Source of the DNA: Hydrogenimonas sp.
Lineage (GTDB): Bacteria > Campylobacterota > Campylobacteria > Campylobacterales > Hydrogenimonadaceae
Direction: 5' to 3'
Length of the DNA: 35,665 bases
Assembly: GCA_015484905.1 (NCBI GenBank)
Contig: WFUN01000050.1
Location: forward strand, 1 to 35,665
The translations under genes and the position numbers were made by a program. Below the pieces are notes generated by a model. That model had not been told where the DNA came from, made no database searches, and saw only the letters and a list, made by a program, of their open reading frames with translations. How positions within the stretch are numbered: position 1 is the first letter of the stretch; each line of letters opens with the position of its first letter. Below are positions 1 through 35,665 of this stretch, piece by piece.

Positions 1-250
1 GTAGAGTAAGAGTTTCTACCATATCGTTGCCGGAAGAGTGAACAGCGTTTTGGGAAGTTCTTGAAAAAGAGGATGTATAAAACTGCTCTTCAAAGCCGGA
101 ATGTACGCAGATGCAGGGATTCTCTTTTTCATATTCTCTCAGCTTCTCTTCAAGCTCTTCGATACCGGATTGCAGTATCGGCAACCAGCTACGCAGTGTA
201 CTTGAGAGCCTCGTTTTTAGCTGTACACTCTGTTTCTGGCGAAGTTTCAC
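1..250 (-). CDS. rpoN: RNA polymerase sigma-54 factor, N-terminal part (cut by window edge)
   Basis: Sigma-54 directs RNA polymerase to -24/-12 promoters and needs an enhancer-binding ATPase; in Campylobacterota it mainly serves flagellar genes. Only the first 83 codons are present. They give the region I signature: a Gln/Ser/Thr-rich start (MKLRQKQSVQLKT), then a Leu-rich stretch with LRSWLPILQSGIEELEEKL and the acidic EKENP segment typical of the activator-interacting domain. The start is a GTG at 250-248, with AGGGAG about 7 bases upstream. It lies 36 bases after the lptB stop, so the two are probably co-transcribed. Region I normally carries more Gln and Leu repeats further in, which cannot be judged here. 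Identification rests on region I alone, but the lptB-rpoN order is common in proteobacteria and supports it. Confidence 0.85.
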   Translation of the reverse strand, partial: MKLRQKQSVQLKTRLSSTLRSWLPILQSGIEELEEKLREYEKENPCICVHSGFEEQFYTSSFSRTSQNAVHSSGNDMVETLTL

Positions 251-286
251 CTGTTCACTCCCTTTTAAAATCGGCAAAAAGGCTTC

Positions 287-1009
287 TCATAACGTAAAAT
301 GCTCCCCAAGATAGTGTTTTATCACATTTGTATCGGCAGCTATCTCTTCTGCGCTCCCTTCAGCCATCAGCTCGCCTGAGCGCATTACATACGCACGATT
401 GCAGATACCAAGTGTTTCACGCACGTTATGATCGGTTATCAGTACGCCGATATCGAGCTCCAGCAGCTGTTTAATGATATTTTGTATATCGATGACAGCG
501 ATTGGATCCACCCCTGCAAAAGGCTCATCAAGCAGAAGAAACTTTGGCTTGCTCACAAGAGCCCGTGCAATCTCTGCACGCCTTCGCTCTCCTCCGCTGA
601 GCCTGATGCCCTTGCGGTTTCTTATAGGTTCTATATTGAACAGTTCCAGCAGATTCTCTATTCTCTTCTGCGCATTTGTCTTATCGAGCCTGGCCGCTTC
701 AGCCGCTATTTGCAGATTCTCTTCGACCGTCAGATCTTTGAAGATACTCGATTCTTGGGGGAGATAGCCTATGCCGAGTCTCGAGCGTACATGCAAAGGA
801 TATTTCGTAACATCTTCATCATCTATATACACATGTCCGTCGCTTACACCTATCAGTCCGCATATCATATAAAAGGTAGTTGTTTTGCCTGCACCGTTTG
901 GACCAAGCAGTCCTACAACCTCTTTGGTATTAAGCTTTAAAGAGACATCTCTTACGATAACGTTTTTCTTGATCGTTTTGTTGAGTTTTTCGGCTCTGAG
1001 ACTATGCAT
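287..1009 (-). CDS. lptB: LPS export ABC transporter ATP-binding protein LptB
   Basis: Cytoplasmic ATPase of the LptB2FGC machine that pulls lipopolysaccharide out of the inner membrane. With the start at 1009 the protein has 240 residues, the usual LptB size. Walker A (GPNGAGKTT) lies at about 36-44, followed by YLPQESSIF in the Q-loop region, the signature LSGGERRR, the Walker B/LLLDEPFAGVDP stretch and the H-loop in LITDHNVRET. These sequences are specific to LptB among ABC ATPases. An ATG at 1039 with GGGGGA upstream would add ten residues. The internal ATG is preferred because it aligns with the family N-terminus and gives an 8-base overlap with tsaE (ATGCATAG). Downstream is rpoN. Confidence 0.95.
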   Translation of the reverse strand: MHSLRAEKLNKTIKKNVIVRDVSLKLNTKEVVGLLGPNGAGKTTTFYMICGLIGVSDGHVYIDDEDVTKYPLHVRSRLGIGYLPQESSIFKDLTVEENLQIAAEAARLDKTNAQKRIENLLELFNIEPIRNRKGIRLSGGERRRAEIARALVSKPKFLLLDEPFAGVDPIAVIDIQNIIKQLLELDIGVLITDHNVRETLGICNRAYVMRSGELMAEGSAEEIAADTNVIKHYLGEHFTL

Positions 1010-1427
1010 CTGTTTCAATCCTGTAGTTACGGCTTTCATTTTCCCCCGTTATCTCCACAACCGCCGTTTTGAAACCGTATTTGGACAAAAGCTCTCTAAG
1101 CGAATCGTCTCCCCACTCTATCAGGTGCCATCCGGGCTCTTCGAGACTTTCCAAAAGGCCTATGGCAAAAAATCTGTCATTGGGACACTGATAAAGATCG
1201 TAATGATAAAGATCGTCCCCATATATATGCTGTATGGAGAATGTCGGCGAAGTTACCGCTTTTGTGTATCCCCTGGATCTGGCAAGAGCTTTTACCAGTG
1301 TCGTTTTTCCGGCTGCCAGGTCACCCTTTAAAAAAATCACGGCATTTTGAGGCAAGCTCTTTTCAAGCTCTTCGACCACACGGTCCAGCTCATCGACTGA
1401 TGCCTCTATTTTCTTCTCATAATGCAT
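1002..1427 (-). CDS. tsaE: tRNA threonylcarbamoyladenosine biosynthesis ATPase TsaE
   Basis: P-loop ATPase of the TsaBDE complex that makes t6A37 in ANN-decoding tRNAs. The 141-residue form starting at 1427 has Walker A GDLAAGKTT at about 35-43 (the family usually reads GDLGAGKTT), then TSPTF, the HYDLY motif and EWGD, all in canonical order. The start was chosen because CAGG lies 6 bases upstream and the family N-terminus fits; an upstream in-frame start at 1487 would run 71 bases into trpD and add residues unlike the family. It overlaps the trpD end by 11 bases and the lptB start by 8, so translation is probably coupled along this run. Confidence 0.93.
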   Translation of the reverse strand: MHYEKKIEASVDELDRVVEELEKSLPQNAVIFLKGDLAAGKTTLVKALARSRGYTKAVTSPTFSIQHIYGDDLYHYDLYQCPNDRFFAIGLLESLEEPGWHLIEWGDDSLRELLSKYGFKTAVVEITGENESRNYRIETDA

Positions 1428-2400
1428 TTGAAACCTGAATGATTTTTTCCAAAGCCGCTTTGGCCCGACCGGAATCGATCGTTTCACGAGCTATCTGCAG
1501 CCCTTCTGCCATATCGCTTGCCAAACCGTCGACAATCAGTCCGGCTGCGGCATTGATAAGAACAATATCTCGTTTTGGCCCTTTAGTCTCTCCACTCAAT
1601 ATCGAAAATGTTGTTTTGGCATTTTCGACGGCATCAGCACCGCGTATAGACTCGAGCGGTGCGGACGCAATACCGAATTTTGCCGGGTCTATATAAAACT
1701 CCTTCAACTCACCATCTTCAAGCATAATCGCCTTGCTGAGTTCCGAGAGCGAAATCTCATCGAGACCATCGAGGCTGCTGACCACCATTGCACGCTTGCT
1801 GCCGAGCCTTTTTAGAGCCTGTGCCATTTTGGAAACGAATGATGTGTCGAAAACCCCTATAAGCTGTTTTTCCACTCCGGCCGGATTGCTAAGCGGGCCC
1901 AGTATGTTGAATATGGTACGATGGGTTATGGACTTTCTTATCGGCATTATAAATTTCATGGCAGGATGATGCAAAACGGCAAAAATGAAAGCAAAGCCAC
2001 ACTCTTGCAGCATCTCTACCTGCTGGTGAGGTGCAAGGTCGAGACGAATACCAAGCGCCTCGAGCATATCCGCACTTCCGGAACGACTGGTGATGGAACG
2101 GTTGCCATGTTTCGCCACTTTGCATCCGGCACCAGCAAGCAGAAGGGAAACTGTTGTGGAGATATTGAAGGTATTGCTTCCGTCTCCTCCTGTTCCGCAA
2201 TTGTCTATCAGCTCTTTGCGAAGCTCTTCAGGAACAGGAAGTTTTATGGAGTGTTCACGCATAACTTCCGCTGCAGCCGCTATCTCATCCGCACTTTCAC
2301 CTCTCTTTGCCATTTCGATCAACAGATCTCTCGCTTCCGACTCATCCATACGCCCTGAAAAGAGTCTTTCAAAAGCGCTTTTCGCATCATTGTAAGTCAT
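1417..2400 (-). CDS. trpD: Anthranilate phosphoribosyltransferase
   Basis: Transfers phosphoribose from PRPP to anthranilate in tryptophan synthesis. The 327-residue length is normal. The N-terminal helical domain is followed by the PRPP-binding DNCGTGGDGSNTFNIST segment (about 67-83), then KHGNRSITSRSGSADMLEALG, which includes the anthranilate/Mg-binding residues, and HHPAMKFIMPIRKS. All hallmark motifs are intact. The start at 2400 overlaps the stop of the S4 gene by one base (TAATG) with GGAG just upstream. It is separated from any other trp gene in the window, so it belongs to a mixed operon and not to a trp operon here. No leader peptide or attenuator was seen. Confidence 0.96.
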   Translation of the reverse strand: MTYNDAKSAFERLFSGRMDESEARDLLIEMAKRGESADEIAAAAEVMREHSIKLPVPEELRKELIDNCGTGGDGSNTFNISTTVSLLLAGAGCKVAKHGNRSITSRSGSADMLEALGIRLDLAPHQQVEMLQECGFAFIFAVLHHPAMKFIMPIRKSITHRTIFNILGPLSNPAGVEKQLIGVFDTSFVSKMAQALKRLGSKRAMVVSSLDGLDEISLSELSKAIMLEDGELKEFYIDPAKFGIASAPLESIRGADAVENAKTTFSILSGETKGPKRDIVLINAAAGLIVDGLASDMAEGLQIARETIDSGRAKAALEKIIQVSNAL

Positions 2401-2645
2401 TAAAGCTCCTCAACATATTTCTCTTTTGCACTTTTTGGGATGGTTTTGGTCGTGGGAATTGCAAGCACTCTATAGCGTCTCGGGCCTTTGTAGTAACGGA
2501 TTTCGATTATATCGTCCGCTTTTATCTCTTTTGCAGGCTTGGCAAGTACGCCGTTTATAAATACAACACCATTTTTTATCATATCCTGTGCAACCGTTCT
2601 TCGCTTGACCAGATTGACACAACTCAAAAATTTATCGATTCTCAA
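2400..2645 (-). CDS. Small S4-domain RNA-binding protein
   Basis: An 81-residue protein built almost entirely from one S4 fold: MRIDKFLSCVNLVKRRTVAQDMIKNGVVFINGVLAKPAKEI. The pattern R-D-K-L...K-R..A..M...G.V.(I/V)N(G) is the S4 signature. Size and architecture resemble Hsp15 and the ribosome-associated RqcP/YlmH-type S4 proteins, which bind rRNA or stalled 50S-tRNA complexes. It is the first gene of the S4-trpD-tsaE-lptB-rpoN run and has its own upstream region with a TATAAT on this strand. The exact role cannot be read from sequence. The family assignment is firm. Confidence 0.85.
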   Translation of the reverse strand: MRIDKFLSCVNLVKRRTVAQDMIKNGVVFINGVLAKPAKEIKADDIIEIRYYKGPRRYRVLAIPTTKTIPKSAKEKYVEEL

Positions 2646-2686
2646 TATCTCTCCAAAATTTTGGAAGACCCAAATTTGATAATCTA

Positions 2687-2692
2687 ATTATA
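2687..2692 (-). promoter_or_regulatory. Candidate -10 box for the S4-trpD-tsaE-lptB-rpoN operon
   Basis: On the minus strand this reads TATAAT, 41 bases ahead of the S4 start codon, in an A/T-rich stretch. No convincing -35 hexamer is visible, which is usual for vegetative promoters in Campylobacterota. No start site was mapped. Confidence 0.5.
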
Positions 2693-2774
2693 GAGTGTTG
2701 ATGATAAAGTCTTGTTTATAACGACCGTTACAAATCAGATAGAGGCTTCTGGCCCCGTTATCCGTTTATTTGTA

Positions 2775-2780
2775 TATAAT
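2775..2780 (+). promoter_or_regulatory. Candidate -10 box for the mla operon
   Basis: Perfect TATAAT preceded by a T-rich segment. The predicted transcript would begin near 2787, only about 10-18 bases ahead of the ATGs at 2796 and 2805. This argues that mlaE starts there and not at the upstream in-frame codon at 2712. The 150 bases between the divergent S4 gene and mlaE hold this and the opposing TATAAT; nothing else was recognised there. Confidence 0.5.
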
Positions 2781-2795
2781 TTTGTATTGGATAGA

Positions 2796-3944
2796 ATGGA
2801 TTTCATGAGCAAAGAGAAATATTTCCGTATCTACCATGACTCCACCGGCTCGGTAAAACTTGCAATTATTGGCAGATGGCGTATCGGATCTCTTGATATG
2901 ATCGAAAAATCATATAGAAGTATTCAACATGAAATTTCCTATGCAAAAAAGATAGTTGTCGACTTGGGTGGATTGAAATCGATAGATACGGGGGCAATGG
3001 TCTTTTTTCTCTCTTTGAGGGATGATTTGAAAAAAAACGCTTCGGTGCATACTGTCAATGTACCGGATTGGTTTTGCCGTATGTTTCGGCTCGTAAAACG
3101 GTTCACGGCAACAGCTTCCGGCCATGAGGCATTCTCTTTTTCCATAATTACGAAACTTTTCGAAAATCTTGGGAGACAGGCTTATACACTCTACGCCGAC
3201 TTTCTTCTTTATATGAATTTTCTGGGCCAGTCTGCAGCCGCCTTTTCACGCACACTGTTGCACCCTTCGACATTTCGTACAAAAGAGACTACGGCCAATA
3301 TATACAAAACCGGTGTTATGGCAATCCCGATAGTGGCGCTCAGCGCTTTTCTTGTGGGAGTAGTGATTGCGTTTCAAAGCGCCGTTCAGTTGCAAAAGTA
3401 TGGCGCCAACATTTTTATTGTCGATATGATAGGTATCTCCATTCCAAGGGAGCTCGCACCACTCATTACAGCAATCATCGTTGCCGGCAGAAGCGGATCT
3501 TCCTATACAGCACAGATTGGCGTAATGAAAATAACGCAAGAGATAGACGCAATGAAAACAATGGGGTTCGAAATTTTCCGCTTTATAGTTCTGCCAAGAG
3601 TAGCGGCTCTGGTTGTATCACTCCCTCTTCTTGTATTTTTTGCCGATATCATTGGAATATACGGCGGCCTGCTGGTAGCAAAACTTCAACTCGACATATC
3701 ACCTTCACAGTTTCTGGAAAGATTGCAAAACGAAGTGGATGTCAAGCACTATCTCGTAGGGCTTTTCAAAACTCCGTTTTTCGCTTTCATAATCGCTTCG
3801 ATTGGATGTTTTCGGGGTTTTCAAGTATCGGAAAACACAGAAAGCATAGGACGGTACACTACGATCAGCGTAGTTAACTCGATATTTCTGGTCATTGCTA
3901 TGGATGCACTCTTTTCCATCATATTTACAGAGCTCAATATATGA
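2796..3944 (+). CDS. mlaE: MlaE-family lipid ABC permease with fused N-terminal STAS-like (MlaB-like) domain
   Basis: Inner-membrane permease of an Mla/MCE phospholipid transporter. Residues about 8-110 look like a STAS domain (KLAIIGRWRIGS, then VVDLGGLKSIDTGA), the fold of the separate MlaB subunit in E. coli. Residues about 165-382 are the MlaE permease: an entry helix, then a run of hydrophobic helices containing GVVIAFQSAVQL, the ELAPLITAIIVAGRSGSSYTAQIG motif and EIDAMKTMG. The start at 2796 was chosen because a TATAAT lies at 2775-2780; GGA is 5 bases upstream, and ATG 2805 is an alternative. It overlaps mlaF by ATGA. No separate mlaB or mlaC is present in the cluster. Confidence 0.92.
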   Translation: MDFMSKEKYFRIYHDSTGSVKLAIIGRWRIGSLDMIEKSYRSIQHEISYAKKIVVDLGGLKSIDTGAMVFFLSLRDDLKKNASVHTVNVPDWFCRMFRLVKRFTATASGHEAFSFSIITKLFENLGRQAYTLYADFLLYMNFLGQSAAAFSRTLLHPSTFRTKETTANIYKTGVMAIPIVALSAFLVGVVIAFQSAVQLQKYGANIFIVDMIGISIPRELAPLITAIIVAGRSGSSYTAQIGVMKITQEIDAMKTMGFEIFRFIVLPRVAALVVSLPLLVFFADIIGIYGGLLVAKLQLDISPSQFLERLQNEVDVKHYLVGLFKTPFFAFIIASIGCFRGFQVSENTESIGRYTTISVVNSIFLVIAMDALFSIIFTELNI

Positions 3945-4717
3945 AAAAGATAATAAAAATACGCCATCTTTATACACGTTTCGGCAACAAAACGGTACAC
4001 GAAAATGTAAGTATGACCGTGTATGATGGAGACATTTACGCGATTATAGGCGGCAGTGGCTCAGGAAAGACCACTCTTCTTAGAGAGATGATAATGCTTC
4101 TGCGTCCTACCGGCGGTACACTGGAAGTACTGGGTTACGATTTGAATCGAATAGATCAGAAAGGGGCACAAAAGCTCAGAGAGGAGTGGGGCGTTCTTTT
4201 TCAATTCGGAGCGCTGTTTACTTCGTTGACCGTTGAAGAGAATATCGCTGTATGGCTCAATGAATACACATCCTTGTCAAAAAAGACGATTCGTAAAATT
4301 GTCTACTCCAAACTCGAAATGGTTGGACTTGACCCGGAAGTGGGAAAACTCTATCCAAGCGAACTGAGTGGCGGAATGATAAAACGTTCCGCACTCGCAC
4401 GCGCACTCGTAATGGACCCGAGGCTTCTTTTTCTCGACGAACCGACATCGGGTCTGGATCCTGTGAGTGCTGAAGCTTTTGATGATCTGATCGTTCAGCT
4501 TCGTTCGCTGCTCGGGCTAACTATTGTCATGATTACCCACGATATCGATACGATTTTCAATGTAGTGGACCGAATGGCCGTATTGGACGACAAACGTGTC
4601 GTAGCGGAAGGAACTCTTACCGAGATTTTGAAAAACGACCATCCGTTTATCCACCGTTTTTTTGGCGGCAACCGTGCCAAAATCAGGATAAATTCGATGC
4701 TGAAGGAGACGGGCTGA
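3941..4717 (+). CDS. mlaF: MlaF-type ABC transporter ATP-binding protein (mla operon copy)
   Basis: ATPase that drives the MlaE permease. It has 258 residues, with Walker A GGSGSGKTT, LFQFGALFTSLTVEENIA in the Q-loop region (typical of MlaF/Ttg2A), signature LSGGMIKRSALARAL, Walker B LLFLDEPTSGLDP and H-loop MITHDIDT. The C-terminal tail (HRFFGGNRAKIRINSM) is longer than the ATPase core and resembles the MlaF extension that contacts the partner subunit. It overlaps mlaE by four bases and mlaD by one (TGATG), so the three proteins are very likely made in step. A second MlaF-like gene lies at 30986-31747. Confidence 0.94.
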   Translation: MKKIIKIRHLYTRFGNKTVHENVSMTVYDGDIYAIIGGSGSGKTTLLREMIMLLRPTGGTLEVLGYDLNRIDQKGAQKLREEWGVLFQFGALFTSLTVEENIAVWLNEYTSLSKKTIRKIVYSKLEMVGLDPEVGKLYPSELSGGMIKRSALARALVMDPRLLFLDEPTSGLDPVSAEAFDDLIVQLRSLLGLTIVMITHDIDTIFNVVDRMAVLDDKRVVAEGTLTEILKNDHPFIHRFFGGNRAKIRINSMLKETG

Positions 4718-5682
4718 TGGAGAGCAGAGCCAGCTATACCATAGTCGGCCTCTTTATTTTTCTACTTGGAGCAGGGGCGATTTTATTCGCTCTGTGGATG
4801 GGAAAATACAGCAATAAAAAGGAGTACGCATATTACTATACCTATATGAAAGAGTCAGTTGCGGGTCTTCCATCGGACGGTGCTGTAAAGTATATGGGTG
4901 TAAATATCGGCAAAGTCAAAGAGATCCATATAGATCCGGACGATCCGACACGCATACGCCTGCTGTTGCAGATACCGAAAGATATTCCTATCCGTGAAGG
5001 CATGTACGCGACACTCAATTTTACCGGAATAACAGGAATTGCGTATATAGAGATAATAGGAGGCAAAAAAGGCGCTCCCGTAATAAAAAGCTCTTCTGGC
5101 AAAATTCCAGTAATCCCGTCAAAACCGTCTACTCTCGCACAGATAGGCACTTCGGTAAATGATCTAACCGTACAGATTTCGAAAGCTCTGGACCGGCTCA
5201 ATAACGCTTTTAGTGAAGAGAATATAAAACACTTCAACAATACAATGACAAATATCGATCACTCCACCTACTCATTGAACAGAATACTCAATGAAAAAAA
5301 TATTGAAAACATAAACACTCTTCTGCATAACCTCACCGAAGCCTCGAAAAAAAGCGATGAGATTTTTGAAATGGTCCGAGCGGTCAGAAAAGCGGCTATA
5401 AATATCGGTAACGAAGGAAACAGAACTCTTGTTTCGTTAAAAGATAGTGCCTACACGTTCAAAGAGTTGAATAAGCTTATTATAGATCGTATAAAAAAAG
5501 GCGATCTCGACATTCACCGTCTGCTGCAGCAGACTCTGGCTCAGTCAAACGCCCTGCTGCGCGCATCTCAGACACTGATCTATCAACTGCAAGAAGATGC
5601 GCTTATGATAAAAAACAGCCCCAGAGATCTCTTTTTCAAAGAGGCCGAGCCTAATCCGGGGCCCGGAGAGGAGACGAGGTGA
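4717..5682 (+). CDS. mlaD: MlaD/MCE-domain lipid-binding protein
   Basis: Periplasmic, membrane-anchored MCE protein that forms a hexameric ring on the MlaEF complex and passes lipids through its pore. An N-terminal membrane helix (YTIVGLFIFLLGAGAILFALW, about 6-26) is followed by the MCE domain at about 38-120 (VAGLPSDGAVKYMGVNIGKV, then GMYATLNFTGITGIAYIEI). The remaining 180 residues are mostly helical and probably coiled coil (repeated DLTVQISKALDRLNNAF, then NTLLHNLTEASKKSDEIFEM). At 321 residues it is longer than E. coli MlaD and more like the MCE proteins of Campylobacterota and actinobacteria. Start and stop overlap both neighbours. Confidence 0.93.
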   Translation: MESRASYTIVGLFIFLLGAGAILFALWMGKYSNKKEYAYYYTYMKESVAGLPSDGAVKYMGVNIGKVKEIHIDPDDPTRIRLLLQIPKDIPIREGMYATLNFTGITGIAYIEIIGGKKGAPVIKSSSGKIPVIPSKPSTLAQIGTSVNDLTVQISKALDRLNNAFSEENIKHFNNTMTNIDHSTYSLNRILNEKNIENINTLLHNLTEASKKSDEIFEMVRAVRKAAINIGNEGNRTLVSLKDSAYTFKELNKLIIDRIKKGDLDIHRLLQQTLAQSNALLRASQTLIYQLQEDALMIKNSPRDLFFKEAEPNPGPGEETR

Positions 5683-6293
5683 GAAAATTGGAAAAAATAG
5701 CCACATTATTTATAATAGTCGGCTTCATGTTTTCATTCGCCGGCTGTTCTGTAAAAAAAGTCCCACCTACTTATAGTTATTACCTCTCCCAGGAAACCTC
5801 CGGTATCACAAACAGCTCCGTCAGTACTCCTGTTATTGGTTCTTTGAAGCTGGCATTTACACTTCCTTCCAGAGTCAGCGAAAGTACTTCTATATATTAT
5901 ATTGACAAGAACTACAAACAACAATCCTACAATTACAGCCGATGGTATGATACGGTTACGACCATGTTTGAAGCAAAACTGTTGAGAGCTATTGAAAACT
6001 CCGGGATTGCCAAAAGCGTAACGGGAAGTACTACCGCCGTGGATGCCGAAGTGATACTTGAAATAGGAATTCTCGATTTTGTCCATGATTTAAACGGTGG
6101 GGAAAATTCAAAAGGAAGCGTTTGCATACTTGCAACACTGATAAACAACAGAAACGGCAAAACAGTTGCAACAAAACTTTTCGAAGCTGCCGCTGATGCG
6201 GAGAAAAAAAACGCGCAAGGAGCTGTGGCCGCTCTAAACAAAGCAGCCGACGATGTAACCGTCCGTATAATCGACTGGTTGAAAACCCTATAA
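5679..6293 (+). CDS. ABC transport auxiliary lipoprotein (PqiC/DUF330-like)
   Basis: A 204-residue lipoprotein closing the mla operon. The signal peptide ends in a lipobox FAGC, with the acylated Cys at residue 23. The mature part (VPPTYSYYLSQETSG, then SLKLAFTLPSRVSESTSIYYID, and a region with FEAKLLRAIENSGIAKSV and VILEIGILDFVHD) follows the pattern of the ABC-type transport auxiliary family, which accompanies MCE systems and probably faces the outer membrane. The start is GTG at 5679, inside the mlaD stop (GTGA overlap), with GAGG just upstream. Its last 6 bases overlap tail to tail with the convergent ubiD gene, so no room is left for a separate terminator. Confidence 0.85.
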   Translation: MRKLEKIATLFIIVGFMFSFAGCSVKKVPPTYSYYLSQETSGITNSSVSTPVIGSLKLAFTLPSRVSESTSIYYIDKNYKQQSYNYSRWYDTVTTMFEAKLLRAIENSGIAKSVTGSTTAVDAEVILEIGILDFVHDLNGGENSKGSVCILATLINNRNGKTVATKLFEAAADAEKKNAQGAVAALNKAADDVTVRIIDWLKTL

Positions 6294-8111
6294 AATTCCG
6301 AAACGTCTGACAAACTCGTCATCTATCTCGACAAGGCCTCTTTTTTTAAGAGACTCCAATACCTTCTTGTCGCAAAGAACATCACCTGGCCACTCCCGCA
6401 TATAACCGTCCAGTTCGTTTTTATCTGTAGCATCTATCATGATAAACGGCTCTTTGCGCACATCTCTCAAAGCGTCGATATTGTTTGTTATTCGCCATAT
6501 AAGCATATATATATTATCAAGACTGTTTTTATCGGCATCGACCACAATCAATATCTTCATATGCGCATGAAGTGCCTTTATATCGTCGAAAAACTCCTGA
6601 ACACAGCGTCTCTTGTCATAGGCGACAATACAGACAGGGTTCTTCGTATGGGTAAAATACTGTTTGAGCCCCCTCACCGAGGTATCTATCGCCTGCATTA
6701 CTTCAAGAAGTTCGGCATCGCTCAAAAGAGACCCGATGCCGCCGGGTATCTCTTCACCTGTAGAGTCGATACCCAGCTTTCCACCAACCAGCGTTTCGGG
6801 ACTGGAGTGATCGAGCGCATCCACTATCCCTTCCGTAATCAGCAAAGACTCGGGTTCCATTCTGTTTAGAATATACTCGGTGAGAGCTTTGTAATCGGTA
6901 AGATCTGGAGCATCGCTTCCAACAAATATGGCATGTTTGACGAAACTCATCTGCCCCACGCCCCAGAAAGCATGCATAAACTGTTTGGCATGTCCTTTGT
7001 AGTGTGTCTGCATCTTAGCTATGATGAGGTTATGAAAAACTCCGTTTTCCGGCATATGGTAGTCTATGAGATCCGGGGCGGTAGTCTTGAGAAGCGGCAG
7101 AAAAATACGCTCCGTTCCCCACCCCATGTACTTGTCTTCAAGAGGAGGCTTGCCTACTACGGTTGCCTGGTAGAGAGGATTTTTTTTCATGGTTATCGCA
7201 GTAACGTCCATTACGGGATATGGCTCTTTGAGGGTATAATAGCCGGTATGATCCCCAAAAGGCCCCTCTGTAACCAGCCGTTGCGGATCGACTTCTCCTT
7301 CTATGACGATATCCACATCTTCAGGAATCCATATGTCGTTGGTTATGGACTTTACCAATTTCGCCGACTCATTGCGAACAAACCCGTATAACATGAGTTC
7401 GAACATTCCGTAAGGCAAAGGTGCCTGTCCACACCAGATATACAGAGGATCGCCACCGATAGCCACTGTAACGGGCATCTTCTTTCCAGCCTCTTTATAC
7501 TGATCAAAGAAGTGACTGGCATCTTTATGTATCTGCCAATGCATTCCCAGTCTTCTTTTATCGTATTGCTGCAGCCTGTACATACCCAAATTCTGCATTT
7601 TACCGTCGAGGCTCTTTGTGTAGACCTGCCCCATCGTTATAAACGGCCCGCCATCTTCGGGCCATGTTTTTAAAATGGGAATTTCGTCCAGATCTATCTG
7701 GGAAGCTATTTTTACTGTTTGTTGACACAGCCCCCGCTCTTTTTGGCGCTTTGGAAAAACGTTTTTAAGAGCGAACAGTTTAGAAAGCATCGATAGTTTT
7801 GCAATGAACCCTTCAGGCGGCCTCATATGCATAAGCTCTTCTATCTCATCTGCGATTTCATCCGGATGTCGCCCGAATATCTTCTCTGTTACTTCATAGT
7901 TAGCAAAAATATTCATAACTACAGGCATATCGTACTCAATCCCTTTTGCACGATTGACAGGCCTTTTGAAAAGAAGAACCCGTGAAGGTCTTTTTTTTAC
8001 CTCGACGTAGGCAATATGGGCGATTTCAAGCTCCACATCACATGGCTCTTCGATGACTTTGAGATATCCATCGCGCTCAAGTATCTCGAGCCACTTCTGC
8101 ATTGTAGCCAT
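6288..8111 (-). CDS. ubiD: UbiD-family menaquinone biosynthesis decarboxylase
   Basis: Prenylated-FMN-dependent decarboxylase. In Campylobacterota this branch serves the futalosine route to menaquinone and not ubiquinone synthesis, because these organisms use menaquinone (established for the phylum, inferred here). The 607-residue length fits the menaquinone-type UbiD subfamily. Recognisable blocks are LPYGMFELMLYGF, the acidic VTEGPFGDHTGYYTLKEPYP segment with the catalytic Glu environment, KYMGWGTERIFLPLL and GQMSFVKHAIFV. Start ATG 8111 has AAGGA 5 bases upstream. It is the last gene of the DUF2018-to-ubiD operon, 36 bases after hemC. The cofactor-making partner UbiX is not in the window. 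The family is certain; the pathway is likely. Confidence 0.9.
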   Translation of the reverse strand: MATMQKWLEILERDGYLKVIEEPCDVELEIAHIAYVEVKKRPSRVLLFKRPVNRAKGIEYDMPVVMNIFANYEVTEKIFGRHPDEIADEIEELMHMRPPEGFIAKLSMLSKLFALKNVFPKRQKERGLCQQTVKIASQIDLDEIPILKTWPEDGGPFITMGQVYTKSLDGKMQNLGMYRLQQYDKRRLGMHWQIHKDASHFFDQYKEAGKKMPVTVAIGGDPLYIWCGQAPLPYGMFELMLYGFVRNESAKLVKSITNDIWIPEDVDIVIEGEVDPQRLVTEGPFGDHTGYYTLKEPYPVMDVTAITMKKNPLYQATVVGKPPLEDKYMGWGTERIFLPLLKTTAPDLIDYHMPENGVFHNLIIAKMQTHYKGHAKQFMHAFWGVGQMSFVKHAIFVGSDAPDLTDYKALTEYILNRMEPESLLITEGIVDALDHSSPETLVGGKLGIDSTGEEIPGGIGSLLSDAELLEVMQAIDTSVRGLKQYFTHTKNPVCIVAYDKRRCVQEFFDDIKALHAHMKILIVVDADKNSLDNIYMLIWRITNNIDALRDVRKEPFIMIDATDKNELDGYMREWPGDVLCDKKVLESLKKRGLVEIDDEFVRRFGIL

Positions 8112-8147
8112 GCAAATCCTTATTAATGCAAAATTGATCTGTTATAA

Positions 8148-9104
8148 TCAGAGTCGCTCACACCGCTCCTCTTTGAAAGCCATCTCTTCCGCCCGTGCAA
8201 GCAGCCCTTTTGCACCCGCTCTTATCATAATGTCGGCAAGCCTGACTCCAAGATCGTGCGCTTCGTTCAACGGCGCATCTATAATCTCTTTCAAAATTTC
8301 ACTCCCATCCGGTAGACCGACCATCGCTCTTACCACTACTCTGTCTGTAGAGACTTTGGCGTTTACCGCAATAGGAACCTGACAGCTGCCTTCGAGCTTT
8401 GCGATAAAATCGCGTTCTATTTTCGCCGCAAGTGCCGAATCCTTGTCATTGAGTACTGCCGCTATTTTTTCAATCTCCTCGTTGTCTACGATCTCTATGC
8501 CCAATGCTGCCTGTCCGGAAGGAGGTATCATAACGTTATCGTCGATCGGATCATGATAGGGAACCTCTTCCAGCAGTCCGAGGCGCTTCATACCGACATA
8601 AGCGAGAATTATCGCATCATATTCGCCTTCTGCTAGTTTGCGCAATCTTGTGTTGACATTTCCTCGTAGATTTTTGATTTTCAGATCCGGACGTATGGCT
8701 CTAAGCTGCATTTGACGACGCAAGCTGGTAGTCCCGACAACCGCTCTTTGTGGCAGATCGTCGATGTTTTTATACTTATGCGAAAGAAAACAGTCGCGAA
8801 TGTCATCACGTTTTGTAACCGCTGCAAGTTTCAGACCTTTGGGCATATATGTCGGTACATCTTTGAGACTGTGAACTGCAAGATGGGCCCGTCCTTCGAG
8901 CATGACATCCTCTATCTCCTTGGTAAACAGCCCCTTGCCGCCAATCAACGCAAGCGGTTTGTCAAGAATCTTGTCCCCGGTAGATGTCACAACTTCCAGT
9001 TCGATCAGAATATCCGGAAACGCTTTTTCCAATTCAGACCTCACATATTTGGCCTGCCATAAAGCAAGCTGGCTTCCTCGTGTAGCGATAATCAGTTTCT
9101 TCAT
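8148..9104 (-). CDS. hemC: Hydroxymethylbilane synthase (porphobilinogen deaminase)
   Basis: Joins four porphobilinogens into hydroxymethylbilane in haem synthesis. 318 residues. The dipyrromethane cofactor is attached to Cys241 in KLEGSCQVPIAV. The catalytic Asp lies in HSLKDVPT (Asp82), and the substrate-binding arginines are in TSLRRQMQLRA and LRGNVNTRLRKL. ATRGSQLALWQA at the N-terminus is diagnostic. It follows the thiol oxidoreductase gene by 3 bases and shares the operon with hemA, the first enzyme of the same pathway. Only a weak purine-rich AAAGAAG precedes the start, so translation may depend on coupling. Confidence 0.97.
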   Translation of the reverse strand: MKKLIIATRGSQLALWQAKYVRSELEKAFPDILIELEVVTSTGDKILDKPLALIGGKGLFTKEIEDVMLEGRAHLAVHSLKDVPTYMPKGLKLAAVTKRDDIRDCFLSHKYKNIDDLPQRAVVGTTSLRRQMQLRAIRPDLKIKNLRGNVNTRLRKLAEGEYDAIILAYVGMKRLGLLEEVPYHDPIDDNVMIPPSGQAALGIEIVDNEEIEKIAAVLNDKDSALAAKIERDFIAKLEGSCQVPIAVNAKVSTDRVVVRAMVGLPDGSEILKEIIDAPLNEAHDLGVRLADIMIRAGAKGLLARAEEMAFKEERCERL

Positions 9105-9107
9105 AGT

Positions 9108-9947
9108 TTACTTCTTTATAAAAGATTTGTATCTGTCTCTGGTTACATCTTTTTTACCATCGACAAAAATAGTCGGTGTTCCAGTCACAAACATTTTACG
9201 CGCTGTAATTCTATCATGGAGAATCACCTTTTCTATCCTTTTGTCATGTAACTGCTCAGGTGTGATTTTCAGACCCGTCTCTTTTTCAACTATCTCGAGA
9301 ATCTTCTTTTCATCTTTAAGCTCAGGATCTATTTTGATAGAATAGAATTTTTCTATTATCTCTTTTCTACCCATAAGCTTCGCGACTTCCATTGCACGTA
9401 CGAGAGTATCCGAAGCCGGGTGGATTGCACTCAATGGCAAATGATAATAAAACAGCGCCATCTCTTTTGGATTCTCTTTTACAGCTTTTATCAGATCCGG
9501 TACATACATTCTGCAAAAAGGGCATAGTGGATCCGAAAATAGAACCAGTTTGTGTTTTGCATTCATATCTCCATAAAGAAGATGGGACTTTGCGTAAATG
9601 TCATCAGGAAGTTTCGGCTGCAAAATGGAACGAATACTCATACCGGTTTTTCTGTCAATAAGCTCGGTTGCCATCAGAGCTCTGCTTACGAAAATAATCG
9701 TCTCGAAATCTATTCTGCGGCTCTCTTTTCCTCTTTTGAGTTCAATATCCGCTTCTACAACATACGCAGCCCATCCCTTTACTCCCGGAATAGGAAGCTT
9801 TTCGGCTATCTTGACGCTCTTTACTTCTACTCCTCTGTTCTGTCTTAGCTTTTTCTTGACAAAGTCTATAACGTCGCTGTCTACCGCTGCAAACGCAAGA
9901 CTACTTCCTATTATCAGTATGCTCAATAATCTCAACATCAATGACAT
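9108..9947 (-). CDS. Periplasmic thioredoxin-fold thiol:disulfide oxidoreductase (DsbC/DsbG/DsbA-like)
   Basis: A 279-residue exported protein. A signal peptide ([21 protein letters not shown]) is followed by a roughly 110-residue N-terminal part, then a thioredoxin fold with the redox motif CPFC at 142-145 in LFSDPLCPFCRMYVPDL and the cis-Pro loop TGTPTIFVDGKK. The separate N-terminal domain suggests a DsbC/DsbG-type layout, although CPFC is not their usual CGYC/CPYC dipeptide. Start ATG 9947 was chosen because AAGGAG lies 5-6 bases upstream. That ribosome site lies inside fxsA, and the genes overlap by 47 bases. No membrane reductase partner is adjacent, so whether it is an oxidase, an isomerase or a cytochrome c helper is open. 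Confidence 0.8.
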   Translation of the reverse strand: MSLMLRLLSILIIGSSLAFAAVDSDVIDFVKKKLRQNRGVEVKSVKIAEKLPIPGVKGWAAYVVEADIELKRGKESRRIDFETIIFVSRALMATELIDRKTGMSIRSILQPKLPDDIYAKSHLLYGDMNAKHKLVLFSDPLCPFCRMYVPDLIKAVKENPKEMALFYYHLPLSAIHPASDTLVRAMEVAKLMGRKEIIEKFYSIKIDPELKDEKKILEIVEKETGLKITPEQLHDKRIEKVILHDRITARKMFVTGTPTIFVDGKKDVTRDRYKSFIKK

Positions 9948-10332
9948 CGCACTCTCCTTCTTTGGGCTCTTCATCTATATGAGACCCTCTATGTGGTCCC
10001 CTTTTTTTGAGCAATCTTCTGGCGATAAAACCTGAAAAGATGCCAAACTGCAAAAACACCCCGATTATATCGGTAAAAAAACCGGGAATTATCAGTAAAA
10101 TGGCTCCCACCAATGCAGCGAGATTCTGTTTTTGAAAAGACTCCGGTGTTATCTCTCCAGCCATCATGGCACGCATATTTTCCGAAAAAGTATAACGGAA
10201 GTTTGTCAACAGAATCAAACCCAATATCGCACTTGCCACGACTTCTACGAAGGTCCACAGAGGGCCGATGGCAGCTGAAATTTCAACTGATATGAATATT
10301 TCCAAAAAAAGATAGATCAGAAAATAGATCAT
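9901..10332 (-). CDS. fxsA: FxsA family inner-membrane protein
   Basis: A small membrane protein of the FxsA family, named for suppressing F-plasmid exclusion of phage T7 when overproduced; its native role is unknown. 143 residues, with hydrophobic segments at about 2-20, 24-42 and 73-100. The family blocks [20 protein letters not shown] and [17 protein letters not shown] (the conserved PG-F-TD stretch) are present. The C-terminal 40 residues are charged and cytoplasmic (RRLLKKRG, then an acidic tail). It starts four bases inside the proS stop (ATGA) and its end overlaps the next gene by 47 bases. Confidence 0.85.
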
Positions 10333-12095
10333 AGCAGCATATCCGCTACTTTTTGGGCCGCTTCATCGACATCTGCCTCTATTCGACCAAGATCGGCCCG
10401 TTTTACAATCTCCACTTTCCCATCGGAAAGTTTTTTACCCACAACTACGGCATAAGTAAAGCCTATGAGTTCGAAATCTTTCATTTTGAAACCGAATCGC
10501 TCAGGTCTGTCGTCGATAACGACATCCACTCCTCTTTTTTTCAGTATTTCATATATCTTCTCTCCGGCCGAGACCTGGTTTTCATCTTTTATATTGCCTA
10601 TGACAACAACTACTTCAAATGGTGCAATACCAGAAGGCCATATGCACCCTCTTTCATCATGATGCTGCTCTATCACAGCAGCTAAAAGTCTGCTGACTCC
10701 TATGCCGTAAGTCCCCATGACAAATGGTTTGGATTTTCCATCTTTGTCCAGAAAACGGGCACCGAGCGGTTGCGAATAGCGCGTTCCCAGCTGAAAAATA
10801 TGGCCGACTTCAATGCCTTTGGTATAATCCAGTTTTCCTCCGCACTTTATGCATCTGTCCTCTTTTTTTACCTGTACGAGGTCCTCAAAATCCAAATCTT
10901 TCAATACACTTAAATCGACTCCCACTATATGGTAATCTTTTACGTTTGCCCCACATATCATATTGGATGCATTTTTCAGACTCTCATCAAAAACCATTTT
11001 CGCGTTCATTCCGGCTTTTTGGATCACATATGGCGTATCGTCACTCTCTTGGGTCGATATATCGCGCTTGATTTCAACCGGTCCCATAAAACCTGGAACA
11101 ATCCCGGCAGCTTCCAGCTCTTCTTCACTCACATCAAGAAGTTCATTGGCACCTATGCTGTTGGCTGCTTTGGTCTCTTGCAACTCTTCGTTTCCTCTCA
11201 GGAAAAAAAGAACTATTTCGCTTCTGCCTCCATCATATAGAGCTCTCTTGGCAACACTTTTTACAAGATAGAAGGGATCGACATGAAAAAAACTCTCCAA
11301 CTCTTCGATTGTGGTGACTTCAGGAGTGTAAAACTTCATCAGCCGAGCTTCTGGAGCCTCCGGAACATTTTCCGGCTCAGCACGCTTTGCAGCCTCTATA
11401 TTGGCACTGTAATCGCACTTTTGACAAATTACTATCGTATCTTCGCCACTCTCTGCCAGCACCATAAACTCTTTGCTTCCTTCACCACCGATAGCTCCGC
11501 TGTCAGCTTCCACCACTCTGAAATCAAGCCCCATTCTCGTAAATATTCTACGGTAGGTCTTCTCCATAAGTTCAAATTCTCTAACCATATCGTCACGATC
11601 TGTATGAAAGCTGTATCCGTCTTTCATTATAAATTCACGCCCTCTCATCAGACCGAAACGTGGCCGCGCTTCATCGCGGAATTTAAGATTTATCTGATAA
11701 AGGTTTATTGGAAGCTGCTTGTAACTGCTGACGAACCGCCCGGCAAGTTCGACCATCATCTCCTCATGCGTGGGTCCAAGAACGAACTCGTTTCCTTTTC
11801 TGTCGCTAAAACGCAACAGCTCCGCTCCATACTTCTCATAACGGCCGCTTTTTTTCCACAGTTCCGCCGGTGTGACAAAACCCAACTGAACCTCCTGACA
11901 GCCGACAGAGTCCAACTCCTCTTTTACAATCGTACGGATTTTATCGAGCACCCTTTTGCCGAGTGGCAGGAAATCATAAATTCCGCTCGCGACCTGATGT
12001 ATGAATCCACCGCGTACGAGAAAAATATGACTGGGAAGAACGGCATCTTTCGGTGCCTCTTTAAGTGTTGGAATCAACAGTTTGGAAAACCTCAT
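10329..12095 (-). CDS. proS: Prolyl-tRNA synthetase (bacterial type)
   Basis: Charges tRNA-Pro. The 588-residue bacterial-type architecture is complete. Class II motif 1 is near the N-terminus ([20 protein letters not shown]). Motif 2 is in [26 protein letters not shown] long insertion (about 225-400) matches the INS editing domain that clears mischarged alanine. Motif 3 is [14 protein letters not shown], and the C-terminal anticodon-binding domain runs from about 470 to the end. It sits between hemA and fxsA, as in other Campylobacterota. The 46-base gap from hemA holds AAAGGG about 10 bases ahead of the start. Confidence 0.97.
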
Positions 12096-12141
12096 AGTCT
12101 ATAGGCCCTTTCATAAATATGGAAAAGATTTCCTTCTCTCA

Positions 12142-13449
12142 TTATCGTATGTCATCCTTCATTACAAACTCACATCTGTATTTGTCGACCATATTCACTT
12201 CCGCATCTGTTTTGAATATATATTTCATAGCTTCGATAATCGTATCGGCACGCGGCTGTTCGGCTACATCACGTAACTGCTTGGTAGGAGTATGCAGAAA
12301 TTTGTTGAAAGCGTTGTGAACGATCTTTTCGACATTTTTCTGTATGTCTGAAGAGATGAACCCTTTTTTGACAGCACGCTCTATCTCAGCCATCGCGGCC
12401 TGCCTGGCCTGCTCTCTCAGATCTTTTATAAGCGGATCGATCATCAGTGTCTGGAGCCACTTGAAAAACTCGATTGTATATCTTCCGACAATTTCGTAGG
12501 CTTTTCTGGCCTGCTCTTTTCGAAGTGCGAGATTTGTATCTACAATCTCTTTCAGGTCGTCTACGGCATATACATTGACTGTAGGGTCACTTATATCTTC
12601 GATATCTCTCGGAACGGCAAGATCGAACCAATGACGCTCGAATGAAGCGGGTTTGACCATCTCCTCGGTAATAACGGCATAAGGGGCACCCGTTGCGGAA
12701 AAAAGAAGTCTGTAACGGTTGATATACTCGGATAGAGCGTTAAATGACTCTATGTCGATCCTCTCTCCTATGGCACTGGCTATATTTCTGGCATTCTCTA
12801 CGGAGCGATTGAAAATTATGACATTGCATCCATTGGCGACAAGATGCTTCGCTACAATTTCACTCATCTCACCGGCACCTACAACAAGACCGGTAAAGCC
12901 ACCCAGGTTGCCTCCCATGACCTCTTTTGCCTGCGCCACTGCCGCTCCTGCGACCGATACGGGATTTTTTGAAATTTCTGTGGTATTTCTCACTTCCGCC
13001 GCACACTTGAAAGCGTAATGAATAAGCCTGGATATCTTTTGGGAGCAGAAGTTGTTCTCAAAAGCGAACCTGAATGCATCCTTGAGCTGCCCTGCGATCT
13101 GCGTCTCCCCCACTACCAGGCTGTCGAGTGATGAAGCTACGGAAAAGACATGATGCACGGCGCCTTCATCCTCGTATACATCCGCTCTGCCTTCAAGCTC
13201 TTCAACGGATAGGCCGCTATGAAGATGAAGAATTTCAAAAATCGCATGAAGAGTGGCTGAAGGGTTGGATGTACTTGCAAGAAACTCTACCCTGTTGCAT
13301 GTAGAAAGCAGCATCGCTTCGCAGACTCCTTCGGTTTTCAACAGGCTCGAAAGCGCTTTGCTCTTTAAGTTTTCATCCGGAAAAGCCAGCTTCTCTCTTA
13401 CTTCGATATCGGTATTTTTATGTGAATAGCTGACGACAACGTACTGCAT
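12142..13449 (-). CDS. hemA: Glutamyl-tRNA reductase
   Basis: Reduces glutamyl-tRNA to glutamate-1-semialdehyde with NADPH, the committed step of C5-pathway haem synthesis. 435 residues. The catalytic Cys51 is in LLSTCNRVEF, YSHKNTDIEVREKLAF is at the N-terminus, VVGETQIAGQLKDAF follows, and the NADPH-binding GAGEMSEIVAKHL is next, ending in a C-terminal helical dimerisation domain. Start ATG 13449 overlaps the ispB stop by one base (TGATG) and has GAGAGGGA upstream; a TTG directly in front is less likely. The insoluble-protein turnover signal known at some enterobacterial HemA N-termini (KK insert) is not apparent. Confidence 0.97.
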   Translation of the reverse strand: MQYVVVSYSHKNTDIEVREKLAFPDENLKSKALSSLLKTEGVCEAMLLSTCNRVEFLASTSNPSATLHAIFEILHLHSGLSVEELEGRADVYEDEGAVHHVFSVASSLDSLVVGETQIAGQLKDAFRFAFENNFCSQKISRLIHYAFKCAAEVRNTTEISKNPVSVAGAAVAQAKEVMGGNLGGFTGLVVGAGEMSEIVAKHLVANGCNVIIFNRSVENARNIASAIGERIDIESFNALSEYINRYRLLFSATGAPYAVITEEMVKPASFERHWFDLAVPRDIEDISDPTVNVYAVDDLKEIVDTNLALRKEQARKAYEIVGRYTIEFFKWLQTLMIDPLIKDLREQARQAAMAEIERAVKKGFISSDIQKNVEKIVHNAFNKFLHTPTKQLRDVAEQPRADTIIEAMKYIFKTDAEVNMVDKYRCEFVMKDDIR

Positions 13450-14369
13450 CAAAAATCCCTCTCAATCATGGCCGCAGCGATATCGGCAAGTGAATTCTCA
13501 CCTACACCGCGCATCAGTGCGACAGCCTCGTCTCCAAGCTCTTTTGCATACATAAAGGCTTTTTGCACTGCGCCTGTTTCCACCATCATCGTCCTTATCC
13601 ACTCCCTGGCTTCATAATCGAGTTTTTTTCCGTGAAGAGTCTTCAGGCGGGCTCTGCCCTCTTCATCGAGCAACTCGTATAAATAGATATAAGGAAGAGT
13701 AGTTTTACCCTCTTCGAAGTCGTGCATTGATGGCTTTCCAAGACGCTCGCTGCTTTGTGTAATGTCGAGTATATCGTCCACAATTTGAAATGCCACTCCA
13801 AGATTCCTGCCATACAGGGCATAGATATGCTCCTCTTTGCCAGCAAGCATCGCCGCCGCCGCCGCGGTAGCTTCTATGAGTGCCGCGGTTTTTTGATATA
13901 CCATCTGCATATAGGCGTTTTCATCCGAATGAAATTTTTTTGAAAGCCACACATCACTCATTTCGCCAATGCTCAACTGTGTTACTGCAGAAGCGACTCT
14001 TGAAGCGATCAGAGGGTTGAAAGAGGTCAACTCCTCGAAACCTTTGGAATAGAGAATATCTCCCATCATGACGGCCTGTTTACTTCCCTCGGTAGCATTT
14101 AAAGACGCCACTCCTCTACGCATCATCGCATCGTCGATTACATCATCATGAAGCAGGCTCGCAGCGTGTATCATCTCAATGATGGCGGCCAGCCTGACCG
14201 CCTCTTCGTTCATCCCGGCGATTTTCAAAACCAGCTTGGCGCGCAACCGTTTACCATGAGGAAGCTTTTCAAAAAGTTTGGAAATATCCCTGTTTGAGAG
14301 CTCATCAATATAATTTCGCATCTGTGACTCTACACGCTCCAGCATAATCCTATCGTTTTCCTTCCGCAT
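13449..14369 (-). CDS. ispB: Trans-polyprenyl diphosphate synthase (octaprenyl-type)
   Basis: Elongates isopentenyl diphosphate chains to make the quinone side chain. About 306 residues. The first Asp-rich motif is LLHDDVIDD and the second VDDILDITQS. Substrate-binding stretches include GKRLRAKLVLK near the start and GKTTLPYIYLYE. The chain length (octaprenyl or longer) is assumed from the operon and phylum and not from residues. The start is uncertain: ATG 14369 overlaps the preceding gene by 20 bases, and ATG 14345 aligns better with the family N-terminus but has AGGA only 2 bases upstream. It feeds the same menaquinone pathway as the ubiD gene at the end of this operon. Confidence 0.93.
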   Translation of the reverse strand: MRKENDRIMLERVESQMRNYIDELSNRDISKLFEKLPHGKRLRAKLVLKIAGMNEEAVRLAAIIEMIHAASLLHDDVIDDAMMRRGVASLNATEGSKQAVMMGDILYSKGFEELTSFNPLIASRVASAVTQLSIGEMSDVWLSKKFHSDENAYMQMVYQKTAALIEATAAAAAMLAGKEEHIYALYGRNLGVAFQIVDDILDITQSSERLGKPSMHDFEEGKTTLPYIYLYELLDEEGRARLKTLHGKKLDYEAREWIRTMMVETGAVQKAFMYAKELGDEAVALMRGVGENSLADIAAAMIERDF

Positions 14370-14787
14370 AAAAAATCTCGCCAAGACCGTAATCTTTAAT
14401 CAAGAAGTCAAAATATGCCATCTTTTTCTTCTCATCGAAAGCTCTGAAAACAATGAGCGCATATGGTATTTCATACTGGACCCTCGAAGAGTTGTCCGGC
14501 TTTGAAAAAAGGTCCACTTTAAAAGTGTTCAGTCTATGGCTTACATACAAAAGAGGTTGATAACTCTTTTTGTCATAAAGTACATGCATTACAAGAGCGC
14601 CTTTTTTGTACAACGTCCACCGAAACTTCAGAAGATGCACCTTTGAAGCTCTCTTTATTTTTACATTTTGCCATTGATCCTTTTTCAAACCAAATGCAGC
14701 CTGATGGTTCCAAATAGTATCGCCTGCAAAAACAAAAAGTGGAGAAGTCAAAAGAGTCAGGGTCGCTGCAAAAAAGACTCTACTCAT
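14350..14787 (-). CDS. Hypothetical exported protein
   Basis: Not recognised. 145 residues, with a clear signal peptide (MSRVFFAATLTLLTSPLFVFA, cut probably after FAG or FA), then a roughly 125-residue mature domain. The domain is rich in beta-prone, basic and aromatic residues (LLKFRWTLYKKGALVMHVLYD, then YEIPYALIVFRAFDEKKKMAYFDFLIKDYGLGEIFY). It has no cysteines and no lipobox, so it should be soluble in the periplasm. It overlaps the DUF2018 gene by 8 bases (ATGAGTAG) and has no visible ribosome site, so it is probably translated by coupling. It sits in a quinone/haem operon but nothing in the sequence names a function. Confidence 0.7.
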   Translation of the reverse strand: MSRVFFAATLTLLTSPLFVFAGDTIWNHQAAFGLKKDQWQNVKIKRASKVHLLKFRWTLYKKGALVMHVLYDKKSYQPLLYVSHRLNTFKVDLFSKPDNSSRVQYEIPYALIVFRAFDEKKKMAYFDFLIKDYGLGEIFYAEGKR

Positions 14788-15061
14788 TCTGTGTCAGAAT
14801 ATTGGCCGTATACTCTATATATTTGTCAGATTTGCAACTCTCCAGCTCCGAAGATAGCGCATAAGAGCGTTTTCGTACCTCTTCTTCCAATGCCTCTTCA
14901 CCGATCTTCTCTCCGAGTATCATCTCTAAAATGCAAATGCGTTCAACCATTTTATCGAGCTCGGACTCTACCAGATTTCTGTTTGCATTATAAACGATAT
15001 CGAAAAATTTCGCTTTGGGTGAACCCCCGGTAAAGATATCCTCTTCATCTTCAAAAAACAT
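14780..15061 (-). CDS. DUF2018 family protein
   Basis: A 93-residue acidic cytoplasmic protein. SPKAKFFDIVYNANRNLVESELDKMVERICILEMIL is the conserved core of DUF2018, a family found essentially in Campylobacterota; its function is unknown. It has Glu-rich helices and no membrane segment. It starts at 15061 with AGGAAG about 7 bases upstream and is the first gene of the nine-gene operon to ubiD. It is longer than many family members through a C-terminal extension after about residue 60 (RKRSYALSSELESCKSDKYIEYTANIL). Confidence 0.8.
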   Translation of the reverse strand: MFFEDEEDIFTGGSPKAKFFDIVYNANRNLVESELDKMVERICILEMILGEKIGEEALEEEVRKRSYALSSELESCKSDKYIEYTANILTQNE

Positions 15062-15238
15062 ACCCGCACTTCCTGATTATTTATTTGAAATTTTACAACA
15101 ACCGACAAACGAAAATATGACCGGTCCAACTCTTTGTTTCACAAAATTCCGGGCTTCCATTCGATAATCTATTGTTATCTATCCTTCCCTCTGTCGTCAA
15201 AAGCGCTATTATACCACATCTTCTTTTCCTCATCCGCT
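15062..15238. other. Non-coding gap and leader between the GGDEF/EAL gene and the DUF2018 operon
   Basis: 177 bases with no supported gene. It contains a minus-strand TATAAT at 15208-15213, which would leave a transcribed leader of about 140 bases ahead of the DUF2018 start. The leader has only weak inverted repeats (for example GACCGGTC at 15119-15126). No clear terminator follows the GGDEF/EAL gene. Confidence 0.5.
15208..15213 (-). promoter_or_regulatory. Candidate -10 box of the DUF2018-ispB-hemA-proS-hemC-ubiD operon
   Basis: Reads TATAAT on the minus strand (GGTATAATAGCG), about 147 bases ahead of the first start codon. No -35 hexamer is evident. It is the best promoter-like match in the gap between the two minus-strand operons. 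Confidence 0.5.
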
Positions 15239-17173
15239 TCAAATCTTCTCCAGCTGCATCGGCTCTTCAATATAATAACCCTGCGCAACATCTATACCCA
15301 GTTCACATACTTTGTCGTAGATCATTTCATTACTGACAAACTCCGCAACTGTACGTATTCCAAGCTTTTTTGCAAAATCGTTTATCGCTTCGACAATCAC
15401 TTGCGCATTTTTGTCATTGTGTATATTTCTAATCAAAGAACCATCGATTTTTATATAATCCACTTTCAATTTTATCAGATATGAGAAATTCGAATATCCG
15501 GTTCCAAAATCGTCGATAGCGATCTGGCATCCAAGATCTTTCATCTCGCGGACAAAACTCTCCACCTCCGGGTAGATCTCTATATTTTCACTTTCCAGAA
15601 GTTCGAAAATGACTCTGTGTGCCACACCGTAATGGATTATTTTCTCTTTTATATGCGATACTGTTTCGGGATTGAGGATATCTTCAACGGAGAGGTTGAT
15701 TGAAAAGGTCAAGTCCTTCCTATCTTGAAAAAAGGCGCAGCTCTCCTCAACCATCTGCATAGTCATATAATGGTAAAGATAGCTTTTTTGCGCAAGCTGC
15801 AAAAATTTGTATGGAGAGACCACCTCGCCGTTCTCTTTTATCAGTCTTACAAGAATTTCATATCCTTTGATCCTCTTGGCTCCAAGATCGTAAAGCGGCT
15901 GGGCGTATGGAACTATTCTTTTTTGCGAAAGAGCGCTTTTAATCTGGCGGATCCAGTAGATATTCTCCCTGTATCTCGTCTCCAGATTCCATTCTGAAGA
16001 GAAAATCATGATAGGTTTACGCTGTTTTCTCGCCTCCTTTAGAGCCATATCGGCCTGTTCTATCATGGGTGACTCTTCAATGGTGGCACCTATAGTAACT
16101 CTGATATCGACGCGGTTCTCTTCATAGTAGAAATGGGTCTTTTCTATTTTGCTTCTTACCTCTTTTAAAAAAGCTCTGGCTTCTTCGGAATGGAATTTTC
16201 CCTTTTTGACAAGAACGAACTCATCGCCGGAAATTCGATAAACCATATTCGCATCGAGTTCCATAATGGTATCGGCAAAATTTTTCAAAATGATATCACC
16301 GGCACGATGGCCGTAAAGATCGTTTATTTCGGTAAAATCATCGATATTTACGATGGCTAACAAAGCTTCTGACTGCTTTGAGAGATCTTCCATCAACGCA
16401 CGCCTGTTGGGGAGTTTTGTTAACTGATCGGTATGAAGCTGCTGCCATAGCTGAGCAGTCTTCTCTTCCACTTTTTGGGATAGAATCTGTTTCATATTCT
16501 CTTGCAGCTCCATATACGCACTTACGTTTTCATGCATCTCTTCTACAGCATTTATAATAAGTTTAATCTCTCTATCCTCACTCTCACACTCGAGCATCAG
16601 ATCCCCTTTGGCATCATAATCTGCAAGTGCACCGGCAACTTTTTTAAGCGGCATAAGTCTTTGACGTATCTGATATGCAAGAGCGATAAACAGTAAGGTG
16701 GCGATAGAAAAGAATATAAGCAGCAGCTGTGTCATCTTCTCTACCATCTCTTTGTAATGAAGACTCGAATAGTTAAGTTTTAAAACCGCAATCTGTCTAC
16801 TTCCGCCCGGTTCATATACAGGCATTCGAATCTCAAAAGTCTCTATAGGTGAAGCGGCTGCTTTCTGACTGCGTTTTACCTTTTTGAGAACTTCTCCATC
16901 TTTCACGAGGTAAACAGCAAGAATATCTTTTTCAGTCATTATCTGTTCAATCGCCTTGTTCACTTTGTCTTCGAAACCGAGATAAAGATTTATACCTATC
17001 TGCGGTGCGAACATTTTTGCCACCAGTTTCGCCTTCTCCTTCTCCACTTCATAAAGCGTCTTTTTCCCTATATGCTCGAAAACGAAAAACATGGAAACAA
17101 GGACCACAAGAGCTACGAATAGAACATAAAATATGATTTTGGTAGAAAGAGAGTATCCGGTTTCACTCCGCAT
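15239..17173 (-). CDS. Membrane sensor protein with HAMP, GGDEF and EAL domains
   Basis: Likely cyclic-di-GMP enzyme of 644 residues. Membrane helix 1 is at about 12-33, a periplasmic region at 34-147, helix 2 at 148-169, HAMP at 170-222 and a short coiled coil to 245. The GGDEF domain is at 246-395, with signature SGDEF at 315-319, metal-binding Asp278 (NIDDF) and no RxxD inhibitory site. The EAL domain is at 405-644. The EAL catalytic set is complete: Glu439 (motif reads EIL), Asn493, Glu524, Asp554-Asp555 (IDDFGTG), Lys575, Glu611 and Gln631. It is therefore probably an active phosphodiesterase; cyclase activity is uncertain. Start ATG 17173 has AAGG upstream and overlaps the YfiR-like gene by 11 bases. 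The layout resembles YfiN/LapD-type proteins gated from the periplasm. Confidence 0.92.
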   Translation of the reverse strand: MRSETGYSLSTKIIFYVLFVALVVLVSMFFVFEHIGKKTLYEVEKEKAKLVAKMFAPQIGINLYLGFEDKVNKAIEQIMTEKDILAVYLVKDGEVLKKVKRSQKAAASPIETFEIRMPVYEPGGSRQIAVLKLNYSSLHYKEMVEKMTQLLLIFFSIATLLFIALAYQIRQRLMPLKKVAGALADYDAKGDLMLECESEDREIKLIINAVEEMHENVSAYMELQENMKQILSQKVEEKTAQLWQQLHTDQLTKLPNRRALMEDLSKQSEALLAIVNIDDFTEINDLYGHRAGDIILKNFADTIMELDANMVYRISGDEFVLVKKGKFHSEEARAFLKEVRSKIEKTHFYYEENRVDIRVTIGATIEESPMIEQADMALKEARKQRKPIMIFSSEWNLETRYRENIYWIRQIKSALSQKRIVPYAQPLYDLGAKRIKGYEILVRLIKENGEVVSPYKFLQLAQKSYLYHYMTMQMVEESCAFFQDRKDLTFSINLSVEDILNPETVSHIKEKIIHYGVAHRVIFELLESENIEIYPEVESFVREMKDLGCQIAIDDFGTGYSNFSYLIKLKVDYIKIDGSLIRNIHNDKNAQVIVEAINDFAKKLGIRTVAEFVSNEMIYDKVCELGIDVAQGYYIEEPMQLEKI

Positions 17174-17702
17174 CAACAAACCTTACGATGCCATATAACG
17201 AAGGAGCGAAAAGCAGTCCTGTTTTATGAAGAGCCGCTCTGTTTAGATATATAACGGTAGACTGTTCTATCGTCAAAGCAAACAGCGCTCCGAACCTCAG
17301 GTCTTTAAAATCGTAAACAAAAACCGGTATCTTCTCCTTCATGGCCAACTTTATCGTCCTTTTCATCTGATCATCATCACCTTTTAGAATATAAATGGCA
17401 TCTTTGTGCCTGGAAAGCTCCAGCTCATCGAAAGCAGACATCTCTACCTCAAAAGGGATTCCGCTAAAAGAGTGGTCATAATATGACTCAATTTTTTGCA
17501 CCACTCTCTCTGCTACAAACTCATCTTCCGGCGCATATACAACGGTAAACACTATCGGGCTTATCTCATGCCTGGAAGATATGTTCTCTTCAAGCATAAG
17601 CAGTTTCGGATATATTCTACTCTGCGCATCAAGAAGCAGTTCGTTGTAAGCATACCCCCACAACGATTGCAAGAAAATAAGCAAAATAGCGATATAGCGC
17701 AT
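17163..17702 (-). CDS. YfiR-like (DUF4154-type) periplasmic regulatory protein
   Basis: A 179-residue exported protein. The signal peptide is MRYIAILLIFLQSLWGYA; the mature domain has an N-terminal helix (ELLLDAQSRIYPKLLML), alternating strands and helices, and the C-terminal pattern STVIYLNRAALHKTGLLFAPSLYGIVRFVD. This tail matches the YfiR/DUF4154 hallmark of an N-containing strand, a helix and a Leu-rich end. YfiR of Pseudomonas and E. coli binds the periplasmic domain of the cyclase YfiN and holds it off. Here the gene overlaps the TonB receptor by one base (TAATG) and the GGDEF/EAL gene by 11, so it probably plays the same link role. Unlike Pseudomonas YfiR it has no cysteine, so redox control by disulfides is excluded. 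Family assignment rests on pattern and context. Confidence 0.65.
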   Translation of the reverse strand: MRYIAILLIFLQSLWGYAYNELLLDAQSRIYPKLLMLEENISSRHEISPIVFTVVYAPEDEFVAERVVQKIESYYDHSFSGIPFEVEMSAFDELELSRHKDAIYILKGDDDQMKRTIKLAMKEKIPVFVYDFKDLRFGALFALTIEQSTVIYLNRAALHKTGLLFAPSLYGIVRFVDAE

Positions 17703-19735
17703 TAAAACGCCTTTGCCACTGTCAACATTACAGTACGCCCCTCCTGCGTAAAGTCGTTGTCGTAATTATATGGAGGGGATGGGTATTTCACCGTTGCATC
17801 GAATATATTCTTGAGAGCAAGCTGTATTCGAAGACCGGAGCGCCAGTCATGATAACCTGCCGACAGATCTACTGTGGTATATGAACCGAGTTTTGACCTG
17901 TAGTCATACCAGACACGCTCTTTGCTTCCTACATATTGTCCGCTTATGCCTGCGGACAACTTGTCCGTAAACTGGTGCAGATAATACCCTTTTATCATAT
18001 GCCTCGCGGCATTGGCTATGGGATACCTGTGGTCCTCTTTTCCATATGCGTAAGAGTAGTTTGCATACAGAGTGCCATGCAGTCCCACGGGTGTTTTCAG
18101 CTCTGCCTCCATGCCGTATATATTGGAACTGCTGCTGTTTCTATATTGATTGTCTGGGTTTATATTGTTTATCTGATCGCTGTTGTGAAGGTAAAAGAGA
18201 TTCAACTGTATGAAAGAGTCCACTGAAAACTTGTGTATATAGGCCATCTCGTATGCATTTACGGTTTCCGGTTTTAGATCTCTGTTCCCGACACGGGCAT
18301 GGTTGTTTAACGTATACAACTCTTGCCATGATGGAGTTCTGCTTGAACGGCTATATATAAGTTTAAATATGTTTACAGGGTCCTCTTGATATACCAGAGC
18401 AATTCTGGGATTGATTTGTGTTTTGATATGGCTTACTTTTTCAGCATTTATTCCATATTGAACCGCCAACTTTTCACTATGCCTGTAGCGATCCTGAAAA
18501 AAGAGGCGGTATGTTCTTCTGTTCGCGTTTGGATCCAAAAAAGGGTATGTTTGAGAATAGTCCACTATGCCTATGCCGGTCAAACGATCGGTGGTTCTGG
18601 TGACAACCTTATATGTTTCGATATACTCTATGTAGTATCCGAAATTCAATATATGATCTCTCCATCCACTGTATTGAGCATATGTGGTCTGATACAGAGT
18701 CCGTTGTTTGGCAACATGTTCTCCATAAAACCCATTTGGATATACAATCCCTGCACCTGCGTTAAAATTATCGGGTAATAACTTTGCTTTACTTTCGAAT
18801 GCACTGTCTATCCACCCCACTCTTGCAACCGAACTCAAATTGCCGGCATCGATGTCGTAATCCATCTGCAAATATGTAGTAGGGAACTTCGTATGATCAC
18901 TCTTTTGTGGAAGAGCACCATTGATACCATATGCACTGCCGCGCTTGTCGTAAAGCGCTCTTCCAATCAGTTTAAAATTTCCATACTGCATCCTGATAGC
19001 GGCAGCGTAGTTTTTCATCCAAAGAGGAGCGTTGCCCGATTTCGATAACGCTACATTTAAAGGGCCGTAAATTCCCGTGGAGAGAGCATCTTTTCCTACA
19101 GGAAGAGATTTGTCGTCTTTTTGAAAATAGAGCTCCGTAAAGATTGAAAAATTTTCTCTATCGTATCCATAAGTGAATCCGCCAACCCTGTGCAAATATG
19201 TTCCTCTTTTAAGAAAAACCCTGTTTTTTTCACTTTCTCCTTTCAGATGCTCCGCATACGTTATAACCCTTATAGAGCCGGCATATGCGCTCACTCCATC
19301 GCTTACGCTTCCCGGACCCCTTGTTACTTCAATACGTTTTATCATCTCTATTGGCATGGAGAGAAAAGAGCCGTAACTGTCAAAAAAGATGTTGTTGACT
19401 TCAACTCCATCTATGAACAGTTTACTCTGTCCGTAGGCGAAAGGGTTGGATCCTCTAAATACGATATGCTTATTGTCTACATTATCTGTAGCCAGATCGA
19501 TACCTGGAACCAGTTCAAGCGCCTCCTGAAGATTGGAAACACCTATCGATTCAAGCTCATATCCGAGAAAAACAGAGACTATATAGGGCTGAAACGGTTC
19601 ACTCATCTTTACAGATTCGGCCAGTTTCCCGAAAGTGTTCATATCAGAAACGAGCGTATCGACAACCAATGACTCTTTTCCGGCGGCAAAACTGCATACT
19701 GCCGTAATAAATATACTTAAAACTCTTTTACACAT
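17702..19735 (-). CDS. TonB-dependent outer-membrane receptor
   Basis: A 677-residue outer-membrane gated barrel. The signal peptide covers about 1-18, followed by a possible TonB box near LVVDTLV (23-29). The plug domain is at about 55-160 (LQEALELVPGIDLATDN, HIVFRGSNPFAYGQSKLFIDGVEV, MIKRIEVTRGPGSV). The beta barrel follows, with SRSSRTPSWQELYTLNN and GNRDLKPETVNAYEMAYIH, and ends in an aromatic residue (Phe677) as barrel-assembly signals do. The ligand cannot be read from sequence; there are no neighbouring iron, cobalamin or sugar genes. It starts 8 bases inside the acyltransferase gene and is followed directly by the YfiR-like gene. The context suggests sensing or uptake linked to cyclic-di-GMP. 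Confidence 0.93.
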   Translation of the reverse strand: MCKRVLSIFITAVCSFAAGKESLVVDTLVSDMNTFGKLAESVKMSEPFQPYIVSVFLGYELESIGVSNLQEALELVPGIDLATDNVDNKHIVFRGSNPFAYGQSKLFIDGVEVNNIFFDSYGSFLSMPIEMIKRIEVTRGPGSVSDGVSAYAGSIRVITYAEHLKGESEKNRVFLKRGTYLHRVGGFTYGYDRENFSIFTELYFQKDDKSLPVGKDALSTGIYGPLNVALSKSGNAPLWMKNYAAAIRMQYGNFKLIGRALYDKRGSAYGINGALPQKSDHTKFPTTYLQMDYDIDAGNLSSVARVGWIDSAFESKAKLLPDNFNAGAGIVYPNGFYGEHVAKQRTLYQTTYAQYSGWRDHILNFGYYIEYIETYKVVTRTTDRLTGIGIVDYSQTYPFLDPNANRRTYRLFFQDRYRHSEKLAVQYGINAEKVSHIKTQINPRIALVYQEDPVNIFKLIYSRSSRTPSWQELYTLNNHARVGNRDLKPETVNAYEMAYIHKFSVDSFIQLNLFYLHNSDQINNINPDNQYRNSSSSNIYGMEAELKTPVGLHGTLYANYSYAYGKEDHRYPIANAARHMIKGYYLHQFTDKLSAGISGQYVGSKERVWYDYRSKLGSYTTVDLSAGYHDWRSGLRIQLALKNIFDATVKYPSPPYNYDNDFTQEGRTVMLTVAKAF

Positions 19736-20318
19736 TTTCTTCCATTAACTCATTAAAGTAGTGATTGACTTCTATCAATTTTTGAGTTGATAATATGGCT
19801 GGATATCTCATTCTTCCTCCATGCATCTGTTTTTTACCAACAATTTCATATGGCATATTCAATATCCTAAGCAGTCTGTGAAAAGACTTTTCAAGCGCTC
19901 CAAACGAATACTCTATATCGAGCTCTATCATCTTCTTGCAAACCTCTTTTTTCAAAGACTCTATTATTACTTTTGTAGATCGCATATCCCTGTATCTGGA
20001 GTGGATGAATATTCTCGATATTTCCCCGAGTTTACCAGACTCTATAAATGAAATGTCTTTTTCTATTACCATCTCATTTTGGGTCGGATAGCCGATTGCG
20101 GAATTGTATATAAGTCTTAAACAAGAGACAACCTCATCGTTCTCATTCAAAATGGCAAGATGGATGCTGTATTTGTCATACTCATCGGTTTCAAGGCCAT
20201 CAGGATAATCTTCTCTATTTAAAATTTTCAGCTCATCACATGCTATCTGACACCTGAATCTATAAATTTCCTTTATCAATTCTTCATCTTTGGCTTCAAC
20301 ATACTTGAACATTTCCAT
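19728..20318 (-). CDS. LuxI/FeeM-superfamily N-acyltransferase (exosortase-associated acyltransferase-like)
   Basis: A 196-residue GNAT-fold protein that resembles acyl-homoserine-lactone synthases and N-acyl-amino-acid synthases. Diagnostic positions are present: Arg22 in YRFRCQIACDEL, Asp45 and Asp48 in DGLETDEYDKYSIHL, Arg68 in VVSCLRLIY, and Glu99/Arg102 in LGEISRIFIHSRYRD. DYPDGLETDEYD followed by SIH is especially like the PEP-CTERM/exosortase-associated acyltransferases. Phe28 and Trp34 of classical LuxI enzymes are not conserved, so a homoserine lactone product is not assured. AAGGAG lies 3 bases ahead of ATG 20318 and 9 ahead of ATG 20312; either may be the start. It heads the four-gene signalling cluster. 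No LuxR or exosortase gene is in the window. Confidence 0.75.
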   Translation of the reverse strand: MEMFKYVEAKDEELIKEIYRFRCQIACDELKILNREDYPDGLETDEYDKYSIHLAILNENDEVVSCLRLIYNSAIGYPTQNEMVIEKDISFIESGKLGEISRIFIHSRYRDMRSTKVIIESLKKEVCKKMIELDIEYSFGALEKSFHRLLRILNMPYEIVGKKQMHGGRMRYPAILSTQKLIEVNHYFNELMEENV

Positions 20319-20337
20319 CCACTCCTTAGCTTTAAGA

Positions 20338-20345
20338 ATATTATC
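20338..20345 (-). promoter_or_regulatory. Candidate -10 region of the acyltransferase-TonB-YfiR-GGDEF/EAL cluster
   Basis: The minus strand reads GATAATAT between the RND terminator and the acyltransferase start, 20 bases ahead of the ATG. The match to TATAAT is 5 of 6 (GATAAT) and no -35 element is apparent. Its position after a terminator supports an independent promoter for the cluster. Confidence 0.4.
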
Positions 20346-20369
20346 TCAAACCGGAGCTTAAATTGACGC

Positions 20370-20391
20370 AAAAAAGGCCCTGTCAGGGCTT
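20370..20391 (-). terminator. Rho-independent terminator after the RND permease gene
   Basis: On the minus strand an AAGCCC/GGGC(C)TT hairpin with loop TGACA is followed at once by six T. The RND stop codon TGA (20385-20383) lies inside the loop. It separates the bioA-to-RND operon from the acyltransferase cluster downstream. The stem is short (4 G-C pairs plus A-T pairs across a bulge). Confidence 0.6.
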
Positions 20392-23300
20392 AAAAACCCT
20401 TATTCTGTATATAATCGAAAAGAGAAGTGGCACGAAATATAGATTCAACACCGTAGCCCATATTAGGCCGAACCCAAGCGTAACTGCCATCGGTTGAAGA
20501 ATGAGTGCCTGGCCGGAGGCGAAAAACATAAGCGAAGAGAGCCCCAAAACCGTTGTAATGGATGTAAGCAGAATGGGTCTTAACCTGAGTTGCGCTCTTT
20601 TTATGAGCTCATCCAGATTTTTAGTGTTTTTGATAAAATCGATCATTATCAAACCATCATTTACAACCACTCCGGAAAGTCCGACTATTCCTATTAGACT
20701 TGGCATTGTGAGATTTATACCCATGATATGATGTCCCAACAAAACACCGAGTATTGAAAATGGAATCGTAGAGAGGGTTATCAGTGGCAACACTATAGAA
20801 TCGAACATCCAAACCAGCGCTACGAATATAAGGAAAATAGCTATAACGGCAGACTGTATAATCTCTTTTTTGACGGTACGATTCTCCTTCTCTTCTCCTT
20901 TTATATCTATGGTGACACCCTCTTTTTTAATGGAATCAAAAACGCTAGAGAGTCTTTGCATTACTTCGGCCGAAGTGATAACACTCTTGTTAAGCGAAGC
21001 GTAAACAGTACTGACTCTTTTACCATCGACTTTGAAAACCTTTGCCAGACTCCCTATCCTCTCAAAATCTACTATATCTGTTAGCCGGACAAGTTCGGCA
21101 CTTCCCGGGACCTCTATTTCGAAAAACTTCAGAGTCTCGTAACGCTCCTTGTCAAGATCTTCAAAACGTATTCTCACAACTCCTTCTTTATCGAACATTT
21201 TTCCAAACTCCCCTTTTAGAAAAAAGGGTTGCAAAGATTTGGTTATGATACTTTCTGTAAACCCGAGTTGCTGGCCGTAACCGTTTATGCGCAGCTTCAA
21301 CTCATCTTCCCCCTCTTTTGCATCATCTGTAATGTTCTCAACTCCCTCGATTTTTCCCAACTCGGTTTTTAGAAGTTTCAAAGCACTTTTGACTTTTTCT
21401 CTATCCCCGCTAAAAGAGATCTCAATATCGCTTTTGACGATACCGGCCTGAGGCACTATTACATTGAGCTCTTTGAAAAGGGGACCGTAGGAGTCTTTCA
21501 TCGTCCTGAAAGGTTCCACAATTTTTTGAATCTGTTGTGCCACCTCCTGTGCCGAGTGAGTACGAATCATATCCGTATCGTCATACTCCGGACTAAGATG
21601 GGGATTTATATATCTGTCGAAAAAGTTCTTTGGTACCGGTTCATGAAGATTTACAAAAATATGAAAAAGATTATCGGCATGTTCGCCTTTGTTGTTGCTG
21701 TCTACTTTAAGGCCTATCACTGCTGTTATGGAAGAGACATCCTGTTTGGAAAGTCCTCTCAGAAGCGCTTTTTCCAGATGTGATACTATCTTTTCGTTCT
21801 CCTGCAGATCGTTATTTATATCGACCTCTCCGTTTACATAAATCTGAGTCGTATCAAAATCCGGAAACAGCTGGAATCTGCTATCTTTTGCAAGCAGCCA
21901 TGTTGCCAGAGATATCAAAGTCACCATAATGATCAAAGAGAGATATCTGTATTTTATCAAAGGGCGAAGTATCCAGGCATATATTTCATAATTTTTTTTC
22001 CAGAAACGTCTGGTAAAACCCGCCTCCTTTGTAGGCTTCAGCAAATCTTTGGAGTGCAGAGGTAAAAAATAGAAAGCCTCAAAGAGAGAACTTAAAAGCA
22101 GTATCGTTATCATGACAGGCAACACTTTTATGAACTCTCCAAGCTTGCCGCTCAACATGAGCAGCGGCAAAAAGGCGAAGACAGTAGTCATTGTAGCGGT
22201 TAGAACCGCAGGAAACATCTGCACCGAACCTTTTATTGCCGCCTCTTTTGGAGAGATGCCATCTTCGATGTAGCGATATATATTTTCCGCTACGACTATA
22301 GCTTCATCCACCAGCATTCCAAGCGCTATGAGAGTCCCAAGAAGCGTAAGCATATTCAGACTGTAGCCAAGTATTTCGGAAGCGACCAGGCCGATCATGA
22401 AGCTGACCGGTATCCCTATGGCAACCACTGCCGCAATTCTCATATTTACAAAAAGCAGCATCGATAAAAAGACAAGGCTAAGACCGAAGAGAATATTGGA
22501 AACAACAGTATTGAGGCGGTTTTTTATCCATATGGAAGTATCTGTATATACTTCAAAAGTTAGATCCGTATATCTTTTCGAATACTTCTCAAGAAGTTTT
22601 CTTATCTTCTTTGAGAGAGCGATGGCATTTCCATCTTCGGATTTGCTCACAGATATGGAGACGTTTTTTACACCGTTAAAATGCGAAATCTCCTTTGGAT
22701 CGCTCAGCGTAAAACGCACTTTGGCTATATCTTTGAGGCGAATCCTTTTTCCATCTATCTTCAAAATGGTGTTTCTAAGTCTGCCGATATCCTTTTCACC
22801 GTTTATCGTGCTTACATAAAGATGCTCTCCACGTTGACGTATGGAACCGATAGGAAAAATTGAAGAGAGTTGTGAAAGAGTGGAGACTACAGAGCCTTTT
22901 GAGAGGCCAAAAGCATCTATCTTTTCATTCTCCAACTCGATGAGCAGCTCTTCGTCTGCATCACCGTAAATTACAATATCGCTAAGATCTTTAAAGCCCG
23001 ACAGATCACTCTTTACGCTCTCCGCCACTTTTAGAAGCCTCTTTTTATTCACATTTCCGGCTACAGCTATTATTACAAGAGGGAAACTTCTTTTTGCAAC
23101 CTTCGCTATCGGTTCGTCCATATCCGAAGGCAGATCCCGTCTTATATTGGAAATGATGTCTTTAACATCGTTCAGAGCGAGAGCGGCATCGTTTCCCGGT
23201 TTGATATCGGCTCCAATCGAGAAAGAGCCGTTTTTTATGACCGACTCTATCGTATCGATTTCGCTAAGATTTTTGAGCCCGTCTTCTATTGTATGGACAG

Positions 23301-23493
23301 CCATCTTATCGAGCAAATCGGCGCTCGCTCCCGCATAGTGCCCGCTGATGCTTATACGGTCCAGATTTGCGGGAGGAAATATCTCTTTTGGAATGTTGAT
23401 ATAGGCAAAAATTGAAAGAACAAAAAGAAATATGAGAAAAATATGGTTTAAAATCGGTTTTTCTATGGCAAAACGAATAAACTTTTCTATCAT
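20383..23493 (-). CDS. RND-superfamily efflux permease
   Basis: Inner-membrane proton-driven exporter of 1036 residues with the AcrB/HAE1-type layout: an N-terminal helix (HIFLIFLFVLSIFAYINIPKEIFP), a large periplasmic porter region, helices 2-6 (about 330-500), a second periplasmic region, and helices 7-12. The conserved helix-4 acidic pair is Asp396-Glu397 (GMLVDEAIVVAENIYRY). The helix-10 position that is Lys in AcrB reads Asn945-Asp946 (GVVVNDGLIMIDF), a variant known in many uncharacterised RND pumps. No membrane-fusion adaptor or outer-membrane channel gene is adjacent, so the partners and cargo are unknown. It follows the FtsL-like gene by 9 bases and ends in a terminator hairpin. Confidence 0.9.
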   Translation of the reverse strand: MIEKFIRFAIEKPILNHIFLIFLFVLSIFAYINIPKEIFPPANLDRISISGHYAGASADLLDKMAVHTIEDGLKNLSEIDTIESVIKNGSFSIGADIKPGNDAALALNDVKDIISNIRRDLPSDMDEPIAKVAKRSFPLVIIAVAGNVNKKRLLKVAESVKSDLSGFKDLSDIVIYGDADEELLIELENEKIDAFGLSKGSVVSTLSQLSSIFPIGSIRQRGEHLYVSTINGEKDIGRLRNTILKIDGKRIRLKDIAKVRFTLSDPKEISHFNGVKNVSISVSKSEDGNAIALSKKIRKLLEKYSKRYTDLTFEVYTDTSIWIKNRLNTVVSNILFGLSLVFLSMLLFVNMRIAAVVAIGIPVSFMIGLVASEILGYSLNMLTLLGTLIALGMLVDEAIVVAENIYRYIEDGISPKEAAIKGSVQMFPAVLTATMTTVFAFLPLLMLSGKLGEFIKVLPVMITILLLSSLFEAFYFLPLHSKDLLKPTKEAGFTRRFWKKNYEIYAWILRPLIKYRYLSLIIMVTLISLATWLLAKDSRFQLFPDFDTTQIYVNGEVDINNDLQENEKIVSHLEKALLRGLSKQDVSSITAVIGLKVDSNNKGEHADNLFHIFVNLHEPVPKNFFDRYINPHLSPEYDDTDMIRTHSAQEVAQQIQKIVEPFRTMKDSYGPLFKELNVIVPQAGIVKSDIEISFSGDREKVKSALKLLKTELGKIEGVENITDDAKEGEDELKLRINGYGQQLGFTESIITKSLQPFFLKGEFGKMFDKEGVVRIRFEDLDKERYETLKFFEIEVPGSAELVRLTDIVDFERIGSLAKVFKVDGKRVSTVYASLNKSVITSAEVMQRLSSVFDSIKKEGVTIDIKGEEKENRTVKKEIIQSAVIAIFLIFVALVWMFDSIVLPLITLSTIPFSILGVLLGHHIMGINLTMPSLIGIVGLSGVVVNDGLIMIDFIKNTKNLDELIKRAQLRLRPILLTSITTVLGLSSLMFFASGQALILQPMAVTLGFGLIWATVLNLYFVPLLFSIIYRIRVFKP

Positions 23494-23502
23494 CCGGATC
23501 GC

Positions 23503-23820
23503 CTAAAAGAGGGTATCGAGGATCTGGTTTTTCACTTTCAGACCCTCGACTTTGCGGCTAAGGAGTTTATGCTCTTCCAAAAGAGCGCCATATTGGGTCT
23601 CGAGACGGTCGATGGCACGACTTTCGTAGTAGATTGAATTCCGCAGATATATTTTTGGCATTAAAAGAAGGAGAGTTATGAAAATCGTGATTACGACGAT
23701 AAATAAAAACTGCCAATCTGCCGTACCATCATAAACGGTCTCATCTATACTATCGGCCAGTTCCATTTTTTCTTTAATATTATTGTCCACGTAACCTTTC
23801 ACTCTACTCTTTTTATCCAT
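23503..23820 (-). CDS. FtsL-like small bitopic membrane protein
   Basis: A 105-residue protein with a charged cytoplasmic N-terminus (about 1-34), one membrane helix (WQFLFIVVITIFITLLLLMP, 36-55) and a periplasmic coiled coil (60-103: YYESRAIDRLETQYGALLEEHKLL, then KVEGLKVKNQIL). This topology and the position directly after rsmH match FtsL, the divisome scaffold that pairs with FtsB; FtsL sequences are too divergent for motif proof. Start ATG 23820 has GAGGG about 6 bases upstream and overlaps the rsmH stop by 8 bases; an upstream start at 23865 would intrude further. It could instead be a generic coiled-coil membrane protein. The N-terminal cytoplasmic part is long for FtsL. Confidence 0.6.
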   Translation of the reverse strand: MDKKSRVKGYVDNNIKEKMELADSIDETVYDGTADWQFLFIVVITIFITLLLLMPKIYLRNSIYYESRAIDRLETQYGALLEEHKLLSRKVEGLKVKNQILDTLF

Positions 23821-24781
23821 CCCTACCCTCTGTATCTTTAAAATGGAAGCATCTGAGTTTTGCACTTCTGCTTCTGGGGTTTCGTCTCCGCTCCTCTTCC
23901 GTCGCCGTCAAAGGTTTTCTGTTTAAAACATCTCCTATTGCATGGTCGTCGCCACATTCACACCTGAATACTCCCGGTGGACAGATGCATGACGAACTCC
24001 ACTTCCTGAAACGCTGCTTTACGATTCTATCTTCCAGCGAATGGAAAGTGATCAATCCAACAACTGCACCGGCCGGTGGCCTTTTTTCCAAAGTATCCAA
24101 AAGCCTCTTAATCTCTCCAAGCTCATCGTTAACTTCCATCCGTATGGCCTGGAACAGTGTCGTAGCCGGATCCATTTTACCACGTTTATACAAAACTCTG
24201 CCGAGTATATCGGCAAGTTCTTTTCCGCTTTCAATCGGCTTTTCGTCTCTTGCTGCAACGATCGCCCTCGCTACCTTCTTGTAGGCTCTCTCTTCAGCAT
24301 ACTCCCTGAATATTCGCTCCAGCTCCTGAAGGGAATACCGGTTTACGACATCATAAGCACTCAATTTGGAATGTGGACCCATCCTCATGTCCAGTCTGTT
24401 AGAATGAAAACTAAATCCTCTGTCTCTTTTATCGAGCTGTAGAGAAGAGACACCAAAATCTGCAAGAATGCCGCATACAGTATATTGGTTCAAGATCTGC
24501 GGGAGAACATCGGAAAAACGTCCGTAAACAGATTTGAAACGATCGCCAAAATCTGCGAGTGCTCTTTGCGAGAAGGAGATGGCTTCAGGATCCTGATCGA
24601 TACCGATTAGCTCAATATCTGCAAACTTGCTCAAAATCGCTTTGCTGTGTCCCCCGTAACCGAGAGTGCAGTCTATAAAAACTCCTTTTGCAGGCATGGT
24701 CTCGAAACAACAAAGCACCTCATCCAGAAGTACAGGTATATGAGGGCTTTTCATATCTGTATTGTCCGCTCTATTTTTCAT
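23813..24781 (-). CDS. rsmH: 16S rRNA (cytosine-1402-N4)-methyltransferase
   Basis: MraW/RsmH methylates C1402 in the ribosomal P site using SAM. 322 residues. HIPVLLDEVL near the N-terminus, the SAM motif FIDCTLGYGGHSKAIL, FGVSSLQLDKRDRGFSFHSNRLDMRM, the ATTLFQAIRMEVNDEL block and LITFHSLEDRIVKQRF are all canonical. The start at 24781 forms an ATGA overlap with the DUF72 gene and has GGAG about 8 bases upstream, so the first ATG is preferred over ATG 24754. In many bacteria rsmH precedes ftsL in the dcw cluster, and the small protein downstream here fits that. Confidence 0.97.
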   Translation of the reverse strand: MKNRADNTDMKSPHIPVLLDEVLCCFETMPAKGVFIDCTLGYGGHSKAILSKFADIELIGIDQDPEAISFSQRALADFGDRFKSVYGRFSDVLPQILNQYTVCGILADFGVSSLQLDKRDRGFSFHSNRLDMRMGPHSKLSAYDVVNRYSLQELERIFREYAEERAYKKVARAIVAARDEKPIESGKELADILGRVLYKRGKMDPATTLFQAIRMEVNDELGEIKRLLDTLEKRPPAGAVVGLITFHSLEDRIVKQRFRKWSSSCICPPGVFRCECGDDHAIGDVLNRKPLTATEEERRRNPRSRSAKLRCFHFKDTEGRDG

Positions 24782-25503
24782 TTCAGTATCTCCATCAGCG
24801 TTTTGGCATTCTGTACGGCATAACCGTTGAAATCGTTATTGAAATAGACAAAAACAGGTTTCGCTTTTTGGGCAGCCGATTTGATCTGTAGAGCCCATTG
24901 TAAGAGCTCGTCATAACTGTAGCTACCGCCATATCTTCCATCAGGACCGTGAAACCTTACATAACCGAAATCGGCTGTAAGCTCCATACTCATCTGTCGT
25001 CTGCCGTAGTCATTGATGCATAGCGCCACATTGAACGATTTCATAAGATTGTATATGTTTTCACAAAGCCAGCTGTCATGTCGAAACTCTACTGCAAAAC
25101 GGTAATGGGAAGGCAAAATTTTCAAAAATCCCTCTAAAAGTTCAAAATCCATATGAAGAGAAGGTGGAAGTTGAAAGAGGATGGCTCCGAGTTTCGGCTT
25201 CAGAGGCTTTATAAGATGCAGATATCTATAAAGTTCGTCTTCGCAGTTATGAAGCTTTCTGTAATGAGTGATTCCGCGGTATGCTTTGAGCGAAAAAAGA
25301 AAATTTTCCGGTGACTCTTCATACCAGTGTCGTGTCGTTTTGATCCTCGGCATATGATAAAAGGTACTGTTGAGTTCAACGGTAGAAAATCTCTCTTTGT
25401 AAAAGTCGAAGAAACGGTTTTTGGAAAGGTTTTTGGGGTAGAAAACACCTCTCCAGTGTTCATAGTAAAATCCTGACGTTCCGATCATAATTTCTTTTTT
25501 CAT
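24778..25503 (-). CDS. DUF72 (YecE-like) protein
   Basis: A 241-residue cytoplasmic protein of the DUF72 family, which has a TIM-barrel-like fold and no assigned reaction. Typical stretches are IGTSGFYYEHWRGVFYP, STVELNSTFYHMP, FLFSLKAYRGITHYRKL, LGAILFQLPPSLHMD, FAVEFRHDSW and YVRFHGPDGRYGGSYSY near the end. Both ends overlap neighbours by four bases (ATGA with bioA and with rsmH), so it is firmly in the bioA-rsmH operon. No role in biotin synthesis or division is implied by its sequence. Confidence 0.88.
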   Translation of the reverse strand: MKKEIMIGTSGFYYEHWRGVFYPKNLSKNRFFDFYKERFSTVELNSTFYHMPRIKTTRHWYEESPENFLFSLKAYRGITHYRKLHNCEDELYRYLHLIKPLKPKLGAILFQLPPSLHMDFELLEGFLKILPSHYRFAVEFRHDSWLCENIYNLMKSFNVALCINDYGRRQMSMELTADFGYVRFHGPDGRYGGSYSYDELLQWALQIKSAAQKAKPVFVYFNNDFNGYAVQNAKTLMEILK

Positions 25504-26795
25504 AACGCTTCTACCGCATCAAATGCTCTTTGTATCATATACCTCATCTCATCTTCAGAAATTACATAAGGAGGCATGAAATAGAGTACGTTTCCAAGTG
25601 GACGTACAAAAACCCCCTCTTTCAGGCAATACTCAAAAATTTTCAGATTCACTCTCTCGTAAGGCTTGTAGCCCTTTAATTCAACAGCTGCAATCATGCC
25701 TGTCTGACGAACCTCTTTGACATTTTTCAGTGTCTTGAACGGTTCAAGAAGCTCACCCATCAATCTGGATTTCCCTTCATTGTTTTTCAGCACATCACTT
25801 TTTTCAAAAAGATCGAGCACTGCATTTGCACAACTGCAACCGAGTGGGTTTCCGGTATAGCTATGCGAATGCAAAAAAGCTTTATACTCCAAATAGTCAC
25901 AATAAAACGCATCATATATTTCATCCGTTGTCAATACTGCAGCAAGAGGCATAAAGCCGCCTGTAAGCCCTTTTGAAAGACACATGAAATCCGGAGTCAC
26001 AGCTGATTGTTCACAGGCGAACATCGTTCCTGTTCGTCCAAACCCTACTGCTATCTCATCTGCAATCAGATGGATTCCAAACCGTGCACATACATCTTTT
26101 GCAAGTGTCAGATAGAGTGGATGGTACATATGCATATTTCCCGCACACTGCACCAGAGGTTCCACAATAAGTGCTGAAATACGCTTCGCGTGTAACTGCA
26201 GAATCGACTCAAGATGGTCTGCTGCGCTGCGAGCGGCATCTTCACTTCTGTCTTTAGGGACGGGGGTTTGAATCGATTTTATTAAAATAGGTTCGTATCT
26301 CTTTTTGTAAAGTCCGACATCGCCTATTGAAAGAGCGCCTATGGTCTCACCATGATAACTGTTGGTCAACGATAGGAAAATCGGCCTCTCTTCACCATTG
26401 TTCAGATGTGCATGATAGCTCATTTTAAGTGCAATTTCAACTGCACTTGAACCATTGTCCGCAAAAAAGAGTCTGTTTAGATTGCCGGGAGCGATGGAGC
26501 AGAGTCTTTCAGCGAGACGTATTGCAGGCTCATGGGTGAAACCTGCCATCAAAACATGCTCCAGAGTATGCACCTGTTCTGTCAATTTTTCCACGATGTA
26601 GGAGTTGGTATGTCCAAACAAGTTGACCCACCAGCTGCTTATGGCATCGATATATCTGTTCCCGTCAAAATCTTCGAGCCATACGCCTTTGGCGGATTTG
26701 ACCGGAATCAGCGGTAAAGTTTCATGATCTTTCATTTGCGTGCATGGATGCCAAATATGTGCAAGGTCACGCTGCATCATCTGGAAATTGTTCAT
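25500..26795 (-). CDS. bioA: Adenosylmethionine-8-amino-7-oxononanoate aminotransferase
   Basis: PLP enzyme of biotin synthesis that converts KAPA to DAPA using SAM as amino donor. 431 residues. HIWHPCTQMKDH at the start and SSWWVNLFGHTN (about 53-64) are BioA-specific; NSYHGETIGALS contains the cofactor-stacking Tyr, LIADEIAVGFGRTG the Asp that binds the PLP nitrogen, and LSKGLTGGF the Schiff-base Lys275. Start ATG 26795 has AAGGA about 7 bases upstream; an in-frame codon at 26837 would put the inverted repeats of the upstream region inside the gene. No other bio gene is present, so regulation must be local. Several palindromes lie just upstream. Confidence 0.96.
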   Translation of the reverse strand: MNNFQMMQRDLAHIWHPCTQMKDHETLPLIPVKSAKGVWLEDFDGNRYIDAISSWWVNLFGHTNSYIVEKLTEQVHTLEHVLMAGFTHEPAIRLAERLCSIAPGNLNRLFFADNGSSAVEIALKMSYHAHLNNGEERPIFLSLTNSYHGETIGALSIGDVGLYKKRYEPILIKSIQTPVPKDRSEDAARSAADHLESILQLHAKRISALIVEPLVQCAGNMHMYHPLYLTLAKDVCARFGIHLIADEIAVGFGRTGTMFACEQSAVTPDFMCLSKGLTGGFMPLAAVLTTDEIYDAFYCDYLEYKAFLHSHSYTGNPLGCSCANAVLDLFEKSDVLKNNEGKSRLMGELLEPFKTLKNVKEVRQTGMIAAVELKGYKPYERVNLKIFEYCLKEGVFVRPLGNVLYFMPPYVISEDEMRYMIQRAFDAVEAL

Positions 26796-26807
26796 CTTTT
26801 TTTCCTT

Positions 26808-26817
26808 GTTTGCAAAC
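26808..26817. repeat. 10-base perfect palindrome near the bioA start
   Basis: GTTTGCAAAC, centred about 17 bases ahead of the bioA ATG and immediately upstream of its ribosome site. It could be an operator half or a short RNA stem; its function is unknown. Confidence 0.4.
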
Positions 26818-26831
26818 CTGTTGTCAACATT

Positions 26832-26848
26832 TGTCAAAGTTTTTGACA
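26832..26848. repeat. Inverted repeat TGTCAAA-3-TTTGACA upstream of bioA
   Basis: Perfect 7-base arms separated by GTT. A further TTGTCAA lies 10 bases to the left (26821-26827), one helical turn away. The TTGACA cores also look like -35 hexamers on the minus strand, but no -10 is found at the right distance. It is a plausible operator for bioA; it does not match the known BirA operator pattern. Confidence 0.45.
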
Positions 26849-26897
26849 GACTGTAAAAATATCACAAAATACCGCTATTTCGGCATTAACTCACCAA

Positions 26898-26927
26898 ATT
26901 TAAACCGGAATTAATTTCGGTTTAAAT
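26898..26927. promoter_or_regulatory. Long near-perfect palindrome between bioA and ppiD (candidate operator)
   Basis: Arms TTTAAACCG (26899-26907) and CGGTTTAAA (26918-26926) are perfect complements. The centre also pairs except at one position, so 13 of 14 base pairs match over 28 bases, with one more A-T pair outside. Both flanking genes point away, so it is not a terminator for either. A dimeric repressor site is the simplest reading. Confidence 0.55.
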
Positions 26928-26944
26928 AAAATTGTTAAAGCAAT

Positions 26945-26950
26945 TATAAC
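26945..26950 (+). promoter_or_regulatory. Candidate -10 box for ppiD-ftsA-ftsZ
   Basis: TATAAC in an A/T-rich context, 26 bases ahead of the ppiD ATG. AAAGG (26966-26970) serves as ribosome site. There is no clear -35 element. Confidence 0.4.
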
Positions 26951-26976
26951 TCACCGATACTACCAAAGGCCTTTGA

Positions 26977-28449
26977 ATGATAACATGGATGCAAAAACAT
27001 AGAAAATATCTCGTTATAACGATTTGGATCAGCACTATCGCGTTTGTCGGTGCAGGATTCGTCGGGTGGGGAACATATCAATATGGAAGCAAGAGCAACA
27101 ATGTCGCGCTTGTAGGAAAAATTCCTGTAACGATGAGTGAGTTTCAAAATATCTACAGTAATATCTTCGAACAGTACAACCGCACGCTTGGAGGAAAGCT
27201 TGATGAAGCAACGGCAAAGCGACTCGGTTTGCAAAAACAGGCTCTGCAGTCTCTGATCTATCAGGCTCTAATCAGGAATTTTGCCGACGAACACGGCATT
27301 ATAGTAGATGACAATGAAGTTCAACAGGCGATAATTTCAATCCCGGCCTTTCAAAAAAACGGTACGTTCGATAAACAGACCTATCTCTCCATACTAAGCA
27401 ACATGCGAATGAAACCCAAAACTTTCGAGTCTAACATAAGAAATGAACTGCTCGTCAAAAAAACTTTGAATCTTCTGGATATGGGTATAACCCCTCTTGA
27501 AACCGAGGCTTTCGGCTCCGCAATATTTATAGCTGACAAAATACGCTATAAAGTCTTTACAGACAGAGATGTCGATGTAAAAATCGACGAAAAAGATCTT
27601 GAAAAATATTGGGAACAGCATAAGTCTGAATATACGACTCTAAAGCGTTACAGAGTATCGCTGCTATGGGTCAAACCTTCCGAATTGGCGCCGGATGAAG
27701 CTGAACTCAAAGAGTTTTACAAAACCAACCGTACCGACTTTACCGACAAGGATGGAAGGATCTTGCCGTTTGAAAAAATCAGAAAAAAGGTGGAGGCGGC
27801 TTTTCGTCTGAAAAAATCGAAAAAGAGTGCGCAACTCGCCTATATAGAATTGAAAAAAGGGAAAAGAGCTCCACAAGAGACTGTAACTCTCAATGAAAAA
27901 GATCCCATGTTTTCTGATGAAATATGGCATGCCATCGAAGGGTTGGAACCTCATACGGTTTTAAAGCCGAAAGTTCAAGATGGAAGATATGTCATAATCA
28001 GGATAGAAGATGTAATTTTGCCGAGACCGAAGAGTTTCAAGGAAGCCTATGAGAGTGTAAAAAACGACTATATAAAGCTGAAGAAAAAAGAAATGTTGAT
28101 AAAACTGGCGGAAAATATCAGCTCAAACCTTCAAAACGGCAAGGTTTCTGACTTTTTGACACGCGATAGTGTTGACAAACTGAAACCTCTTTCAAATGAC
28201 GAAGCCGCGGTATTTCTACAAAAACTTTTCTACTCAAAAAAAGCGCAGGGGGCTATACTTCTTGACAACAAAGCTGTCAGCTACCAGATAGTGGAACAGA
28301 AGTTGCTTAACAAAGAGAAGCTGAAACAAAACCGTGAGTTTATAGAGGAAAATACACATAAGACAAAAGAGGCGCTGTTGCAAGATGCTCTTATTAAACA
28401 GTTGCAGCTGCGATACCCGGTTGAAATATATCTAAAGGAAAGCGAGTGA
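26977..28449 (+). CDS. ppiD: PpiD/SurA-like membrane-anchored periplasmic chaperone
   Basis: A 490-residue bitopic protein of the PpiD type, which helps newly exported proteins fold near the Sec translocon. One N-terminal membrane helix (YLVITIWISTIAFVGAGFVGW, about 11-31) is followed by a SurA_N-type helical chaperone domain at about 40-160 (VALVGKIPVTMSEFQNIYSNI, LQKQALQSLIYQALIRNFADEHGI). A central region and C-terminal helices complete it. The parvulin PPIase domain, expected at about 230-350, is hard to recognise and lacks the usual GG-LG and H-x-F/H-VL core, so isomerase activity is doubtful. It is shorter than E. coli PpiD (623 residues). Its end overlaps ftsA by four bases (GTGA). Confidence 0.85.
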   Translation: MITWMQKHRKYLVITIWISTIAFVGAGFVGWGTYQYGSKSNNVALVGKIPVTMSEFQNIYSNIFEQYNRTLGGKLDEATAKRLGLQKQALQSLIYQALIRNFADEHGIIVDDNEVQQAIISIPAFQKNGTFDKQTYLSILSNMRMKPKTFESNIRNELLVKKTLNLLDMGITPLETEAFGSAIFIADKIRYKVFTDRDVDVKIDEKDLEKYWEQHKSEYTTLKRYRVSLLWVKPSELAPDEAELKEFYKTNRTDFTDKDGRILPFEKIRKKVEAAFRLKKSKKSAQLAYIELKKGKRAPQETVTLNEKDPMFSDEIWHAIEGLEPHTVLKPKVQDGRYVIIRIEDVILPRPKSFKEAYESVKNDYIKLKKKEMLIKLAENISSNLQNGKVSDFLTRDSVDKLKPLSNDEAAVFLQKLFYSKKAQGAILLDNKAVSYQIVEQKLLNKEKLKQNREFIEENTHKTKEALLQDALIKQLQLRYPVEIYLKESE

Positions 28450-29813
28450 GTAAACCTCTCCTGGCCATAGACATCGGATCCAGCAAAGTCAGTGTTGTTA
28501 TCGCTGAACAAAAAGACAACACTGTCCATGTAACAGGTTCAGGAGTCGCCAAATCCCAAGGTGTAAGAAAAGGGACCATCACCAATATCGAATTGACTTC
28601 CCGGTCCATTCGTCAGGCGCTGAGTGATGCCAAGCGGGTATCTGGTACTGTTGCACACAAAGCTATAATCTCCATCTCCGGTGCTTACACCAGATCGCTC
28701 AACAGTTCCGGTATCGTAAATATACCTCAGCAGGAAATAGGTATAAAAGAGATAAACCGCGTCATGCAGACGGCGCTTTACAATGCCAACATTCCAAACG
28801 AATACGAAGTATTGCATGTTCTTCCATACAACTTCAAAGTAGACGAACAGGAGTTCATAGAGGACCCCTTCGGCATGAATGCGAGCCGTCTGGAGGTCGA
28901 CACCCATATCATAACAACACAAAAATCGAATCTTAGTAACCTGAAAAAGGCTGTCAAATCGGCAGGTATAGAGATTGAGTGTGTCGTACTCGCCGGTTAC
29001 GCTTCGGCCATATCCGTTTTGGGAGACGATGAAAAGGAGCTCGGCGTATGTGTTGTCGATATGGGAGGTTCGACCTGTGAAATGGTAGTGCATTCCGGCA
29101 ATTCCATCCGTTTCAATACCTTCCTTGCAGTCGGCTCCAACCATATAACCAACGATCTTTCGATGGCTCTTCATACCCCACTCCATATCGCCGAGAAGAT
29201 AAAACTCGAATACGGTTCGCTGAAAACACCCTCGAACGAACTGATAGAGATTCCGGTTATAGGAGACGAAGAAGAGAATCATGAGGTATCTTTGGAAATC
29301 GTATACAACGTAATCCAGGCTCGGGTACAGGAGACGCTGATGATTTTGGCCAGAGAGTTGGAAAAAAGCAATCTCAAAGAACAGATTGGTGCCGGAATTG
29401 TGTTGACCGGAGGCATGACAAAGCTCGAAGGTATCAGGGAGCTCGCAATGGCGATTTTCGACAATATGCCGGTACGTATAGCCAGGCCGCTTCATCTTGA
29501 AGGCGATTTCAAGCCACTTTATGATCCGGCATTTTCAACGGTGACAGGACTATTACGTTACGCCGCAGGAGGGTATACTCAATATGAGATAGACTCAAAC
29601 AGAAGAATGTTGCATAAAAAAGATACGGTGGGCTCCACCAGTGAGGGAGATATGCAGGACATATCGTTAACCTCTCAGGATGAAACAGAACCGGGCAATC
29701 TTAAAAATGATGAAATAAAACAGACTCTTGCCAGGGTTGCACAAGAAGAGGAAAAAGAGAGCTTGGGTACCAAAATCAAAAAGCTGTGGCACTGGATGAC
29801 ACAGATATTTTAA
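28446..29813 (+). CDS. ftsA: Cell division protein FtsA
   Basis: Actin-like protein that tethers FtsZ to the membrane. 455 residues. AIDIGSSKVSVVIAE is the phosphate-1 motif; the 1C/SHS2 region follows (VRKGTITNIELTSRSIRQAL, ISISGAYTRSLNSSG); VVDMGGSTCEMVV is phosphate 2 and GIVLTGGMTKLEGIRELA the adenosine motif. The C-terminus ends in an amphipathic helix (LGTKIKKLWHWMTQIF), the membrane-targeting sequence. Start GTG 28446 has AAAGGA about 7 bases upstream and overlaps ppiD. ftsZ follows after 11 bases. Confidence 0.97.
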   Translation: MSKPLLAIDIGSSKVSVVIAEQKDNTVHVTGSGVAKSQGVRKGTITNIELTSRSIRQALSDAKRVSGTVAHKAIISISGAYTRSLNSSGIVNIPQQEIGIKEINRVMQTALYNANIPNEYEVLHVLPYNFKVDEQEFIEDPFGMNASRLEVDTHIITTQKSNLSNLKKAVKSAGIEIECVVLAGYASAISVLGDDEKELGVCVVDMGGSTCEMVVHSGNSIRFNTFLAVGSNHITNDLSMALHTPLHIAEKIKLEYGSLKTPSNELIEIPVIGDEEENHEVSLEIVYNVIQARVQETLMILARELEKSNLKEQIGAGIVLTGGMTKLEGIRELAMAIFDNMPVRIARPLHLEGDFKPLYDPAFSTVTGLLRYAAGGYTQYEIDSNRRMLHKKDTVGSTSEGDMQDISLTSQDETEPGNLKNDEIKQTLARVAQEEEKESLGTKIKKLWHWMTQIF

Positions 29814-29824
29814 AGGAGTGAAGA

Positions 29825-30982
29825 GTGAGCAGTAAATTTTCAATCGAGGAATCCCCCACTATCAGCGGCGCCAAAATAAAAGCCATAGGTGTAGGCGGTG
29901 GCGGAGGAAATATGATCAACCATATGATCAATCAGGGTATCGAAGGTATAGATCTTATTGTTGCAAACACTGATGTCCAGGCGCTTGAAACCTCAAAAGC
30001 TCCCTATAAAATTCAGATAGGAGAGAAGCTCACAAAAGGCCTGGGTGCCGGGATGAAGCCAGAGATAGGTCAACAGTCCGCGCTCGAGAGTTTCGAAGCA
30101 ATAAAAGAGGTTTTAAACGGTGCCGATATAGTTTTTGTATCCTCAGGACTTGGAGGAGGCACCGGAACCGGCGCTGCACCCATAATAGCACAGGCTGCAA
30201 AAGAGGTGGGAGCACTTACGGTCTCTGTCGTGACCAAACCCTTTAGGTTTGAAGGAAGAAAACGTCAGAAATTGGCCGAAAGCGGTCTGGAAGAGCTCAA
30301 AAAAGAGAGCGACTCCATCATTGTAATTCCAAACGAAAAGCTGTTGAGTATCATAGACAAAAACCTTGGCATCAAGGAGAGCTTTAAAAAAGTTGACAAT
30401 ATTTTAGCACGTGCGGTCAGTGGCATAAGCAATGTGATACTCTCAAAAGGCGAACACGACATAAATTTGGATTTTGCGGATGTCAATACTGTTATGAGCC
30501 ACCGCGGTCTTGCACTAATGGGTGTTGGCGAAGCCAATGGACCCAGCTCCGCGTATGAAGCTGTCAAAAATGCTATTGAATCACCCCTGCTTGACAATAT
30601 GAATATCAACGGCGCTATGGGGGTACTTGTCCATTTCCATATACACCCAGATTACCCTCTGCTCGAGATAAGTGAAGCTATGGGAATCGTAGAAGACAAT
30701 GCTGACGAGGATGCACACGTAATCTTTGGTACCACTACCGATGAAGCTCTCGCTCCGGATGAAGTAAAAATCACAATCGTAGCGACCGGTTTTGAAACTG
30801 AAGATGAGCAAAAGACGACAGAAAATGGTAAAGAGTCTGCCAAACGCCAAATAACGCTTATGCAGCCTGAATCAGAAGAACCCATCATCCCTACGAACAC
30901 ACCACGGGTAAAAGTAGTCGGGGGTTATGACAATGAAGAGATACTGGATATTCCGACTTGGATGAGAAACCAGATGGACTGA
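29825..30982 (+). CDS. ftsZ: Cell division protein FtsZ
   Basis: Tubulin-like GTPase that forms the division ring. 385 residues. [16 protein letters not shown] and the tubulin signature [13 protein letters not shown] bind [14 protein letters not shown] is the T7 loop with the catalytic Asp. A linker of about 50 residues leads to the conserved C-terminal peptide DIPTWMRNQ, which binds FtsA. Start GTG 29825 has AAAGGAG 6 bases upstream. It ends 3 bases before the convergent MlaF-type gene, so transcription must stop inside or across that gene. Confidence 0.98.
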
Positions 30983-30985
30983 CTC

Positions 30986-31747
30986 CTACTCCACGCTCCG
31001 AAAATGGATGGGACCTTCACTCTTCCCATCCAAAAACTGTCTAACATAGGGGTTTTTTGTTTTTTTGAAATGCTCCGCATCTCCGGTCTCTATTATCTTT
31101 CCATCATACAGCATAGCGAAATAGTCTCCCGCCTTGAAACTCTCTTTGATGTCGTGGGATATCAGTACAGATGTTACACCAAGTCTTTTTTTAAGACTTA
31201 TAATCATCTGTGAAATCAGATCACTGGTGATTGGATCCAAACCGCTCGTAGGCTCGTCATAAAGTATGATCTGTGGGTCTAACACAATGGTACGCGCAAG
31301 CCCCACACGCTTTCTCATGCCTCCACTGAGTTCATCAGGAAAAAGATGCATAACCTCATTCGGCTTTAACCCCACCATTTCCAGACGTTCAGTTATACGT
31401 TTTAGTATCGCATCTTCTTTCAAACCGGTATGTTCCCGCAAAGGGAAAGCGACATTTTCGTATACGTTCATACTGTCAAACAGTGCACCGCTTTGAAAAA
31501 GAAAACCGACTTTTTTCCTTATACGCAGTATCTGTTCTTCATCAGAGTATTCAATCTTTTCACCATCGACCCAAACCTCTCCTTCATCCGGTTTCAAGAG
31601 TCCTACAATATGCTTTATAATTGTAGATTTCCCTCCTCCCGAAAGCCCCAGAATAACCGTTGTTTTTCCTTTTGGAATCGTCAGATTTATCCCATTCAAC
31701 ACACACTTTGGACCGAAACTCTTTTTCAAGCCCTTGATTACAATCAT
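30986..31747 (-). CDS. Second MlaF-type ABC ATPase, without adjacent permease
   Basis: A 253-residue ATPase of the MlaF/Ttg2A branch: Walker A GLSGGGKST, LFQSGALFDSMNVYENVAFPL in the Q-loop region, signature LSGGMRKRVGLAR, LYDEPTSGLDP and H-loop LISHDIKES. The QSGALFDS-MNVYENV stretch is characteristic of Mla ATPases. Start ATG 31747 has AAAGGG 6 bases upstream. The gene closes the M48-prmC-DUF4149 run and has no MlaE or MlaD beside it. It could serve a permease elsewhere or share the one at 2796. It differs throughout from the copy at 3941, so it is not a recent duplicate. Confidence 0.85.
   Translation of the reverse strand: MIVIKGLKKSFGPKCVLNGINLTIPKGKTTVILGLSGGGKSTIIKHIVGLLKPDEGEVWVDGEKIEYSDEEQILRIRKKVGFLFQSGALFDSMNVYENVAFPLREHTGLKEDAILKRITERLEMVGLKPNEVMHLFPDELSGGMRKRVGLARTIVLDPQIILYDEPTSGLDPITSDLISQMIISLKKRLGVTSVLISHDIKESFKAGDYFAMLYDGKIIETGDAEHFKKTKNPYVRQFLDGKSEGPIHFRSVE
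31005..31032. other. Perfect 9-base-stem hairpin at the ftsZ/MlaF convergent junction
   Basis: TGGATGGGA and TCCCATCCA surround a 10-base loop, 23 bases past the ftsZ stop and within the 3' coding end of the ATPase gene. On the minus strand four T follow directly; on the plus strand a T-rich run starts only 20 bases on. It is a possible weak two-way transcription stop. Confidence 0.35.
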
Positions 31748-31762
31748 CCAAGCCCTTTAATA

Positions 31763-32266
31763 TCAGACGATTTTTCTGTAAATATATCGTCCCAAAAGTA
31801 TAGTCAATGCTACCACAAATATCTTGAAATCCCATTCAGACGCGATATGTGTATTTTTAAACAGTTCATTTTCAAGTATCGAATCACCCTGCGACTGAAA
31901 CTCAACAATCTGAGGAGTATAATAAAGCGTAAACAGTAAACCTGACCAGATCGTAACAAAAGCGCTATAAAATGTTACAGCATCCCGGTAAAATCGTAAA
32001 AAGTGGTATCCTTCGACTATAGCTATGGCCACACAGGTCACATTAACCACAATATTGCTGTTTAAAAAAATCCTGGTCATTATGAGCCCTTCTTGATAAT
32101 GCGTAAGCACTCCCGTGCCCAACAGATCATCGGCATGAAATATCGTCGGTGCCACGAAAACGCCGATATTCAGACTGATACCCAACGTAATACCCAAAAG
32201 CATCAGATATGGAACCCATATATATTTTGGTATCGACAGCCTGATTGAAGAGTCGGAAACCTTCAC
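31763..32266 (-). CDS. DUF4149 (TMEM205-like) integral membrane protein
   Basis: A 167-residue protein with four predicted membrane helices: about 17-40 (WVPYLMLLGITLGISLNIGVFVAP), 70-87, 98-118 and 144-162. The helix-1 PTIF motif with preceding GVFVAP and the HYQEGLIMTRIF stretch fit the DUF4149 family, which has no known function. Start GTG 32266 overlaps the prmC stop (GTGA) and has AAGGA 6 bases upstream. Nothing in it suggests a transporter partner for the neighbouring ATPase, though the two are separated by only 15 bases. Confidence 0.75.
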   Translation of the reverse strand: MKVSDSSIRLSIPKYIWVPYLMLLGITLGISLNIGVFVAPTIFHADDLLGTGVLTHYQEGLIMTRIFLNSNIVVNVTCVAIAIVEGYHFLRFYRDAVTFYSAFVTIWSGLLFTLYYTPQIVEFQSQGDSILENELFKNTHIASEWDFKIFVVALTILLGRYIYRKIV

Positions 32267-33090
32267 TCTTTTTCCTTCATATTAAGATAAAAACCTCTAT
32301 CCAGGCCTGCAAGATCTTTGTAAAAATCCGGTGACGGCAGTTTTTTATATTTACAATATGTCTCTATTGATCGACGCTGGTCATACCCCATCTCACATAA
32401 AAGATGCGGTATATTTTTTTCTTTTGAAATATTAATGATCTTTTTTAAGAGCTCATCCCCCGACTCTCCCCCTATAAGCGCGCTCTTTGGTTCGTATTTC
32501 AACGGAGGCGGTAATTCAAACTTTTCACAGATGTAGGGAGGATTGGAGACTACCATATCGATTTTCTTCTCTACACCTTCCAGCAAATCGCCGTTTATCA
32601 GCTCTATTCTGTCCGAAAGAGCGTACCTCTCAATATTTTTTTTGGCGTAAAAGAGTGCTTTTTCGCTTATGTCAGTCGCGATAATGCAAAGATCGGAAAA
32701 TTTTCTGGCCAACATAATGCTTATGGCACCACTTCCAACTCCAATTTCCGCAACCGTAACAATGTTTTCAGTCTGAATGATTTTGGCAGCTATATCGACC
32801 AGTATCTCCGTCTCCGGTCTGGCTATGAGAACCCCGGGGCCAACCTCAAGCTCTATATCGTAAAATGAAACTTTTCCGGTTATGTACTCTATCGGTTCGC
32901 CACAGACTCTTCTTCTTACGAGTTCAAAATACGATTCACTCGATTCAAGAGTCTCACGACTGGCCAAATGAATTTCAATGCGTTCAAAATCCAAAAAATG
33001 GGCCAATAAAATCTCAGCTTCCAAGCGTGGTCTGGAGACCTTTTTTTTTAACATTCCGGAAGCTTTTGCCAAAGCCTCTTCAACTGTCAC
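32263..33090 (-). CDS. prmC: Peptide chain release factor N5-glutamine methyltransferase
   Basis: PrmC/HemK methylates the Gln of the GGQ motif in RF1 and RF2, which raises termination efficiency. About 275 residues. The N-terminal helical domain (SRPRLEAEILLAHFLDF), the SAM-binding VAEIGVGSGAISIMLAR and the catalytic VSNPPYI are all present, with RPETEILVD just ahead. The start was placed at GTG 33090 because it makes a GTGA overlap with the M48 gene, the junction type seen elsewhere in this window; GTG 33099 would add three residues. Confidence 0.93.
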   Translation of the reverse strand: MTVEEALAKASGMLKKKVSRPRLEAEILLAHFLDFERIEIHLASRETLESSESYFELVRRRVCGEPIEYITGKVSFYDIELEVGPGVLIARPETEILVDIAAKIIQTENIVTVAEIGVGSGAISIMLARKFSDLCIIATDISEKALFYAKKNIERYALSDRIELINGDLLEGVEKKIDMVVSNPPYICEKFELPPPLKYEPKSALIGGESGDELLKKIINISKEKNIPHLLCEMGYDQRRSIETYCKYKKLPSPDFYKDLAGLDRGFYLNMKEKE

Positions 33091-34334
33091 AGGTTGCACT
33101 CTCCCTTGAGCGCTTCATCGCTTCTTTCACTAATCACACTTTTGTCACCAAGCGCTTTTAGTCGTTCCACTATAGGTGGATGAGAGTAGTAGAAAAAAAC
33201 GGTAAGCGGATGCGCTTTGGGAAAGCTCTGGTTTTCGTCGACCAGTTTTTTAAGAGCGCTTACAAGATTGGCAGCTTTGCACTGTTTTGCTGCATACCTG
33301 TCCGCTTCATACTCATTCTTTCTGCTGACAAAACTGATAACCGGCATAAATAGAAAAAGAAAAGCGGAAATCAGCAACATAAAAAGTATCATCAGCATTG
33401 CAGGTGTTTCACGAATACCAAGCTCCATAAAAAAGCTCGTAGGTATATGGCCAAATATATAAAATCCCACAAACAAAATACCGCCCAGCATGATGATGTT
33501 TTTGTAGATATCGTGGTGTTTGAAGTGGCCAAGTTCATGCCCAAGAACTGCCAGCAGCTCATCATCATTCAGCTTGCTTAGCAGTGTATCGAACAAGACG
33601 ACGCGCTTGCTCTTTCCCAATCCTCCAAAATAGGCGTTCAGTCTTGAATCTCGCCTGCTTGCGTCTATTACAAAAACCCCTTTGCTTTCAAATCCGCTTT
33701 TTTCAAGCAGCTTTTTTATTTTCTCATTGAGTTCATCGTTTTGAAGAGGCGAAAACTTGTTGAACATCGGAGCGATTAGAGTCGGATAGAGCAGATTTAT
33801 GAGAACAATAACCGAAAAAATCAGAAGAAAGCTGAAAAACCACCACATTGGAACATTCATAATTATCCAGGCTACTGCTGCACTGATAACGGAGGCTGCA
33901 GCAAGGGTCATAAGTCCGCCTTTGATCTGATCGCTTATAAACAGATGCGGGCTTGTATTGTTGAATTTAAATCTTTCGTCTATAACAAAAGTCTTATAGA
34001 TGGAAAAAGGCAATTCAACTATATAATTTACGATCAGAAAAAGATTGACGGCGACAACCGCCTGCAAAACGGGAGTCATGTTCCACGTGAGTGTATCGAG
34101 CCAGCGAATCCCCCATGAAAGCCAAAAGACAAACAGCGCATACTCTATCAGTGTCTCTACGATTTTTATACGTTCGGTCGAGATGAGATAGTCGGCTGCC
34201 TTCATATACCGACCCGGTGTCATCAATACCGGATTCATCTGCCTGGCGCGGGCGACAAAGCCTATTTGCATAACACTGATATAAATTTTCACAAGAATAT
34301 AGATAAAAAAAACAATGGAGAGCACTTCTGTCAT
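33087..34334 (-). CDS. M48-family (Ste24/CAAX prenyl protease-like) membrane metalloprotease
   Basis: A 415-residue integral-membrane zinc protease. The HEXXH motif is in VLGHELGHFKHHD and the third zinc ligand Glu is in NEYEADRYAAKQC. The N-terminal half has four to five membrane helices, and the block FVIDERFKFNNTSPHLFISDQIKGG is typical of bacterial Ste24 homologues. The VIDASRRDSRLNAYFGGLGKSKRVVLFDTLL stretch precedes the active site. These proteases handle membrane-protein quality control in bacteria. The start has AGGGGA about 7 bases upstream, and a minus-strand TATAAT lies at 34386-34391. It is the first gene of a four-gene operon. Confidence 0.93.
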   Translation of the reverse strand: MTEVLSIVFFIYILVKIYISVMQIGFVARARQMNPVLMTPGRYMKAADYLISTERIKIVETLIEYALFVFWLSWGIRWLDTLTWNMTPVLQAVVAVNLFLIVNYIVELPFSIYKTFVIDERFKFNNTSPHLFISDQIKGGLMTLAAASVISAAVAWIIMNVPMWWFFSFLLIFSVIVLINLLYPTLIAPMFNKFSPLQNDELNEKIKKLLEKSGFESKGVFVIDASRRDSRLNAYFGGLGKSKRVVLFDTLLSKLNDDELLAVLGHELGHFKHHDIYKNIIMLGGILFVGFYIFGHIPTSFFMELGIRETPAMLMILFMLLISAFLFLFMPVISFVSRKNEYEADRYAAKQCKAANLVSALKKLVDENQSFPKAHPLTVFFYYSHPPIVERLKALGDKSVISERSDEALKGECNL

Positions 34335-34385
34335 ATCTTTTTCCCCTGGTCCTTCATAAGCTCTCCCCCATCTTGAATAATGGAG

Positions 34386-34391
34386 ATTATA
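34386..34391 (-). promoter_or_regulatory. Candidate -10 box for the M48 protease operon
   Basis: TATAAT on the minus strand (GGCTATAATCTCC), 52 bases ahead of the start codon. No -35 hexamer at a normal distance. Confidence 0.5.
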
Positions 34392-34427
34392 GCCAAGATA
34401 GGTTAAAATCTCTTTTCAAAATAAAAA

Positions 34428-34433
34428 TATAAA
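34428..34433 (+). promoter_or_regulatory. Candidate -10 box for uup
   Basis: TATAAA followed by T in an A-rich stretch, 25 bases ahead of the uup ATG. It implies a leader of about 17 bases. Confidence 0.4.
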
Positions 34434-34457
34434 TCATCTTTGTAAGAAAAGGCGCCA

Positions 34458-35665
34458 ATGGCATTAATCGACCTGCTTGAAGTAGACAAACAGTTTGAAT
34501 CACAAATCATACTTGAAGGTATAAATTTTCATATTGATGAGTATGAACGGATTGTGATAGTGGGGCGTAACGGAAGCGGCAAATCGACACTGATGAAAAT
34601 TGTCAGTGGAGAAATTGAGCCGGACAGCGGCCGCAGAATAATCAAGCAGGGAATTAAAATAAAGATGCTCTCACAGCATCCAGTTTTTGAAGCGGGAGTG
34701 ACAGTAAAAGATGCCATAGAAAAAGAGCTTACTGAAATCCATGAAGCGAAAAGCAGATATGAGGAGATATCAAAGAAACTTGCAAAAGATTTTCAAAACA
34801 GAACTCTGCTTAACGAGCATGCAAAGCTTACAGCTTTTTTGGACTATCACAATGCCTGGAATTTGGATGACAAAATAGAACGGATTTTAAAAGAGTTCGA
34901 CCTGAAGGCCTACGAAGAAAGACCGGTCAACCTCTTAAGCGGAGGCGAACAGCGGCGTGTAGCCCTCGCCTCTTTACTGCTTCAAAAACCCGACATACTT
35001 TTACTGGACGAACCCACCAACCATCTGGATGTATATATGGTCGAATTTCTCGAAGAGTATCTTTTGAAAGAGAAGTTTACACTGTTTCTAATTTCACATG
35101 ACCGTTATTTCATAGATAAAATTGCGACAAGAACGGTAGAGATCGAAGATCATAAACTAAGAAGCTTCAAAGGTGGATACGAAAATTATTTGCAGCAAAA
35201 AGAGCGCCTTTTGCATGCGATGTCCAAGGAGCATGAAAATCTTTTAAAATTGCTAAAAGAGGAAGAGGAGTGGTTGCGTCGCGGCGTCAAGGCACGACTT
35301 AAACGCAATGAGGGGCGGAAAAAACGTCTACTTGAAATGCGTGAGCAGGCAAAAAAGAACCCTTCTGTCATTAGAAAAATCAGACTTGAACTCGAGCGAG
35401 AAAAACATAACTTCAATAGAGAAGAAGGATTTAGTCGCAAAAAAGTTCTTTTTGAAATGGAACATCTGCAAAAAAGTCTGGGTGGCAAGCCGCTTATCCA
35501 CAACTTTTCCAATCGAATACTCCAAAAGGACCGTATAGCAATAGTTGGCAAAAATGGAAGCGGAAAGTCTACTTTTCTCCATTTGCTGCTTGGACGTGAA
35601 AAACCTGACAGCGGCACCATAAAGCGTGGAGATTTCAAAATCGGATATTTTGACCAGCATAGAGA
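34458..35665 (+). CDS. uup: ABC-F family ATPase, Uup-like (C-terminus beyond window edge)
   Basis: Soluble tandem ABC protein of the ABC-F class, which acts on the ribosome. The first 402 codons are present. Domain 1 has Walker A GRNGSGKST, signature LLSGGEQRRVALA, LLLDEPTNHLDV and the switch His in ISHDRYF. The linker contains EEWLRRGVKARLKRNEGRKKRLLEM, the basic block that marks the Uup branch; domain 2 begins with Walker A GKNGSGKST. E. coli Uup is 635 residues, so roughly a third is missing, including any C-terminal coiled-coil DNA-binding domain. Start ATG 34458 has AAGG about 7 bases upstream. Confidence 0.92.
   Translation, partial: MALIDLLEVDKQFESQIILEGINFHIDEYERIVIVGRNGSGKSTLMKIVSGEIEPDSGRRIIKQGIKIKMLSQHPVFEAGVTVKDAIEKELTEIHEAKSRYEEISKKLAKDFQNRTLLNEHAKLTAFLDYHNAWNLDDKIERILKEFDLKAYEERPVNLLSGGEQRRVALASLLLQKPDILLLDEPTNHLDVYMVEFLEEYLLKEKFTLFLISHDRYFIDKIATRTVEIEDHKLRSFKGGYENYLQQKERLLHAMSKEHENLLKLLKEEEEWLRRGVKARLKRNEGRKKRLLEMREQAKKNPSVIRKIRLELEREKHNFNREEGFSRKKVLFEMEHLQKSLGGKPLIHNFSNRILQKDRIAIVGKNGSGKSTFLHLLLGREKPDSGTIKRGDFKIGYFDQHR

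Follow-up and report, generated by a model that had tools for sequence, protein, structure and literature searches.

We propose, with a confidence just short of even, that four adjoining genes in the window (the whole 35,665-nucleotide stretch of DNA analysed here) are a conserved signalling cassette, which encodes a surface-sensed autoinducer circuit without LuxR. The gene order, the folds, the catalytic residues, the wide conservation and the congruent gene trees are established directly; from the arrangement as a whole we infer that the product of the encoded acyltransferase (ACT) is the ligand of the TonB receptor (TONB) encoded beside it. The cluster looks like a complete and undescribed means of making and sensing a chemical and of altering behaviour, kept by the deep-sea-vent relatives of Campylobacter. 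Environmental Campylobacterota are dominant at many vents and in many sulfidic waters; for their relatives, AI-2 is the form of chemical signalling that has mostly been discussed. If the proposal is true, it would give the group its first candidate for a dedicated acyl signal, TonB receptors would gain a role as autoinducer receptors, and YfiR-type relays, about whose physiological signals little is known, would have a natural outer-membrane input. A single small operon of four genes makes direct testing in a heterologous host feasible.

Layout of the cluster and properties of its proteins

All four genes lie on the minus strand. The first gene, ACT (19728-20318), encodes a LuxI/FeeM-superfamily acyltransferase of 196 aa (P0001), and is followed by TONB (17702-19735), a TonB-dependent outer-membrane receptor of 677 aa (P0002), YFIR (17163-17702), a YfiR-fold periplasmic protein of 179 aa (P0003), and GE (15239-17173), an inner-membrane GGDEF-EAL protein (P0004). 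The overlaps of 8 (ACT/TONB), 1 (TONB/YFIR) and 11 bases (YFIR/GE) given in the preliminary description of this DNA are borne out by the open reading frame coordinates, the last being 17 bases if GE starts at the alternative TTG at 17179 rather than at the ATG at 17173; its stop ends at 15239. ACT is preceded by a Shine-Dalgarno sequence, AAGGAG, read from the minus strand as a good match (20322-20327). A terminator scan also returned a G+C-rich minus-strand hairpin followed by a T-run (20389-20377), which lies where the RND gene upstream of ACT has its stop and is a plausible terminator parting that gene from the cluster. The upstream terminator described earlier is therefore present as a structure, and stays only plausible as a functional site because seven such sites were observed in the region against 4.4 expected. 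An Rfam search found no RNA families in the window.

ACT matches Acetyltransf_5 (PF13444), Autoind_synth (PF00765; 28.7 bits, above the cut-off of 24) and TIGR03694, the PEP-CTERM/exosortase-associated acyltransferase family, which is its best named family at a score (86.2 bits) below the curated cut-off of 111.95. The top Foldseek matches of its single-chain AlphaFold2 model (pLDDT 94.7) were LasI, TofI, RpaI, BjaI and FeeM, with E 1e-8 and TM 0.69 for LasI and E 6e-7 for FeeM (2g0b); the match to the FeeM sequence profile was weak (E 2.2). Residues R22, D45, D48, R68, E99, S101 and R102 are invariant in 24 sequences and align with the charged set of LasI (R23, D44, D47, R70, E, S-R). The glutamate equivalent to E99 is catalytic in Nas354 (Glu103) and has been proposed to be catalytic in FeeM (Glu95) (PMC4897644). 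The model and the alignment together indicate that ACT is a LuxI/FeeM-fold enzyme in which the LuxI/FeeM catalytic core is retained, in agreement with the identity first assigned to it. The conserved aromatics of the SAM site of LuxI enzymes are F27 and W33 (LasI numbering). Both are absent in ACT, where the former is replaced by A26 (L, C, V, I or other residues in relatives) and the latter position is non-aromatic. As these two LuxI-specific aromatics are not retained, an AHL is not the best guess for the product, and an N-acyl amino acid appears likelier from the sequence. An exosortase linkage of ACT was rejected for the source genome, where no exosortase was found; one of 21 relatives has one. 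In the plasmid collection, one distant ACT match (26%) was found, in Rhizobium, and no YFIR relatives were found.

TONB combines a plug (PF07715) with a TonB beta-barrel (PF00593), and gave no Pfam match for an STN signalling domain. The plug is highly conserved among 32 relatives, the nearest solved relative is CirA in the plug region only, and ExbD is encoded in the source genome. YFIR carries an N-terminal hydrophobic segment, read as a signal peptide, and, having no cysteines in its mature form, offers no counterpart of the redox disulfides of Pseudomonas aeruginosa YfiR; most of its relatives likewise have no cysteines and the rest one or two. The window protein itself has no Pfam match (NF053586 at E 0.025). 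Its single-chain AlphaFold2 model (pLDDT 91.8) matched the YfiR crystal structures 4yn7, 4zhu, 4yna and 5eb1 (E ~1e-6, TM 0.57-0.73), and the YfiR/HmsC family PF13689 is matched by 6 of 39 relatives (best 2e-7). The modelled structure thus assigns the YfiR fold to the third protein, and the YfiR-like identity originally suggested is upheld by that fold.

The GE protein contains an EAL domain (PF00563; 15260-15949, minus strand), whose catalytic residues (ExLxR, N, E, DD, K, E, Q) are complete in all 46 aligned relatives, and a GGDEF domain (PF00990; 16019-16435, minus strand), whose motif is SGDEF in the window protein and mostly S-G-D-E-F or more degenerate across the 46. The RxxD I-site is absent from the window protein. 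SGDEF variants are active in some proteins. Because the EAL domain is invariably complete, the GGDEF motif is non-canonical and the I-site is lacking, the sequences make c-di-GMP breakdown by a phosphodiesterase a likelier output than synthesis, and the role of the cyclic-di-GMP enzyme of the earlier reading is revised to that effect. Between two hydrophobic segments lies a putative periplasmic sensor region (~residues 35-147; 16739-17077, minus strand), identified from the sequence and the alignment, which has no Pfam domain and no clear match in a PDB profile search; it weakly matches the N-terminal part of YfiN.

Conservation and linkage in Campylobacterales

Across 249 Campylobacterales genomes, 34 of the 40 ACT genes adjoin a TonB/YfiR set, and this linkage spans five family-level groups with differing flanking genes: RND and polyprenyl synthetase genes in Hydrogenimonas, an aldolase in the Nitratiruptor type, an aminopeptidase or others in Sulfurimonas and a methyltransferase in one Arcobacter record. 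In many genera the genes follow one another as ACT-TONB-YFIR-GE, either overlapping or separated by short gaps, and the trees of the cluster genes are congruent. Co-occurrence of the four families in the same order, set in advance as the test of the proposal, was therefore found far beyond close relatives. In one genome (G170, locus L143) the set is rearranged yet together, with GE adjoining ACT in divergent orientation, and in two others (G225, G403) ACT and the receptor cluster lie apart in the genome, yet both are present. The explanation that one large block of syntenic genes was inherited vertically was rejected, since the flanks vary by family and the set is kept when rearranged or split. 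In G115, the aldolase that elsewhere lies upstream of ACT abuts YFIR, ACT and TONB are both missing and the sole P0002 match is marginal (E 7e-4), which reads as a joint loss of ACT and receptor. Judging from these genome comparisons, we take the linkage of ACT to the receptor to be real and old. All matches in a phylum-wide search fall inside the order Campylobacterales; a contig scan, which used one restrictive peptide pattern and so is no evidence of absence outside the phylum, returned only Campylobacterota-type records.

Solo ACT paralogues adjoin recD2 in some Hydrogenimonas, and among the genomes with a solo ACT, two (G003, G067) lack YFIR altogether and two more (G054, G105) carry only a cyclase-type cluster, so ACT can act without the TONB cluster. 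A decayed ACT stands beside an intact TONB-YFIR-GE in G126 and G238, and the receptor can thus outlast its own synthase. TonB-YfiR pairs without ACT adjoin histidine kinases and cyclases in Campylobacterales, and one of them sits in the same genome as the cluster. A TonB receptor beside a YfiR-like protein, which had been considered unusual, is therefore not so in this order, and ACT is the special element of the cluster, the TonB-YfiR pairing being found without it. Literature searches found no description of a TonB and YfiR operon.

Branch-rate partial correlations on a fixed topology were 0.49 for TONB-YFIR, 0.60 for YFIR-GE, 0.01 for TONB-GE and 0.40 for ACT-TONB. The first two are stable to transformation, and the pattern fits that expected of a relay TONB-YFIR-GE, with the confounder that the covarying pairs are also DNA neighbours. 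For ACT and TONB, the covariation seen on terminal branches is weak (0.19-0.32), and a distance-matrix co-evolution test gives 0.10; because the two co-evolution tests disagree, this pair is not leaned on.

A candidate circuit and competing readings

We propose, more tentatively, that the cassette encodes a self-contained quorum- or self-sensing circuit of a new class, in which an N-acyl product acts through a dedicated TonB receptor and a YfiR-type adaptor on a c-di-GMP phosphodiesterase and a LuxR-type receptor in the cytoplasm plays no part. The path without a LuxR regulator, foreseen in the preliminary description, agrees with the 21 relatives searched, in which no LuxR autoinducer-binding domain was found. 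ACT would join an acyl thioester to an amine, for which an amino acid is the likeliest candidate, giving an N-acyl amino acid that would exit the cell and bind TONB. The receptor would either pass this product to the periplasm or alter its own periplasmic face, and YFIR, bound or released by receptor or ligand, would shift its grip on the periplasmic domain of GE. In the known YfiBNR system, YfiN is kept repressed by periplasmic YfiR, which the outer-membrane partner sequesters (PMC4887326). GE would then alter cytoplasmic c-di-GMP, mainly via the EAL phosphodiesterase, which is intact; the non-canonical GGDEF domain would serve as a regulator or weak cyclase, and the net effect would be switching between attached and motile life.

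Two different molecules may instead be involved, a reading that we regard as unlikely: the TONB-YFIR-GE relay would sense an environmental ligand (a metal chelate, a vitamin or a foreign acyl compound), and ACT would make a co-deployed surface lipid or biosurfactant, i.e. an N-acyl amino acid. Biosurfactants are made by ACT relatives (PMC4897644), the TONB plug resembles that of a siderophore receptor, and the ACT-free pairs serving kinases and cyclases indicate that such a relay needs no ACT, as does the relay left intact beside a decayed ACT in two genomes. However, ACT is tied to a single receptor-GE type and was not seen beside TonB-YfiR clusters of the kinase or cyclase type whose upstream side could be read, and the joint absence in G115 and the ACT-TONB branch-rate correlation also speak against this reading.

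It is less probable still that TONB takes up the product of ACT, or a molecule related to it, and that YFIR, as a periplasmic binding protein of one domain, sets the activity of GE by its ligand state, with no sequestration by the receptor. Small substrate-binding proteins and ABC binding-protein domains are further matches of the YFIR model, with equal or better E-values, ABC_sub_bind is weakly matched by 5 of 39 family members, and the YfiB-binding pocket of P. aeruginosa YfiR accommodates VB6 and L-Trp with a Kd of tens of mM (PMC4887326). The rate covariation of TONB and YFIR, however, would fit direct contact as well as a shared ligand. That ACT acylates a protein, for instance an exported or outer-membrane component, with no diffusible signal, is very improbable: protein acylation was once considered for PEP-CTERM/exosortase-associated acyltransferases, to which the best named family of ACT belongs, but the family score is under its cut-off, exosortases are nearly absent from the relatives and missing from the source genome, and the nearest structures are small-molecule synthases.

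Comparison with known systems

The proposed autoinducer circuit shares with YfiBNR (TpbB) of P. aeruginosa and DgcN of Escherichia coli an outer-membrane part, a YfiR-fold periplasmic protein and a c-di-GMP enzyme of the inner membrane that carries a periplasmic domain (PMC4887326). In contrast to that system, a TonB receptor here takes the place of the OmpA/Pal-type lipoprotein YfiB, the enzyme has an added EAL domain with intact residues, the YfiR cysteines are missing from most cluster relatives, and an acyltransferase gene belongs to the cluster. With LuxI/LuxR systems, ACT has in common the LuxI fold and the R, D, D, R, E and S-R positions; unlike them, it has neither F27 nor W33, no LuxR ligand-binding domain occurs in the 21 relatives, and the receptor gene encodes a TonB barrel. 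ACT likewise shares its fold, the catalytic glutamate and a sub-threshold TIGR03694 match with FeeM and the PEP-CTERM-linked N-acyl amino acid synthases, whereas the source genome has no exosortase and ACT is linked to a receptor relay. In Nas343 and Nas354, the N-acyl amino acid synthase is joined to a PilZ-type domain that binds c-di-GMP (PMC4897644). In those two proteins c-di-GMP would have the synthase as its target, whereas ACT has no such domain and is encoded beside a c-di-GMP enzyme. TonB receptors of the FecA/FecR type transduce signals as well as transport, as TONB would in the proposed circuit; the present cluster differs from these in having no Pfam STN domain, no FecR and no ECF sigma factor, and in that its relay protein is predicted to have the YfiR fold.

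A conserved four-gene cassette in the Campylobacterales

The minus-strand cluster of the window (15239-20318) encodes a LuxI/FeeM-fold acyltransferase (ACT), a TonB receptor (TONB), a YfiR-fold periplasmic protein (YFIR) and an inner-membrane GGDEF-EAL protein (GE). The four open reading frames and their overlaps given in the preliminary description match our re-reading; a terminator-like hairpin lies between the cluster and the RND gene upstream, and the identities of ACT, TONB and GE are backed by Pfam and NCBIfam. YFIR of the window has no Pfam match and was therefore folded from a 39-sequence alignment (pLDDT 91.8). The predicted model matches Pseudomonas aeruginosa YfiR in Foldseek (4yn7, 4zhu, 4yna, 5eb1; E ~1e-6, target-based TM reaching 0.73) and also small substrate-binding proteins; together with PF13689 (YfiR/HmsC-like), matched by 6 of the 39 relatives, this points to the YfiR-like identity suggested for the third protein.

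Our counts cover one order, 249 genomes. YFIR relatives occur in 61 of these (21 of 73 genera), and their neighbourhoods hold ACT-TONB-YFIR-GE in the window's genus, Nitratiruptor-type and Sulfurimonas-type genomes, other families and Arcobacter-named records (L101, L103). The flanking genes are unrelated between groups, and the proposed co-occurrence of the four families in this order extends across several families. ACT, defined by profile matches at E below 1e-30, has 40 members in 39 genomes; TONB directly adjoins 34 of them (family groups f1, f6, f9, f16, f18), some of these loci ending at a contig edge before YFIR or GE. The remaining six comprise five solo genes beside the recD2 helicase gene in several Hydrogenimonas (L135:6089-6679, L137:6009-6725, L138:3-557, L139:5753-6388, L140:6138-6701) and one beside an LCM methyltransferase gene in G225 (L136), where TONB-YFIR-GE occupies a separate locus (L075). 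G403 carries ACT in L104 and the TONB-YFIR-GE cluster in L166, and in G170 (L143) GE is divergent, beside ACT-TONB-YFIR. At the level of genes, folds, residues and linkage, which the analysis shows directly, this is a well-conserved cassette of known parts, and our literature search found no described precedent for their combination.

Receptor-YFIR pairs and loss of the acyltransferase

A TonB receptor in place of the YfiB lipoprotein, previously regarded as unusual, is not so in this order: without ACT, TonB-YFIR pairs also serve histidine kinases (L070, L071, L072, L077, L078) and diguanylate cyclases (L076, L151). One of the latter (L076:4226-8102, G000:C144) lies in the window's own genome, a 1.84 Mb draft in which ExbD is present. 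Within the order, the receptor-YFIR pair is thus an input module of general use, and ACT associates with its GGDEF-EAL version. At the kinase loci, a YfiR-type adaptor apparently feeds two-component signalling; L079 has YFIR and a kinase with no matching receptor.

In two same-genus genomes (G126, G238), ACT is reduced to remnants with stops (L052, upstream of 3806; L053:3222-3586) ahead of intact TONB-YFIR-GE, and such strains are possibly receivers that have ceased to produce the compound themselves. In G115 (99% complete), YFIR is abutted by the aldolase found ahead of ACT in other genomes, with 56% identity to the L059 copy; searching this genome for ACT yielded nothing and the sole TONB match is marginal: synthase and receptor have disappeared together. 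Two Hydrogenimonas genomes with solo recD2-linked ACT have no YFIR relative. Solo ACT in other Hydrogenimonas and its decay in Sulfurimonas-type genomes show that synthase and receptor can part.

A proposed relay to cyclic-di-GMP

Branch-length partial correlations, computed on the shared topology of 32 clusters, were 0.49 for TONB-YFIR, 0.60 for YFIR-GE, 0.40 for ACT-TONB, 0.28 for ACT-GE, 0.01 for TONB-GE and -0.04 for ACT-YFIR. The first two are stable in all transformations, on terminal and internal branches alike; ACT-TONB drops to 0.19-0.32 on terminal branches and 0.10 in the distance-matrix version. The pattern fits a chain running from the receptor to YFIR and on to GE, but the correlated pairs are also DNA neighbours, and local recombination could therefore produce a similar picture. 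In our best model, in which the ACT product, its export, the identity of the ligand and the direction of control are inferred, the product would reach the TonB receptor from outside the cell, and the receptor would act through the YfiR-fold adaptor on GE and thereby on cyclic-di-GMP. In YfiBNR, YfiR represses YfiN and outer-membrane YfiB sequesters YfiR (PMC4887326); YFIR of this cluster may either inhibit or activate GE. No LuxR ligand-binding domain was found in 21 relatives, in agreement with the suggested path without a LuxR regulator. That TONB senses the ACT product as a signal-receptor pair, our central claim, we consider about as probable as its opposite, and we judge the cassette worth experiments.

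All EAL catalytic residues are present in 46 GE relatives; at the GGDEF motif, most of them carry SGDEF and some have degenerated further, and window GE lacks the RxxD site. From its sequence, GE is read as mainly a phosphodiesterase, which may conceivably retain weak or conditional cyclase activity. An AcrB-type RND gene (20383-23493) lies immediately upstream of the cluster in Hydrogenimonas loci with readable upstream sequence, and a homologue lies near L055. Its protein might be a candidate exporter of the ACT product; however, the terminator-like site separates the gene from the cluster, and in most other families it does not adjoin the cluster.

The acyltransferase compared with LuxI and FeeM

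The predicted ACT model (pLDDT 94.7) is nearest to LasI, TofI, RpaI, BjaI and FeeM, and we infer that its product is an N-acyl amino acid or a related amide. At three loci, one titled Arcobacter sp., a 295-codon gene directly precedes ACT (L103:6178-7065, L104:8105-8992, L136:5457-6344), called as an LCM-type methyltransferase by Pfam in L103 and L136 and by position and length in L104. Such an enzyme would fit a carboxyl-bearing product, which it perhaps tailors. The invariant ACT residues (R22, D45, D48, R68, E99, S101, R102) align with the LuxI catalytic set, whereas the positions of LasI F27 and W33 are non-aromatic. Direct profile comparison of ACT with FeeM gives a weak match, so it is by motif and fold that the ACT glutamate is equated with a residue that has a demonstrated requirement in Nas354 and a proposed role in FeeM (PMC4897644).
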